In this document: piece after piece, positions 1-64,000 of the stretch | Position numbering within the stretch: the first letter of the stretch is position 1 | How the letters are laid out: the number at the start of each line of letters is the position of its first letter | Source: Pedosphaera parvula Ellin514 | GTDB lineage: Bacteria > Verrucomicrobiota > Verrucomicrobiia > Limisphaerales > Pedosphaeraceae | Reading direction: 5' to 3' | DNA length: 64,000 nt | Assembly: GCF_000172555.1 (NCBI RefSeq) | Contig: NZ_ABOX02000001.1 | Coordinates: 190,164-254,163 of the forward strand | Notes under the pieces: generated by a model | What the model saw: the letters and a program-made list of their open reading frames with translations, nothing else | Databases searched by the model: none | What the model was told of the DNA's origin: nothing | Program-made: the position numbers and the translations under genes

Positions 1-2
1 TC

Positions 3-107
3 CTGGATTCTTTAAGGGAAAGGCGGCAAAAGAATTCGCTGTCCCCAGAACAAACCGCAGCTGTTGAAACCTTTGACCAATTGCACAGCAAATATGCCCT
101 GGCATAA
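3..107 (+). CDS. 3' end of a gene cut by the window edge; possible ABC-3C middle component
   Basis: The frame is open from the window edge to a TAA at 105-107 and encodes a charged tail ending KYALA. The next gene starts 9 nt later, so the two are very likely co-transcribed. In ABC-three-component (ABC-3C) systems the DUF2326-type ATPase commonly follows a small middle-component gene, so that is the most likely identity. This is inferred from context only: 34 residues are too few to recognise a family. Confidence 0.5.
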   Translation: MDSLRERRQKNSLSPEQTAAVETFDQLHSKYALA

Positions 108-116
108 AAATTGGCT

Positions 117-2171
117 ATGAACATTCTCAAATCACTGTCAAGGCAACTGACTCGAAGCACACCCGATGTTTGGGTAAGCCGAATTGCGATTTATAGAAAA
201 TTGGCAGATGCGCCGATCCGAGACGTTTCCCTGAAGAAAGGGCTGAACATTGTTTGGGCTGAAGAGCCCGAGGGTGAAGATGACAAACGCGACATTGCCG
301 GGCATAGCGCAGGCAAGACAACATTCTGCCGATTGCTCCGATACGTGCTTGGAGAGAAATCATTCGCCAACAAAAGTAATACCGGGTTAATCAAAAAGGC
401 GTTTCCAAATGGCTATGTTGGCGCAGAGCTATTTGTGAAGGGGGTTAAGTGGGCGGTTTTACGTCCGTTGGGTGAGAATCGGAACTCCTACGTGCTCAAG
501 GAATCGACTATCGAAGTACTGATTGAAAAAAAGGGCGATGCCGCATATCAGGATACTTATCCGGCAAAAATTGGACTGGATGCTCTGCTTGACCCGCTTG
601 AATCCGCCACGGTCGTCCGCACGAATGAACCCATCAAATGGGGGCACCTTTTGGCGTGGTGCACCAGGGATCAAGAAGCCCGATTCCAAAATATTCATGA
701 CTGGCGGTCTCCGCGAAGTGATTCAGATTGGCCAGCATTCAGATTCCCGAAATCGGACCCGCTTTTCGTCATGCGGGTCGTTCTCGGCCTCTTTCTTCCC
801 GATGAGCTTGTCGGTGAAGAAGCTCTATCTAAACTCCAACAATCGCTAGAGAGGGCGGAGGCCGCGCTGGAAGTGGCCAAAAAGGAACCAGCCTACTGGC
901 GCGAGCACTACGACACCAAGGCTCGGCAACAGCTTAAGCAAATATTACCGAAGGACGGTGGAGCAATCGAGAGTGCCCCGCTATCCTCGGACGAAATGCT
1001 TCCAGATCTTAAGCGTTACACAGATAAAGCGAAATATGAGTTGGGCGAGCAGATCGGGAAGTTGGAAAAATCCGAGCTTGCACTCCAAATTGAAATTAAC
1101 TCCCTGAACGAAACAATTGCCGCCAACAAAACCGAATTGCAGCAATTGGCCGGTCTTTTCACCCTCGAATCCACGGCAGAATGCGAGGCAAGCGCTGGAT
1201 TGAAAAGAAATGAAGACTTCAGACAAAAGACGCAAGAGAACAAGGATAAAACCTGTCCCTTCGGAGATGTTTTAATCGGTCAGTGCAGTTATGTCTTGGA
1301 AAGACAGGAGCTAGTTAAACGCAATGCAGTCCAAGACGCTCACACGCTCGAGCAAATGGAAGCCAAACGAGCCAGTGCACGAGCAAAGGTCGCCTCACAA
1401 CAAAAGGCTTTGAAGCACGGCATCCAATCCAACGAACTGAAGCGGACGAATCTCACAAAGCAGCAGAGCAAGCTAGTGGTTGATATAGCACAGAAAAAGG
1501 TCATCCAAACCGAATTGGATGCTGACTTGGAGAATTTAACATTGTGGAAATTGCGCCACGAAGCTCCAGACAAATATGCAAAATTACAGGAACACTTTGG
1601 AATCATCGAAGGTTTGCGGAAACAAGTTGAAGCGAAAGAAACTGATTTGAATCGCCTCCTTGCCGAACACGACACCAATCGCGATCTTCTCAACACCATC
1701 TTTTCAGCAGCGGCAAAGAGAGTGCTGCCATCAACAAATTACGACGGCCGGGTTATGTTGGAGGATCGCGAGTTGCATTTTCAAATCACCCACGGCGGAA
1801 CGATGACGGGCGAGGCGATGGAAACGCTTGCGGTCTTGTTAGCCGACATCAGCTGCCTCATATACAACTCATTTTCGTCGCGGTCCTATCTTCCGGGATT
1901 TCTGTTGCACGACAGCCCGCGCGAGGCGGACTTGGGCTTGCGTCTTTATCGTGGCTTTTTCCGATTTGCGGCGCAGTTGGAATCTGACTTCCAAGAGCTT
2001 GGAGGCTGTCCGTTTCAATACATCATAACTACAACCACTCCGCCGCCCAAAGTCCTCATCAACGATACCTACGTTGCGCTTCAACTGGACGCATCCAAAG
2101 AGGCAGAATTGTTGTTTCGTCGCGATCTTTCAAAATCTCCGGAAAAGGAACAGCTCGACTTAATCCAATGA
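117..2171 (+). CDS. DUF2326-family ABC/SMC-like ATPase (ABC-3C type)
   Basis: A 684-residue ATPase of the SMC/Rad50-like ABC type. A Walker A motif GHSAGKTT lies near residues 62-69. The middle third is long, charged and coiled-coil-like, with a hinge-like CPFGDVLIGQC segment. The C-terminal part holds a Walker B-like FLLHDSPRE. This arrangement fits the DUF2326 ATPases of ABC-three-component conflict systems, which are predicted to sense invaders and license a partner effector. ATG at 117 is preferred to the in-frame TTG at 111. It opens a + strand run of defence-type genes. The family call rests on motif reading; the biological role is inference. Confidence 0.72.
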   Translation: MNILKSLSRQLTRSTPDVWVSRIAIYRKLADAPIRDVSLKKGLNIVWAEEPEGEDDKRDIAGHSAGKTTFCRLLRYVLGEKSFANKSNTGLIKKAFPNGYVGAELFVKGVKWAVLRPLGENRNSYVLKESTIEVLIEKKGDAAYQDTYPAKIGLDALLDPLESATVVRTNEPIKWGHLLAWCTRDQEARFQNIHDWRSPRSDSDWPAFRFPKSDPLFVMRVVLGLFLPDELVGEEALSKLQQSLERAEAALEVAKKEPAYWREHYDTKARQQLKQILPKDGGAIESAPLSSDEMLPDLKRYTDKAKYELGEQIGKLEKSELALQIEINSLNETIAANKTELQQLAGLFTLESTAECEASAGLKRNEDFRQKTQENKDKTCPFGDVLIGQCSYVLERQELVKRNAVQDAHTLEQMEAKRASARAKVASQQKALKHGIQSNELKRTNLTKQQSKLVVDIAQKKVIQTELDADLENLTLWKLRHEAPDKYAKLQEHFGIIEGLRKQVEAKETDLNRLLAEHDTNRDLLNTIFSAAAKRVLPSTNYDGRVMLEDRELHFQITHGGTMTGEAMETLAVLLADISCLIYNSFSSRSYLPGFLLHDSPREADLGLRLYRGFFRFAAQLESDFQELGGCPFQYIITTTTPPPKVLINDTYVALQLDASKEAELLFRRDLSKSPEKEQLDLIQ

Positions 2172-2281
2172 AAACTCCTCCGAATCACGTTCGATTGAGT
2201 GGACATCGTTTTTTGATCCATTCTCAATTCCCAAGACAAGGCCAACAGACTGCGCAATGAGGAACTCATTCCCAATTGACG

Positions 2282-2797
2282 ATGAAAAAGTCTAAGAAAG
2301 CGAAACTTAATATCATTCAGCAGGGCGAACTCACAAACATCCGTGGCGAACGAGGTGAGAAAATTGCTTATCTAGCCCTTACCGATTACGCGGGGGGGAA
2401 CAAACCACTCATTCGTCCGGCGTTCCTCGGCGAGAAGTGGCCAACGCTTGATTACTACGCTGAGCTTGAAGGTGACGGAAAGCAAACGCCCGTAGCATTG
2501 TTTCAGGTTAAAACTTCGGGCAAGGGTGTAAACAATGCGAAGAAATCCCTCCCGGTTCAACTCACGAAGAAGGATGTCGAGCGTTTGGCACTGCTTCCAA
2601 TTCCTGCATATGTAATTGGTGTCTGCGAGTCAACGTGGAGGGTGTTTGTGCGCGCGATTGCGAAAGGGAGCAAGGGCATGGCGACGATACCTGCCCACTA
2701 CGAGTTGACTCCAACCAATCTCAGAGCCTTGCACGCGGAGATCGCCGCGCACTGGAAGGCGAACACGCCGAAATCCCCTCAATCAAAATTTGTGTGA
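2282..2797 (+). CDS. DUF4365-like predicted nuclease-fold protein
   Basis: This 171-residue protein resembles DUF4365 proteins, which adopt a restriction-endonuclease-like fold. The N-terminal RGERGEKIAYLAL, then LDYYAEL, then FQVKTSGKG match the usual helix, acidic strand and (Q/E)-x-K strand order of PD-(D/E)XK enzymes. Catalysis is not certain because the second acidic position appears to be Q. It starts about 110 nt after the ATPase gene; the ATG at 2282 is chosen over a TTG two codons earlier. Its last codons overlap the next gene by 4 nt, so translation is probably coupled. A role as defence effector or accessory is inferred from the neighbourhood. Confidence 0.6.
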   Translation: MKKSKKAKLNIIQQGELTNIRGERGEKIAYLALTDYAGGNKPLIRPAFLGEKWPTLDYYAELEGDGKQTPVALFQVKTSGKGVNNAKKSLPVQLTKKDVERLALLPIPAYVIGVCESTWRVFVRAIAKGSKGMATIPAHYELTPTNLRALHAEIAAHWKANTPKSPQSKFV

Positions 2798-3225
2798 GCT
2801 TACCCGATTACGTTCAGCGACGAGCCGAGATTCTTGCGGAATTGTTCCTCCGCGAATTGAATCCCAAGTTTCTAGCTCAGGCAACTTTCCAAGGTGCCAC
2901 CTGGGACTACATGGCTGCTTTCCAGACAAAAGCAGGGCGGCTAATCAACATCACGGTGAAAGTCATTGCGACAGAGAAGCCGATTCCTGAAGAAATGATT
3001 TTTGTAATGTCCAACAAACAAGCAAATGAGATTCTAAATTCTAACTTACCCATTCTTATCGTTGTCGTGGACGTAAAGACTAACTCAATCGCGTGTAACT
3101 GGGTTTCTAAAGCGACAGTTTCACACTCGTCGCGGCTTAACGGAGATGCCCGAATTCGATTCCCAGCTTTGAAGGTGGATCAAGGGACAGTTGGGAAACT
3201 CATCTTTGATATTGAGAAGATGTAA
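2794..3225 (+). CDS. Small protein of unknown function translationally coupled to the DUF4365-like gene
   Basis: A 143-residue protein begun at a GTG that overlaps the preceding stop (GTGA at 2794-2797), the usual sign of coupled translation; the open frame extends further upstream but only inside the previous gene. It has an N-terminal helix (AEILAELFLREL), a W-D-Y segment, then alternating hydrophobic strands (NITVKVI, PILIVVVDV). This resembles a degenerate nuclease fold like that of DUF4365, without a clear active site. A non-catalytic partner of its upstream neighbour is possible. No family is recognised with confidence. Confidence 0.55.
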   Translation: MSLPDYVQRRAEILAELFLRELNPKFLAQATFQGATWDYMAAFQTKAGRLINITVKVIATEKPIPEEMIFVMSNKQANEILNSNLPILIVVVDVKTNSIACNWVSKATVSHSSRLNGDARIRFPALKVDQGTVGKLIFDIEKM

Positions 3226-3297
3226 ACCACAACCTTTGGAATTTCGCGATTAGTTACATGACATGACTACGGGACCCAAATTCAGAATCATTGTCAC

Positions 3298-4176
3298 ATG
3301 AACACAGTTTCAGACGCTTTGAAAAGCCTCCTAAATCGAATCCAGCCGACTGGCGGGGAGGTTCAGGCAGCGGCAAAACATTTTGAGACGATCAAGACGC
3401 GGCTCGAAACGGTTTTCGCGGCGAGGAAATTCCCCAAAGCCGGGAGCTTTAGCCGAGGGACTTTCATCCGGGGACGGAGCGATGTTGATGTGTTCGCCCA
3501 AATACCACTCGACGAGGTTTGGTGGGGCAGTGAATGGAAGTCATCCTTCACGATACTCGACAGGTTCCGGAAGGAGATCGCCGCGCGTCTGCCGAGCACC
3601 AAGGTTGGGCGAGACGTTCACGCAATCGTCGTTGAGTTCTGGGACATGGATATTGATGTCGTGCCCGCAGCTTGGGGCGGTTTTTCCAAGGAATACAAAC
3701 GTCCGCTCTATTACGTTCCCGATGGAAATGGGCGTTGGATGCTCACTAGCCCGGATATTCATAACGGCTACATCGCGTTAAAGAATCAGGAGAGTGGCGG
3801 GAAACTTCGGGCGGTAGCACAGCTTTTCAAATTCTGGCGCGTCTGCCGTGATCCCGCGATTCCGATTTCATCATTTCACATCGAAATGGTTTTGGCGAGT
3901 GAAGGAATTTGCAACGGAGTCAAGAGTTACGCCGAGTGCATGACCGAGTTGCTTCAAAGGATGGCGGAGCGGGATTGCGCTGGCATTCTTGATCCCTATC
4001 GCATCAACGGCAACATTGCGGCGACCAAGTCTGAGGCGCAACGCGCGATGGCCTTGGCGTCGGTGAAAAACTCCCGCGATCATGCGAAGGCGGCGCTTAT
4101 TGCAGAGCGCAACGGAAAAGTGGATGAGGCGCTGGGTCAGTGGAACTACGTTTTCAACTACAAGTTGTTCAGATGA
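3298..4176 (+). CDS. CBASS cGAS/DncV-like nucleotidyltransferase (CD-NTase, SMODS)
   Basis: This 292-residue Pol-beta-superfamily enzyme carries the NTase signature GSFSRGT at residues 49-55, DVD at 62-64 and a third acidic residue in MDIDVVPA near 118-120. Its length and the layout with a helical C-terminal half fit SMODS-type CD-NTases, which on phage infection make cyclic oligonucleotide messengers from NTPs. The nucleotide product cannot be read from sequence. The gene overlaps the next by ATGA (4173-4176), and that gene encodes an S-4TM membrane effector. The synthase-effector pairing is the core of a CBASS operon and supports the assignment. No Cap2/Cap3 ubiquitin-like accessory genes are visible, so it would be a minimal type I-like system. 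Confidence 0.85.
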   Translation: MNTVSDALKSLLNRIQPTGGEVQAAAKHFETIKTRLETVFAARKFPKAGSFSRGTFIRGRSDVDVFAQIPLDEVWWGSEWKSSFTILDRFRKEIAARLPSTKVGRDVHAIVVEFWDMDIDVVPAAWGGFSKEYKRPLYYVPDGNGRWMLTSPDIHNGYIALKNQESGGKLRAVAQLFKFWRVCRDPAIPISSFHIEMVLASEGICNGVKSYAECMTELLQRMAERDCAGILDPYRINGNIAATKSEAQRAMALASVKNSRDHAKAALIAERNGKVDEALGQWNYVFNYKLFR

Positions 4177-5105
4177 ACCAACCTGAAACCCTCTGTGATA
4201 TTCCCGAAAAGCAGAACATCGAGCGTTCGCTGAAGCACATTGCTGCTTGGTCGCATCTCTACGGGCACGCGAAGGTCGTGGCTGGCTGGCAGTTGATCCT
4301 GTCCGTTCCGTGTGCCTTGGTGATGTCGTTGGTTGCTTTACGATGGCCAGAGGCGAAGACCGTGACCACGCCGTTCTCCCTCCTCTTTGGGTGGATTGAT
4401 GTTTTGTGGCTGGACCGAATCCAAAGCGACCGCAAGAAAGTTGCTGCAAAAATGCAGGAGCAATTCGATTGCGAGTTATTCGGTCTAGGTTGGAATGAAA
4501 TCCGTTGTTCTAGTCCACCGGAAACGGAGGAACTGAACGAAGCTGCTGACGCTTTCAGACGAAAAGACCCCAAGGCGAATCACCGAGATTGGTATCCCGT
4601 GGAAGTTGGTCGCCTTCCGTCTTCTCTCGCACGCCTCATTTGCCAGAGGGCGGCAGTCTGGTGGGACATGTCGCAGCGGCGCAAATATGCTCGCTGGCTT
4701 GTTGCTGCCGTCGCCACGCTTGTGGTTGGCGTCGTGGCGATTTCCTTTACCGCTGACCAGCGGGTTCGTGACATGGTGCTTTCAGTTTATGTGCCGATTG
4801 CCCCGGCTGTAGTTTGGGCCGTTAGGGAGTGTATTCGACAGAGGGATGCCGTCTCAGCGTTGGAGAAATTGAAAGGTCAGATTGAGAAGGTTTTCGCCAG
4901 GGCAATTTCCGGAAAGCAAAATTTCGGCGAAATCGATCGGCTTGCCAGACACATCCAGGATATGATTTGTGACGGCAGATCACGGAATCCATTGTTCTTC
5001 AATTTCATTTACCGCCGTCTTCGTCCAGACCACGAGTTGCGAATGAACGAAAAGGCCGAGGAGATGGTTGAGGAAGCTTTGGCAAAGCAGGAGCACTGGA
5101 AATGA
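4173..5105 (+). CDS. S-4TM family predicted pore-forming CBASS effector
   Basis: A 310-residue membrane protein. Two hydrophobic segments lie in the first quarter (WQLILSVPCALVMSLVAL, and FSLLFGWIDVLWL) and two after the middle (WLVAAVATLVVGVVAISF, and SVYVPIAPAVVWAV), separated by a cytoplasmic-type charged domain and followed by a charged helical tail. This 2+2 layout is that of S-4TM effectors predicted alongside SMODS nucleotidyltransferases, where messenger binding is thought to open a pore or disrupt the membrane and abort infection. ATG at 4173 overlaps the synthase stop and the gene ends in another ATGA overlap with the following gene, so all are one transcription unit. Confidence 0.82.
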   Translation: MNQPETLCDIPEKQNIERSLKHIAAWSHLYGHAKVVAGWQLILSVPCALVMSLVALRWPEAKTVTTPFSLLFGWIDVLWLDRIQSDRKKVAAKMQEQFDCELFGLGWNEIRCSSPPETEELNEAADAFRRKDPKANHRDWYPVEVGRLPSSLARLICQRAAVWWDMSQRRKYARWLVAAVATLVVGVVAISFTADQRVRDMVLSVYVPIAPAVVWAVRECIRQRDAVSALEKLKGQIEKVFARAISGKQNFGEIDRLARHIQDMICDGRSRNPLFFNFIYRRLRPDHELRMNEKAEEMVEEALAKQEHWK

Positions 5106-5320
5106 ATCTCCCGATTTTTAGCGATACAATACTTCGTCAGATCGGGAACGTGCTCGAAGGCACGGCCACACATCGCGAATTCTCTTCCTTGTTCTCGGAG
5201 TGCAGGATTGTGGAACAAGGGGGAACTCCGAAGTGGGAGCGCATCACGCTCGCGCTAACGGTTCGACAGAAGCAAGACGGTTGCGGGAATAATGTTATGG
5301 CATTCATTCAGCGGTTATGA
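5102..5320 (+). CDS. TIGR02391-family protein, N-terminal portion (split gene)
   Basis: This 72-residue product matches the N-terminal part of TIGR02391 (Ymh-like) proteins: FSDTILRQIGNVL, then RITLALTVRQKQDGCGNNV, ending MAFIQRL. In typical family members the chain runs on directly into the segment encoded by the next frame. Here it stops at TGA 5318-5320, overlapping the ATG of the next frame. It overlaps the S-4TM gene by ATGA (5102-5105). Either a one-base frameshift or a true gene split coupled by reinitiation would explain this. TIGR02391 proteins are often found beside restriction or other defence genes; their function is unknown. Confidence 0.62.
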   Translation: MNLPIFSDTILRQIGNVLEGTATHREFSSLFSECRIVEQGGTPKWERITLALTVRQKQDGCGNNVMAFIQRL

Positions 5321-5895
5321 ACCCTGTTCGCTTCGTGGGCCAGACAAGCCGGTTTGAGGAAGTTCGTCACCGTCTGAATGTGGTGATTTCATTCGTGGGG
5401 CTTCAACTTGGCGAAGATGGGAGAATCCGTGTCGCAACAGCAGCTCGAACTTTGAGCGAAGCAGCCCAGCGAGCCGGTCGGTTGCGGAAGCTTTTGGAGC
5501 AAAGGCAGGTTCATGGGGACGTGCTGGCATTCTGTCGGGAAGAACTCTTAAAAGATAATTACTTTCATGCGGTTTTTGAAGCGACCAAGAGTGTTGCAGA
5601 TAAGATTCGGACCAAGAGCGGACTGTTGTCAGACGGCGCAGAATTGGTGGATCAAGCATTCTCCTTAAAGAATCCAGTATTGGCGATTAATAGCCTGCGC
5701 ATCGAAACCGAACAATCCGAGCACAAAGGTTTCGCAAATCTACTGAAAGGTGTGTTTGGCACGTTTCGGAATGTGACTGCCCACGCACCCAAGATTCACT
5801 GGACGATTGAGGAGCAAGATGCATTGGACCTACTCACGATGGTTTCATATCTGCATCGTCGACTGGACCGTTCAGCCAAGGTGATCAAGTCGTGA
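5317..5895 (+). CDS. TIGR02391-family protein, C-terminal domain (split gene)
   Basis: A 192-residue product carrying the conserved TIGR02391 core: NPVRFVG, AARTLSEAAQRAGRLR, LKDNYFHAVFEATKSVADK, then GTFRNVTAHAPKIHW and an ALDLLTMVSYLHRRLD tail. The R-N-x-x-AH motif resembles that of HEPN-like RNases, but this is an observation and not a known activity. The start ATG at 5317 lies in an ATGA overlap with the upstream N-terminal piece. The domain itself appears intact, with no internal stop, which argues for recent change or functional reinitiation. It is the last long gene of the CBASS-like operon. Confidence 0.75.
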   Translation: MNPVRFVGQTSRFEEVRHRLNVVISFVGLQLGEDGRIRVATAARTLSEAAQRAGRLRKLLEQRQVHGDVLAFCREELLKDNYFHAVFEATKSVADKIRTKSGLLSDGAELVDQAFSLKNPVLAINSLRIETEQSEHKGFANLLKGVFGTFRNVTAHAPKIHWTIEEQDALDLLTMVSYLHRRLDRSAKVIKS

Positions 5896-5906
5896 GGAGA
5901 TTCGTT

Positions 5907-6059
5907 ATGCCGCTCGCACCCGAACAGGAGCGTATCAAGAACGCCTTGGCGAAGTGGATGACGGGATTCTCGCATCTGGCCCCACCCAAAGCCATATCAC
6001 CTATTAGCCAAGCTTTCGATATATGGCTTCAACAATTTTCTCGAACTGAAACCAATTAG
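5907..6059 (+). pseudogene. Short ORF after the CBASS operon; possibly the truncated start of a gene
   Basis: An ATG 11 nt after the TIGR02391 stop, preceded by AGGAG, opens a 50-codon frame beginning MPLAPEQERIKNALAKW and ending at TAG 6057. The good ribosome binding site and amphipathic start look like a real gene beginning, but the product is very short and sits just before the recombinase gene of the next block. It may be the stump of a gene cut when that block inserted. No family is recognised. Confidence 0.35.
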
Positions 6060-6166
6060 CGGTGTGGAGTTTTCAAGCAGGTCCTTGTCGTCAAGGGTGC
6101 TGGAGAGGCAGGGGACATGGTCAGATTGCTACCAAGAGCAACAAAGTGACCTGTGAAACTGCCATG

Positions 6167-6190
6167 GGTATGCACCTGGCGGTATGCACC
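6167..6190. repeat. Direct repeat GGTATGCACC x2 beside the recombinase gene
   Basis: The 10-mer GGTATGCACC occurs at 6167-6176 and 6181-6190, 4 nt apart, about 125 bp beyond the 3' end of the tyrosine recombinase gene. Short iterated direct repeats next to integrase genes can be arm-type binding sites, so this may mark the left end of the element. The role is inferred from position only. The rest of 6060-6314 shows nothing further. Confidence 0.35.
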
Positions 6191-6314
6191 CTTGGCAAAA
6201 ATGAAAAGCCAACCATTACGAAACACCCGCAAACATTGGTGAGTTGGGAAAGCCTTTTTGTGAGACAACTTGGTCCCAAACCAAGTGCCCTCAGCCTCCC
6301 AAACTCCCTTGAGT

Positions 6315-7340
6315 TCAGATTTTGTGGACATAACCCTCAGTCGTTCTCGTGCTGCTGTGGCCCATGTCACTGGCGATCTGTGTCAATGATCTGCCTTCCG
6401 CATTTGACTCAGTAGCAAAGGTATGCCGCAGGCAATGGAAGGACTTGCCTTTGAGGCCCAGCCGAGCACAGATACGTGTGAAGCTGACCGAGAGATAAGC
6501 TCTTCGCGTCGGATCATTGATGATGTCTCGCTCTTCAGGGAAGACATATCTGGCATGAGCAACCGGCTGGAGCGTAGCCGCCTGTGCCAGACCATCACTC
6601 ATCTTTAGCGACACCCGTTTATCCCGCTTGTCCGTCCAAACAGTGATATACCCCGGTTGCCTGAAACAATCCCATTCCAACTGGCAAATATCACCCAGGC
6701 GCAAACCCAGCTCCCGGCTGGCTTGGATGGCGAACCTCCAGAAGCCGTCGGTGGCTTTAACCAGCCCATCATACTCCGCTGCCGTGAAGACGCGCTTAAC
6801 CGTGGTTTCCTTCTGAACATGGCTCAGAATCTTGTAATTCACACTCACCAGCTTGGACGGGTCATTCGGAGTCCAGCCTTTGCCTGCAATGAAGAAGAAG
6901 AAGGAACGGATTGCAGCCAGCATGATGGTACGGCTATTGGCTTTGGTCTGCGACTCCCGGTTATTAATCCAGTCCGAGATGTGTTTCTCCGTGATCGCCG
7001 CTGGTGGGAGAGCTTCAACCTGAGCCGCAGTGATCCAGGAGCGGATGTAGTGCACATTGTTCATGATCGTCCGAGGTGACTTGCCCCGCGTCTCCATCCA
7101 TTCCTGGTAGTCCTCCAGGGCTTTCTGGAGCGTGAGCTTCCTGCCACTGATCAGATACCCGATGGCCTCCTGCGTCAGGCGTCCGGCCCTGGCAGCCAAT
7201 TCCAGGTCTTTTAATCCGCTTTCCTTGACGACACGCTCGGCATCGGCGCGGTTGGTGCAACGGGTGGTAATGGTCTTGGTTGTGCCTTGGGTGGTTTTGA
7301 ACTGGGCATGGAATATGCCCTTTTTGTTTACTAGTTTCAT
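6315..7340 (-). CDS. Tyrosine recombinase / integrase
   Basis: A 341-residue site-specific recombinase of the phage-integrase class. An N-terminal SAM-like core-binding domain is followed by the catalytic domain with the active-site Arg in ELGLRLGD, HCLRHTF holding the His-x-x-Arg pair, GHSS, and the nucleophile Tyr337 in EGYVH near the end. All catalytic positions look intact, unlike the two integrase fragments further right. The ATG at 7340 (MKLVNKKG) is preferred to a longer in-frame start at 7361. It probably integrates or excises the block to its right. A chromosomal housekeeping XerC/D is less likely given the neighbours and the divergent N-terminus. Confidence 0.85.
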   Translation of the reverse strand: MKLVNKKGIFHAQFKTTQGTTKTITTRCTNRADAERVVKESGLKDLELAARAGRLTQEAIGYLISGRKLTLQKALEDYQEWMETRGKSPRTIMNNVHYIRSWITAAQVEALPPAAITEKHISDWINNRESQTKANSRTIMLAAIRSFFFFIAGKGWTPNDPSKLVSVNYKILSHVQKETTVKRVFTAAEYDGLVKATDGFWRFAIQASRELGLRLGDICQLEWDCFRQPGYITVWTDKRDKRVSLKMSDGLAQAATLQPVAHARYVFPEERDIINDPTRRAYLSVSFTRICARLGLKGKSFHCLRHTFATESNAEGRSLTQIASDMGHSSTRTTEGYVHKI

Positions 7341-7417
7341 AGGATTGTTTCTGAGAAGCACTACACTGACGCTTTATCCGACAAAGCATCCAGGCTGGAG
7401 GGCAGGGGAGGTGAAGG

Positions 7418-7693
7418 TTAATTGCGGGACGGATTGAATCCATCCCCGGCGTTGTTCTGCCAATGGTCTTTGCGGGTTTCGTAAATTGAATCCGCGCTCT
7501 TGCTCTGGCCGGTAATTAATTCACTCTGGCTGGAGCATTGGCTGATGCCTGCAATCAGTTGGTGAATGTCACTGTTTACCAACTCCCCGGCTTGTTGTTC
7601 TAAGTCGGTGGTGTCCTGATCGGAAATGGGCTTGGCTTTGAAAGCCAGCATTCCTGGTTTGAGTTCTTCGATGGTAATTTGGATTTGATACAT
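7418..7693 (-). CDS. Small acidic hypothetical protein upstream of the recombinase
   Basis: A 91-residue product (MYQIQITIEELKPGMLAFKA...) with a beta-strand-rich start and a Ser/Gln-rich, polar C-terminal half. It lies 77 nt upstream of the recombinase start on the same strand and may be co-transcribed with it. No known domain is recognised. Position suggests an accessory gene of the element. Confidence 0.5.
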   Translation of the reverse strand: MYQIQITIEELKPGMLAFKAKPISDQDTTDLEQQAGELVNSDIHQLIAGISQCSSQSELITGQSKSADSIYETRKDHWQNNAGDGFNPSRN

Positions 7694-7784
7694 AGGTTTG
7701 AGGATTTATGACTGAAGGGGTTGGGGAGGGCACCGTGAACGATTTGGGTTGACTAAACTAGCGAAGGGTGAAAACCCGGATTAT

Positions 7785-8027
7785 ATGAATGAACACAACT
7801 CCTGGAGCTTGGAAGACGGGGTAATCACCATAAGGGTTCGTCAGCGTATTGTTGCAAGGATGAAGTCACAGTTAGAACTGCATCTTCACCAGCAAATACA
7901 ATTTGAGTGTTTCGGAGGCGGCTGCTATGAGCTAAAGCTGTCAGCTTCGTTTCATTTGGAAATGTTTTGCAGGTATTCGTTTCCACAACTGCTTGGCGGA
8001 AGTAGCATTTTATCTATTGAGCAGTAG
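7785..8027 (+). CDS. Small hypothetical protein, convergent with the helicase gene
   Basis: An 80-residue product starting MNEHNSW, with an ITIRVRQRIV strand and a Cys/Gly segment (CFGGGCYELKL). The ATG at 7785 is chosen over a TTG twelve codons upstream. Its 3' end overlaps the 3' end of the long minus-strand gene by 14 nt (8014-8027). There is no recognisable family, and coding status is plausible but unproven. Confidence 0.4.
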   Translation: MNEHNSWSLEDGVITIRVRQRIVARMKSQLELHLHQQIQFECFGGGCYELKLSASFHLEMFCRYSFPQLLGGSSILSIEQ

Positions 8028-11000
8028 TGACCAACAAACTGTCCTTGATGGCTGATCTAAGTTTTGGCCAGGCAAGTTCGCACTCTGACTCAGGCGATGC
8101 ACCACTCACGTCGAAACGGGATATGGAGTTTGCCAATACTTCCGACATGTCAACCGGCTTGAAGCCTCGCGGGACTCGCTTGCCCATGAGGCAGATCGTA
8201 GCCGCGTCCTGCTTGGTTGCCACGACATCGAACTGTGTTTCTTCGATGCTGCGAGCGTGAAGGATGACGTAGATGGTTACACCTGGCCTGCTGTTCACAC
8301 GGTCCACTCGGCCCTTAGCCTGGTCCAATGGTCCGTTGCTGTATTCGAGTGAGCCAATGATTTCGTATTTGCACTGGCTGAACGAATGCGCTGCCGCGCA
8401 CTTGATACCCATGAGCATCACCTGTGTCTTTCCTTTCTTGAACAGGTTTGCCTGATAGCTGTGCTGGCTGGCTGGCACCTTTGAGTCGATGCGCGAAACC
8501 TTGACGCCGGCCTCTGTCAGCAGCCTCATCAAAGTATCCGTCTGACCGACGCGAGCGCTGATGATTACCACTTGCTCGCCTTGTCCCATGATTTCCCTGA
8601 CCAGCTCCATGATGGCAACGGTCTTGGGATTCATGTTGCTCTTGACCTTCATCCCAGGCGGTGACTTCTCAAACCCAGCAGGGTCCGCACAGATGGCGCG
8701 AAGGTAGGCGGTCTGTCTCCTTGCGCGGATCAAAGGATGCCGACCCGGTACGTTGCTCCGGTTCAGGAAGTGACCATACAGACGGGATTGCTCCACACCC
8801 ATTGGAACACGCACGTCGATTACCTTCGCGTCCTGGTAGTTCGGGTTGCATTCCTTCTTGCTGATGTAGGCCATGATTGGCTTGAGCAGCTTGAGCAGTC
8901 GCGCTGGGCTGGAGATGATGGGCGATGTCTTGACGCATTTGCCCTTCCATTTCTTGTCAGCCGCCCTGTTCATTTGCTCCTGTGTCTCGTCGCGTTCCTC
9001 GCTCAGGAATGTCTCGTTGAACCTGCCCAGCTCGTGACGTGCATACGGCCATGCCGCGTTACGCCTGTTACCCATGAACCAATGCGACACTGCCAACCAA
9101 CCGCACAACGAGAACAGGTTGCTCACGATGTTGGGGATGGGTGTGGCAGTGAGTGCGTAGCGATACCTGGGCTGCAAGCGGATCATGATTTGCGTCACGT
9201 TCGCAGACAGGTTGGTGCAAAGGTGAGCTTCATCCAGCATCACCATGTCGAACTCATGCCCGATAATGGTGGACAGGGATGGTTGCAGCACGCAACGAAT
9301 GCCGTGGTGTTCCTTGCCAATGGTATTGCACCAGTGCGCTTCATTGCCACGACCTTCAATCAATGGCAGCTTGGCGTAGCCTTCGTCTGGGAACATCGCG
9401 TTCAGCTTCTCATCGTCCCACTTGTCAGCCGCGCTCTCCCTGGCTCCGTTCTGGAACATGGCTTGATAGTAGGTGACATACACGCCGGACGGTAGCTCTC
9501 CACCGTTCTGCGCCTTGATCCGCTGGTAATCCTCCAGACAGAAGATTTCCCAGATTTGCAGGAAGGGTGCGAACTGCGCAATCTCGCTCACCCACTGGGA
9601 GGCGTTGTATTCCTGGGACTCCTCATCTTCCTCTTCGCCCATTTCGCTTGAGCGCATGGTGCCTTGAGGTGCCACAATGAGCGCACGCTTTGGTCCCTTC
9701 ATGGCGAGCAGGCTGATTGCCATTAGCGTTTTGCCGGTGTTATGAGTGACTGTGAAATCACCCATCACGTAGCGGCCATCTCCGGTAATGGTGAAGCCGT
9801 AATAATCATCACGGCCCAGTCGCTCCACCTTAAAGCCAGTTCGTAGGACGTCCTTTTTTTGCTTTCGCACTGGAGCCTTTCTTCGAGCGATGCGACACGG
9901 TATCATATTGCAATTACCAGAAATACTGACTCGGTAATACGTGCCGCAAAATCCACCCTGACAGCTTTTGACGCACGGTTTGATATAAGCGGCCAGACCA
10001 ACGCTACGGGCAACAAATGCCACGTCTTCAGCAAGTTGCCTAGACTTGGATATGTAGTCGTATCCCCCGCAGGACAAGCTCCCATCTGTGTCCATTAAGC
10101 CAGCCAATACTTCCAGGCGCTGATTTATGCTGCATACCTTAAAGACTTCGGGAATGAACTTGTTTCCTGAATGCTTTCCAGCCAACCCCAATCGAAATAG
10201 GGAACGACGTAGACTGTCGCATTTGGTGAAGTGAAACGTCGGGTTTCCTGGTCCTCGTTGACTCTTCCTGATACCCCAGCCGTTACGCCTCGAGTGGAGA
10301 CGAACGAACTGCTCTGTTTCGGGGTCGGGTTTGCTGAAACTGAGTTGCCCTTCTTTTAAGAAACCATCGCCAAGCAACAAGCCGAGGAAATAAGGAGTGA
10401 TCGGTTGTCTTACTTCCGGCCATTGGACTGGCACTCGAAATAATTTGTGGATGTGTTTCTGGGTTGTATTCCAACTCAGCCAATCCTTCACGCTTACGTC
10501 AATTACGGTGGCCTTGCTGGCCTCATTACGGCTTTTGTTTGTGCGAACAAGGGTAAGGATGTGATTAATGTTTACAACGAACGGTTCGCCCTTGGTTGGA
10601 ACAATACGCATCATTTCATCTTGCCCACGTCGCAATTCCAAAACTCGGCGTGGTGTTCCATCCCAGCCTTGAAGCTCGTCACCAACGCGCACATCTTCCA
10701 CTTTCTTAACTGAACCGTCTGCAAGAAGAATCATAGCGCCTTTCTCGTGGCACCCTGTTGCACCCGCTACTAAACCGTAATCCTTGGATGCCACTCGCGC
10801 CAGATACGGTGTCTGGCCAGCGTAGTAGTTGTAGCCAGCCAACATCTCGCACGACTTGAGGATGGAAAGGTTCTGCTCGTAACGGTCAGGGAACAGCTCA
10901 ACGACCGTTCTGACTTCCGGCTTCTTGAATATCATCCAGAGGAATGATTCATCGAACTCATCCTGTCCTGCCTTGTCCATGAACTTGCAAGGCTTCTCAT

Positions 11001-12207
11001 TGTCATCGCAAATTGCGATGTAACGATCCGAGCCGGACAGGCTGCATTCGTGCTCCTTGGTGAACATGGTCTTGGACTCCTCATTCCAGTGGACCTTGTT
11101 ACGTTTGAAGACCGTCCTGAACGTGTAGGTGCCGGTGACAACGGGATACTTCATGCCAGCGGTGAAGTGCATCTTGTCGTTGTGGACGGTGGTGTGACAC
11201 TCCAGGTGTTCTTCCTCATCAGCGTAGGCCACACGTTCAAAGTCGGTGACTGGCATGATGGGACATTGAACCTTGTGAACATCTGCCAGCGCCTGCTCAA
11301 TGGCGCTCTTGGCAGCGGGTTCGATGGTGTAGAGTCCGCAGCCCACCAACTCCTTCATCAGGTCGCGGGTTTCCTTTTCGGTGGTGAGGGTGAGGGGATG
11401 GCAGTCCTTGACGCGGTGCAGCCGGAGGATTTCATCACGTCCGATCCTGCGCTTCACGGTGGTCCTGACTGACAGATACGTTTGCAGGTAACCAGCGCGG
11501 TCCAAGTAGATGTTGAACTTGGGGCGATTCGTTGCCTCTTCGTCGATGATTTCCTTCACTCTCTCCCATGCGGTGTTCAGCTCATGGTAGTGAGTGGCTG
11601 AGGATTTGGCTGAATTCTCATACCAGACGATGCCAACCACGACTTCACACTGGTTCCAGACGGAAGCCTTGGTTTCGTATTTATAAACCCATGGGTGTTT
11701 GTCGATGCCCAGGCGTTCAATGGTCTTGTGGTTGCTAATGAAGTAACCAGTGTTGCAATGCTCGGTCAGGAACTTCCAGGTCGCGTCTGTGGAGTCAATC
11801 ATCTTCCCGTCATCATCCTTCCAGCGCTTGCCGAATGGCGGGTTGGCGTTGCCCATGGCCCAGCGCATATTGTAGATGCCGCTCAGGTCTTTGATGACTT
11901 CCCAGACCTTCATGAAGTTGCCGGTGATGAGCTTGATGTCCTCGCCTTCGATACGGTTGTCGATGTCGATGCCGTAGCGTGTGGTGCCCCAGCCGCCCAG
12001 CCCCTTGACCAGTGCGCCTTCGCCACACTGGGGATCAATGACGGTGACGGGGGACTTGGTTCTGAGGTGACTGACGCAGTAATCCCTCAGCTCATTGGGC
12101 GTGAAGTATTGCTGTTGTCCGGCCAGCGTTGCCCACTTGGGCGATGTCTCCGCTGCCAGGACTTCCTCGATGTTCTCTAACGCGATGGTGCTTCTTGTTT
12201 GGTTCAT
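8014..12207 (-). CDS. N6-adenine methyltransferase / SF2 helicase fusion interrupted by an intein
   Basis: A 1397-residue precursor. Residues about 57-66 (IDPQCGEGAL) form a SAM-binding motif I and ANPPF at 121-125 is the catalytic motif IV of N6-adenine methyltransferases. A superfamily 2 (SNF2/DEAD-like) helicase follows: Walker A GATG|TGKT, DEAH at 992-995, a TATP motif III and a C-terminal QAKGRVDR motif VI. The P-loop is split by a 338-residue intein (residues 486-823). The mature protein after splicing would be about 1059 residues. Combined methyltransferase-helicase proteins are common on phages and integrative elements; here it may serve replication, self-protection or restriction. 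The ATG at 12207 (MNQTRS) lies just after a terminator-like hairpin. A longer start at 12225 would fall inside that hairpin. Confidence 0.82.
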   Translation of the reverse strand: MNQTRSTIALENIEEVLAAETSPKWATLAGQQQYFTPNELRDYCVSHLRTKSPVTVIDPQCGEGALVKGLGGWGTTRYGIDIDNRIEGEDIKLITGNFMKVWEVIKDLSGIYNMRWAMGNANPPFGKRWKDDDGKMIDSTDATWKFLTEHCNTGYFISNHKTIERLGIDKHPWVYKYETKASVWNQCEVVVGIVWYENSAKSSATHYHELNTAWERVKEIIDEEATNRPKFNIYLDRAGYLQTYLSVRTTVKRRIGRDEILRLHRVKDCHPLTLTTEKETRDLMKELVGCGLYTIEPAAKSAIEQALADVHKVQCPIMPVTDFERVAYADEEEHLECHTTVHNDKMHFTAGMKYPVVTGTYTFRTVFKRNKVHWNEESKTMFTKEHECSLSGSDRYIAICDDNEKPCKFMDKAGQDEFDESFLWMIFKKPEVRTVVELFPDRYEQNLSILKSCEMLAGYNYYAGQTPYLARVASKDYGLVAGATGCHEKGAMILLADGSVKKVEDVRVGDELQGWDGTPRRVLELRRGQDEMMRIVPTKGEPFVVNINHILTLVRTNKSRNEASKATVIDVSVKDWLSWNTTQKHIHKLFRVPVQWPEVRQPITPYFLGLLLGDGFLKEGQLSFSKPDPETEQFVRLHSRRNGWGIRKSQRGPGNPTFHFTKCDSLRRSLFRLGLAGKHSGNKFIPEVFKVCSINQRLEVLAGLMDTDGSLSCGGYDYISKSRQLAEDVAFVARSVGLAAYIKPCVKSCQGGFCGTYYRVSISGNCNMIPCRIARRKAPVRKQKKDVLRTGFKVERLGRDDYYGFTITGDGRYVMGDFTVTHNTGKTLMAISLLAMKGPKRALIVAPQGTMRSSEMGEEEDEESQEYNASQWVSEIAQFAPFLQIWEIFCLEDYQRIKAQNGGELPSGVYVTYYQAMFQNGARESAADKWDDEKLNAMFPDEGYAKLPLIEGRGNEAHWCNTIGKEHHGIRCVLQPSLSTIIGHEFDMVMLDEAHLCTNLSANVTQIMIRLQPRYRYALTATPIPNIVSNLFSLCGWLAVSHWFMGNRRNAAWPYARHELGRFNETFLSEERDETQEQMNRAADKKWKGKCVKTSPIISSPARLLKLLKPIMAYISKKECNPNYQDAKVIDVRVPMGVEQSRLYGHFLNRSNVPGRHPLIRARRQTAYLRAICADPAGFEKSPPGMKVKSNMNPKTVAIMELVREIMGQGEQVVIISARVGQTDTLMRLLTEAGVKVSRIDSKVPASQHSYQANLFKKGKTQVMLMGIKCAAAHSFSQCKYEIIGSLEYSNGPLDQAKGRVDRVNSRPGVTIYVILHARSIEETQFDVVATKQDAATICLMGKRVPRGFKPVDMSEVLANSISRFDVSGASPESECELAWPKLRSAIKDSLLVTTAQ
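9739..10752 (-). other. Mini-gene-size intein with LAGLIDADG homing endonuclease, in the helicase P-loop
   Basis: The 1014-nt insert begins with Cys1 in CHEKGAMILLADGSV (block A) and ends with TVTHN followed by Thr at +1 (block G), the expected splice residues. A typical block F (YYGFTITGDGRYVMGDF) precedes the end. Two dodecapeptide motifs, FLGLLLGDGFL and LAGLMDTDGSL, mark a LAGLIDADG homing endonuclease with both acidic residues retained. It sits exactly between Gly and Thr of the helicase Walker A motif, so the ATPase is inactive until splicing occurs. Both splicing and homing functions look intact. Confidence 0.93.
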
Positions 12208-12213
12208 AAATAA

Positions 12214-12240
12214 AAAAGCCGCCATGCTTTAGGCACAGCG
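12214..12240 (-). terminator. Terminator-like hairpin immediately upstream of the helicase start codon
   Basis: AGCCGC and GCGGCT form a 6-bp GC-rich stem, extended by an inner TGC/GCA, and on the minus strand the hairpin is followed by six T residues a few bases before the ATG at 12207. It has the form of an intrinsic terminator. It would end minus-strand transcription coming from the right, or attenuate the methyltransferase-helicase gene. Confidence 0.6.
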
Positions 12241-12413
12241 GCTCGGTCAAGTTGTGTGGTTGTTTAATTTATAGTTACAATCTGGTGTGACAGCGCAATC
12301 AATCCTGCGAATTTTGTGCTTTCCTGTGCGCGGCTGGTTCGTGTATTAGGAGCAAGGTGTTGCTGATTATAAATCACTTCCAATTATCGCAAGCAGTTCA
12401 ATATACAAACCTG

Positions 12414-12436
12414 AGGTTGCATATTAATCGTTAGGC
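12414..12436 (+). repeat. attC-like L'/R' end before the methyltransferase cassette
   Basis: This 23-bp stretch ends in GTTAGGC, matching the integron R' core GTTRRRY. It is 21/23 identical to 13237-13259, the sequence that precedes the next cassette-like gene. It lies 15 bp before the methyltransferase start codon, as expected for the left boundary of a gene cassette. The upstream 12241-12413 shows nothing else. Confidence 0.5.
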
Positions 12437-12451
12437 CGCTTTCCATGTGTT

Positions 12452-13126
12452 ATGACCACGAAGCCAAAAGATCGCACATTTGCTAGGAAACTTTGTTCCG
12501 AGCACGCAGAGCGCAATGACAATCTTAGTTGGTTTGAAGCGCTGTATCATAAGGCGCGGGGAGACGAGACTATCATTCCATGGGCAGACATGGTTCCCAA
12601 TCCGCAGCTTTGTGACTGGCATCGGCGGACGGGTTTCGATTTTCAAGGCAAGCGTTGCCTGAAGATTGGTTGCGGCTTGGGGGACGATGCCGAGTATCTT
12701 GCATCGGCAGGAGGTAGTGTTGTTGCTTTCGACATTTCTCCGACGGCTATTGAGTGGTGTCAACGGCGCTTTCCGGATTCGAGTGTTACTTACATCACGG
12801 CTGACTTGTTCGCAGTGCCACCGGCTTGGCATGGTGCATTTGATTTCGTTTTGGAGTCATACACGCTTCAAGTTTTTCCTCCTGAAATGCGCCAGAGAGC
12901 CATGCGGTGCATTGGTGACCTTGTTGCACCATCAGGCACGCTCTTGCTCATTTGCCGTGGCCGGGAGGAGTCCGAATCTCCGGGTGCCATGCCATGGCCA
13001 CTCATGCGTCGGGAGTTGCAGTCTTTACTTGGGTTTGGGCTACTGGAGTTTTCATTCGAGGATTACAGCGATGCGGAGAATCCACCTGTTCGCCGATTTC
13101 GTGTTCAGTATGATCGAGCCACCTAA
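12452..13126 (+). CDS. Class I SAM-dependent methyltransferase (thiopurine-methyltransferase-like), cassette gene
   Basis: A 224-residue Rossmann-fold methyltransferase. The SAM motif CLKIGCGLGDDAEYLA has the usual GxGxG-type loop, followed by VVAFDIS (acidic residue binding the SAM ribose) and FDFVLESYTLQVFP as the post-motif region. This pattern is common in TPMT/Tellurite-resistance-like small-molecule methyltransferases. The substrate is unknown. The gene lies between two integron-like recombination sequences and is oriented opposite to the surrounding long genes, so it was probably acquired as a mobile cassette. Its TAA stop is embedded in the downstream R''-like box. Confidence 0.78.
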   Translation: MTTKPKDRTFARKLCSEHAERNDNLSWFEALYHKARGDETIIPWADMVPNPQLCDWHRRTGFDFQGKRCLKIGCGLGDDAEYLASAGGSVVAFDISPTAIEWCQRRFPDSSVTYITADLFAVPPAWHGAFDFVLESYTLQVFPPEMRQRAMRCIGDLVAPSGTLLLICRGREESESPGAMPWPLMRRELQSLLGFGLLEFSFEDYSDAENPPVRRFRVQYDRAT

Positions 13127-13259
13127 CCATGCGCGAGGCTGTGTGAAAACTCCTCCACAGTGCGAGAGAGCAGCACCTCCAGTGGCAACCTCCCACCGCG
13201 CCTATGAGGCACCGAATGTTTCAACACCCGAATCACAGGTTGTATATTAATTGTTAGGC
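13121..13259 (+). repeat. attC-like site after the methyltransferase cassette
   Basis: The 139-bp stretch starts with ACCTAAC (R''-like, RYYYAAC) and ends with GTTAGGC (R'-like), which are complementary, as in integron attC sites. The R'' side continues into CATGCGCGAGGC and GTGTGAAAACTCC, a sequence repeated after two other genes in the window. The inner L boxes are not clearly complementary, so this may be a chimeric or unusual attC. Confidence 0.5.
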
Positions 13260-13287
13260 GGGTCCGCCATGTCAGCGTCCATACACC

Positions 13288-13677
13288 ATGAAAGTCATCG
13301 AAGACAAGGTCACTGTTCATCCGCCTCACGCCATCTGCAAGGCGGATGTTCCGGTCATCTTTTCCGCGTTGCCAGCGGAGTGGACGGCGGGCATTCAGAC
13401 GGTGAGGCTGAGTTCCTCGCTTGGAGAGAATCCGACGGTTATCGCATTCTTCCATCCACCCGATGGTTCACTGCTGGTCAAGTCGCGAGGATTTACCAAA
13501 GAGCGAGTTTTGCGTGGTGTTCTTACCGAGTTGGCAGGACACGCGCTCGGGCTGACCTTTCGCACTTATCGCCGGTTGCAGAAGCGGGACGAGTCGCGAG
13601 TGCAGCAAGTCATTGCTCCGCTCGTCGAGGAGATTTTGCCGCAGCTTTCACAGAAGAAGGTTTGGCTGGACAAATGA
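13288..13677 (+). CDS. Cassette-type hypothetical protein
   Basis: A 129-residue product beginning MKVIEDKVTVHPPHAICKA, with strands followed by a helical C-terminal half (VLRGVLTELAGHALGL). It starts 28 bp after the GTTAGGC box at 13253 and ends 4 bp before another CCTAAC box, leaving almost no non-coding sequence. That compact one-gene unit is what integron cassettes look like. No known domain is recognised. Confidence 0.6.
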   Translation: MKVIEDKVTVHPPHAICKADVPVIFSALPAEWTAGIQTVRLSSSLGENPTVIAFFHPPDGSLLVKSRGFTKERVLRGVLTELAGHALGLTFRTYRRLQKRDESRVQQVIAPLVEEILPQLSQKKVWLDK

Positions 13678-13681
13678 CGAT

Positions 13682-13714
13682 GCCTAACCATGCGCGAGGC
13701 CGTGTGAAAACTCC
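13682..13714 (+). repeat. R''-type half of an attC-like site
   Basis: GCCTAAC followed by CATGCGCGAGGC and GTGTGAAAACTCC; 31/32 bases from 13683 match 13122-13153. No matching GTTAGGC follows before the next gene, so the right half appears lost. It marks the right edge of the two-cassette array. Confidence 0.55.
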
Positions 13715-13738
13715 TGGCATGATTGGCGGGTGAGCTGA

Positions 13739-14059
13739 CTATATCGTCTCGAACATTCCTTCCTTGTTGCGGTATTGAATCATGGTGCAGCCCCAGTTGG
13801 GCAGACCATAATCATCCAGTGGTCCAAACTCGGTTTCATCGTCTGGCCCCAAATATCTACCTTCTGCCATCAAGTTGTTGTCGTCGTCCAGCAACCTGAA
13901 CTCTTTGCCTTCGCCAGCCTTGAGCCTTGCCAGAATCTCGTCTGACATGGCGTTCGGTCCAGCGACTGAGCTGGGTTTGTTGTCGAAGTGGTCAAAGGTG
14001 AGCATCCAACCATAAGGCTCACCATCATAGGGGAACATCCGTCGTATCAATTCGCTCAC
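13739..14059 (-). CDS. Hypothetical protein, last gene of the MoxR operon
   Basis: A 106-residue acidic protein (MSELIRRMFPYDGEPYGWML...), rich in Asp/Glu, with a GLPNWGCTMIQYR segment. The GTG start overlaps the preceding stop as GTGA, and GGAGG lies a few bases upstream, so translation is coupled to the 157-residue gene. No family is recognised. Co-expression with the AAA ATPase suggests a role in the same unknown process. Confidence 0.6.
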   Translation of the reverse strand: MSELIRRMFPYDGEPYGWMLTFDHFDNKPSSVAGPNAMSDEILARLKAGEGKEFRLLDDDNNLMAEGRYLGPDDETEFGPLDDYGLPNWGCTMIQYRNKEGMFETI

Positions 14060-14529
14060 ATTACCTCCTTTATTTCTGTCAGATCACGTTTCTCTTTCAC
14101 CCAGTCCAGGTATTCATCCGGCTTGTCACCCTCTGACCAGGCATCCTTGAAGTCGTCCTCTTCGCCAATGTCATTCAGCTCCAGCCCGAACCTTGCTTTA
14201 GATTGCATTTCCAAAGCCTGTTTCCACTGATGAAGAGTGATTGTTTTGTTCTCGTCAGCGATTGTGAGTCTGGCCTGTTGCTGCTCATCCAGCTCTCCAG
14301 CAAACACCGACCAGTCGCCATACCACATGCCACCGTAGTAAAGGCAATCTTCGTCGATGTGCAGCTCGATCAGGTTACTTCCGTCATTATCTCCGCAGCG
14401 AACATCAGCGGCATAGGTGGTATGCACCCAGTCGAATGGTCCGAAGATTGGTCCATCCGGCCCCCAATCGCTGAGTGATTCATCTGGCGTTCTGCGGCCA
14501 TGGTGAAGTGATAGATATACTTTGCTCAT
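14056..14529 (-). CDS. Hypothetical acidic protein in the MoxR operon
   Basis: A 157-residue product starting MSKVYLSLHHGRRTPDE, strongly acidic and rich in Trp, with a central IELHIDEDCLYYGGMWYGDW stretch. It overlaps the following gene by 4 nt and lies 42 nt after the 298-residue gene. Nothing identifies a fold, but the tight packing shows it belongs to the operon. Confidence 0.6.
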   Translation of the reverse strand: MSKVYLSLHHGRRTPDESLSDWGPDGPIFGPFDWVHTTYAADVRCGDNDGSNLIELHIDEDCLYYGGMWYGDWSVFAGELDEQQQARLTIADENKTITLHQWKQALEMQSKARFGLELNDIGEEDDFKDAWSEGDKPDEYLDWVKEKRDLTEIKEVM

Positions 14530-14571
14530 AAGGTTGTCTCCAATGTTGAAAGTGTTCTTGTTGCAGACTGT

Positions 14572-15468
14572 TTACGTTGATTGCTCCATGGACGCTTTAT
14601 CCTCCAGTTCCACCAGCCCACTTGCCCTGAGCAGTCGCAACACTTCTTCGCTGGCTAACTCGTATGACCTCCAGCAAGCATTGTCCTCGGTGCTGCTCAT
14701 GTTCTCAAAAAAGAAGTCATGCTTCCTCGCCTCGGCATACTTGCCTGGTGTCCAGTAATAGCTGCCGATTCCAAATTGGTCCTGGCAGGCTCGGCTCGGG
14801 TCCGTTTCACCAACAGCGAATTGCAATCGGCGGAAGATCGATTCATGGGAGAAGATGAAGGACAGCCGGTCCATTTCTGGTTGTTCACTTGCCTTCTTGA
14901 CCGGGACAGTCATCTGGTAACTGCCCTTGCCTTGACCAGTGCAGCCCATGCACATAGTCAACTCGCAACGATAGCCCAAGGTTTCCAGTGCATCGATCAT
15001 GGCCACGATGGCAGCACCGCGCATTTGGAACAGCTCGCGGTTGCACCCTGCGCTCACGAAGACGTTGAGTCCGATGCTTACGATGCGTCCACCGCTGGCG
15101 TTGTGCTCCTGTGGTGGGAACTCGATCATGTGACTCGGCTCGCCTTCCAGGTAACGGCCTACGCACACTTCATCCCCAGCCTCAGCAAACCTCGGCTCCG
15201 GCCTGACGATCTTGCTACAGATCACGGAACGAATGCGGTCGGCCATTTCCTTCACCCGGTCGCGTCCTTCCGCCCAGCCGTGTGTGGCCAGCTTGAAAGC
15301 CTCCTCAAATGTTTCGGTGCCAGCCCAGTTTGCGTGTCCAACTCGGCGGCTCATTCGTGATTCAGGGGGCAGGAAGGTGGCATCCTTGGCTGCATACTGC
15401 ATCCATTCAGCCCAGTCCTCATACCGGCGGATATATGTCCCAGTCGTGGGATTGTCGATTGCTTCCAT
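14572..15468 (-). CDS. Partner protein of the MoxR-type ATPase, possibly DUF7192-like
   Basis: A 298-residue soluble protein that begins 3 nt after the AAA ATPase gene ends. N-terminal YEDWAEWMQYAA, a basic middle, a hydrophobic GGRIVSIGLNVFVSAG stretch, and a Cys-rich CELTMCMGCTGQGKG loop are visible. MoxR ATPases usually act on a neighbouring VWA-domain protein; this product occupies that place and has a similar DxSGS-free, strand-helix layout, so it could be a divergent VWA-like or DUF7192-type substrate. That link is inference from context and overall pattern; I see no clear MIDAS motif. Confidence 0.55.
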   Translation of the reverse strand: MEAIDNPTTGTYIRRYEDWAEWMQYAAKDATFLPPESRMSRRVGHANWAGTETFEEAFKLATHGWAEGRDRVKEMADRIRSVICSKIVRPEPRFAEAGDEVCVGRYLEGEPSHMIEFPPQEHNASGGRIVSIGLNVFVSAGCNRELFQMRGAAIVAMIDALETLGYRCELTMCMGCTGQGKGSYQMTVPVKKASEQPEMDRLSFIFSHESIFRRLQFAVGETDPSRACQDQFGIGSYYWTPGKYAEARKHDFFFENMSSTEDNACWRSYELASEEVLRLLRASGLVELEDKASMEQST

Positions 15469-15471
15469 AGG

Positions 15472-16929
15472 TTAGAGTGCGTTTTCAATCTTCTGGCGGG
15501 TTGCGATGTCCATGCCTTTCCAGATAACCATGTTCTCTACATGGGTCTGGCCAATACCGGCATCGAAGAGTTTCACGCCGTGAACTGTGGCGCGAGGACT
15601 GATGACAGCCCGAACCTTGAGTGTTTCAACTGCCTGGCGAATGGCAGTGACTCGTGCGAACCATTGGTCTGGTTCAAGTATGCCACCAAGAGTGTTCTCA
15701 AAGGTGGGTGAGGGTTTGGTGAGGCCAATGAGCGAGGCTTCCAGTCCCTCGTCGTAATCCCAGTCAATGACCACAAACCTGTCCAGCGTGGCAGCGTCCA
15801 ACTGATTGCGCCCAACATACAACCTGTCTGCACCTTGACCAAAGGTATTGGCTCCGGCGATCAGGATGAAATCCTTGTGCTTCTGTTTCATGCCAATTGG
15901 CGTGGCGAACTCCTCATTTGCCAGGAGCATGTTGGTATAGGTGGCACAGCCAGCGTGTGCTGCGTCCCATTCATCCAAGAGCATGACGCCGCCTTGCTCC
16001 GCGATTTGAGCCAGCAGCGTGGTGTGATACTCACCAGTGGCATCCTTGTAGCCGTAGAAGTCGGCCTTGCTGGTCATTGGCCCAAGCGACATGGCACCAA
16101 ACTTCATGTCCAGCGCCTTGGCGACCATGGCGGCCCCTGTCGTCTTACCGCCGCCAGCCGGGCCAACTAGCATGACGCAGAGACGCTGGGAGACGCAGGC
16201 CATGAGCAAACCGAACTTGTAATGTTGACGTCCCACTTCCTTGACCTCGCCAGTGGGACTGATGATGGCGATACGCTGCACCCCCATGTCCTTGATGGCT
16301 TCCGCGATCAGGTTTTTCACACGTTCCACGGGGAACGAACCATTACTCAAGGCTTTCTTCACCTCATCGTGGATGTCCGGCAGGGCAAAAGGCAGTTCAC
16401 TGCGAACAATCTGCTTCACTGCATCGGCATCGACACCACCCTTCGGCAGCCTGGGAATGATGCGCTTCAAGATGGCTTTGGTCAGGTCATCATCGCTCTC
16501 CTTTATCTCGATTACGCTATCGGGGTTGACGGGAGCTGGGACGGTTGGAGCAGGTGGCTCCTGTGGAGCTGAGACGATTGGTGCAGCATCTGATGCGGGA
16601 GATTCAACCCGTTTATCCCCAACTCCCACCTGGCCTTTTAACTTGTGCCATTCCCGGTGGACGATGGCACTGACACAGTCCTTGTAGAACGCGATCTTGT
16701 CGTCATCGGAGAAGTCAGCGTTGTTGTGAAAGACAGGGAGCGCAATGGTCAGGCCAGTGACGGCTCGGAGGTGAGCCATGACTTTCTTCTGCACATCGGC
16801 CTTGGTTGCTGTCTCTGCTGCCCTCTGTGGCTCTGTCATTTTGTCGGTGAACTTGGGAGCCATCAGTCGGCACAGGACTTCGTAGCCCTGTTGTGGTGTT
16901 GCTTTGGGTTTGGTTTCGGTTGCTGTCAT
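15472..16929 (-). CDS. MoxR/CbbQ-type AAA+ ATPase
   Basis: A 485-residue ATPase with a 215-residue N-terminal extension containing a Pro/Ala/Val-rich linker (about 115-137). Walker A GPAGGGKT spans about 256-263, Walker B VMLLDE about 315-320, followed by a sensor-like AGANTFGQG and the LDAATLDRFVVIDWDY arginine-finger region. These are the hallmarks of AAA_5/MoxR ATPases, which remodel or activate partner proteins. It heads a five-gene minus-strand operon with tiny spacings (16934 to 13739), so the downstream proteins are the likely clients. Confidence 0.82.
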   Translation of the reverse strand: MTATETKPKATPQQGYEVLCRLMAPKFTDKMTEPQRAAETATKADVQKKVMAHLRAVTGLTIALPVFHNNADFSDDDKIAFYKDCVSAIVHREWHKLKGQVGVGDKRVESPASDAAPIVSAPQEPPAPTVPAPVNPDSVIEIKESDDDLTKAILKRIIPRLPKGGVDADAVKQIVRSELPFALPDIHDEVKKALSNGSFPVERVKNLIAEAIKDMGVQRIAIISPTGEVKEVGRQHYKFGLLMACVSQRLCVMLVGPAGGGKTTGAAMVAKALDMKFGAMSLGPMTSKADFYGYKDATGEYHTTLLAQIAEQGGVMLLDEWDAAHAGCATYTNMLLANEEFATPIGMKQKHKDFILIAGANTFGQGADRLYVGRNQLDAATLDRFVVIDWDYDEGLEASLIGLTKPSPTFENTLGGILEPDQWFARVTAIRQAVETLKVRAVISPRATVHGVKLFDAGIGQTHVENMVIWKGMDIATRQKIENAL

Positions 16930-16933
16930 AATT

Positions 16934-17323
16934 TTAGCTGTTTAGAAATGCGAGTGCGTCGGAATCGATTGGGTTATCGGTGAAATCGCTGTCTTGGTTT
17001 TCGGTGTCGTCGGTTGGTTCTGCTGAGGACGATGCCGATTTGTTCGGCTTTCCTTTGCGTTTGAAGGGCAGGGGCTTGAGGCACGAATGTCCCCACATGC
17101 CCAGCTTGCCGCTGCTCAGGTGGTGTCCACCTTTGCGGTGGAAGATGAAGCCATACGACTTGAGCGACTCACGTATCGGCTTGTTGTGTTCGCCCTGGAG
17201 GTTGGTAGTGAGCCATATCCAGGCGCGATCAATCTCGGCTCCGGTGTGGAGCTGTGGGTGTTGTTGTTGCAACCACTCTAGCACCTGGCTTTGTGGTATG
17301 CGTTCACGGGGTTTCTTGGTCAT
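16934..17323 (-). CDS. Hypothetical protein, first gene of the MoxR operon
   Basis: A 129-residue product. The N-terminal half has a W-x-W, IRESLKSYGFIFHRKGGHH segment resembling a short motif seen in element-borne proteins of unknown role (helix, Gly, aromatic, basic residue). The C-terminal part is a Lys-rich patch followed by an acidic, Ser/Thr/Asp tail that looks disordered. It ends 4 nt before the ATPase start. The 138 bp to the divergent J-domain gene probably contains both promoters. Confidence 0.55.
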   Translation of the reverse strand: MTKKPRERIPQSQVLEWLQQQHPQLHTGAEIDRAWIWLTTNLQGEHNKPIRESLKSYGFIFHRKGGHHLSSGKLGMWGHSCLKPLPFKRKGKPNKSASSSAEPTDDTENQDSDFTDNPIDSDALAFLNS

Positions 17324-17460
17324 AAAATACTTTGGGTGGAGAGGTGGGGGCTATTGAGTGGTTTCCGACGACTGCGTGGCATGACCAGAATGCGCTTGGC
17401 TTCTGGAATTTTTGGTTGGCGCTACAGTGCGAACAATCTATTCTTCCGAGCAGATAGCCA

Positions 17461-18831
17461 ATGAAGGATTACTACAAGGTCTTGGGTGTGCCTCGAACTG
17501 CTACTGCGGAACAAATTAAGCAGGCGTATCGCTATCTTGTTAAGGGGTGCCACCCGGACGTTAATAAGTCTCCTCAAGCCGCAGAGTGGACACGCCAACT
17601 GAACGAGGCATACACGATTCTGTCCGACCTCCAATCAAGAGCTTCCCACGACAGGGAATTGCAGGCGGCAGAATCCAAACAGACACAGCGGGAACCACGA
17701 CCTTCAACCAAGCCTGAAACCCGCACTGAACCACCTAAGGCAGAACCAACTTTTTGTTGTGAGAGCTGCAAAGGAATTAATTCCTCGCTTCGCGTTTCAA
17801 CTACCTGGCGCGTGTATGGGTTTTTCTCAATGTCACAAAAATCTCCGAAGACAAAGATTTTATGTGGAAGGTGCCGGGTAAAGGAGTCGCTTGCCGCCAG
17901 TGCAACCACGATGTTCCTTGGTTGGTGGGGTTACGTGGCTTTTGTGTGGACACTCAAAGCCCTTTACACCAACGCTCATGGAGGGGAGCAACATAGGGAG
18001 AATAATCTCATGCTTCTGAACGCTCTCGGATATCAGCTTTTTAAGGCCAAACGGCACGAAGAAGCTTACCGAGCACTCTCTGCTTCCTTTGAATTAAGTC
18101 CGACTCCGAAGACAAGGGAAGCACTCGACAGTTTGAAACCACTTTTCCACCCCTCCCAGGAGAAACCTTTTTGGGAGCGTCTTGGCGATTTTGATCTTCA
18201 TCCCGGTTATTATCATGGACCGGCTGGAGTCGTCGCATTGTGCTTGTTGCTTCTGGGTTTTGCCGTGCTGAAAGCAAATTCAACTTCAGATACTGCAAGC
18301 ACCGCACCCCGGCCAGCAGTCAGCTACAGTCAGCAGCCAGTTCAGGCATCACCTCCAGCCCAAGAAGTGTCAGATAGGCGCGATGTTCGGCCTGGCATTG
18401 ATTTCAAGCCGGTCTTTTCTGTGCCAGAAGAACCGCTACCAAACCAAGGAGTTTTAACACTCAGTGATCGGGTTCTCTTTAATAAGAGCACTACAGCGCC
18501 ACTCGAAGTCACCACAAGATCATCCGATGGGCATTACGTGATGAAGGTGCAAGACTGGGACACGGGAGAGTTCGTGGCAAAATATTTCATAAGGAGGGGG
18601 AGCACTCTTTCTATTGAACTCCCGCTTGGTGCTTACAAATTAAAGTTTGCAAGCGGGGACACGTGGTATGGAGCAGAACACCTTTTCGGCCCCACCACAA
18701 GTTACAGTTTTGTTGATGAAAAAATGGTGTTTTACCAGTCGGGCGATAGTGCCAGAGGGCATCGCCTGGACCTGATTCCCCAAGTTGGCGGCAATCTGAA
18801 AACACCCCGGATGGACGCTGCGGATTGGTGA
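17461..18831 (+). CDS. Membrane-anchored J-domain protein with zinc ribbon
   Basis: A 456-residue protein. Residues 3-65 form a J domain (DYYKVLGV, catalytic HPD, LNEAYTILSD), which stimulates Hsp70 ATPase. A CESC...CGRC zinc ribbon follows (about 98-140), then two hydrophobic segments (MFLGWWGYVAFVW, and VVALCLLLLGFAVL), a Pro/Gln/Ser-rich linker and a C-terminal domain of short strands. This is much larger than a bare DnaJ and lacks the G/F and CXXCXGXG repeats, so it is not a housekeeping DnaJ. It may recruit the host DnaK to a membrane site for the element. Confidence 0.75.
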   Translation: MKDYYKVLGVPRTATAEQIKQAYRYLVKGCHPDVNKSPQAAEWTRQLNEAYTILSDLQSRASHDRELQAAESKQTQREPRPSTKPETRTEPPKAEPTFCCESCKGINSSLRVSTTWRVYGFFSMSQKSPKTKILCGRCRVKESLAASATTMFLGWWGYVAFVWTLKALYTNAHGGEQHRENNLMLLNALGYQLFKAKRHEEAYRALSASFELSPTPKTREALDSLKPLFHPSQEKPFWERLGDFDLHPGYYHGPAGVVALCLLLLGFAVLKANSTSDTASTAPRPAVSYSQQPVQASPPAQEVSDRRDVRPGIDFKPVFSVPEEPLPNQGVLTLSDRVLFNKSTTAPLEVTTRSSDGHYVMKVQDWDTGEFVAKYFIRRGSTLSIELPLGAYKLKFASGDTWYGAEHLFGPTTSYSFVDEKMVFYQSGDSARGHRLDLIPQVGGNLKTPRMDAADW

Positions 18832-18918
18832 TGTGTTGATATGTAACCATCATCAGTGCGTGCCTTACACTTGACAGTTAACTCCGCAGCACACAGTGTT
18901 GGACCCAAGGAAAACTAC

Positions 18919-19488
18919 ATGCTCTCTTTTTTCAAAAGATCAATTTCGGCAGCGGACCTCGCACTTGTAATGTGGGAGGGAACTCGTGACTGGCCAACCA
19001 AGCATGGCAGTGATTTAAAAGATACTTTCGAGGGTAGTTGCGAGCTAAGCATCGAAGAGGTGTTTGAAGAGTTTGTCTATTTTTTGGCTTTTTCAACTGA
19101 CTATGCTCTTTGGTGTCAGTTAAAGGAAAGCCCGGCAATACAGAGTGCGGTGAGAGATGCGTTTGCGGTGCATGTTGAGCAGTTTGCGAAACAGCGTAAC
19201 TGCCGCCCAGTTCCATCAGGGGCGTGGATGGATGACTCATTGATCTGGATTCCAGGCGAGACTACTGACGCTGGACATCCGCTGACAAATCTGAGGAGAA
19301 GATTCGATCTTTACGCTCAGTCATTATCAAGACGGCACGACAGATCTGCTGGTGAACGAACAGCCCATTTACTTGCTGCATGGTGCGGAACTCTGGACAT
19401 CACCTTCATCTTGTGTGTTACGCCATTATTCCTCGGTCGGTGGAATGGGATTCAAGCCATTCTCGGCTCTTTTAAAATTAAGCCTTGA
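18919..19488 (+). CDS. Hypothetical protein downstream of the J-domain gene
   Basis: A 189-residue product starting MLSFFKRSISAADLALVMW, preceded by AAGGA at 18907; a longer in-frame start at 18856 lacks such a site. It is largely helical, with a hydrophobic segment (ITFILCVTPLFLG) near the C-terminus that could be a membrane helix. It follows the J-domain gene on the same strand by 87 nt. No family is recognised. Confidence 0.5.
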   Translation: MLSFFKRSISAADLALVMWEGTRDWPTKHGSDLKDTFEGSCELSIEEVFEEFVYFLAFSTDYALWCQLKESPAIQSAVRDAFAVHVEQFAKQRNCRPVPSGAWMDDSLIWIPGETTDAGHPLTNLRRRFDLYAQSLSRRHDRSAGERTAHLLAAWCGTLDITFILCVTPLFLGRWNGIQAILGSFKIKP

Positions 19489-19616
19489 GTATACGCCAAC
19501 CATGCTCAGCATGCGCCTTACGCATAGAATCCTCCTATCCGCTATGAGCGAGTAAGAGGCGTTTCGGCTTGCTTTTTTGTCAAAATCCCTGTATCCCTGA
19601 CGGGACTTCTTCAAGC

Positions 19617-20033
19617 TTAGCTATTACGACTGGCAAGGAATGTCTTCACCGCTTCAACATCCGCCTGAGAGACTCCCAGTGCTGCCAATGCTTCCTCCTG
19701 CGTGACCGTTGACTTGACCTTCTTGACGAGCTTGATCGTGCAGACTTCATCCCCATTGCGACGGGTCTTGTTGGCATCGAAGGTCTTGGTTTCAGGATTC
19801 CATGCGCCGTCCATTGCCTCCAAGCGATACCCTTGGGATTCTAGCTGTGCAATGATGACATTGGAGTGAGCACGAAGACCAGACGTGCGCTTGGACCGCA
19901 AGCCAGACACGAATCCTTTGGGTGCGAGTTGAACCAGACCAGCAGGGACACTCTTGCCACTGTTGACAAGTTCAGTGACGCGAGCAGCTGTTTCAGCATT
20001 CCAGATGACAAGAGCAGATGTGGTGGTGGACAT
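19617..20033 (-). CDS. Hypothetical protein
   Basis: A 138-residue product starting MSTTTSALVIWNAETAARV. The middle contains basic and Gly residues (GFVSGLRSKRTSGLRAHS) and the C-terminal part has a helix resembling a small DNA-binding or dimerisation region (TQEEALAALGVSQADVEAV). It stands alone on the minus strand. Coding status is supported by a clean start and codon regularity, but function is unknown. Confidence 0.5.
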   Translation of the reverse strand: MSTTTSALVIWNAETAARVTELVNSGKSVPAGLVQLAPKGFVSGLRSKRTSGLRAHSNVIIAQLESQGYRLEAMDGAWNPETKTFDANKTRRNGDEVCTIKLVKKVKSTVTQEEALAALGVSQADVEAVKTFLASRNS

Positions 20034-20887
20034 AGTGTTTCCTTAGTTATCGTTGGTTAATGTTGGCCGTGCTTCATTGCACGTTTCACCCTTGAGCGAC
20101 GCTGACGCCTTAACCGATGCAAGGGACACGCGCCGATGGTTCCCCTACGAGCGAACAATCAGGACATGCCGCCCCTACGAGCGCAGCATGGTTGCGTGGT
20201 TGGAATTGAAGTGGAGTGATTGCCCGTCCCAGCATAGTCTCGCTACGTGATGTTATCAGAGTGTGCCTCGCCACATGTTGTGGCTACTCCGCGCCTGACC
20301 GCCTGACGCGCTCTAGTCCTCTGTCTCGAACCGTGCCGCTTGGGAGCAATCACTGGTAGATTTGCACTACCAGCTTGGTGGAATTTGGGTGTTTTCCGAA
20401 CACCGGGCGCTTAACCCGTGGCCGATTGTTTTCAGGGAGATGACCCGCTGGATGATGGAGATGGTGTCTGTCACACACTAAGTCCATTTCACCATGCAAT
20501 CGGTGCGTTGGCCGTTGAGAAAGTTCCCCGTTGGAGTGGAGCTGGAAGCGAAGTGCTACCCATACCATCCACCTTACCGTTTCCCTCGTCTCGCCAGTGA
20601 TTTTAAAGAGCAACCGTTCAAACGACGAACGGAACACTCAGTAAATCAACTGGTTAGGCAGAAGTTGTTACCTTATTACCATTAAGGTATCAGGCAGGCT
20701 GGGGTCGGCTGGAGGAGGGGGGTGGGGGTGTCCGGGGTTTCATTTTCCCCACACTTGCGGATGAGATATTCCGCTTCTCAACTTTCTGAATTTCTCCATG
20801 GAAAAAGAGCTGTTCACCTCCTCGGTTTTTGGTGAGCAAAGTATTCTTGGATTTTTTCGATACTGCAGGGGGGGACTGAAGGGGAAG
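20034..20887. other. 854-bp stretch with no convincing gene
   Basis: No convincing gene is seen. The stretch has the repeated string CCCTACGAGCG (two copies near 20144 and 20172), a perfect small hairpin GGTGTT-TTCCG-AACACC near 20390, an inverted repeat TACCTTA/TAAGGTA at 20669-20689, and a G-rich run near 20705-20735. A replication origin or regulatory RNA is possible, but nothing in it is diagnostic. Confidence 0.4.
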
Positions 20888-21562
20888 TTACTGCACCCTG
20901 GGAGGGCCGGGCTGGAAAAGAAAAACAACTGTTTTACCCTCAGCTCTCGTAAAATATGGATTCGTTTCAATCCATTCCAGCAAGCAATTCTTGAGAGTGG
21001 CCAGCCTGTCTATAATGTCTGCCAGATCAACCATTGAGCCACCTGAGAATAACATCGCTTTCTGAGCAAAGCGACACTCATGCGTATCATAGCTACAGGT
21101 CGGAGCAGTCACACCGGGGACGAGGTTCCCTGATACAATAGTATAACACTTTGCTCGATCTTCCGAGGAAACCCAAGATAATGCGCCCCACAGAGGATTT
21201 GTGTCCTGTGGCAAACTAGGAATACCACTGCGGAAATGTTGGACGTGATGCCGAAGCTTTTCGACCGCCTCAGTCATGCGGAGAAAAATCTGAATGCCTG
21301 GCAGCTTTGGCGACAGGCTAGGAGTCTGCTGGACTAGTTCCCTTGCTCGATGACACATGTCCACGATGGTCCAGGCATCCAGTAACGCAGAAATTATTTC
21401 GTTCTCACAATCCTCTCCCGTTGTTTGTCGGCTTGCAATCAAGTCAAGCGTCGGTATCAGGCGGCAGAAGGCTACGTCAGCCATCGCAAAGGAGTAACGC
21501 AGGCCATCCAAATAAAAAATAGTTCTCCTGGATTGCTCAGGCGTCAAAATGTTATTCCTCAT
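20888..21562 (-). CDS. Hypothetical helical protein paired with the PD-(D/E)XK protein
   Basis: A 224-residue, mostly helical product starting MRNNILTPEQSRRTIFYLDG. It lies 10 nt downstream of the nuclease-like gene on the same strand, so the two are probably co-transcribed. Helices with ALLDAWTIVDMCHRARELV are notable; this resembles helical HEPN-like or abortive-infection partners, but no R-x4-6-H motif stands out. Function unknown. Confidence 0.5.
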   Translation of the reverse strand: MRNNILTPEQSRRTIFYLDGLRYSFAMADVAFCRLIPTLDLIASRQTTGEDCENEIISALLDAWTIVDMCHRARELVQQTPSLSPKLPGIQIFLRMTEAVEKLRHHVQHFRSGIPSLPQDTNPLWGALSWVSSEDRAKCYTIVSGNLVPGVTAPTCSYDTHECRFAQKAMLFSGGSMVDLADIIDRLATLKNCLLEWIETNPYFTRAEGKTVVFLFQPGPPRVQ

Positions 21563-21572
21563 GACTCAGTCC

Positions 21573-22478
21573 CTATAACTTAACCAGCGTTAAGTCGGCT
21601 TCTTTAAGAAACTTCAAAATGGATTTTGCCTGAACAACAAATACCGTCCTCAATTGCCAGAAAGTGAGGTCGGCTACTAGGTCGCCGCGTCTGTGTCTGA
21701 CGTGGGTCTTCAATGCGAGGTTGTCGTTTGGCCGATAGTTGACTGCACAGAAATCCAGAGGCTTGAGCTGAAGGTCGGTATCGTTGATTGCACCCGTCTC
21801 CAAGGGGATTCTATCAACATCAAAATCAGCCTGGAACATTTCGGCGGTCGTTACCACCACGGGGATGACTCTAAAGTCGTTGGGATGTTCAAAGTCAATC
21901 ACCTTCCCCATCAGGCCGGACTGACCCAAACAAACCTGATAGAATGCCTTCTCAATCGTTTCAGTCGCAGACCAACGGTCGTTTCGGTCCGTGGCTGATT
22001 CAACATAATAATTGAATACCGGCATCGCTGCTTTTGAAGCGTCCAAATAACGTCGAGCCTCAAGTTGAGCACAGCCAGGTCCTGGCCTGCGTTCAATCCT
22101 GAGCGTCTCCAGGTAAACGTTTTCCGGTGGAGTTCCTTTTATGCTTTGTCCCTGATCGAAAAAAATCCAATTTTTGAACCTGCTATCAGATCGCTTGCAC
22201 TCCACACACAAGTAAGCCCCACGGAAATCATTGTTCTGTAAAACCAAATCGACCCGTGTCTGTGAACCATCTGCCGCAGTGACAGGATACTCGCTGGCTA
22301 GAAGTTGCCATGGAACCCTTCCAGTGCTATGGCCTTTCTGAACAATGGCATCACGAACACGTTGTTGAAACAGAAACCCTTGCTCATTGAGAGCTGCTGC
22401 AACCTTCTGCTCAGGTGTTTGCGGCGTTCTTCTGTTGTTTGCTGCAACGTCCTTCTTCTGTTGTGAAGGTTCAGTCAT
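21573..22478 (-). CDS. Predicted PD-(D/E)XK nuclease-fold protein
   Basis: A 301-residue protein. After a charged N-terminal tail and helix (VAAALNEQGFLFQQRV), it shows RVDLVLQN followed by AYLCVECKRS, the D...ExK signature of PD-(D/E)XK nucleases, then a W-I-F-F segment. The E-x-K and upstream Asp look intact, so catalysis is possible. With the helical protein downstream it forms a two-gene unit inside an accessory block, which fits an undescribed restriction or defence pair. No known named system is matched. Confidence 0.6.
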   Translation of the reverse strand: MTEPSQQKKDVAANNRRTPQTPEQKVAAALNEQGFLFQQRVRDAIVQKGHSTGRVPWQLLASEYPVTAADGSQTRVDLVLQNNDFRGAYLCVECKRSDSRFKNWIFFDQGQSIKGTPPENVYLETLRIERRPGPGCAQLEARRYLDASKAAMPVFNYYVESATDRNDRWSATETIEKAFYQVCLGQSGLMGKVIDFEHPNDFRVIPVVVTTAEMFQADFDVDRIPLETGAINDTDLQLKPLDFCAVNYRPNDNLALKTHVRHRRGDLVADLTFWQLRTVFVVQAKSILKFLKEADLTLVKL

Positions 22479-22606
22479 TTGTGGGTCGCTCCATTCAGGT
22501 GAGATATGATGAGCTGAAGGGTGCTTTAATGTCGAATATTAAATAGCGGCCTTTCTACTAGGGGTGGAAGTGTGGACTTTTTCATAGCGTTTGGCATAGT
22601 CTCGTC

Positions 22607-22960
22607 ATGAACTCCAAGACCGTTTACCTGATTCTACAGAGGGCAAGTAAAGGAGAACTGCCAGAGCAGATTGGCATGAATGAGAGCTTGGAAGAAGTGG
22701 GGCTATACACCGCGCTGGTTGATGAAGGCTACTTGGAAGGGCACGTGAGTCTGAACGAGGTTGGTGTGCCTGCAAATGTGTCGGGCATCCGCATCACCTT
22801 TCGCGGACATCAATACCTTGAACAGCTCAGGAAGGAGTTTGATTCACAAACTTTGGGTCTAAGATTCAGCAAGAAGGTGATGATCGTCATTGCTCTCATC
22901 ATTGGGGCGGCCATTACCGGGTTGGTTGGGTTAGTAATCAAGTTTTTGGAGAGGCTCTGA
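22607..22960 (+). CDS. Small winged-helix-like protein with C-terminal membrane helix
   Basis: A 117-residue product. The first 75 residues resemble YjcQ/DUF2513-type winged helices (ALVDEGYLEG, then GIRITFRGHQYLEQLRKE). The last 30 form a single hydrophobic helix (VMIVIALIIGAAITGLVGLV). A membrane-tethered regulator or sensor is plausible. It is divergent from the PD-(D/E)XK gene, with 128 bp between them. Confidence 0.55.
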   Translation: MNSKTVYLILQRASKGELPEQIGMNESLEEVGLYTALVDEGYLEGHVSLNEVGVPANVSGIRITFRGHQYLEQLRKEFDSQTLGLRFSKKVMIVIALIIGAAITGLVGLVIKFLERL

Positions 22961-23012
22961 AATGGTCTGAGCGTTATCAAGCCAATCATCAACTTCTCAA
23001 GGAAGGTTGTTA

Positions 23013-23909
23013 TTACGGGCCGCGCAGCCTGAAGAACGTTCGCTGGCTGTCTGTATCCAAAGTCACAGTGAACTTATCACCCATGATGACAGGCGAGTTT
23101 GTAACTGGAGTCCATCCTGTCGCAGGAAAGTTTGTTGCACACTCCAGGAAGCCCATTGCGTTTGTGGGCCAGGAGACGCGGAACTGTGAGGTTCCCAATC
23201 CCGCAATGGTCAAGGAAGGAAACTTTGCTGTGATAAAGCCAATATCATCAAAGCTCATTCCAGGTTGTGCGTCGTTCGTGAAGGTGATGCTTGCAATGGT
23301 TTGTCCGTCTGGAGCAGCGAAGCCAAAGAATGTGTCACCCAGTGCAACCGCCTCACTAATGAACCGCTTTGCAGTAGCCTTGCTGCCATCGCTGAATGTG
23401 GCCGTGGCGATCACATTTCTGGGATAATAGCTAAAGGAGGGAATGGTAAGACCAAACTTCACTACAGCTTCCCCGCTGGCTTTAGACGGGAAGTTAAAAG
23501 TCATTTTGGGTTTGATGCTGACCCATAATCCCAGCCCAGAAATAGACCTGTCCCAGTCGCTGCCCCCCCATGTTACTCCTATCGAATTGTCGGAGCCAGT
23601 CACCGTCAGCAGCTTCATCTGGCTTACACCATATGAAAATGTGTATGGGCCAGAGTCTTGGCCGACTTCATCGCATTGATAGACTCCGCCCATGTCATTA
23701 CTGAAAGCTGTCGCGATATCTTTTTTGAATTGATCGAAGTTCAACGTCGAACCTTCTGCAACGAAGTCCACTGCGTTGGTCTGGTCTGTGCTCTCGTCAT
23801 AGACGCCTACAGTCGGGAATACTTGGGCTGAAGCTGTGACCGCTAGCAGCACAAGGGCAACAATGAATTGTGCGGTAGTCAATTGTCGGGATAGCAAGGT
23901 TTTCAACAT
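23013..23909 (-). CDS. Secreted verrucomicrobial protein
   Basis: A 298-residue protein with a signal peptide (FIVALVLLAVTASA). The body is strand-rich, and the C-terminal segment (SWPTNAMGFLECATNFPATGW ending TFFRLRGP in pieces) is the short carbohydrate-binding-like tail common to secreted proteins of this phylum. The middle domain is of unknown type. It looks like a chassis gene embedded in the element. Confidence 0.6.
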   Translation of the reverse strand: MLKTLLSRQLTTAQFIVALVLLAVTASAQVFPTVGVYDESTDQTNAVDFVAEGSTLNFDQFKKDIATAFSNDMGGVYQCDEVGQDSGPYTFSYGVSQMKLLTVTGSDNSIGVTWGGSDWDRSISGLGLWVSIKPKMTFNFPSKASGEAVVKFGLTIPSFSYYPRNVIATATFSDGSKATAKRFISEAVALGDTFFGFAAPDGQTIASITFTNDAQPGMSFDDIGFITAKFPSLTIAGLGTSQFRVSWPTNAMGFLECATNFPATGWTPVTNSPVIMGDKFTVTLDTDSQRTFFRLRGP

Positions 23910-24058
23910 GGCGCGAAGAGGCTATGAACCCCTGATTGGACGGTCAACATTTTTGAAGGACACGCGCGGAACTGAGCCGCAGAGTCTGCTTTTCATTCTC
24001 TTGACGCAGTTCGCTGGACGGGTTCATCTATGGACTGATGCCTGCTGATTGAGACAAG

Positions 24059-24529
24059 GTGCAGATTACGCTTGAAATGCGCCGGATATGGAGCGTTACG
24101 TCAGACACACAGCAAATCAATCATGACGAGTTGCTGTTCTCGGATTACACCACGGCTCACAGAATGGTTTTGGAAGCATTGCAGGCGGCTCACGAGGATT
24201 TGCATGAGAAGCTCAGGCAGGAGAACAAACCGATTAATCCAATTGGGTTGTCCATGATCGTTACGAATTGGCCTCACCACGACCGACACCACATGGAGCA
24301 GCCGTTCGATTTTGAGCACGCAGTCAACCGGGTGCTGGTGCTTACTCATTGGGCGCACTTGGATGGACTGGCAACCGTTTACTTTGAAAAGACCAAAGGC
24401 AAGTCCCCCCAACATGCTGAGCGGGTTCTGGCTGAAACGTTGGAGGATGCCAGCAATTGCGGTCTAAATCCCAGTTATGTTGAAAAGCTGATAAGAAAAC
24501 GATTGAATGGAACAACTCTGAACTTGTGA
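24059..24529 (+). CDS. Hypothetical protein
   Basis: A 156-residue product starting at a GTG, with an ATG six codons later as an alternative. It has a helical middle (HRMVLEALQAAHEDLHEKL) and a His-rich WPHHDRHHME stretch. It is followed about 80 bp later by an intrinsic terminator. No family is recognised. Confidence 0.5.
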   Translation: MQITLEMRRIWSVTSDTQQINHDELLFSDYTTAHRMVLEALQAAHEDLHEKLRQENKPINPIGLSMIVTNWPHHDRHHMEQPFDFEHAVNRVLVLTHWAHLDGLATVYFEKTKGKSPQHAERVLAETLEDASNCGLNPSYVEKLIRKRLNGTTLNL

Positions 24530-24610
24530 CCTGTCACGAGTTGGCTACGATGGTAACGACTTCATCATAGTCAGCCCTGAGTGGGGTTGAGTTCCTTCTA
24601 AAGACCAGTT

Positions 24611-24632
24611 CCAGCAATGGGGCTGGTTTTTT
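24611..24632 (+). terminator. Intrinsic terminator
   Basis: CCAGC and GCTGG form a 5-bp stem around AATGGG, followed directly by TTTTTT. It would end transcription of the hypothetical gene upstream. Confidence 0.65.
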
Positions 24633-24671
24633 GTTTGACGGTATGGCGACGGTGGCTCAGCTTTCGTCCCT

Positions 24672-25220
24672 ATGGACTACCTCGCACGACTGAAAGAACT
24701 CGAGTGCTTTCCGGCGAAATCGCGCGTCGCGATTGCCGACGACGATATCGAGGCTCTGGAGCGCGACATTGGAGCGCGGCTACCGGATGGTTATCGAGAG
24801 TTTCTGCAGATTGGCGGTGGCTACGTCGGCACACTTTCCTGCCCTTGCAAGGAGCCATCGCCATTTGGCACCCACATCCTTTCAGGTTTCGACACCGCTT
24901 CTGAAATTTCCGGCGTTCTCGATTCGATGATTACGCCTCGCAACATGATTACCATCGCGTCGGGCGACTTTGGCCAGTTCACCTGCTTGTCCTTTGCTGG
25001 CATCGACCGTGGCTGTGTTTACGCTCTCGACAGCGAGTTTCGCTGCTACTGGCAGGACGAGGAGTTTCACCAGCGCTTCAAAGCGATGGCCAACGGTATT
25101 CGCGAGTATCTTCGGCTGCGGGGGGGCGGAGAGTTAGTTCAGAAGCCGGCAGGCTACGACAGTCTCTACTTGCTTGCCGAGAGCTTCGACGAGTTTCTAG
25201 AGTTGTGTAGTTCAGATTGA
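24672..25220 (+). CDS. SMI1/KNR4-family protein, cassette-type
   Basis: A 182-residue protein with the SMI1/KNR4 core: an IADDDIEALERDIGARLP helix, YREFLQIGGGYVG, and a strand-rich C-terminal half with FGQFTCLSFAG. Such proteins commonly act as immunity proteins against polymorphic toxins. No toxin is adjacent. Seventeen bases after the stop comes the CCTAAC-CACGCGCGAG-type box seen after the two cassette genes at 12.4-13.7 kb, so this is probably a third, separate cassette. GC content looks higher than in its neighbours, also a sign of transfer. Confidence 0.75.
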   Translation: MDYLARLKELECFPAKSRVAIADDDIEALERDIGARLPDGYREFLQIGGGYVGTLSCPCKEPSPFGTHILSGFDTASEISGVLDSMITPRNMITIASGDFGQFTCLSFAGIDRGCVYALDSEFRCYWQDEEFHQRFKAMANGIREYLRLRGGGELVQKPAGYDSLYLLAESFDEFLELCSSD

Positions 25221-25235
25221 GATGAGCACGAAGCC

Positions 25236-25263
25236 GCCTAACCACGCGCGAGCTGTGTGAAAA
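25236..25263 (+). repeat. R''-type half of an attC-like site after the SMI1/KNR4 gene
   Basis: GCCTAAC followed by CACGCGCGAG and CTGTGTGAAAA, a near copy of the boxes at 13121 and 13682. A complementary GTTAGGC is not found just downstream, so the right half is missing or diverged. The following 250 bp contain no gene. Confidence 0.5.
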
Positions 25264-25517
25264 GTATTTTACTTTTTGTAAATGGCGTAGGGTTGGCGAA
25301 GTTTTGACCGGACTTTGAGGTTTTTCTTTTTTGAAGTGTTTTAGCAGGCCAAATTATTGATCTGGGAATGGGAGCGTTCCAGGTGGTTATTGACGTCGCC
25401 AGGTCTGTGCTTTTAATCGCCGTTTAGGCCGCATGGCATTGTAAACCTACTCCCAGGTGCCAAATGCTTCTACGGTCGTCCTTTACTTTTTGTCATCACC
25501 CGTAAACCATCGTGGGC

Positions 25518-26447
25518 ATGAAGAAGTGCATTTGCTTTGCCATCCTGACTGCTTCCATGTGCATTGTTCCGGTTCGGACGTTCGCCTGGAGTGGAGCAGG
25601 GCACATGGTCATTGCAGCCGAAGCTTACCACGAGCTGCCTGAGCGCACCCGCAGCAAGGTGGATGAGATTCTCAAGGCTCACCCTGATTACGCCAAATGG
25701 GTGGCTACTCATTCGAAGGAAAAATTTGCCGACCTCAGCCTGAGCGAATATGTGTTCTTGCGAGCCAGCAAATGGCCGGATGAGATTCGCCGTGCCAAAG
25801 GGCAGGGCAGCCGAAGCTACGATCATCCTCACTGGCACTACGTCGATTATCCACTCAAGCCAACCAAGTTTCCCCTGGAGCCTGGACCGTCGCCCAAGGA
25901 TGACTTGCTCTACGGCATTGCCCAATGTGAGAAGAACTTGTGTGACAGCAAGGCATCTCCAGAGGAGAAAGCGGTTTACCTGTCCTACCTGATTCACCTT
26001 GTCGGCGACGTTCATCAGCCGTTGCATTGCTGCTCCCTGGTCAATGAAACCTATCCCAATGGTGACAAAGGTGGGAATGACTTCTACGTGAAGCCTGGCA
26101 ACAAGGGTATCAAGCTCCACAGCTTCTGGGATGGACTCCTGGGAACGTCATCGAAGCCTCAAACCCAGATTTATTACGCCATCGAGCTGTTGCACGATCA
26201 CCCGCGCAAATCCCTGCCAGAACTCGCCAAAGCCACCACGCCGAAGGACTGGAGTTTGGAAGGCAGACAGATTGCCATCGATAAGGCATATCTTCGTGCA
26301 GACATCAACGGCGGGTGCGGGACGAGTGAACAGAATGCCTGTGAATTGCCGAGCAATTATACCAAGGAGGCCAAAGCCGTTGCAGAGAACCGTGCTGCCT
26401 TGGCTGGTTACAGGCTGGCAGATGAGATTCAAATGTTGATTAAATGA
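25518..26447 (+). CDS. S1/P1-type nuclease, secreted
   Basis: A 309-residue exported phosphodiesterase. A signal peptide ends at TFA, leaving the mature N-terminal Trp24 (WSGAGHM), which with Asp in SKWPDEIR, the His residues in HPHWHYVDYP, LIHLVGDVHQPLH and HSFWDGLL would bind the three zinc ions of the S1/P1 family. These enzymes hydrolyse single-stranded nucleic acids and 3'-nucleotides. All metal ligands appear present. The ATG at 25518 is preferred to the GTG at 25512. It is coupled to a tiny lipoprotein gene by an ATGA overlap. Confidence 0.85.
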   Translation: MKKCICFAILTASMCIVPVRTFAWSGAGHMVIAAEAYHELPERTRSKVDEILKAHPDYAKWVATHSKEKFADLSLSEYVFLRASKWPDEIRRAKGQGSRSYDHPHWHYVDYPLKPTKFPLEPGPSPKDDLLYGIAQCEKNLCDSKASPEEKAVYLSYLIHLVGDVHQPLHCCSLVNETYPNGDKGGNDFYVKPGNKGIKLHSFWDGLLGTSSKPQTQIYYAIELLHDHPRKSLPELAKATTPKDWSLEGRQIAIDKAYLRADINGGCGTSEQNACELPSNYTKEAKAVAENRAALAGYRLADEIQMLIK

Positions 26448-26569
26448 AATCAACAAGCTGCATTCTGGCAGCTCTCGTATGCCTGTTTGTGGCGGGTTGC
26501 AAACATTATATTCGAGACACGACGCCACTCCCCGGACCAAAAACGCAGACTGATCAGAAAACAGGTTAG
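26444..26569 (+). CDS. Very small lipoprotein
   Basis: A 41-residue product whose ATG overlaps the nuclease stop (ATGA, 26444-26447). It starts MKSTSCILAALVCLFVAGC, a lipoprotein signal with lipobox VAGC, leaving only a short Pro/Thr/Gln-rich mature part. The overlap makes co-translation with the nuclease very likely. Role unknown; it may tether or assist the nuclease at the envelope. Confidence 0.6.
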   Translation: MKSTSCILAALVCLFVAGCKHYIRDTTPLPGPKTQTDQKTG

Positions 26570-26630
26570 CAGATTGGCCGGATTTCAGGACTATTGACTA
26601 TTCCTGTAAATAGTTTTGAATCCCCCCTCG

Positions 26631-27056
26631 ATGAACCTAACACCTAACCAACCATATAGGAAATTGCTGCCCATTCTGTGTTTGTCTGCAACCCTTCTTT
26701 TGCAAGGGTGCGTTCCGCTCGCCACCGGCGTAATTACCTACACAGCCGCCGTAAATACTCAGGAGCACGCCGCGTATACCGATTACATCCTGATAACCCA
26801 GGAAAAGAACAGGGAGCTTGCCAAGTCCGATCAAAGCCAAATCCCCATTTTGGGCCGGGACAAATGGCTGACGCAAATCTACAAGCCCCGCATGGAATAT
26901 TCTGATTGGGTCGACGGCTACATCAAAACCAACAAGACCACAGAAACCATCGTTGGATATGAGGATTGGAGGCGGACTGTCTACCCTGCGATCTTGGCGC
27001 AGAAGCAGGAGCTTTTCGAAAAGAATGCCAACCAATACAAAATGAACCGGCATTAA
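26631..27056 (+). CDS. Putative lipoprotein
   Basis: A 141-residue product. A hydrophobic segment ending LLLQGC forms a lipobox, and the mature part is helical, with TYTAAVNTQEHAAYTDYILI and a C-terminal YPAILAQKQELFEKN helix. The ATG at 26631 (MNLTPNQ) is chosen over a TTG at 26616. It follows the nuclease and small-lipoprotein genes on the same strand. Function unknown. Confidence 0.6.
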   Translation: MNLTPNQPYRKLLPILCLSATLLLQGCVPLATGVITYTAAVNTQEHAAYTDYILITQEKNRELAKSDQSQIPILGRDKWLTQIYKPRMEYSDWVDGYIKTNKTTETIVGYEDWRRTVYPAILAQKQELFEKNANQYKMNRH

Positions 27057-27163
27057 TGAAGAAGCTCGGAGCTGACCGGCGAGGACCATTCATTCTTGAG
27101 AGACGCGGAGCATTGGCAGGTTACCGACCTGTGGATGAGATTGGAAAATATCTTGAAAACTGA
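27056..27163 (+). pseudogene. Relic of an S1/P1 nuclease 3' end
   Basis: The frame ends GALAGYRPVDEIGKYLEN, closely matching the tail AALAGYRLADEIQMLIK of the intact nuclease 700 bp upstream, and the DNA is also recognisably alike. Only this terminal piece remains. It is best read as the remnant of a second, deleted copy. Confidence 0.55.
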
Positions 27164-27224
27164 GTAACATTTTTCTGAAAATCAAAAAAAGGTTTAATTG
27201 TTGGATTTTGCAGTTGATAAATTT

Positions 27225-27863
27225 ATGACTCCTTACGCACCTCCATCATTAAATGATAGCTCGTTTAATTGTCCCCACTGTCAAGCCTTCGCACACCACA
27301 TTTGGCATGATCTGAGTTTTTACGATGCCGACAACTTGAGCCAGATTGAAATGGACCTTTGGCGTGTCTCTCAATGTGCACATTGTTCTAATTTTACTCT
27401 TTGGAACGATGAGGATATGGTTTATCCAGTCAATCCGCTTGGATCATCGCCTAACCCCGACATGCCGCAGGATATCATTGACGATTTTGAAGAAGCTCGC
27501 TCCATCGCTCAATATTCTCCGCGTGGTGCTGCCGCCCTGTTCCGTCTGTGTATTCAGAAATTATGTCGGCACTTAGGGGAGCCAGGTAAGAATATAAATG
27601 ATGATATTCGATCTCTGGTGCAGAAGGGCTTGGACGAGAGGATTCAACAGAGCCTAGATATTGTAAGGGTTATTGGAAATGAGGCTGTTCATCCTGGAGA
27701 GATGGACCTTCGAGACAAAACTGAAACAGCAATCCAGTTGGCTACTCTCGTCAACCTGATCGCCAATGAAACCATTACCAAACATAAGCTTATAATAGGC
27801 TTATACGACTCTCTGCCCCCAAACAAAGTTGCGGAAATTAAGAAGCGAGACGCGAAGAAATAA
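27225..27863 (+). CDS. DUF4145-domain protein with zinc ribbon
   Basis: A 212-residue protein with an N-terminal CPHC...CAHC zinc ribbon and the DUF4145 core: ARSIAQYSPRGAAALFRLCIQKL, then a helix and a final RVIGNEAVHPGEMD. DUF4145 proteins often accompany restriction or other defence genes, and the conserved RxxGNxAVH helix resembles HEPN-type folds. The ATG at 27225 is preferred to the TTG at 27198. It has no obvious operon partner here. Confidence 0.75.
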   Translation: MTPYAPPSLNDSSFNCPHCQAFAHHIWHDLSFYDADNLSQIEMDLWRVSQCAHCSNFTLWNDEDMVYPVNPLGSSPNPDMPQDIIDDFEEARSIAQYSPRGAAALFRLCIQKLCRHLGEPGKNINDDIRSLVQKGLDERIQQSLDIVRVIGNEAVHPGEMDLRDKTETAIQLATLVNLIANETITKHKLIIGLYDSLPPNKVAEIKKRDAKK

Positions 27864-27918
27864 ACTTGATAAAGAACTGTTCTTAGCGCCTTTGTGCACC
27901 CCGTAAGAGGCAGCCGTT

Positions 27919-28407
27919 TCAAAATCCCGTCCACAACAGTTCCAGATCAGCGTCATTCAGCGCCTTGAGCTTGAGTTCCTTCGGGTCACCCAGTGCGAAT
28001 GCCTTCCCCAACCAGGACCGTGCTTCTTCCAGCCTGCCAAGCTTGCAGGCGTAACAAGCCAGGTTGTATGGCAACACCCATTCTTTGGGAAACTTGTCTG
28101 CCAACGGCAGGAGCAAATCATACGCCTCAAGGGTGCGCTTAAGTTCATGAAGGGCAAACGAACGGTGAACCCAACCGAAGGAGCGCCTTGGGGCTGATAT
28201 GGTGATTGCCTGCGCGATGTCCAGACAGACTTGCCATTTCTTTGCTGCGGCGTAAATGCCCCAGCGGACCTGGAGCACATCAGGGTGAGCACGCAGGGCG
28301 GCTGTAATCTTCTCCAACTCCTCATTGGCTTCAATGTGGTTGCCCAGTTCAAGCCAGCCTTGGGCGGTGGCAAGGTGGTGGGTATCAGGTTCTTTAAGTT
28401 GGTGCAC
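27919..28407 (-). CDS. Tetratricopeptide-repeat protein
   Basis: A 162-residue helical protein made of TPR-type repeats (GWLELGNHIEANEELEKI, YNLACYACKLGRLEEARSWL). TPR proteins mediate protein contacts. It is alone on the minus strand. A 64-nt piece of a paralogous gene is found at 53041-53104, 57/64 identical, so a second copy once existed in this region. Confidence 0.7.
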   Translation of the reverse strand: MHQLKEPDTHHLATAQGWLELGNHIEANEELEKITAALRAHPDVLQVRWGIYAAAKKWQVCLDIAQAITISAPRRSFGWVHRSFALHELKRTLEAYDLLLPLADKFPKEWVLPYNLACYACKLGRLEEARSWLGKAFALGDPKELKLKALNDADLELLWTGF

Positions 28408-28814
28408 TAGCCAGGAGCCTGAAAAAGATTATTTCAGCTGTCAATGGTACAGAGGTTATGTGAACGAGCGGTCGTGGCCAGAAAGTGGTGCTGTTCGGAA
28501 GTCGATTGCAACATCGTCTCGCCAAACGTCACTGAGTGACCTTTGGCTGAGATTCCAGGATTGAGGATATTCTTCCCAGATAGGCGCAAGAGACTGTTTG
28601 GCAGGCTGACCTTGGGAAAGGGGAGGTCTGGTGCATCAGAGTGTCCCTAATGTCAGGCGCTACGTTTTATCCTGCAAAGACCCGCGTTCTCCCAATGGGC
28701 TATAAGCTTTGGCATGTCTTTCCATCGGCCCATGTCTCATAGTCACGAACCAAGGAGACAACGTGGATCAACACAGGGAGGCACTAAACGAAGACCTTCT
28801 CCCCCGCATTGGAG
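28408..28814. other. 407-bp stretch without a gene
   Basis: No convincing coding region, repeat or terminator is seen here. It separates the TPR gene from the replication module. Confidence 0.5.
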
Positions 28815-29513
28815 TTAACCGAATGAAACTAGCTCGCAGAATTCACGCAGCCGCGCTATGAAGGGTTCGTGTTGGTATGTAGCCGCGTCACCGTGATGCG
28901 ACATTTTCTCTGCCAGCGTTGAGCCGACAAAATTGGTGGTAAAAATTGTTGGTAGCTTTCGGCAGATGCGTTGCTCGAAGATTTCAAACAGGTCCGCAAC
29001 GACACGCTCGGTCATCTTGCTCTTGCCCAGATCGTCAATGAAAAGCACGTCCACGGCTATGAGGTGGTCTATCCAGTCGTAGGCAACGTCAGTCTGATAT
29101 GCCTTGGCGCAACGGCGAGCGAACTCGCCACACGTCATGCCTTCAACCTTCCGGCCTTCATCCACCATGAGGCGCTTAATCAGGAGCCAGACGGCGCGGG
29201 TCTTGCCTTTCCTGGTGTCGCCAAAGACCAGCAATCCCTTGGGTCCGTATTTCCATTGCAGGATTTGGTTGAGCTTTGGAGGCGCAGGCATCCCAATGTG
29301 ATTAGGGTCCGTGTCCTCATAGATCACAGGGCAGGTGGAGCGCCACTTTTCCAGACGCTCCTGGATGATCGACTCCTGGCGTTTCCGGTCGAGCATGTCA
29401 GCGCACGAGTTGCAGACCGTGGGGGATTTGAACATGGGCGGTAGTTCAATATCCAGTTCAGGTGCCTCGAACGGATAATCTTTCTTGCAGTAGCGACAGG
29501 TGAACGTGGGCAT
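28815..29513 (-). CDS. DnaC-like helicase loader
   Basis: A 232-residue AAA+ protein. An N-terminal zinc ribbon (CRYC...CNSC) precedes a P-loop GDTRKGKTR and Walker B VLFIDDLGKSK, followed by a sensor region TIFTTNF. This fits DnaC/DnaI-type loaders that place the replicative helicase on DNA. The Walker A lacks the usual Gly-x-x-Gly spacing at one position but keeps GKT. Its start overlaps the stop of the upstream replisome gene by one base (TAATG), so they are translationally coupled. Confidence 0.8.
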   Translation of the reverse strand: MPTFTCRYCKKDYPFEAPELDIELPPMFKSPTVCNSCADMLDRKRQESIIQERLEKWRSTCPVIYEDTDPNHIGMPAPPKLNQILQWKYGPKGLLVFGDTRKGKTRAVWLLIKRLMVDEGRKVEGMTCGEFARRCAKAYQTDVAYDWIDHLIAVDVLFIDDLGKSKMTERVVADLFEIFEQRICRKLPTIFTTNFVGSTLAEKMSHHGDAATYQHEPFIARLREFCELVSFG

Positions 29514-30208
29514 TAGAATCCTTTTTCGTAGTCAGGTTTCTGGTTGAAGAGATCGCCGTTGTTTTCCTGCCAGTTGCGTCTCCAGTTACGCGCAGCCGCT
29601 TGCCAATCCTTCATCTGTGCCTTTGGTCCCACCTTCCAATCCTTCGATTGGTAGTAGTCGTGACACTTCTCGCATTCGATTTCCGGCAGGCCGATGGTTG
29701 CCCCAAAGGCTTTCATCTCTTCCAATGTGGGCGGAGCAAAGGGCTGTTCCTTTGCCTTGTCTTTGTCCTTTACCAGTTCCTTACCCTTGTCCTTATCCGT
29801 ATCCTTATCTTGAAGGGTATGGATACCCTTTGGATAACCTTCGGATAGGGTATGGAAACCTTTACTGCATGCATCGATAAGAGGGGAAAGGCCATTGGCT
29901 TCAATACTCCTGAAGATAGGAATGTGAGGTTTACATTCCCTCGACAGCTTTGGATATTGGAAGGCGATGAACCCTGAAATCCAATATTTGCCACTGGGCA
30001 GTAGATGCACTCGATCACCAAACTCCTTCATGGATGCAGGAGAAACTTTGTCGCCAATCTTATAGCTGGCAAGGCCGAAATTCGGCTCCCAGACTCCTGC
30101 GGCGTCACAGTGGTCGCACAGGTAAAGCCAGAAGCATTTCAGCCTCGGTGTTAGCTGCTGGAACCATTCTTTTTCCCATTTCTCGGTGGCTGTGAATCGC
30201 TTGCTCAT
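29513..30208 (-). CDS. Replisome-organiser-like initiation protein
   Basis: A 231-residue protein beginning MSKRFTATEKWEKEWFQQL; the N-terminal WLYLCDHCDAAGVWE and YKIGDKVSPA region resembles the winged-helix of phage replisome organisers. A long DKDTDKDKGKELVKDKDK linker and a C-terminal WQAAARNWRRNW helix complete the layout. It is immediately followed by the DnaC-like gene, the classic initiator-loader pair of phages and integrative elements. The ATG at 30208 is preferred to two upstream in-frame starts. Confidence 0.7.
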   Translation of the reverse strand: MSKRFTATEKWEKEWFQQLTPRLKCFWLYLCDHCDAAGVWEPNFGLASYKIGDKVSPASMKEFGDRVHLLPSGKYWISGFIAFQYPKLSRECKPHIPIFRSIEANGLSPLIDACSKGFHTLSEGYPKGIHTLQDKDTDKDKGKELVKDKDKAKEQPFAPPTLEEMKAFGATIGLPEIECEKCHDYYQSKDWKVGPKAQMKDWQAAARNWRRNWQENNGDLFNQKPDYEKGF

Positions 30209-30255
30209 GATTCTCTGAGGAGGTTTGTCTAAGGTGTTATTGCAAGTCATCGGTT

Positions 30256-30462
30256 CTAATTGCGAAGGATGCGGCAATTTTTGTTCAGGTGTTGTTCAAT
30301 GTCAGATTTCTTGAAGCGAACCGACCGCTTTCCCAACTTGAAATATGGTAGGATGCCATTCGACATCCATACTTCCACGCAGCGGACGGTCACTTGTAAA
30401 AACTCAGCGGTCTGAGTTTTCGTTAGCATTGGCTCGTTGTTTGTCTGTTGTTTCTCTATCAT
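30256..30462 (-). CDS. Excisionase-like helix-turn-helix protein
   Basis: A 68-residue DNA-binding protein with a MerR/excisionase-type fold: LTKTQTAEFLQVTVRCVEVWMSNGIL, then FKLGKRSVRFKKSDIEQHL, the typical wing and last helix. On integrative elements such proteins direct excision or regulate the early operon. It is divergent from an XRE regulator, with operator-like repeats in between. Confidence 0.75.
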   Translation of the reverse strand: MIEKQQTNNEPMLTKTQTAEFLQVTVRCVEVWMSNGILPYFKLGKRSVRFKKSDIEQHLNKNCRILRN

Positions 30463-30480
30463 GCTGTAAAGCATATGTGC

Positions 30481-30529
30481 AATGCGTATGCGTTCGCAAA
30501 CAGTTGTTGTATATTTAATGCGTATACGC
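30481..30529. promoter_or_regulatory. Operator-like repeats between excisionase and XRE genes
   Basis: AATGCGTATGCG at 30481-30492 and AATGCGTATACG at 30517-30528 are near identical, 11 of 12 bases. The second contains the perfect palindrome GCGTATACGC (30520-30529). Both lie in the 81-bp divergent promoter region, so they are good candidates for binding sites of the XRE or excisionase-like protein. Confidence 0.6.
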
Positions 30530-30543
30530 TACGTTTTTGTTCA

Positions 30544-31380
30544 ATGAGACAGTCAAAGCAACAACATCCGCTCGCAGTGCTGCGCGTGGCCGCCGGATTG
30601 AGTCAGAAAGAAATGGGGGCACTTCTTAGGCGTTCAACCTCAACCATCCAATCCATTGAACTTGGACGTCTGGCTTTGGGAGCCAACCTTGCTGAAAGGG
30701 TTGTTCTGAACACAGCTGTTAGTATGCAGTGGCTGATGGAGGGCGATGTTTCCAAGCCCGTGGTAGACTTCGCTGGCGATCCTTATACTCGCGAAAGTTT
30801 TGAAGCAGCTCGGGCGGAGTTGGACCGTCCACGAGGTGGTTTTACGGACGTCCAATCAATCGAAAATGGGTTTGCCGACCATTGCACAAATCTAGCCGCC
30901 GTTGTCCTTGCAGGCTTGGAACAAAACCGTCTCCCCTTGCTTTACTGGAAATGTGGACAGTTCCTGACCGAGCTAATCCGTGAATTTGGGGTCGACCAGG
31001 GATTCTTGACACAAGCAAATTCCTTGATGGCGAACGAGGTGAAGATACACCGTTTGCCCAAGGTAATGGGATTATTCCCGGAGATGGTGGCGTCTCAGGT
31101 CGCGAAGCTTATGAAGAAGCACCCTGCTTGGGAAGAGCAATACAGGAAGAGTGCTGTTGAAAATCTTCAGGCCATGCTCAAAGAATCCGTATCAAAGGGA
31201 GGCAAGCCAGTCGTGGACTACACCATTGAGGTCAGGGCGAACAGCGCCGAATCCCAGACTCCAAATCGACGCGCGGCCAGTGGCGAGCATGGTCGAGGAA
31301 AACCAAAATCACACCGCAAGAGGGCCAAAAAACGATCACAAAACGTCCGAACAATTCCGAACAAAAAATTTGTGTTTTGA
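30544..31380 (+). CDS. XRE-family transcriptional regulator
   Basis: A 278-residue protein with an N-terminal HTH (VLRVAAGLSQKEMGALLRRS, STIQSIELGRLALG). A long central domain follows, with several helices, and a basic Lys/Arg-rich C-terminal tail. It resembles element-borne repressors that control lysogeny-like maintenance. The ATG at 30544 is used rather than the earlier in-frame start at 30448, which would overlap the divergent operators. It is the last gene before the att-like sequence. Confidence 0.75.
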   Translation: MRQSKQQHPLAVLRVAAGLSQKEMGALLRRSTSTIQSIELGRLALGANLAERVVLNTAVSMQWLMEGDVSKPVVDFAGDPYTRESFEAARAELDRPRGGFTDVQSIENGFADHCTNLAAVVLAGLEQNRLPLLYWKCGQFLTELIREFGVDQGFLTQANSLMANEVKIHRLPKVMGLFPEMVASQVAKLMKKHPAWEEQYRKSAVENLQAMLKESVSKGGKPVVDYTIEVRANSAESQTPNRRAASGEHGRGKPKSHRKRAKKRSQNVRTIPNKKFVF

Positions 31381-31482
31381 ATCGGATTGGTTCGTGATAG
31401 CATAACCACGAAACAAGCGATTTGCCCAATAAATACGGGCATGTCCTTATGATTCAGGCACTAAGTGAAAAATCGCGAAGGC

Positions 31483-31508
31483 GGGTTCGATTCCCGTTAG
31501 GGTCGCCA
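31483..31508 (+). repeat. att-like direct repeat, copy 1 (tRNA-3'-end-like)
   Basis: A 26-bp sequence (GGGTTCGATTCCCG then TTAGGGTCGCCA) identical to 53419-53444. It has a tRNA T-arm loop (TTCGATT) and ends in CCA. Here the upstream GC pair (GCGGG) still pairs with CCCGT, giving a good T-stem, but no matching 5' acceptor strand (GACCCTA) lies within 100 bp, so it is a tRNA 3' end and not a gene. It is followed 119 bp later by a broken integrase gene. Confidence 0.7.
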
Positions 31509-31627
31509 TTTTTCCCCCACAAATCCGAGGTTTCCCAGTTTTCTACACACAGCCTACACACAGTCTGTACCCAAACTTTAACATCCCGCACATAGGTGAA
31601 CTGCGTACATCTATCAACTAACCAGCC

Positions 31628-31948
31628 ATGAGAACCTTAAAATTCCCCTTCCTTGTTAAAAAAGGCAATGTGAGCCTTAAAATCTACCGTTTGGACCGTG
31701 GTAACTGTTTTGAATTTCGCGTCCCCTACTATTCGGAAGGTAAACGGAGATTTGATTGCTACTGGGATTTCGACAAAGCCAGGAAGCGGGCAGATGAAGT
31801 CTTGGGCGGCATCAATGTTGGTGGCGTGGACAACCTGCGATTGACTGGGGAGGAAAGGCTCATTCTTTCCCGATCTGAGGCAGTCCTTCAGGGGGTAAGG
31901 TGTGGACTGCAGGCAGCGACGTCTTCGTGTCAGGAATATTCATTATAA
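31628..31948 (+). pseudogene. N-terminal fragment of a tRNA-associated integrase
   Basis: 106 codons matching the start of verrucomicrobial tyrosine integrases: PFLVKKGNVSLKIYRLDRG, a YYSEGKRR strand, then KARKRADEVLGGINVG. This is the arm-type DNA-binding domain; the catalytic domain is absent, and the last residues (QAATSSCQEYSL) look out of frame. It lies 119 bp after att copy 1, the standard place for an integrase in a tRNA-targeted island. Similar to the fragment at 53546. Confidence 0.7.
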
Positions 31949-32080
31949 AGGTGCCTTGGCATTGTAGTAGAAGGAGCCTCAGGAACTTTTATTCTGGCCA
32001 GTGTAACAATGAGGTTGAGCTTGCTCGAGGCAATCTCTGAAACGAACATCTAACAACAACGGTTGAAAGGAATGCCAGAT

Positions 32081-32269
32081 ATGAGTAAAGGCAACTCAGG
32101 CAATTCAGGTTCAAAATGCGGAACACCCATGACATCGCAGGCAGCATCACGCATTCAGAGCGCGACTGCCAAGAGCAACGGCGGCCAGGTGCCGAGCGGT
32201 AGCTTCGCTTCACGCGCCCAAAGCAGCGTAGCGAAGTCGTCAGGACAGAGTGGCAATGGCGGTAAGTAA
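32081..32269 (+). CDS. Small SMP (seed-maturation-protein-like) protein
   Basis: A 62-residue, very polar protein (MSKGNSGNSGSKCGTPMTS, then ASRIQSATAKSNGG, then ASRAQSSVAKSSGQSG) with two copies of an A-x-x-I/A-Q-S helix, like the short bacterial proteins with an SMP domain. These are often plasmid- or element-borne; function is unknown. AAAGGA lies ten bases before ATG 32081, and a strong terminator follows, so it is a one-gene transcription unit. Confidence 0.7.
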   Translation: MSKGNSGNSGSKCGTPMTSQAASRIQSATAKSNGGQVPSGSFASRAQSSVAKSSGQSGNGGK

Positions 32270-32284
32270 TACCAGCGGTGGATT

Positions 32285-32322
32285 GGCTGTAGCGGTTTGC
32301 AAGAGCCGCTACAGCCGTTTTT
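32285..32322 (+). terminator. Strong intrinsic terminator
   Basis: An 11-bp perfect stem (GGCTGTAGCGG / CCGCTACAGCC) with a 10-nt loop is followed by GTTTTT. It ends the small SMP-type gene. The minus-strand side has no T-run. Confidence 0.85.
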
Positions 32323-33532
32323 ACGGGGATGAAACCTTGTAAAAACGATTGCTTAAACCTGTGTTCTGATCTGAGAAGTAGATTGTGCCGTTGGCGCTAC
32401 TCATGTTTGTCAGGGATGACCAGTTCTGAAGGTTGGTCGAGCCAAAAATGCTGTATGAGCGGGTTAATTCACCGAGGACAGTCAGCTCAAATCCATTTGT
32501 AACGGGACGATAGAAATCAAACACAGGAGCGGTCCCCTGAAAGGCAGTTGTTCGGCAACCACGTCGCAGGTCGCGTCCCATCATCGGCCAGGGTGAATAA
32601 GCTGGTCCCGATTCCACTTGTAATGCTGTAAGCCCAGATTCAGTGACAAAATACAGGACTCCTGCGGCGCTCAGCAAAGGAGATGAGGCCATGACAGAAT
32701 TCGTCAGCGGAAACCGCCATTGTTGGGTTCCAGATGGATTGAGGGCGAAGATATTGATGCCAGCGCCAAAGTAGATCGAACCATCCGCACCCGCCACTGC
32801 GGCTGAGTCGATGGAAGCACCGGCTTTGAACTGCCACTTGACGTTGCTGCCGTTGGTCAAGGCGTAAGGGTATCCGTCACTCGCCCCGGCATAAATTATG
32901 TTGTTCTTGTCGATGACTGGTGAGTCATTGATGCTGATCGTGTTGTTAGTTGTTTGGAAGGTCCAGAGCGTAGCGCCATTGATTTGGTTGAGGGCGAAGA
33001 ACTTTTGATATCCGTTCTTAACACCAACGTAAACCGTCCCATCTTGTCCGATGGCGGGTGGACCGCAATCCGAGTTTAGATCGGTTCGCCATTTCAGCTT
33101 TCCTTGTGGTGTGAGTGCGAAGAACTCCTGATGGCTGCACCCTCCACTGGCTCCAAAGTAAAGAGTGTCGTCCGGCCCAATGGCAAAGGAAGTGACCATT
33201 CCGCATCCAACAGTGCTGCTCGTTTCAAAACTCCACTTTGTTTGACCATCCTCGGGACGACGTGCGACCATCACCCGTGGTCCATAATCCGTATAGATGG
33301 TGCCGCCTCTGCCAAGCGCAATTTGATAAGGAGGTAACCCCGATTCAAGGGGGCCGGAGACGTGCCATTTTTCAGTTCCTGCTGAGGTCAGGGCATACAA
33401 TGTGTTGGTAAGAGGAGTGAAGTTTGGCGTTCCGCTCCAGGAGATACAGTAGATTGTCCCGTCGGGCGCAACTGCGGGAGATGACACCGCTACACCTCCA
33501 CGGTTGAATTGCCATTTCTGATGGCAGTTCAT
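32321..33532 (-). CDS. PQQ-type beta-propeller repeat protein, possibly 5'-truncated
   Basis: A 403-residue protein with about seven repeats of the DGTIYxG...ALxxxGxxKW type (DGTIYCISWSG, DDTLYFGASGG, DGTVYVGVKNG, NNIIYAGASDG, DGSIYFGAG) and a C-terminal segment (SIFGSTNLQNWSSL, FYKVSSP) typical of verrucomicrobial secreted proteins. It starts MNCHQKWQF without a signal peptide, so the N-terminus may be lost or the true start differs. A decayed relative lies at 56070-56309. Confidence 0.72.
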   Translation of the reverse strand: MNCHQKWQFNRGGVAVSSPAVAPDGTIYCISWSGTPNFTPLTNTLYALTSAGTEKWHVSGPLESGLPPYQIALGRGGTIYTDYGPRVMVARRPEDGQTKWSFETSSTVGCGMVTSFAIGPDDTLYFGASGGCSHQEFFALTPQGKLKWRTDLNSDCGPPAIGQDGTVYVGVKNGYQKFFALNQINGATLWTFQTTNNTISINDSPVIDKNNIIYAGASDGYPYALTNGSNVKWQFKAGASIDSAAVAGADGSIYFGAGINIFALNPSGTQQWRFPLTNSVMASSPLLSAAGVLYFVTESGLTALQVESGPAYSPWPMMGRDLRRGCRTTAFQGTAPVFDFYRPVTNGFELTVLGELTRSYSIFGSTNLQNWSSLTNMSSANGTIYFSDQNTGLSNRFYKVSSP

Positions 33533-33918
33533 CCCGCTGTCGGGTGACGCCAGGCATTATCATCGCTTTTACATTGACGATGTCTTATGGTCCTGATTTT
33601 CGTTGCGGCTGCTACGGGTTTGGGTATCGTATGCGACGATGAAACAAATTAATTTTGTTGCCACTTTTTAGGTAAAGATTACCGAAACTTTGTGTGGCCA
33701 TGCAGACCACTTCTGATTGAAGCAGAGTGATCCTTGGAACAGCTCAGGTGCGACTAGCCGCCAATTTTATCCACGCGGTCTGGCAGAGGCCAGCCAAACC
33801 CAGCAACCGGCGCATTTGCATGCTTCGTAATCATCTCGGCTGCTTTCTTGCGAGTGATCCGGGTGAGGGGCTCAAGGAATCGCTACGGGAGCGAAGGCTT
33901 CAGATATTTCAGCTTGGG
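33533..33918. other. Divergent intergenic region of the propeller gene and kinase
   Basis: 386 bp with no independent gene; an in-frame GTG at 33727 could extend the kinase but encodes a Trp/Pro/Arg-rich stretch without a signal peptide. Both divergent promoters probably lie here. No repeat stands out. Confidence 0.45.
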
Positions 33919-36900
33919 ATGAACTTTATTCGCGGAGGACTAGTGTTTGCGCTGGCGGTAGGTTGTGCGTTGGTACCTGCCTGCCAGGTTCGCGCGGCCA
34001 CAGGTGACCCCCTCCGGTCGGAGGGTTTGATCGTCCGGTCGTGGGGGGGCGAAACCGGCCTGCCTCAGAATACCATTAATTCCATTGTACAGACGCGAGA
34101 CGGCTATTTGTGGCTGGGCACGCGGGAGGGGTTGGCGCGCTTCGATGGCGTTCGGTTCACGGTATTTGGCTTGCGGGAGGGCTTGCAAAGCATTGATGTG
34201 CAGAGATTGTACGAAGATCGACAGGGGACGTTGTGGATTGGTACTGGCGGTGGCGGGTTGAGCCGATATGTGGCTGGGCGGATTGAAACCTTGGCGGTGC
34301 CATCGGGTCTGGCTACCAGCGATATTATCTCTGCTTTGGCCGAAGATGGCGCCGGGCGCCTCTGGGTGGGCACCCGGTCTGGTCTGATTCAATGGGATAG
34401 AGATCAGTTCATCCGCGACGAGGCTCTGGCTGGTCTGAGTCGCACAGCCATAAACGCACTCATGCCCGACCGGCACGGCGGGATGTGGATCGCCACGGCG
34501 AGACAGGGATTGTTTGAGTTGCGCAACGGCCAGCTTACTGAAAGCCGGGGACCGCCGGGTGATGAGAAGATTCTGGCCTACTGTCTGCTCGAAGATCAGG
34601 CTGGCAACATTTGGGCCAGTATTGGCAATGGAAAAGTGTTGTGCCGGCGGAGCGGCCAGTGGACGAGGTACGACGAAAGCCACGGGTTGCCGTTTGCGTA
34701 CGTGACGAGTCTGGCCGAGGAGGCTGATGGCACCATCTGGGCGGGGTCGCTCGATAATGGTCTTTATCGCTTCGAGGCGGGTCGGTTTTTTGCGGTCAGG
34801 AAAGAAAATGGTCTTTCCGCGAATGACATCCGTTCACTACGCCCTGACCGGGAGGGTAATCTCTGGGTCGGCACACGGACCGCCGGATTGAACCGGTTAA
34901 GTCACCGGAAGCTTGTTAGTTACGGCGCAGCAGAAGGGTTGACGAATGATTTTACGCGCTCGGTCGCGGAAACGGCTGATGGCACACTCTGGGTTTGCAC
35001 TTACGGCAGCGGGCTAAATTTGGGGGGACCCGGAGGATTCAAGCCGAGCCCTGAGGAACGCCAGCACGCCTTCGTGGATTCTGTCCTGGCAACCCAGGAC
35101 GGCAACCTTTGGTTCGGGGCCGGACGCGGGCTTTTCCATTTGCAGGACGGGAAACTGGTCAACAGTTACACTAATGAATCATGGGTGCATTCAGGGATGG
35201 TCACTGCGCTGTGTGATGATCGACAAGGAGGACTCTGGATAGGCACCTCGGAGAGCAGGTTGGTGCATTTTCAAAACGGTGAATTTGTGGAATTCCCCCA
35301 TCGAGTCGCTCGCGGACCTGTGATTGCGCTGGCGCAGCAAGCCGACGGGTTCCTGTGGGTGGGGTCCGAGGCTGGCGGATTGAAACGGGTGCGGCTGGGG
35401 GATGATTCCGTAATTTCGATTACCAACGGTTTGCTCAGCCAGGCGATCCGGACGCTCCATCTGGAGTCTGACAACACTCTTTGGATTGGGACAGCGGGTG
35501 GTGGTCTGAGCCGATTCCGCGACGGGCGTATTGCGAGCTTCACGACGCGACAGGGATTGTGGTCGGACACGATCTCCCAGATCGTGGAGGCTGATAATGG
35601 TGATTTCTGGTTGGGCTGCAGTCACGGGATTTTCCGGCTCGCAAAAAGTGAGCTGGATGTCCTGGGGAGCCGGAAGACCACTTTTGTTCATCCGAAGGTC
35701 TTCGGAGTGGACGACGGGATGCCGGCCGAAGAGTGCTCAAGCGGGTTTTGTCCGGCGGGCCTAAAGACCAAGGCGGGGTTGATTTGCTTCTCCACGGTTA
35801 AAGGCCTGGTTTTTGTGGATCCGAAAAAGCAGGAGACCGACAAGCCGCCGCCAAATGTGTTGCTGGAGGAGCTTCTGGTTAATGGCCAAAGGCGAACCGT
35901 GGAGTCCAGAACGATGGGCAGATTTGACAACCAGGTTGATTCCGCGTCCACCAATTCCCAGTTGCGCGGACACATATCCATTCCTCCGGGCGGCCGCGAA
36001 GTGGAACTGCATTATACGGCAATCAGCTTCGCTGCACCTGCGAACGTGCGCTTCCGCTATCAGTTGAAAGGTTTGGATCGCGACTGGGTTGAGTCCGGGG
36101 GACGGCGCGCGGCGAATTACCATCATATTCCTGCGGGGAGTTATATGTTCCGAGTCACCGCGTGCAACGCCGATGGCGTTTGGAGCGAGCCAAGCGCGGG
36201 CTTGGCGATCACTGTGGAACCTTATCTCTGGGAAACAACGTGGTTTCAGGTTTTGGCTGGGTTGGCAACTCTCGGCTGGCTCGCGGGAGTGGTGCGTTTG
36301 ATGGAGCGAAGGCGTTATCGACGCCGACTCGCGTTGCTGGAAATGCAACACGCCATCGAAAGGGAACGTTTGCGCATCTCCCAGGACATGCACGACGACG
36401 TCGGCAGCATCCTGACTCAAGTTTCGCAGCTCAGTGATCTGGGCCAGAGCGAAACGGGGGGCAAGTTGGCGGCCAATGTGCAGTTCGAGCGTATCGGCAG
36501 CCAGGCGCGTGCCGCCGTACAGGCGCTTGACGAGATTGTATGGGCGACCAATCCCAAAAACGACAATCTTCCCCAGTTCGCCGAGTATGTATGTCGATTT
36601 GCCGATGAATTTTTGGAGAACAGTGGCATGCGCTGCTGGCAGGAAGTTCCCACCGATCTGCCAAACCTGCCGCTCCGCGCCGACCTGCGACACAACGTCT
36701 TCATGGCCGTCAAAGAGGCCTTCAATAACATCGTGAAGCATTCCGGCGCAACGGAAGTCTGGCTGCGACTTGGGTTGGAGGACACCACAGTTCACCTGGG
36801 AATTGAGGACAACGGCCGCGGTTTCCTCCCGGACCAGACCGCACTGCGAGGTAACGGACTGGGCAACATGAAGATGCGCCTGGAGGAGTGCGGCGGGCGC

Positions 36901-36972
36901 ATGGAATTGATCAGCGCGCCAGCGAAACGCACAGGAATCAGGTTCATTTTTCCCCTGCCAAAAGCTGATTAA
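33919..36972 (+). CDS. Two-component propeller sensor histidine kinase
   Basis: A 1017-residue membrane kinase. A signal peptide (FALAVGCALVPACQVRA) is followed by about a dozen two-component-propeller blades (DGYLWLGTREGLARFDG, QGTLWIGTGGGGLSR and others), a Y_Y_Y domain (VELHYTAISFAAPANVRFRY), one transmembrane helix (FQVLAGLATLGWLAGVV), a HisKA_3 domain with phosphoacceptor His825 (SQDMHDDVGS) and a HATPase with DNG at 964-966. Such hybrid-like sensors bind sugars or polymers outside and signal inside. The regulator gene follows 39 nt later. Start chosen at the ATG that gives a signal peptide. Confidence 0.88.
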   Translation: MNFIRGGLVFALAVGCALVPACQVRAATGDPLRSEGLIVRSWGGETGLPQNTINSIVQTRDGYLWLGTREGLARFDGVRFTVFGLREGLQSIDVQRLYEDRQGTLWIGTGGGGLSRYVAGRIETLAVPSGLATSDIISALAEDGAGRLWVGTRSGLIQWDRDQFIRDEALAGLSRTAINALMPDRHGGMWIATARQGLFELRNGQLTESRGPPGDEKILAYCLLEDQAGNIWASIGNGKVLCRRSGQWTRYDESHGLPFAYVTSLAEEADGTIWAGSLDNGLYRFEAGRFFAVRKENGLSANDIRSLRPDREGNLWVGTRTAGLNRLSHRKLVSYGAAEGLTNDFTRSVAETADGTLWVCTYGSGLNLGGPGGFKPSPEERQHAFVDSVLATQDGNLWFGAGRGLFHLQDGKLVNSYTNESWVHSGMVTALCDDRQGGLWIGTSESRLVHFQNGEFVEFPHRVARGPVIALAQQADGFLWVGSEAGGLKRVRLGDDSVISITNGLLSQAIRTLHLESDNTLWIGTAGGGLSRFRDGRIASFTTRQGLWSDTISQIVEADNGDFWLGCSHGIFRLAKSELDVLGSRKTTFVHPKVFGVDDGMPAEECSSGFCPAGLKTKAGLICFSTVKGLVFVDPKKQETDKPPPNVLLEELLVNGQRRTVESRTMGRFDNQVDSASTNSQLRGHISIPPGGREVELHYTAISFAAPANVRFRYQLKGLDRDWVESGGRRAANYHHIPAGSYMFRVTACNADGVWSEPSAGLAITVEPYLWETTWFQVLAGLATLGWLAGVVRLMERRRYRRRLALLEMQHAIERERLRISQDMHDDVGSILTQVSQLSDLGQSETGGKLAANVQFERIGSQARAAVQALDEIVWATNPKNDNLPQFAEYVCRFADEFLENSGMRCWQEVPTDLPNLPLRADLRHNVFMAVKEAFNNIVKHSGATEVWLRLGLEDTTVHLGIEDNGRGFLPDQTALRGNGLGNMKMRLEECGGRMELISAPAKRTGIRFIFPLPKAD

Positions 36973-36992
36973 GGTTCTGCCCGTCTCACATC

Positions 36993-37002
36993 AATGTGGT
37001 AT
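36993..37002 (+). promoter_or_regulatory. Partial motif AATGTGGTAT at the regulator start
   Basis: The ten bases AATGTGGTAT lie 10 bp before the regulator's preferred start codon. They match the first ten bases of the 13-mer found upstream of two target genes. The position would allow autoregulation. Confidence 0.4.
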
Positions 37003-37011
37003 GGTGGCCAG

Positions 37012-37689
37012 ATGCCAAAAAGGTATATGAGTCGTCGAGTGAATAAAACGATCCAAGTGGCCCTCGTGGAGGACGATGCAGGCGTGCGCGCCAACCTCGC
37101 CAGCATGATCGACTGCGCGCCTGGCTTTCAGTGCCGTGGAGCGTATCCCGACGCGATGACTGCGCTCAAAGGCATCCCAGCCAACCGCCCCGATGTCGTC
37201 CTGATGGACATCAACATGCCTGGCATGCTGGGCACGGAGTGCGTGAGCCGACTTAAGAATGTGGCCCCCACGCTGCCTGTGCTGATGCTCACGGTTTACG
37301 ACGACAGCGAGCAGATTTTTAAATCCCTCATGGCCGGTGCCACGGGCTACTTGCTTAAGCGGACGCCCAAGGACAAGCTCCTGGAAGCAATTCGTGAGAT
37401 CGCGAGTGGCGGAGCTCCAATGTCGCGACAAATTGCGCGCCGAGTTGTCCAGTTTTTCCAGGAGATCAAGCAGGAGCCGAAAGAAATTACGCGCGCACCA
37501 GAAATAAAGAGTCTGACGGAACGCGAGGAACAGGTCCTGGCGCTGCTGTCCAAGGGGCATGCTTACAAGGAAATTGCAGACCTGCTGAATATCAGCTTCG
37601 AAACGGTGCGCACCCATGTGCGCACCATTTATGACAAGCTGCACGTCCATAGCCGGACCGAAGCCACCCTCAAGTATCTCGGCCGATAA
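37012..37689 (+). CDS. LuxR/NarL-family response regulator
   Basis: A 225-residue regulator. The receiver holds Asp66 in VLMDINMPG, the acidic pocket VALVEDD and the conserved Lys in YLLKRTP; the output domain is a LuxR-type HTH (SLTEREEQVLALLSKGHAYKEIADLL, NISFETVRTHVRTIYDKL). Partner of the upstream kinase. Start at 37012 (MPKRYM) is preferred to the ATG at 36994 because that codon lies inside the AATGTGGTAT motif, which would then lie upstream as a possible autoregulatory site. Confidence 0.88.
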   Translation: MPKRYMSRRVNKTIQVALVEDDAGVRANLASMIDCAPGFQCRGAYPDAMTALKGIPANRPDVVLMDINMPGMLGTECVSRLKNVAPTLPVLMLTVYDDSEQIFKSLMAGATGYLLKRTPKDKLLEAIREIASGGAPMSRQIARRVVQFFQEIKQEPKEITRAPEIKSLTEREEQVLALLSKGHAYKEIADLLNISFETVRTHVRTIYDKLHVHSRTEATLKYLGR

Positions 37690-37725
37690 TCTGGTGCGAG
37701 GCTATCCAAATTGAGGGGTACCAAG

Positions 37726-37738
37726 AATGTGGTATTCA
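37726..37738 (+). promoter_or_regulatory. Candidate regulator site AATGTGGTATTCA, copy 1
   Basis: This 13-mer lies 156 bp before the pseudopilin gene that opens the DUF3472 cluster. With the preceding G it forms the dyad GAAT-GTGGT-ATTC. The same 13-mer, on the other strand, precedes the LamG gene at 51354. It may be the binding site of the adjacent LuxR-type regulator. Confidence 0.5.
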
Positions 37739-37893
37739 CACCAAGCATCACGCCTGCGATAAATGGGGGAAATAATTGAACCCGGCCATGCAGTTCGACT
37801 TAAGTCACGCCGGGGCAAAACAGATCTGGGAAAGAGGATTGCGACCGAAAGGTTTCCTGACGCCTTGCTCCGATTAACGCTAACAACCTATCT

Positions 37894-38691
37894 ATGAAAC
37901 AAAAGTTCATTTCCCCCAAGGTTAAAGACGTTTGCCCTTCGTCCTTGCCACCGGATGCCTTCACCCTGATAGAGTTGCTGGTGGTCATCGCCATCATCGC
38001 CATTTTGGCCGGGATGCTCCTGCCGGCGTTGGCAAGCGCCAAGGAGAAGGCGCAACGCACGCAGTGCGTCAACAACAACAAGCAACTCGGCCTCGCCACA
38101 CACTTGTATGCAAACGACAACCTGGACAAAATGCCTTATCCGAATTGGAACCCGGCGTGGGTCGCGGGCTGGCTTTACGATCCCAAAACTGCGTCCGCAC
38201 CGCCGAACCTCAGCATTGCCCCTTACAATGTAAATCCAATCTTGGCCTACCAGGACGGCCAGCTTTGGCAGTTCATCAAGAACATGGCAATTTACCGGTG
38301 TCCGCTGGATAAAACCAACACGGCTCTCTTCACCCAACGCGCCAACAAGTTGTCCACGTACGTGGAGAACGGCGCGATTTGCGGCTACGGAGGTCTTGCA
38401 CCTGCTGGAACCACCTACAAACTGACTGATTTCAGGCAGGACGCTTTTATGATGTGGGAACCAGACGACACCACCAGCTCGTTCGGTGCGCAGGTTTACG
38501 GCGATGCCGCCAGTTTCCCCAATCCAGCGATCGACGGAGGGTTGGGCAAGCGCCACGGCAAGGCGGGTGGCATAGCGCTCAATGTTAGCGGCAGCGTGCA
38601 ATTCATCAAGTATGCGGCCTGGCTTGCTGAGTCGAACGATCCCAACAAGAACAGGCTCTACTGCAATCCAGGAACCGACAACGGTCGTTGA
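37894..38691 (+). CDS. Prepilin-type pseudopilin (type II-secretion-like)
   Basis: A 265-residue protein with the N-methylation/cleavage segment [20 protein letters not shown] and an Ala-rich helix ([20 protein letters not shown]), then a strand-rich C-terminal part with several Trp residues. This is the abundant verrucomicrobial/planctomycete form of type IV-pilin-like proteins. It lies 3 nt before the 1843-residue gene and so is co-transcribed with it, suggesting that it assists secretion or assembly of these proteins. Confidence 0.85.
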
Positions 38692-44226
<5,535 letters not shown>

Positions 44227-44396
44227 TCGACACGTATCATTTGGAAATGTGGAGCAGTTTTGGTTAACGACAATGAATTGCATTAAATCATGAAAGCATT
44301 GATTAAAAAAGAGTGTAAGCCTGAAGGCGGCAGTATGGAGCACGGCGGCAAAAGTGCCATGCTGAGCGGTCAATCGGGCAAAGCAATTCTAAACTG

Positions 44397-45656
44397 ATGA
44401 TGAAAATCTGGACTTTTATTTTTCTTCTGGCCCTCACCGGATGCGCAGCGGAGGCCAAAGCGGAACTGCGTGTTCCTGCATTCACCGCTTATCTTGACCC
44501 GGATCCCGAAGGCGCGAGCGTCTCGCGTGGCTCCGGCATTACCGCCTGGCAGGACCCGGCGCTCAAGGTGCTCTGGTTTGGCGAGATCAAGCATTCGGGC
44601 AAATTGGAATGCTCGCTTACGTTGCGGTTGGCGGCCAGCGCTGAAACTAAATTGCGGCTTACCGTTGCCGGTCAGTCGCGTGAGGCTTCGGTCAAGGGGG
44701 CAGGTGAAAAACTGGTTCGCATAAGCTTCGAGCCTTTCGATGTCACGACTCCTGGTTATCAGCGTTTTACACTGGAGTCACTTAATAAAGCTGGCGAGCC
44801 TTTCGGTGACCTCGAAGCCCTCATACTCGCGGGCCCGGCCACAGAGGAGGCACATTTCAATCTCGAACCGCGCCGGAATGCGGCCTCGGTACATCTGGTG
44901 TATCCGGTGCCGGAGCAGACCAAGGTCGAAGCATTTTATTGCGAGGTAACGGCCCTTGAAGAACCGCTCTGGTCCTACTACATGGCCTGCGGCTGGAACC
45001 GCGGTTATTTCGGAATGCAAGTCAACAGCCCAACCGAGCGCCGCATTATTTTCAGCGTTTGGGATAGTGGGAGCAAAGAGATGAACCGCAGCAATGTGGA
45101 TGCTGAAAACCGGGCGACACTTGTGGCCAAGGGCGAGAAGGTCGATGCCGGAGATTTTGGAAACGAAGGCACTGGTGGCCACAGCCATTTGGTTTATCCC
45201 TGGAAGACTGGTGAGAAACAGCGGTTCATCGTTACAGCCAAAGCCGTCGATGCAACCCACACAATTTATTCCGGCTACTTTTTTCATCCAGAGAGGAAGG
45301 AATGGCTGCTTATCTCGAGTTGGCGGGCACCAAAGGCCGGCGGCTATTTGCGGGGACTTTACAGCTTCAGTGAGGATTTCAATGGCGTTAATGGACATGT
45401 GCGCCGCAAAGCGCTTTATGGCAATCAATGGGTGCGCTCGACTGACGGTCAGTGGCTCGAACTAACCACCGCCACCTTCAGTCACGACTCGACCGGCAAG
45501 GCCGATCGCCTTGACCGCTTTATGGGCGTCGAGGATGGCCAGTTTTTCCTAGCACAGGGCGGCTTTGTTCCCGGCTTCACAAAGTTCGGCGAGAAATTCG
45601 CCCGCCCGGCCACCGGCAAGGCGCCCTCGGACCTGATGTTGCCGCAGTTGCCATGA
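44397..45656 (+). CDS. DUF5077/DUF3472-domain lipoprotein
   Basis: A 419-residue exported protein. A lipoprotein signal (FIFLLALTGCA) is followed by a DUF5077-like domain (AFTAYLDPDPEGASVS, then LRLTVAGQSRE), and a DUF3472 domain with the well-kept motifs CGWNRGYFGMQVNS, FSVWDSG, GEKVDAGDFGNEGTGGHSH and GLYSFSEDFNGVNGH. The DUF3472 core is thought to be a carbohydrate-active or binding domain, without proven activity. It overlaps the next gene by ATGA. Confidence 0.85.
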   Translation: MMKIWTFIFLLALTGCAAEAKAELRVPAFTAYLDPDPEGASVSRGSGITAWQDPALKVLWFGEIKHSGKLECSLTLRLAASAETKLRLTVAGQSREASVKGAGEKLVRISFEPFDVTTPGYQRFTLESLNKAGEPFGDLEALILAGPATEEAHFNLEPRRNAASVHLVYPVPEQTKVEAFYCEVTALEEPLWSYYMACGWNRGYFGMQVNSPTERRIIFSVWDSGSKEMNRSNVDAENRATLVAKGEKVDAGDFGNEGTGGHSHLVYPWKTGEKQRFIVTAKAVDATHTIYSGYFFHPERKEWLLISSWRAPKAGGYLRGLYSFSEDFNGVNGHVRRKALYGNQWVRSTDGQWLELTTATFSHDSTGKADRLDRFMGVEDGQFFLAQGGFVPGFTKFGEKFARPATGKAPSDLMLPQLP

Positions 45657-46651
45657 CGAGACGGAGAACGAACCTGTATATTCCTATGCAAAAACTGATC
45701 ATCATTACGAGTTGGTGCCTGTGGACCATGGCCTGCGCCGGCGCGGTTGCTCAGGGTGAGGCGGAGGATTCTTGCACGCAGCCTTCACCCGAAGCAATGG
45801 CCCAGGCGGCCGGGGTAATACTGCCGCACCAACCGTGGCATGTGGCGAACATCTGGTGGGAATTTCAGAAGCCCATCGAGCATTTTGAATCACTGGAGGT
45901 GGATGTGACCATCGACCGTGACGTTCCCTCAACCTATAATCTCTATGTCTCGCCTTGCGGTCTGGCCCGGATTAACGGGAAAGATTTTTACGGCGGTCTC
46001 CAGTCAAATATCAACGGGTGGCGCGACGCGACGAATCACTCGCGTATGCATCCCGGCAAGGGTGCCATCTTCTCCCGTTGGTCCAGCGACAAGAAAACGC
46101 CCGTTGGTTTGGACAACGTGCGCACTGCCGGGCCAGATTGCCTCGTCGAGAGCGCTGGTTACGAAGGCGAGTTCGCCAGTGTTCGGCGTCCCTTTGCCTG
46201 GACTAAGGGCACCTATACGTATCAGATACTCAAGGCCGGGACGGAAGTGACCGATGGTCAGACCAACACGTGGTTCACCTGCAAGCTGAAAGATGCAGCC
46301 GGTGAAGTGCATGAGGTTGGGAGCCTTCGTTTCGAGGGCGCCGACTTTACTTACTGGGAGAGACATTCCGCATTCGTCGAAGTGTATAGCACGGAAAAGA
46401 TCCCGCATTCCGGAATTCCCAAAGTGAATGTGGCGTTCAGCTGGCCGCGTGTGAATGGCCAAAAGCCCGCCCTGAAACGGGCTCATGCCTATTACCCCAG
46501 CAAAACCGGCCCGGCTTCGCCCGACTGCGCGTTGATCAAGAGCGACGGAGAAAACGTTCGTGTGGAGGTGGGACCCATCTTCCGCCGGGACGAGGCCCAA
46601 CGCCGCCATGACTTGTCCCTCAAATTGGGAGGAGTGGAAAATCACCCGTAG
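45653..46651 (+). CDS. Secreted divergent DUF3472-like protein
   Basis: A 332-residue secreted protein whose start overlaps the previous stop (ATGA). A second ATG at 45689 gives a cleaner signal peptide (LIIITSWCLWTMACAGAVA). The body follows the same strand order as DUF3472: NLYVSPCGLARINGKDFYGG, IFSRWSSD, EGEFASVRRPFAWTKGTYTY and SLRFEGADFTYW. It lacks the strictly conserved GDFGNEGTGGHS block of its neighbour. It is probably the third member of the cluster, but distant. Confidence 0.65.
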   Translation: MTRRRTNLYIPMQKLIIITSWCLWTMACAGAVAQGEAEDSCTQPSPEAMAQAAGVILPHQPWHVANIWWEFQKPIEHFESLEVDVTIDRDVPSTYNLYVSPCGLARINGKDFYGGLQSNINGWRDATNHSRMHPGKGAIFSRWSSDKKTPVGLDNVRTAGPDCLVESAGYEGEFASVRRPFAWTKGTYTYQILKAGTEVTDGQTNTWFTCKLKDAAGEVHEVGSLRFEGADFTYWERHSAFVEVYSTEKIPHSGIPKVNVAFSWPRVNGQKPALKRAHAYYPSKTGPASPDCALIKSDGENVRVEVGPIFRRDEAQRRHDLSLKLGGVENHP

Positions 46652-46785
46652 GCGCAAGCCATGGCCTGCTCATTTAACAGCATTTGGAAACCCACTCTTC
46701 CGCCCCTCCGCGCTCAACCACTCCCGGTGAATGGGAGCGAACGCGCAATCGGCGTTAATGCCAGATGTTCCTTCGTAGATGCCGG

Positions 46786-48372
46786 TCAGGCATTGTATCC
46801 GAACTTTTGGCAATAGGGTGCCAATCGGTCCATGATCGGCGCCAGCGCCTCCGCGTAACGTTCCCACCGCCCCACCGCCCGCTGATAAATTGGCTGGGTC
46901 ACATCATGGTAGGTAGGCGCGAACAGGAATTTGCGGCGAGCAGTCTCATGGTGTCGCCCCTGGTCGGGGTGCCATGCCAAACCCAGAAACTCGGTAACCT
47001 TCCGGCCCTCCGTTTCCAGGCTGCCAACCACGTCCTCGTAACGAGTTTCAATCCAGTCAAAGCCACCCAACTCCCGCATCCGCAGCCAGACATCCATCAG
47101 ATCGGCATAATGCTTGGCAGTGCGCTCCAGACTCAGAAAGTTTGCGTTTGTGGCGTTGAGCATGATGTTCAGAAAAAAGCAACTGATCACCACATCGCGT
47201 GGATCGCGCAACGCAATAATCACTTTCAATTCCGGGAAGACCCGCAGCCAGACTGGCAACATCATGGTTAGTGAAGGATTCTTGTCCAACAATACGGGCG
47301 CCGTCGGCTCGCCCGTTACTTCTCGCAACAGGCTCCTGACGTAACGTTGCCGCAGCCCTTCACAACGACCAGCCGGAAACGTATCCAAAACGCCTAACTG
47401 GCCTTTGCCCGATGAGGGTGGGAGGGGAATGTGAGTGGCTACCTCCTGATGGAATGCCACCGGTTCATCAAAGGCGAGCACTTCCGGATGTGCATCCAGG
47501 ATTTGCTCCAGCAATGTGGTGCCGCTGCGTGGATGACCGCCGAGAAACGCGATCTGGTGGCGAATCGTTGAAGCTGGCATCTCCCGACGCCACCGTTGAA
47601 GATTGTTGGGTGTCAGGCTCGCCAGCAAGTCACGGCGTCGTTGATCCGCCTGATCGTAATGCCGCTCAAGCAATGCTATGTCTGTGAGCTGCCGCACCTG
47701 CGACTTGGCTTCATTCAGCCAGCGCATGGCTTCGGTGAATTGCCCCAATTCGTCCAGCACAACGCCCAGCAGATGACGGCTGGCGTACTTGACGTAAGGA
47801 TACCGCGGACCGTCCTTGATCAAATCGCGCAGGGCGGTTTCCGCTTCGGCATATTGTTTGCGCCTATGCAGCAAAAAGGCTCGAAAATATCTGGCCTGAT
47901 CATCGCGCGGATGGCGCGCCAGACATTCGGTGACGGCGTTCCAGGCATCCTCCAACCGGCGTTCCTTCTCCAACCACACGGCGAGGTTGATGCGTGCATC
48001 CACTGAATCCGGATCCACCGCCACCGCCCGCTCGTAGCAGGCGCGGGCATCATCCAGTTGCCGCAGCCCCTGGTATTGCTGGCCAACCATGCCCAGCAGG
48101 GAGGCGTTGTTCGGCGCCAGTTCGACAGCGCGACGATAGGCCGTGTTGGCGAGTGGAAAATCCAACTCACCTGACGCCGCGTTGCCCAGTTCGAACCAAA
48201 GCTCGGCCACGGCGGGAAAACGTTTCACCAGATCACGATAGCCGTTCAAGGCCGGACCGTGGCGGCCTCCGAGCAATTGCTCCTGCGCTTGACGCCAGCG
48301 GGCGAGGTCGCGCGGCGAATTTTGTAGCTGTGTCAATGTGCCATGCATATGAATGTCGCATTCGAAATTCAT
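46786..48372 (-). CDS. TPR-sulfotransferase fusion
   Basis: 528 residues. The first half consists of TPR repeats (WFELGNAASGELDFPLANTAYRRAVELAP and similar). The second half is a PAPS-dependent sulfotransferase with the 5'-phosphosulfate loop GHPRSGTTLLEQIL and the 3'-phosphate motif ALRDPRDVVISCFF. It would sulfate a glycan, lipid or protein. It is alone on the minus strand, ending 134 bp from the DUF3472 cluster. A secreted sulfatase lies 8.5 kb to the right. Confidence 0.88.
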   Translation of the reverse strand: MNFECDIHMHGTLTQLQNSPRDLARWRQAQEQLLGGRHGPALNGYRDLVKRFPAVAELWFELGNAASGELDFPLANTAYRRAVELAPNNASLLGMVGQQYQGLRQLDDARACYERAVAVDPDSVDARINLAVWLEKERRLEDAWNAVTECLARHPRDDQARYFRAFLLHRRKQYAEAETALRDLIKDGPRYPYVKYASRHLLGVVLDELGQFTEAMRWLNEAKSQVRQLTDIALLERHYDQADQRRRDLLASLTPNNLQRWRREMPASTIRHQIAFLGGHPRSGTTLLEQILDAHPEVLAFDEPVAFHQEVATHIPLPPSSGKGQLGVLDTFPAGRCEGLRQRYVRSLLREVTGEPTAPVLLDKNPSLTMMLPVWLRVFPELKVIIALRDPRDVVISCFFLNIMLNATNANFLSLERTAKHYADLMDVWLRMRELGGFDWIETRYEDVVGSLETEGRKVTEFLGLAWHPDQGRHHETARRKFLFAPTYHDVTQPIYQRAVGRWERYAEALAPIMDRLAPYCQKFGYNA

Positions 48373-48538
48373 CCCGAATTCCGGCCCGGGACGCCGGAAA
48401 CCTTTTGACCTTTATACGATCTTTGCTGGTTATGGCGATGATCCGCGACTCTAAACTAGTATCTTAAGTTTGTTCGGCCCAAGGTCAATGATTCAAATGC
48501 TCCCATTCACCGCATTCCCGTTTCCTGGGAATGAGAAA

Positions 48539-48560
48539 GGCCGGGAGTTGCCTCCCGGCC
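48539..48560 (-). terminator. Intrinsic terminator of the LamG gene
   Basis: A 9-bp stem GGCCGGGAG/CTCCCGGCC with a 4-nt loop, followed on the minus strand by TTTCTCATT, 35 bp past the LamG stop codon. Confidence 0.8.
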
Positions 48561-48594
48561 GCGTGTTTTCCTGGCAGGTGTTCTTCGCGTCGAA

Positions 48595-51354
48595 CTAGGG
48601 CAGGACGGCGCGGAAAAATTTGGCCGAATCGGTCGGTGCAAACATGAAGGGAGGTGTGCTCGCCGCTGGCGTCCAGACCGCGGAGGGGCCCAGGGTGGGC
48701 GAGCTTTCCAGCCTGCCGAATGTCCAGGTTACCGTCTTTCCTACGCCGGTGCCGTCGTCGAAGTTATAGCGCAGTTTCAAGGCGCTCGTATCCACCAGCG
48801 CATCGCTGGCAAAGATCTGGCTGATTTCCGTACCGTTCAGGACGCGGTTGTAAATGCGGAAGTCATCCATCTGCCCGTCGAATTTTTTCCAGTAAGAGTC
48901 GTGAGAAACACCTATCTCGATTGGCTGTGTCGTCGGCCATGACCAGGCGTTGGTGACTGGAACGGAGTTGGCCAATACGCCGTCCACATAAATGGAGAGT
49001 GTGTCGTTGGTGGTCTGGCCATAGGTCACGGCGACGTGATGCCAGTTGTCGTCCGGCAGATACCCGCCGGAAAACGTGTTCCGGCTGGTGCCCTGGCCCT
49101 GCCAGTAAATGGAGCCATCAACGTTCAGCGCGATGAAGGTGCCGTTGGTGGTGCGGCGGTCAAAGAGGGTCGCCGCTTCATTGCCCGCTCCGGGCAATGG
49201 TGCATTCGCTTTCATCCAGAAGGAAATGGTGCCGCTGGGAGAATCGAAATCTGGATCCGCAGGCACTGTGATTTTGGTGAGGCTGGCAGCGGAAAACTGC
49301 TCAACTCCATTGCGGGTAACCGGTGTTCCGGCGGCATCAGTAAGAGAGGTCAGCCAGGTGGCGCCACTATTCTGGCCGTGATGCGGCGTGCCGGAAGGCT
49401 TGGTATCTTGAATCATCCCGCCAGTCGTCAGATGAACCTGCAGCGTCACGCCGCTTGCCGCAGTATAGTGCTTCACGATCTGGAGCGACGACAAGGCGGA
49501 CTCGTAAATCGCCACATCGGCCATCATGCCGGCAAACCATTCGTTGTTGTCACGTTGATTGCGGCCGATGAAAGTGTTGAGCGTGCCGGTCAGATCCTGC
49601 ACGGCGCCTGACGCGGTACCCGCCTGAACACCGTCCACGTAGATAAGGCCATTCGCCCCGCTACGGACAGTGGCCACATGATGCCAATTGCCGTCATTAA
49701 CCTTCAATGTGGAATTGAATGAAAATTGAAACCCGCCGGTGCCATAAAGAATGAAATATACGGTGCCGTCAGCATTGATGCCCACTCGGTAGGCGCCGAC
49801 GTAATTGGCACTGTCGCGTTGATGCACGATCGCCTGTGATGTTGGCGAGGTGGTGTTGACCCAGGCCTCAACCGTAAAGTCCGTCGGACCTGAAAGGGAG
49901 GGAGCCGTACCGCAGTTGATATAGCCACTACTGCCATCGAACTGGTAAACGGTGTTTCCTGCGCTGAAACCGGGATAAGTGGGCGGACGGAGGCTGGCGA
50001 CCCCAAGAGTCAAACCATTGGTCTGAGTCCCGTTATGGCCGAAGCCAGCGTAGTCATAGGCGGTCGGGGTGGTGGTCTCATTCAGTGGCCAGAATGAAGC
50101 TGGACCGTCTGAACCCACTTGCATCGTGTAGGCATCCGGCGCGGCCACAACGTTAAGATAGTTGGTCGAGCTTTTGACAGAGCCGAAAGTATTGGTGATG
50201 ACCACGCTGTAGCCCGCGAGTCCCGTGGTGAGATTGCTGACTGTGAGGGAGGCGTTCGTGGCGCCCGTGATGGCTGTGCCGTTCTTTTTCCATTGGTAGC
50301 TCAAAGGAGAGGCACCGCCGGCCACAACCGACATTACTGTTTTGAAGCCCGTGTAAACTGTATTCGTAATCCCGGCAAAATCCGTTGTGATCACCGGCAC
50401 CTGGATTACACCAACGGTGGCAGTCCCACTGGTTCCTGAACCATAGGGATTGGTGGCCACCAAAGTATAATTGCCGGCATCACTGGGCGCGGCGCTGAGG
50501 TTGGTGTAGTTCAGCGATGTCGCCCCTGAAATGTTGGTTCCTGCGTGCTGCCATTGATAGGTGATCGGTGCAATGCCGATCACCCCCGCACTCAATGTGA
50601 AGCCAGTTCCCTGGTTCACCGTGAGACCGACCGGCGCTTTGGTCACCACTGGCTTGTCCGTGATGATGAAGGCGGCCAGGGTGGAACGGGTGGAAGAGGT
50701 TTTAGGCTGAGGGTTGATGTTGATGCTGTCGCCGGTGAACACGCCACTGGGTGCGCTGAGGCCAACCGTGCCTGTGCCATAGGTGCCGAGCCCGGCTTGA
50801 TAGGTGGAGTAGGCTGCCGTGTTTGTTGTCACCCCGTCAGTGAACACTACATCCGTGAAAGTCTGAACTCCGCCGTTGGCAGCAATGGTTTGAATAACGT
50901 ATCCGTTCGGGAAAGTGGCGGCCAGGCCAGCGACAGAGGCAGACGGTGCCTGACCCGTGGCATTGCCGTCGTCGAGATATCCCCAAGTAACCTCGTCATT
51001 GCCCGGCGTAACAACCTCTGGAACGAAGCCGGCGTTTAATGCACCAATGCCGGATTGCCATGAATTAGGGGCGGTCAAATTGACCGTGAGTGACCCCGTC
51101 ACGATGTTGGTGGACACAGCGGCATAAGCGTAGAGTGGCTCGGTATTAACCCAGGCGCCTGCATCAACGCCAAAGGCCTTGGCGGTGACAGGAAAGCCGG
51201 TTGTCTGATAGCCGGCGCCGCCATCAGCATAAGTCCAGGCTTGGATGTTGAGTCCGACGGTGGTGCCCGCCTGCGCCGCGCCCAGCATTAATGCGGCGGC
51301 GGGGATGGCAAGAAATGATTGTTTCAGGTTTCTAGCTAATAGATTTCGTTTCAT
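48595..51354 (-). CDS. Secreted Ig/LamG protein
   Basis: 919 residues. Signal peptide (LAIPAAALMLGAAQAG), an N-terminal strand-rich domain, two Ig-like domains (FTLSAGVIGIAPITYQWQH, VVAGGASPLSYQWKKNG) and two LamG domains (DFTVEAWVNTTSPTSQAIV, and GTISFWMKANAPLPGAGN). It ends with a short Pro/Phe tail (KFFRAVLP). It probably binds glycans outside the cell. Its promoter region carries the same 13-mer as the DUF3472 operon, so it is probably a target of the same regulator. Confidence 0.82.
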   Translation of the reverse strand: MKRNLLARNLKQSFLAIPAAALMLGAAQAGTTVGLNIQAWTYADGGAGYQTTGFPVTAKAFGVDAGAWVNTEPLYAYAAVSTNIVTGSLTVNLTAPNSWQSGIGALNAGFVPEVVTPGNDEVTWGYLDDGNATGQAPSASVAGLAATFPNGYVIQTIAANGGVQTFTDVVFTDGVTTNTAAYSTYQAGLGTYGTGTVGLSAPSGVFTGDSININPQPKTSSTRSTLAAFIITDKPVVTKAPVGLTVNQGTGFTLSAGVIGIAPITYQWQHAGTNISGATSLNYTNLSAAPSDAGNYTLVATNPYGSGTSGTATVGVIQVPVITTDFAGITNTVYTGFKTVMSVVAGGASPLSYQWKKNGTAITGATNASLTVSNLTTGLAGYSVVITNTFGSVKSSTNYLNVVAAPDAYTMQVGSDGPASFWPLNETTTPTAYDYAGFGHNGTQTNGLTLGVASLRPPTYPGFSAGNTVYQFDGSSGYINCGTAPSLSGPTDFTVEAWVNTTSPTSQAIVHQRDSANYVGAYRVGINADGTVYFILYGTGGFQFSFNSTLKVNDGNWHHVATVRSGANGLIYVDGVQAGTASGAVQDLTGTLNTFIGRNQRDNNEWFAGMMADVAIYESALSSLQIVKHYTAASGVTLQVHLTTGGMIQDTKPSGTPHHGQNSGATWLTSLTDAAGTPVTRNGVEQFSAASLTKITVPADPDFDSPSGTISFWMKANAPLPGAGNEAATLFDRRTTNGTFIALNVDGSIYWQGQGTSRNTFSGGYLPDDNWHHVAVTYGQTTNDTLSIYVDGVLANSVPVTNAWSWPTTQPIEIGVSHDSYWKKFDGQMDDFRIYNRVLNGTEISQIFASDALVDTSALKLRYNFDDGTGVGKTVTWTFGRLESSPTLGPSAVWTPAASTPPFMFAPTDSAKFFRAVLP

Positions 51355-51419
51355 AACTGTTTAGGGGAGTGCGATCACGGCTATCTGGCGGAAAGCTTAT
51401 ACATGTGATAAAAAATCCT

Positions 51420-51432
51420 TGAATACCACATT
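51420..51432 (-). promoter_or_regulatory. Candidate regulator site AATGTGGTATTCA, copy 2
   Basis: On the minus strand this is exactly AATGTGGTATTCA, the 13-mer found before the pseudopilin operon, in the same relation to transcription. It lies 66 bp upstream of the LamG start codon. Confidence 0.5.
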
Positions 51433-51839
51433 ATGGGGAGGGTGTTGCTCGACTACTGAGCTCGAAGCTCGGTGCCGATTAAAAGAGCTTAAAATGGGCT
51501 TCACGAACGATCAATTCTTGTCAACTGCCCTGCCTGCCAACCAGCCGCAGCGTGTGGGCAACCACCCTGCTTCATGGCGATCGACAGTCAACTAGATCGA
51601 ACATCGCGCCAAATCCCAGATTCCTCCAAATTGGTTTCCGCAGCAATGGCAAAATCCCAGCGGACGCATCTTAATGCCGCCGCAATCCGGCGGAAAAACA
51701 CTTGGTTTTGCGAATTGGCGCAGCTCCGAAATCCTACCATGGCTAATGCGTCACCAATAGAAACCGCCCTGAGCCAAATAATTAAACGAACTAGTCTGAC
51801 GCAAAATAAACTATAAAATACCCTCATTGAATTCGAGCG
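51433..51839. other. 407-bp stretch without a recognisable gene
   Basis: Apart from short frames (for example 51574-51816 on the + strand), which match nothing I recognise, no coding region is convincing. The region precedes the IS66 remnant, and the left end of the insertion sequence may lie here. Confidence 0.4.
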
Positions 51840-52835
51840 TATGTGTTTAGCGAGCGTATGAGAGTAGTGCAGCTTGGCTGACGAGCTGGGTGAAGGATTC
51901 AGCGCGTTGCACGTGGCGGCCAAACTGGTGAGGATTTCCCAAGAGTGAGCCCCCTTTGGTGTTTTATTGCCACAGGAGACTTTGCGGGCAATCACGGCTG
52001 GCCACAACTGGCGCTCGGCCAGGTTATTGGTGGCCTCAACCTCCTCCACGTCCAAAAAGGTGAACAGGTGGTCTTTTGTTTTTCCAGGCGGCCACGCACC
52101 TTTTCCTCCAGATTGGTCGGGCGCGGCAAGGCCAGCAACTGTCGCATCCGGGCTTCCAATTCTGCCCGGCGGCGGGCCTTTTCGTCGGCCACCAGCGGTT
52201 GACGCTTTACTTCCATGGCTTCCAGCAATAGTCCGCGCACTGCGTCCAGCCACGCGCTGGGATGGCCTTCACCGGCCTGTTTGATGGCTTTAAGATGATG
52301 GCTGTAGCATTTCTGCTGACGGGGGTTGACGTCTTCGTAGATGGCCAGGCAGTCGCTGACCAAAACGCCGGCAAATGCCTCCCCCAGGGCTTGGGCCACA
52401 ATGGCGCGTCCCCGGCCTTTGGCCACCTGATACACCGTGGTGTTTTGGTTGGCAAAGACCCACAACCAATACCCCGGGCCGTCCACCCACCAGCTGGTCT
52501 CATCACTATGCACACACGGCCCGGCCCGCAGCCGGGCCAGGAGCTTCTCATAGGCTGGTTCCACCTTTCCCGCCACGCGCGCCAATGCCTGGGTCAAACC
52601 GCCCGGACTGAGCCGCAACTGGAAGAGTTCCCGCAGCACCGCACAGGTCTTGCGCACCGTCAGCCCATGTTGTTTGTTGAGCTGCGCCGCCACGCCCCAA
52701 GCGCGCGGCCCCAATTGCACCCCCGCTGCTCCTTCCGCCAGCGACACCTGCAAGGGGTGGGTGGCTGGTTGGAATCTCCCGTTCCGAGTTCCAGCAAAAA
52801 CAAAGGGGTTGACTGGAATCTCGTCGCACAAGTGT
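51840..52835 (-). pseudogene. IS66-family transposase remnant, frameshifted
   Basis: The longer part (52831 to 52080) carries HSDETSWWVDGPGYWLWVF and GVLVSDCLAIYEDVNPRQQKC, the first two catalytic acidic residues of the DDE transposase of IS66. The final part, with ATNNLAERQLWPAVIARKVS including the third acidic residue, continues in another frame from about 52080, near a GGAAAAACAAAAG string. The N-terminus is also cut. So it is a decayed, probably inactive copy. No terminal inverted repeats or partner genes (TnpA/TnpB) are visible. Confidence 0.8.
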
Positions 52836-53418
52836 TCAGTTTAATCCTGATCCTTGAAATCCTTCTAGACCTTGGCCTGATCGCACTCCAACTCAATCCC
52901 CTGCAAGTAGACAACACGCGATTGATTGCTCTTCTCATCCATGTTGTAGGCTTTAGCTTTCTGGCGGTGAATACCAGAAACACAAGCTGGAGGAACTTAT
53001 TGGAGGAACTTATTTGTTCTTGCCTCAGCTCTGTGGTTGGGGGCTGAGACGGTGATTGCCTGAGCAATGTCCAAACACACTTGCCATTTCTTGGCTGCGG
53101 CGTAGGGGAGGCTTCATGGCTTTAAACGTGCAAACGGAGTAGCCTAACGGTCGCAATATGCATCAGGGCGGCATTTCAGTTTATCCGGCACTGGTTCAAG
53201 GCGGCACGAGGAATGCAGAGACCAGGACGCATTGGGCTGTGAGTGCGGCATCCCTGAATCCAATAAAATCATTTGCTTGTTTCCGCACAATTCCGCACAC
53301 AGAGCGTTCTTTTTTCTTCGTTTGTTTTCGTGATGAACACAAAGGGAAACGTCAAAGATACCCAATATTATCAAGGAAATGGTAACGATTTGGCTGAAAG
53401 TGGAAAAAGTCAAATTCA
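52836..53418. other. 583-bp decayed junction region
   Basis: It contains a hydrophobic short frame (LILILEILLDLGLIALQL) on the + strand that could be the remains of a membrane protein, and the TPR-gene relic at 53041-53104. No intact gene is present before att copy 2. Confidence 0.5.
53041..53104 (-). pseudogene. Fragment of a TPR gene
   Basis: 64 nt aligning without gaps to 28191-28254 of the intact TPR gene, with 57 identities, in the same orientation. Translated, it reads KKWQVCLDIAQAI-like, as in the intact copy. Flanking sequence no longer matches, so it is a short relic. Confidence 0.7.
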
Positions 53419-53444
53419 GGGTTCGATTCCCGTTAGGGTCGCCA
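53419..53444 (+). repeat. att-like direct repeat, copy 2
   Basis: Identical 26 bp to 31483-31508. Here the 5' T-stem side (CAGGG) no longer pairs at the outer two positions with CCCGT, so only the shared core survived. An integrase remnant follows within 130 bp. Together the pair defines a 21.9-kb segment. Confidence 0.7.
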
Positions 53445-53545
53445 CTTAGTTTAGCCTGCAAATAAAGGGGCAAACCCACTTTCTCACTTCTCAAAAGCGG
53501 TTTTCCGTGACGGGAACGTGACAAAGTCGCATGTTTTATACATGA

Positions 53546-54223
53546 AAGCACGTCCGAAGCGCAGGGCACGGCACCAAGCCGTTTGCTGTCATCGATCGGG
53601 GAAGCGTTACCGTAAAGGTGTATAAATGCCTCGATCGGTTCATGCTGGTCTATTACGAGGGGAACGACCGCAAGCGGGAGACGTTCGCGGATCCGAAGGA
53701 TGCAAAGACACGGGCCGAGGAAGTGGCCAATAAGCTTTCGACCGGCCAGGCAGCGGCGCTCACCCTGACCGAAAATGACAAGTTCGCCTACGTCGAGGCG
53801 GTGAAGGTCTTAAAACCTACCGGAATTCCGCTCCATTTGGCCGCCACTGAGTTTGCCAAGGCCTGGGAGGTACTCGGAGGCCATTCGGTTCTGGATGCCG
53901 CCAAATATTTCGCTAAGCGGCATCCTACGAAGCTCCCGTCCAAAATGGTATCAGATGTCGTTCGGGAGTTTATCGACTCCAGGACGAAGAACAAGAAAAG
54001 CAAGCGTTATACCGATGACTTGGAGTGTCGGCTTGGGAAGTTCAAAAAGAAGTTTCCTACCTGCTCCGCCTCGATCGAGGCGGAGCAGCTCAAATCATTC
54101 CTAGATGGTCTGGATCTGTCAGCGCGCAGTTACAACAATTTTAAATTGGCTCTGATGTCCCTTTTCAACTACGCCAAGCGGAACGAATACCTTGGATGGA
54201 CTGGAACGCGAAGCATCGGATGA
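53546..54223 (+). pseudogene. Integrase N-terminal and core-binding fragment
   Basis: The frame encodes KPFAVIDRGSVTVKVYK, FMLVYYEGNDRKRETFADPK and a core-binding-domain region up to NNFKLALMSLFNYAKRNEYL (about 220 residues), then breaks off before any catalytic motif. The original start may lie at the ATG 53542 in another frame, implying a frameshift near the beginning. Homologous to the fragment at 31628 but longer. It ends in the 30-bp overlap with a phage capsid fragment. Confidence 0.72.
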
Positions 54224-54821
54224 GATCGCCAAACGGCTTGGCAAAGGTGCCCAAGGCTTCTATCTTCCCGGCGACATCACCACGCGCAGCTTTCGAGTCT
54301 CTCAGGCCCTTAGCCAATCGGACATGATCGCCATCCTGGCGGAAACCAACCGACTCTTTCAACGAGCCCTGACGGCCGGTTCCGCCTCCGGAGGCGGTTT
54401 CACCGTGCAGCAATCTGTCCTCGGAAAATCCATGATTGAGTTGCTGCGCAACCATCCGCTTGTTGCCCAGAGCGGTGCCACAATTTTTGACAACCTGGAG
54501 GGAGACGTCGCAGTCCCCCGCCAAAACGGTGCTTCGACTCCTCAGACCCTTTCAGAAAATGGCGTTGCTACTTCCTCAGATCCGTCCTTTGGACAATTGA
54601 TTCTCACTCCGCACCGCGTCTCAGGTTTTACGACATATTCGAAACAGCTTTTGACTCAGAGCTCGATCGGCATTGAAACCTTCGTTCGGTTGGACCTGAC
54701 CCGCGTCCAGATCATTGAAAAAGACCGCCAAGCCCTTTTCGGGACCGGCACAGGCGGTGATCCGAGGAGCTCAACCGATGCCGTCCCTTCAATGTGCTCA
54801 AGATCAAGAGGAGCATTTTAA
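54192..54821 (+). pseudogene. HK97-type phage major capsid protein fragment
   Basis: About 209 residues matching phage capsids: LEREASDEIAKRLGK at the start (prohead protease-like junction), then LTAGSASGGGFTVQQSVL, LLRNHPLVAQSGATIFDNLEG, VAVPRQNGAST, and IGIETFVRLDLTRVQIIEKDR, breaking off after GTGTGGDPR with a nonsense tail. The normal protein is over 350 residues. It is directly fused to the integrase fragment, so a deletion joined the two ends of a prophage-like element. Confidence 0.75.
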
Positions 54822-55008
54822 GGCAGTTGTCCGCCCGTGTCACTGGGAAGACCCGGCTGAACAAATAAATGAAATTTTTTGAAAGATTCGCTTCTTTCAG
54901 AACGTATTAAAAGAAATGCAGTGTAACAGAAACAAACATTGACTTCGAGTGCGAGCCGACCAAACTCTCCCGCTCAAGGTTGTAAATAGAAGTAACCTTA
55001 TAGACCCA

Positions 55009-55173
55009 ATGAGAATCAGACGGGGAGTAATCTCCATCATAGCAATGCTGGCAGCCGTATCTACGTTCGGCCAAACAAACCTCAACTTCAAAAATGTCAC
55101 CGTTACCGAAGGCGCTGACCCAGACGCGGCTTACAACATTGATCGCGTTATCATTTTTACGCCGACGCCATGA
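55009..55173 (+). CDS. Small secreted peptide
   Basis: A 54-residue product with a signal peptide (GVISIIAMLAAVSTFGQ) and a short mature part (TNLNFKNVTVTEGADPDAAY). Its stop overlaps the ATG of the following frame (ATGA, 55170-55173). It may be the shortened remains of a longer gene, or a true small secreted protein. Confidence 0.45.
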   Translation: MRIRRGVISIIAMLAAVSTFGQTNLNFKNVTVTEGADPDAAYNIDRVIIFTPTP

Positions 55174-55981
55174 AGCATTTCGTATTAGCCATAGTGGTGC
55201 TGGCAATGAATATTGCCTCCCCTTCGTTTGCCGATTCACCCGGCTGGAGGGGGAGGTATATCATACCAGCGCACCGATCACTTGGGCCGCCACCAACGGG
55301 CTTCCCCCAAGCCTGATGGTTTACAAGACGGTTCCACAGAGTTTTTCTAAGGGCGTGGTTTCCAATGCCATGGCACTTGGCTCCTTCAAGCCAACAAACC
55401 TAATTCCCGTGACAGATAAGGGAGTAATCCACTTTTAAGACCGTCGGGAGCGTGGAGAGATGACCCGGTTTCTAAAGCTCATATCAGGACCGGGGGTGAT
55501 CAGCTACTGCAACGGGCGCGCGGAAGGAACTCCCGTTCATGGAGTGCTTACCTTCGAGGAGGCTGACCGATTAGCGGTGGATTACGTCCGCCAACTCGGA
55601 GGGGATACCAATCAGCTTGTGGCAAAACCAAGGCCTCGCATCGAAGGAACTACGACGAGCTTTGACAAGAAGGGAGGGCGTCAAATCGGCCAAGTGGTTA
55701 ATGTACGAGGACTCATTATCCATCGCCAGGTTGATAGTATCCAAATACATGGCAATGATGGATTGACAATTCAATTTGGTAATGATGCCAAAGTTTCTTC
55801 GCTCGAACTGAATTGGAAAAACTTGCGGCCCCAAAACCGCTACAAGACCGCCAGTCCCGATACAATCAAAAGCTGGATAAAGGCTGGCCGAGCGGTAAAT
55901 GCTGGAATCGAAGCCACCTTAAATAATCGCAGAGTTACCCTCCGCTTCGATTACAGCCACTTTGATTCGTGGCGAGGGTGA
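55170..55981 (+). pseudogene. Secreted-protein pseudogene, frameshift plus nonsense
   Basis: The start encodes a signal peptide (FVLAIVVLAMNIASPSFADS). The natural continuation (LEGEVYHTSAPITWAATNG) lies in another frame, from about 55240, and that frame is then interrupted by a TAA at 55436-55438 before continuing as MTRFLKLISGPGVISYCNGR to 55981. The protein would be about 265 residues. Conserved tail features (LTFEEADRLAVDYVRQLGGD) suggest a verrucomicrobial secreted family. At least two lesions make it inactive. Confidence 0.68.
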
Positions 55982-56069
55982 TCGGACGTCTATTTCCAAT
56001 CCCCCTTGCAATGCTTCAGGTCCAGAAACTGCCGTGCCAATTCCCGAGCCTTGGTTTCCATTTTCAGGG

Positions 56070-56309
56070 GGGGAGACACTTTACAAAAGCGATTGCTTAA
56101 TCCGCTGTTGTCGGGGAGGTGGAGGGTGCCGTTGGCGCTGCTGAGTCAATGGAGCTTCCAGCACTGAAAACCCATTTGATCTTGCCGCCGTTCGTAAGCG
56201 CATAAAGGTTCCCGTCACTTGCCCTGATATAAAGAGTGTTGTTTCCATCAATCAGGGGGAAGGTGATGACGGTTGTGGTATGAACAAGTTGCGTTCGATC
56301 ATCCAGCAA
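56070..56309 (-). pseudogene. PQQ-propeller gene relic
   Basis: Translation on the minus strand gives ASDGNLYALTNGGKIKWVFSAGSSIDSA-like text (in pieces), matching ASDGYPYALTNGSNVKWQFKAGASIDSA of the intact gene at 32321-33532. The first 70 bp also match the 3' end of that gene, with the middle deleted. A broken paralogue. Confidence 0.68.
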
Positions 56310-56888
56310 AGAGAGGTGTCTAGCGGTTCACACCGCGCAGGAGTATCTCGGAGAGGTTCGGTGCATTGGACGGCTTTGTGTATTAAATTAAAAAGCTACA
56401 CGTAGGCGAACCATAATTCACGAATGCTTGCATTACTCCAGGGAACGCGTCCAACGGCATCTCCAACCAACGGGCGATTGAAACGCAATGCAGCTGCCAT
56501 CACGTAAATTTTGGCACTGACGATCAAGTTGGCCAACAGAGACTTGGCTTCTCGACATTTGATTCTCTTCCGCGGGCACAAAAAGAGGGTGACAGATTAC
56601 TCTTGTGGCAAGAAAACGCTCGCAAATAATTTGAGATTTTTAATGCACTATCCTCGCTTCGGACGATGGACGGCTTGTGCGGGCTGACCTAATGTAAAAC
56701 GCAGCCCATGAATTGGGAAAGCTTGAACAAGGTTGCATGTTAGTCACGACCAAGGTGCTTTCACTCTCACAGAGGTGTTGTTGGTGGTTGCGGACCAGTT
56801 AGGCTGGTGGCGATTAGAGTGGTTGGTTATCTGAATAAAAGATTTTGAAAGAACAAACGTTTCTCAGCTTTTCCAATTTATTCATTTT
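56310..56888. other. 579-bp stretch without a convincing gene
   Basis: A minus-strand frame at 56396-56581 (61 codons, ending SNASIRELWFAYV) is not supported by anything else. The last 100 bp probably hold the promoter of the sulfatase gene; no motif of the 13-mer type is seen there. Confidence 0.4.
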
Positions 56889-59800
56889 GTGAACTTCAGA
56901 AAAAGTATTTGTTCCTTAGCGTTTGGTGTAATTCTGTTTGGTTTTTTGCATTCCCAGATTCGAGCCGCCGACAAGACTTGGACCGGCGGCGGCGTTAACA
57001 ACAATTGGAGTGCTCCGGCGAACTGGGGTGGCATGGCGCCAATCAACAATGATAATTTGATTTTCGTCGGTACGACCCGACCGAACAACTCCAACGACAT
57101 CAGCAATCTCGCGGTTGGCACGGTGCGTTTCGCCGGTGGTGGATTTAACCTCAACGGCAACCTGGTCACATTGAACCCGTCCACTGCAGGCATCCTCACC
57201 AATATCGCTGGGACGAACATCGTAGCCAACGATCTCGTCATCACTCCCGCCGCCAAATATTGGTCCATTGCCCCCAATTCTGAACTGCGCCTGACGGGCA
57301 CTATCACCAATACCGCTCCTACCGGCACAAGCGCCGGCTGGGTAGGCATGACCAACGACGGTGTGTTGCGTTTCACCGGCACGGCAAAAAGCGAACGTGG
57401 CATGGATTTGTTTCGCGGCACGGTCATTGTTGACGGTGGCTTCGTGCAGGCGAACAACGATGGTTTCCGTTTCAAGCCTCAAGTGGGATGGACGGCTGCG
57501 GTGCAACTCACAAACAACGGCACATTGCGCATCGGCGGGGGCGGAAATTTCCGCATGGGCAACAACGGCACGGGCTTTGGTGCGGCGGGTGCGGCGGGCG
57601 GCATCAGCCGGATGGACATGAGTTCCGGCATGCTGGAGTTGTATGGCGCAGCGACCATTTTTGTTGGTGATAACGTGGCCGGTGCAAAAGGGGTATTCAA
57701 CCAGAATGGCGGCCTGGTATGGGGCAGCGCGGGGAGTGCCAACACTTTGGCAATTGGCGGCGTGGCGAACGGTGATGGCACTTATAATTTCAACGGTGGC
57801 ACGCTGTGGATTTCCCAGGTGAAACAAGGTAATGCCAATGCAACGAATGCGGTTTTTAATTTTAATGGCGGTGTGCTGAAGCCGACGGCGAGCTCCACCA
57901 CATTCCTTCAGGGACTTCTAACAGCAAACGTGCAAAGCGGCGGAGCGATCATCGACACGACGAATTTCGACGTTACGATTGGCCAGTCGCTTGCAGGCAA
58001 TGGAGCCTTGACGAAACTTGGAGCTGGCGCGCTGACTTTGAGTGGAACGAACACTTATGCCGGCACCACAATTGTCAGCGATGGAACGTTGACCATCAAT
58101 GGAAAGAATAACGGCTCCGGGCTTGTCAATGTGGTTGACGGGGTTCTGGGTGGAACCGGCAGCATCGCCGGACCGGTTACGGTGCTGTCTGGCGCAACTT
58201 TTTCTCCGGGAGGTTCAGTCGGGGCCATCACTTTGCAAAATAACCTGATGCTGTCTGGGAACATTTATCTGGAGGTAGACAAATCACAGGCGGCAACGAA
58301 CGATTTTGTTCAAGTCAACGGCACGCTCACGACTAGTGCCACCAGCATGGTGATGATTACCAATCTAGGACCCGGTTTTGTAGCCGGTGACAGTTTCCAA
58401 TTCTTTAGCAAGCCATTGTTGAACGGTGAACTGGTTTCGTTTTCCCCATCAAGCCCCGGGGTAGGACTTGGATGGACGAACAGACTTGCGATCGATGGAA
58501 CAGTTGGAATTATTGCGGTTCCCATCGTGGCGACACCGGCAGATTTGATCGGGCTGACGTTGAGTGCTGGCACGTTATCACCGGCTTTCAGTTCGAACAT
58601 TCTCAGTTACACTTCAAGCGCGGCTTACAGCAACAGCGCGATCGTGCTTACGTCGATCAGCGCGAATGCGAATGCGACCATTCGTGTGATCTGCAACGAG
58701 GTCACGAATTTCGTTTCGTCCGGGGTACCCAGCACCATTGCGCTCAAGTCCGGACTGAACGTGATTGACGTGCAGGTCACCGCGCCGGACAACTCCATAA
58801 CCAAGGATTACGCGGTCACGTTCACGCGGACTCCGCCAAACATCGTGTTAATTCTCGCGGACGATCAAGGCTTTTCCGATTGGAGCTGTTACGGCAGCGA
58901 AATTTCAACACCAAATCTGGACCGACTTGCGTCAGAAGGCTTGCGCTTTCGTCAATTTTACAACTGCGCACGCTGCAGTCCGACGCGTTGTTCCATGCTC
59001 ACCGGGCTTTACACGCACCAGGTTGCGGTAGATCCATCCCAGGCGTTACCCAATTTGCGGAATGACAATAACGTTACGGTCGCGGAGTTGCTGGGAACCA
59101 ATGGCTATCGCACTTACATGGCAGGCAAATGGCATCTCGGCAACGGGGCGTTGCTGCCGGGAGTCACGCGGTTTTCAACAAGTCTGGCGATATGTGAGTG
59201 GCACCGATCATAGCGAGGATACTTGGAGCACCAATGCTTATACCTTGGCTGCTTCGAATGGTGAAATCACCAATCGCATCTATGGTCCGGGTCAGTTTTA
59301 CCAGCCGGATGCCATTGGCGATTACAGCCTGGATTTCGTGAACAATGCTCTGCAAGTTCACACGAACGATAAACCCTTCCTGCTTTACATGGCTTTCGGC
59401 TCCGCGCATTTCCCGATACAGGCGCCGCAAGACTGGGTAAACACGAATGTGCCCGTTTACTCTGTCGGCTGGGATGCCGTTCGCAACGCACGTTTCACCA
59501 ACATGCTCGCGCAGGGCGTGCTGGATGGACGTAATCTGCTGTCACCAAACGAAGGAACCGCTCCATGGGGCTCGATCCCAACGGAGGCCATTCCGGATTG
59601 GAACACGTTGGCCGCAGACCGACAGGCAGACTTGACCCGGCGCATGGCGATTTACGCGGCGATGGTGCAGAAGATGGATCAGAACATCGGTCGTGTGGTG
59701 GAACGGTTGCGCGCGGCTGGCCAGCTTGACAACACACTGATTATTGCACTGTCAGACAATGGTGGGAACTTTGAAGGCAGCGTGTTTGGTGAAACCGGCG

Positions 59801-61605
59801 GAGTGCCAAATCCAACACCCTTGACGGGCTCCTCATTGGCGAACATGGGGTTGAATGGCCAGCCGATCATTTATTTGGGTGGGGGGTGGGCGCATGTTAA
59901 CAATACGCCCTTCCGGTTGTTCAAGCACTTCGATCATGAGGGTGGAATTCGCACGCCGATGATTGTTCACTGGCCGGAAGGTCTCTCACGCACGAACCAG
60001 TGGGAAGATCAGCCCGGTCATCTCATTGACATCATGTCCACAATTGTGGATGTGACCGGCGTGAGTTATCCGACGCAGTTTAACAGCCACGTCGTCCTGC
60101 CGCTGGAAGGAAAAAGTTTAAAACCGCTGTTCAATAGCACCAATGAAATCTCGCGCACACTGGGCTTCGAGCACGAAGGCAATCGTGCGTGGATCAGCGG
60201 CAGTTGGAAGTTTGTAACAAAGAATTTTGCCTCCTTTGACGGGAGCACTCCCACCGATGAGTTGGAACTTTACGATTTGAGCAAGGACCCGACTGAACTA
60301 ACCAACGTGGCCAGTGCTGAGCCGGTATTACTTGGTCAGATGGTGACCAATTGGAACACCTGGGCCGCACGAGTCGGAGTGCCATCCAGTCGCTTTGTCA
60401 ATCCAAGCCAGTTGTTCGTTCCAGTCGTGCCGGCAACCAATGCGAACGATCTTTTTGTGGATACGTTCAACCGTCCAGACACCACGAACATTGATGCCAG
60501 CGCGTCGGGAATGTGGGGTACTCGTGTGCCGCCGATCGGAGCAAATGCGGCCTATTATGAGGGCTTTGAGGGGAGCGGGTTGCCGACCTCCATCCAGATT
60601 CTGAACAATACTCTTCAAATGGCGGTGGGCGTGGGCATGAGCGAAAACGGAATCATACACAACTTCGTTGGGCAGGACATTATTGATGCCGGTGGCTTCA
60701 GCGTAGAATTGACTGTTCAGGAAATTAACACGGACAGTTCGGATTCGGCGAACCGCTACGTCGGTTTTGGTGTGGGCATGTCTCAGGCAGAGGCTGCTGC
60801 TGGAGGGGATGTGGGCGCACTTACCGGCATCATTTTCCGTGGCGAACAAGGCAATTCCAACTTGGGAGTTTCCGATTTCTTCATAGAGCTGGATCTGAAT
60901 GGCAACATCAAGGTTTGGAACAACGGCACGCTGCTGGACACGGTTTCGGTTGGACAAGCTTACGGAACCTTGACGGCCAGCTTTGCCTGCACGGGATTCA
61001 CTACGAATGATAGCGTGACGGTCAATGTATTCTTCAACGGCCTGCAGGTGGACATCAACACGGCGGATACCAATTCCATGAGTCGCACATTCAAGTGGGA
61101 CCGGAATAACAGTGACTATATTGGCTTGAGCGCGCGCGCCTCGAATTACACGCAGATGGACAATCTCGCCATCCGCAAGCTGCCTTTGAGCACCGGTTTA
61201 CCCATTAATTATGCGATGCAACATGGCCAGTCCGGCACGAACGCAGCTCCCAACGCAGATCCGGATGGCGATGGCGTGACCAACTTTGCGGAGTGGGCAT
61301 TTGGCGGCGACCCGGCGGCAGCAGATCCGTTCATCGCCAGCCTGAAAGGGGTCCAGGTCACGGCCACGCATGATTTTCAATTTACCTTTCAGCGATTGAT
61401 CAACGCAGCAAACTACGGTTTGAGATATCGCTATTTCGCATCGCAAGATTTTAGTTCTTGGACGGAAATCACTCCGACTCAAGTCGGCGTATCCACCAAC
61501 GAAGATTATCCCGGTTACGAAGTTGTGACGTTGCAACTGCCGTCTTCCGCCTTCGTGGGAATAAACAAATTGTTCCTCCGCGTGTTGGCTGAGGTGGCGA
61601 ACTGA
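56889..61605 (+). pseudogene. Beta-strand-repeat/sulfatase fusion protein with one frameshift
   Basis: Two overlapping frames form one gene of about 1570 codons, GTG start at 56889. Signal peptide (SLAFGVILFGFLHSQIRA); autotransporter-associated beta-strand repeats (LGAGALTLSGTNTYAGTTIV); a cadherin-like domain (IGLTLSAGTLSPAFSSNI); then a sulfatase with NIVLILADDQGFSDW, the formylglycine motif CSPTR (Cys696) and MAGKWHLGN. The frame shifts by one base near 59155-59170, after which the sulfatase continues (LSDNGGNFEG, GGIRTPMIVHWPEG) to a LamG-like domain and a C-terminal tail (LADIA-free, ending RVLAEVAN). All visible catalytic residues are kept, so a sequencing error or a recent lesion must be considered. 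Confidence 0.8.
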
Positions 61606-61661
61606 TGCCGAATGCCGGGGCGTAATCCTGAGGGACTGCAGGCCCAACCTGATTTAAGGCA

Positions 61662-64000
61662 TCAAATATTCCCTAGGGGGGCCTGAAAAGTTATGACGGT
61701 TCCAGTCGAGGGTGCGCTTTGAACTTCTGCGCGTCCTCCAATCTGCTCCAAGCGTCGCTTCATGTTGAACAGACCATTGCCTGTTTGAGAACTCTGGCCG
61801 TTTTGAATTTCAAAGCCGTGTCCGTTGTCTTCCACCTGAATGACAAATTCGGACGCGAGAATTTTAACGCGCATACAAACCTGCGTGGCACTGGAATGGC
61901 GGGCGACATTATTAATGGCTTCCTTGAAGGCCAGGAACAAATTGTGACGCGATTCAGTGGAGAGAGGCAGGGTGGGCAACTGCGATGGAATATCCATGCG
62001 AAAACGGATATCCGTAGGCCGATAAAACTCCTCGGCAAAGTGGCCGAGATAACTGACCAATCCGGGAAGTGAATCGTTTTTAGGGTTCACGGCCCAGACA
62101 ATTTCGTCCAGTGCGATCACCATTTCACGTGCGCAACCGCGAACCTGCTGGATGAGTTCCTTTGCTTCCTCCGAAGTTGTTTTCTCACGATTGGCGAGTG
62201 CGCTTAACATGCTGATTCGTGTCAGGCTGGTGCCGAGATCATCGTGGAGATCGCGTGCGATTCGGGCACGTTCTTGTTCCATTTCACGCTGACGTTGCAC
62301 ACCCTCCAATCTGCGCTGGAATCTTTGGCGCTGGACCAGGGCAACAACGAATCCAAGCGTTGCAAATGTTACCATACCCAGGAAGGCCTTAAACCACCAC
62401 GTTTCCCAGAAATACGGCATTACCGTGAACGCCAGCGTATCGCCTTCCTCATTCCAGATGCCATCGTTGTTGCAGGCGGCTACACGAAAATGATAGTTCC
62501 CGGGTTGCAAAGGGCCGTAACCGATCAGGCGCTGTCCGTCAGTAAGTTGCCATTTATCGTCGCCGCCTTCGAGTTTCACGCGGAAGCGCACACCATCAGG
62601 AGCGGCAAAATTCAAGCCAGTGTAGCGAAATTGCACATAGTGCCGGCCGGGCGGTATTATTACGGGGACTGTTGATTTTAGTGTTTTTAGTGGAGCCCCA
62701 ATGTGAGGGGGAACATCCATCAGTCTGCCGTCCACGAGCATGTCCTCGATGATGACGGTGGGTGGATTTTGATTGGGAACCGATGTCAACGGATCAACCG
62801 ACGCCACTCCGTTTGCGGTGGAGAACCAGAGCTTGCCATTCGTTGAGCGCCAGCAGGACGGCTGGAATCCGCTGGAACATTCCAACGCTGGCAGGCCGTC
62901 AAACTGTCCATACACCCGACAGCGCAAGTTGCTCTCCTTTCCGGCTATCACAGATTCCAAGGCATTCCTACTCACCCTGAAGATGCCGGCATAGGTTCCG
63001 CCCCACAAATAGCCATCGTGACTGTCGAGCAGTTGCGAAACGTTGTTGTCAGGCAGTCCGTCGGTCTTAAGGCAGCGCGTAAAGTGTCCGTTACTAAATC
63101 GCAGTAATCCCCCTCCGAGCGTGCCGATCCAGACGGCCCCGTTTGTGTCCGGCATGACTGCCGAGAATCGAACAGCCGGCCAATCTGTCGGCGGTGTAAA
63201 TCGGGTGAATTTGCCCTCAAAGTATTTCCAAAGTTCGCCAGGACCTGTGCCGATCCAGAGGGCACCTGAGGCATCTTCCGCAATGTCGCCAACCGCATGC
63301 AGATCGACGAATCCTTCGGCTGAACCGTATTGCTTGACTGTGCCATGGTCAAAGCAATAGAGGCCGGTCAATTGGCCGATCCATAACCGTTCGTGGCTAT
63401 CGTTGAATAAAACCCGGATGTTTCCGAACGATGCTTGAGGACGGCTAATTTTGCCATCTCGAAATTGCATAAGGCCGTGATTCAGAGTTCCGATCCAAAC
63501 ACCCCCGTCGGTGGCCGGGAAAACGGTGACGCTCTCATTCGGATCATTTTCCGAGGCGGGCAAAAAGGCTTTCACGAACCTGCCATTTTTCCACCGAGCC
63601 AATTCACCCGACATGGTGCCTGTCCAGAGAGCACCATCTGCATCCACACAAACCGAACTGACCACTTTATCTGGCAAGCCATCCCCCTGGCCCAAGGCGC
63701 GGAAGAAGCGTTCGCGGATTTGCGCAATACCGCCACCATGCAGCCCGATCCAGATATCACCCTCTGCGTCCTGAAACCAGCAAGTGATAAACCTGCTGGG
63801 CAGGCCAGATCTTTCAGTCAACAAATGTGCAGTGCCGTCGGATTTGCAATGCAACAAGCCACGTCCGTTGGCCACCAGCCACGCATTGCCCCGGGCATCG
63901 CCGTGGAGGCTGAAGGTGCCGGAGGTGATGCTGTCCAGCAATTCTTCTGATTGGATTTCAACTGCCCATCGGTCATTGAGAAATTTGCGCAACCGTTTTT
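61662..64000 (-). CDS. Two-component propeller sensor histidine kinase, 5' end beyond the window
   Basis: At least 776 residues; the frame is open to the window edge, so the start lies outside. Propeller blades (EGDIWIGLHGGGIAQI, DGALWTGTMSGELARW, SGALWIGTGPGELWKY), a Y_Y_Y domain (VQFRYTGLNFAAPDGVRF), a transmembrane helix (AFLGMVTFATLGFVVALV), HisKA_3 (RIARDLHDDLGTSLTRI) and HATPase (IQVEDNGHGFE, GNGLFNMKRRLEQIGGRAEV) are all present. It is convergent with the sulfatase gene. Its likely ligand is a polymer acted on by the sulfatase, by analogy with other polymer-degradation loci; no regulator gene is next to it in this window. Confidence 0.87.
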   Translation of the reverse strand, partial: KRLRKFLNDRWAVEIQSEELLDSITSGTFSLHGDARGNAWLVANGRGLLHCKSDGTAHLLTERSGLPSRFITCWFQDAEGDIWIGLHGGGIAQIRERFFRALGQGDGLPDKVVSSVCVDADGALWTGTMSGELARWKNGRFVKAFLPASENDPNESVTVFPATDGGVWIGTLNHGLMQFRDGKISRPQASFGNIRVLFNDSHERLWIGQLTGLYCFDHGTVKQYGSAEGFVDLHAVGDIAEDASGALWIGTGPGELWKYFEGKFTRFTPPTDWPAVRFSAVMPDTNGAVWIGTLGGGLLRFSNGHFTRCLKTDGLPDNNVSQLLDSHDGYLWGGTYAGIFRVSRNALESVIAGKESNLRCRVYGQFDGLPALECSSGFQPSCWRSTNGKLWFSTANGVASVDPLTSVPNQNPPTVIIEDMLVDGRLMDVPPHIGAPLKTLKSTVPVIIPPGRHYVQFRYTGLNFAAPDGVRFRVKLEGGDDKWQLTDGQRLIGYGPLQPGNYHFRVAACNNDGIWNEEGDTLAFTVMPYFWETWWFKAFLGMVTFATLGFVVALVQRQRFQRRLEGVQRQREMEQERARIARDLHDDLGTSLTRISMLSALANREKTTSEEAKELIQQVRGCAREMVIALDEIVWAVNPKNDSLPGLVSYLGHFAEEFYRPTDIRFRMDIPSQLPTLPLSTESRHNLFLAFKEAINNVARHSSATQVCMRVKILASEFVIQVEDNGHGFEIQNGQSSQTGNGLFNMKRRLEQIGGRAEVQSAPSTGTVITFQAPLGNI

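Follow-up and report, generated by a model that had tools for sequence, protein, structure and literature searches.

The nearest solved structure to the intein described here, by both sequence and fold, is the yeast VMA1 intein PI-SceI, which likewise combines a Hint splicing domain with a two-motif LAGLIDADG endonuclease. PI-SceI is inserted in VMA1 at a site other than Walker A; it also differs in length (454 aa compared to 338 aa) and is 25-26% identical over the aligned part. The helicase inteins of Listonella phage phiHSIC (AY772740 ORF42) and Klebsiella phage YX3973 have the same Cys and His-Asn ends, the same type of endonuclease, and the same insertion site, G|xGK(S/T). However, their hosts are ResIII-type SF2 helicases without a methyltransferase, and their +1 residue is Cys or Ser rather than Thr. 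The helicase intein of Salmonella phage vB_SenS-Ent1 (Jerseyvirus), annotated as an intein with a LAGLIDADG endonuclease, belongs to the same intein family (43% identical) and also lies in Walker A, but at GSGK|T, three residues further on, and in a separate group of the tree (98/93). A literature search for phiHSIC together with intein gave no match. P-loops are a classic site for inteins and include two terminase sites one residue apart (PMC5050341); thus, both the insertion position and the neighboring registers reported below are of a known kind. As for the host protein, DNA methylase-helicase dyads are known from phages and conjugative elements, P1 DarB being the archetype (PMC5512222).

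The intein and its host protein

We analyzed a stretch of 64,000 nucleotides from Pedosphaera parvula Ellin514, referred to as the window. The host gene is a single open frame (8014..12225, minus strand) for a 1403-aa precursor with an N-terminal adenine methyltransferase and an SNF2-type ATPase/helicase, interrupted by an intein at 9739..10752 (minus strand). Translation of the frame placed the intein at residues 492-829 (338 aa, 38.14 kDa) with the junctions ...YGLVAGATG / CHEKG...FTVTHN / TGKTLMAI..., such that the Walker A motif GATGTGKT is cut between residues four and five as GATG|TGKT. The terminal residues fit the class 1 pattern, with Cys1, a His-Asn end and a +1 Thr (C...HN|T); block B is NINH and block G is THN. 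The LAGLIDADG motifs, LGLLLGDG (residue 614) and LAGLMDTDG (residue 707), have both kept their acidic residues. The initial annotation, made from the letters alone, had placed the intein correctly to the base, and the splice residues, the two endonuclease motifs and the size of roughly 38 kDa that it gave were all found in the translation or computed from it.

When compared with Pfam on its own, the intein segment matched Hom_end_hint (E 1.9e-20, 74 bits) and LAGLIDADG_3 (E 2.6e-7), and full-length relatives of the intein were found with E values down to about 1e-90. Asp129 and Asp223 did not vary when the intein was aligned with seven relatives from viral contigs. Aligned with relatives from P-loops, the intein keeps Cys1, the block B N..H pair, a DDYYGF-like F block, the HN end, both catalytic Asp residues and the block D Lys (NKFIP). 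In block B (NINH) the threonine has given way to another residue; the N..H pattern is common to the relatives, and the histidine of this block in the Hint splicing domain is conserved among them. These results confirmed that the segment at 10752..9739 is a real and intact-looking intein, far beyond chance. It is probably active.

PI-SceI was the best match both in a sequence search of the PDB (E 3.9e-17) and in a Foldseek search with the intein model (E 4e-20). VIA superposition of the model on PI-SceI gave Z 20 over 263 residues with an rmsd of 11.6 (approximately 12 Å), a large value which indicates that each domain fits by itself and that the whole does not superpose as a rigid body. The Hint part alone was superposed on domain I of PI-SceI with Z 10.5 and an rmsd of 1.8 Å over 83 residues, and the endonuclease part on TliVMA with 2.4 Å over 173 residues. 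The model is of medium confidence (pLDDT 66.5), and residues 52-107, 294-310 and 330-338 are poor.

The N-extein (10753..12225, minus strand; 491 aa) carries methyltransferase motif I, DPQCGEG (12036), motif IV, NPPF (11844), and an FTP consistent with the TP motif of adenine methylases, and ends in GATG. The C-extein (8014..9738, minus strand; 574 aa) starts with TGKT, the first residue of which is the +1 Thr, and contains DEAH (9234), TATP (9150) and QAKGRVDR (8322). The joined exteins were computed to be 1065 aa and 120.7 kDa. Pfam recognized SNF2-rel_dom (E 1.1e-11) and Helicase_C in the host protein, and N6_Mtase scored just under its cut-off (20.0 compared to 20.4 bits, 0.4 short). A gamma-class adenine methylase (TP motif, NPP[FY]) is thus followed by a SWI2/SNF2 ATPase, the order seen in DarB-like dyads, and the methyltransferase-helicase host proposed initially was borne out. 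The likeness to the DarB-type dyad lies in the joining of a methylase to an SNF2-type ATPase and in the mobile setting (PMC5512222), whereas the protein here is stand-alone, 1065 aa when mature, and intein-bearing. The methylase begins after only approximately 30 residues, so that an N-terminal LPD36 domain would hardly fit. The N-extein had no match in phages and none in solved structures, and its single-sequence model was unusable (pLDDT 35). Defense-system models match the host protein only weakly, and we therefore do not class it as a defense gene. A sub-threshold glycine riboswitch match (27.7 compared to 32 bits) at 11447-11578 on the minus strand of the window falls within the coding region and is probably due to chance.

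Related inteins and insertion registers

Relatives 39-48% identical to the intein were found in P-loops of phage and bacterial helicases, where they occupy two registers, G|xGK(S/T) and GxGK|T. The same register as in the window was seen for an intein from the same phylum (G339; 48% identical, ATG|CGKT), the inteins of phages phiHSIC (47%, ATG|CGKS), YX3973 (44%, PTG|SGKS) and PJ16 (43%, PTG|SGKT), and inteins in two further genomes of the phylum (G056 and G018; 43%, PTG|TGKS). Related inteins in phages, which the initial annotation had suggested looking for, are therefore present at the very same site. A group of phage inteins at GK|T, three residues further on, was 39-46% identical. A branch with support of 98/93 sets the GK|T inteins apart in the tree, and the intein of the window falls outside their group, with the other G|xGK inteins, among which the branching order lacks resolution. 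The scanned hosts of G|xGK inteins are ResIII/DEAD-type helicases, indicating that helicases of more than one family have been invaded by a single intein family. In one of the genomes named above (G056), the helicase with the P-loop intein (L011; contig C105, frame 272-2941) carries another splicing domain of intein type further on (Pfam Intein_splicing, residues 517-817).

Intein-free homologues and the carrier element

Pattern scans of viral contigs and genome contigs found no close relatives of the whole host protein or of its exteins; homologues came from a more sensitive whole-genome search within the order. Three of these, L052 (genome G644) and L053 and L054 (genome G509), are 59-64% identical to the host in the C-terminal half and have an uninterrupted Walker A, ADTG|CGKS, with no insert. 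Intein-free helicase relatives could thus be found as had been proposed, and the intein is an in-frame insertion in a conserved motif that homologues have without it. The initial annotation had set a conserved non-intein domain of the helicase family against its own reading. Since these homologues run straight through Walker A, the segment is not a helicase domain, and with nothing found in its favor that alternative has a negligible chance of being correct. The residue at the +1 position is Cys in the three homologues compared to Thr in the window; both can be used as +1 residue in splicing. At the G509 loci, which hold the two closest full homologues, the methylase (525 aa) and the helicase (751 aa) are separate adjacent frames. 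A distant fused methylase-helicase of 1251 aa (G441) is 30% identical. Among the sequences found, none is a close intein-free allele of this particular host gene. An ArdC-like gene near the G509 copy is in keeping with a mobile element.

The setting in the window is also mobile-like, in agreement with what had been proposed. A tyrosine integrase (6315..7361, minus strand; Phage_integrase E 1.5e-15) lies just downstream of the host gene. Upstream, and transcribed in the same direction, are a DUF7192/phrog_1909 protein (14572..15468, minus strand) and a CobS-like AAA ATPase (phrog_249; 15472..16929, minus strand), both of which are likely part of the same element. No convincing direct repeats that could be att sites were seen between 3000 and 30000, and the window has no tRNA. 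Two other contigs of the genome, C35 (L002) and C46 (L003), carry short 5' fragments of the methylase-helicase gene, 71-72% identical, near pieces of the 14056 or 13739 genes that neighbor the host gene in the element. These fragments appear to be remnants of further copies, which suggests earlier insertion and decay of this element family in the genome. In another genome of the order (L055, G670 contig C70), a single frame at 4449-5327 has matches to the methylase-helicase as well as to the integrase, which looks like a damaged element copy in which a deletion fused the two genes.

Both the short fragments and the broken homologue would be in line with an intein that is degenerate, splicing poorly or not at all, so that the helicase half is dead and the host gene is decaying like its relatives. 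However, the frame in the window is open over all 1403 aa, and none of the helicase, splicing and endonuclease motifs has been lost; we consider such degeneration highly improbable.

Two small gene units, 12452-13126 (a methyltransferase) and 13288-13677, are bounded by repeats within 12420-13720 of the window. The repeats, CCTAACCATGCGCGAGGC(T/C)GTGTGAAAACTCCT and ...TATTAAT(C/T)GTTAGGC, are similar to the attC ends of integron cassettes. Genome-wide, the 33-nt repeat is confined to these two places, and no integron integrase scored above the cut-off in the genome. A likely defense cluster (window 111-5895) adjoins the element and includes an LmuB-like protein at 111-2171 (E 6.7e-15), a CBASS-type oligonucleotide cyclase at 3298-4176 (PADLOC E 1.2e-56) and a 321-aa protein with hydrophobic stretches at 4140-5105.

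Origin and persistence of the intein

GC3 was 0.503 for the intein compared to 0.713 for the exteins (Fisher P 4e-12), and the lowest extein block of equal length had 0.695. A related intein was present in 7 of 387 genomes of a phylum sample that included the genome of the window. The foreign GC3 and the patchy distribution suggest that the intein arrived horizontally; the source was probably a pool of phage and bacterial helicase inteins. The initial annotation had raised homing between elements. This was not observed, as searches of the same genome and of 7 others from its family gave no second copy of the intein. We infer homing from three features: the endonuclease is intact, the codon composition is foreign, and the distribution is scattered.

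After translation, the intein would excise itself by an N-S shift at Cys1, transfer to Thr+1 and cyclization of the Asn, restoring GATGTGKT and with it the ATPase. Because the P-loop is broken in the precursor, ATPase activity should depend on splicing, as the initial annotation had claimed, and the split anatomy of the P-loop supports this expectation. The endonuclease would cut P-loop DNA that lacks the intein, which would then be copied in by double-strand-break repair.

The same dependence could make the intein a conditional switch, retained because redox, metal or infection state alters how fast it splices, which in turn would control the ATPase of the methylase-helicase. The insertion in the ATP-binding loop, which makes splicing necessary for activity, would allow this, and there is precedent in the mycobacterial DnaB intein, reported to be an oxidative stress sensor (PMC6195587). 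However, insertion in a P-loop is a common pattern for inteins (PMC5050341), the intact-looking endonuclease is enough to explain persistence, the composition of the intein is foreign, and its absence from the homologues indicates that the family does not need it. We regard such a switch as very unlikely. The post-translational control proposed in the initial annotation likewise found no specific support, as the splice residues are standard-looking and inteins are commonly located in P-loops (PMC5050341). A broader scenario combines one intein lineage repeatedly invading P-loops of different SF2/SNF2 helicase families, with the site shifted by exactly three codons (G|xGK / GxGK|T), with an anti-restriction methylase-helicase that is here turned on only upon triggered splicing; this, too, is very unlikely.

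The simplest account is that the intein persists as a homing parasite that would be neutral to its host once spliced. Taken together, the sequence features indicate that this is very probably a class 1 LAGLIDADG intein within the Walker A motif of a DarB-like methylase-SNF2 dyad on an integrase-bearing mobile element, and a homing parasite rather than a regulator. The understanding of inteins in general is unchanged. Inserts of this kind were already known from phage helicases at the identical position. What the locus adds to this phage helicase intein family is a carrier that is a bacterial mobile element, with a clear register, G|xGK, and with intein-free homologues of the host that could be used for a test of homing.
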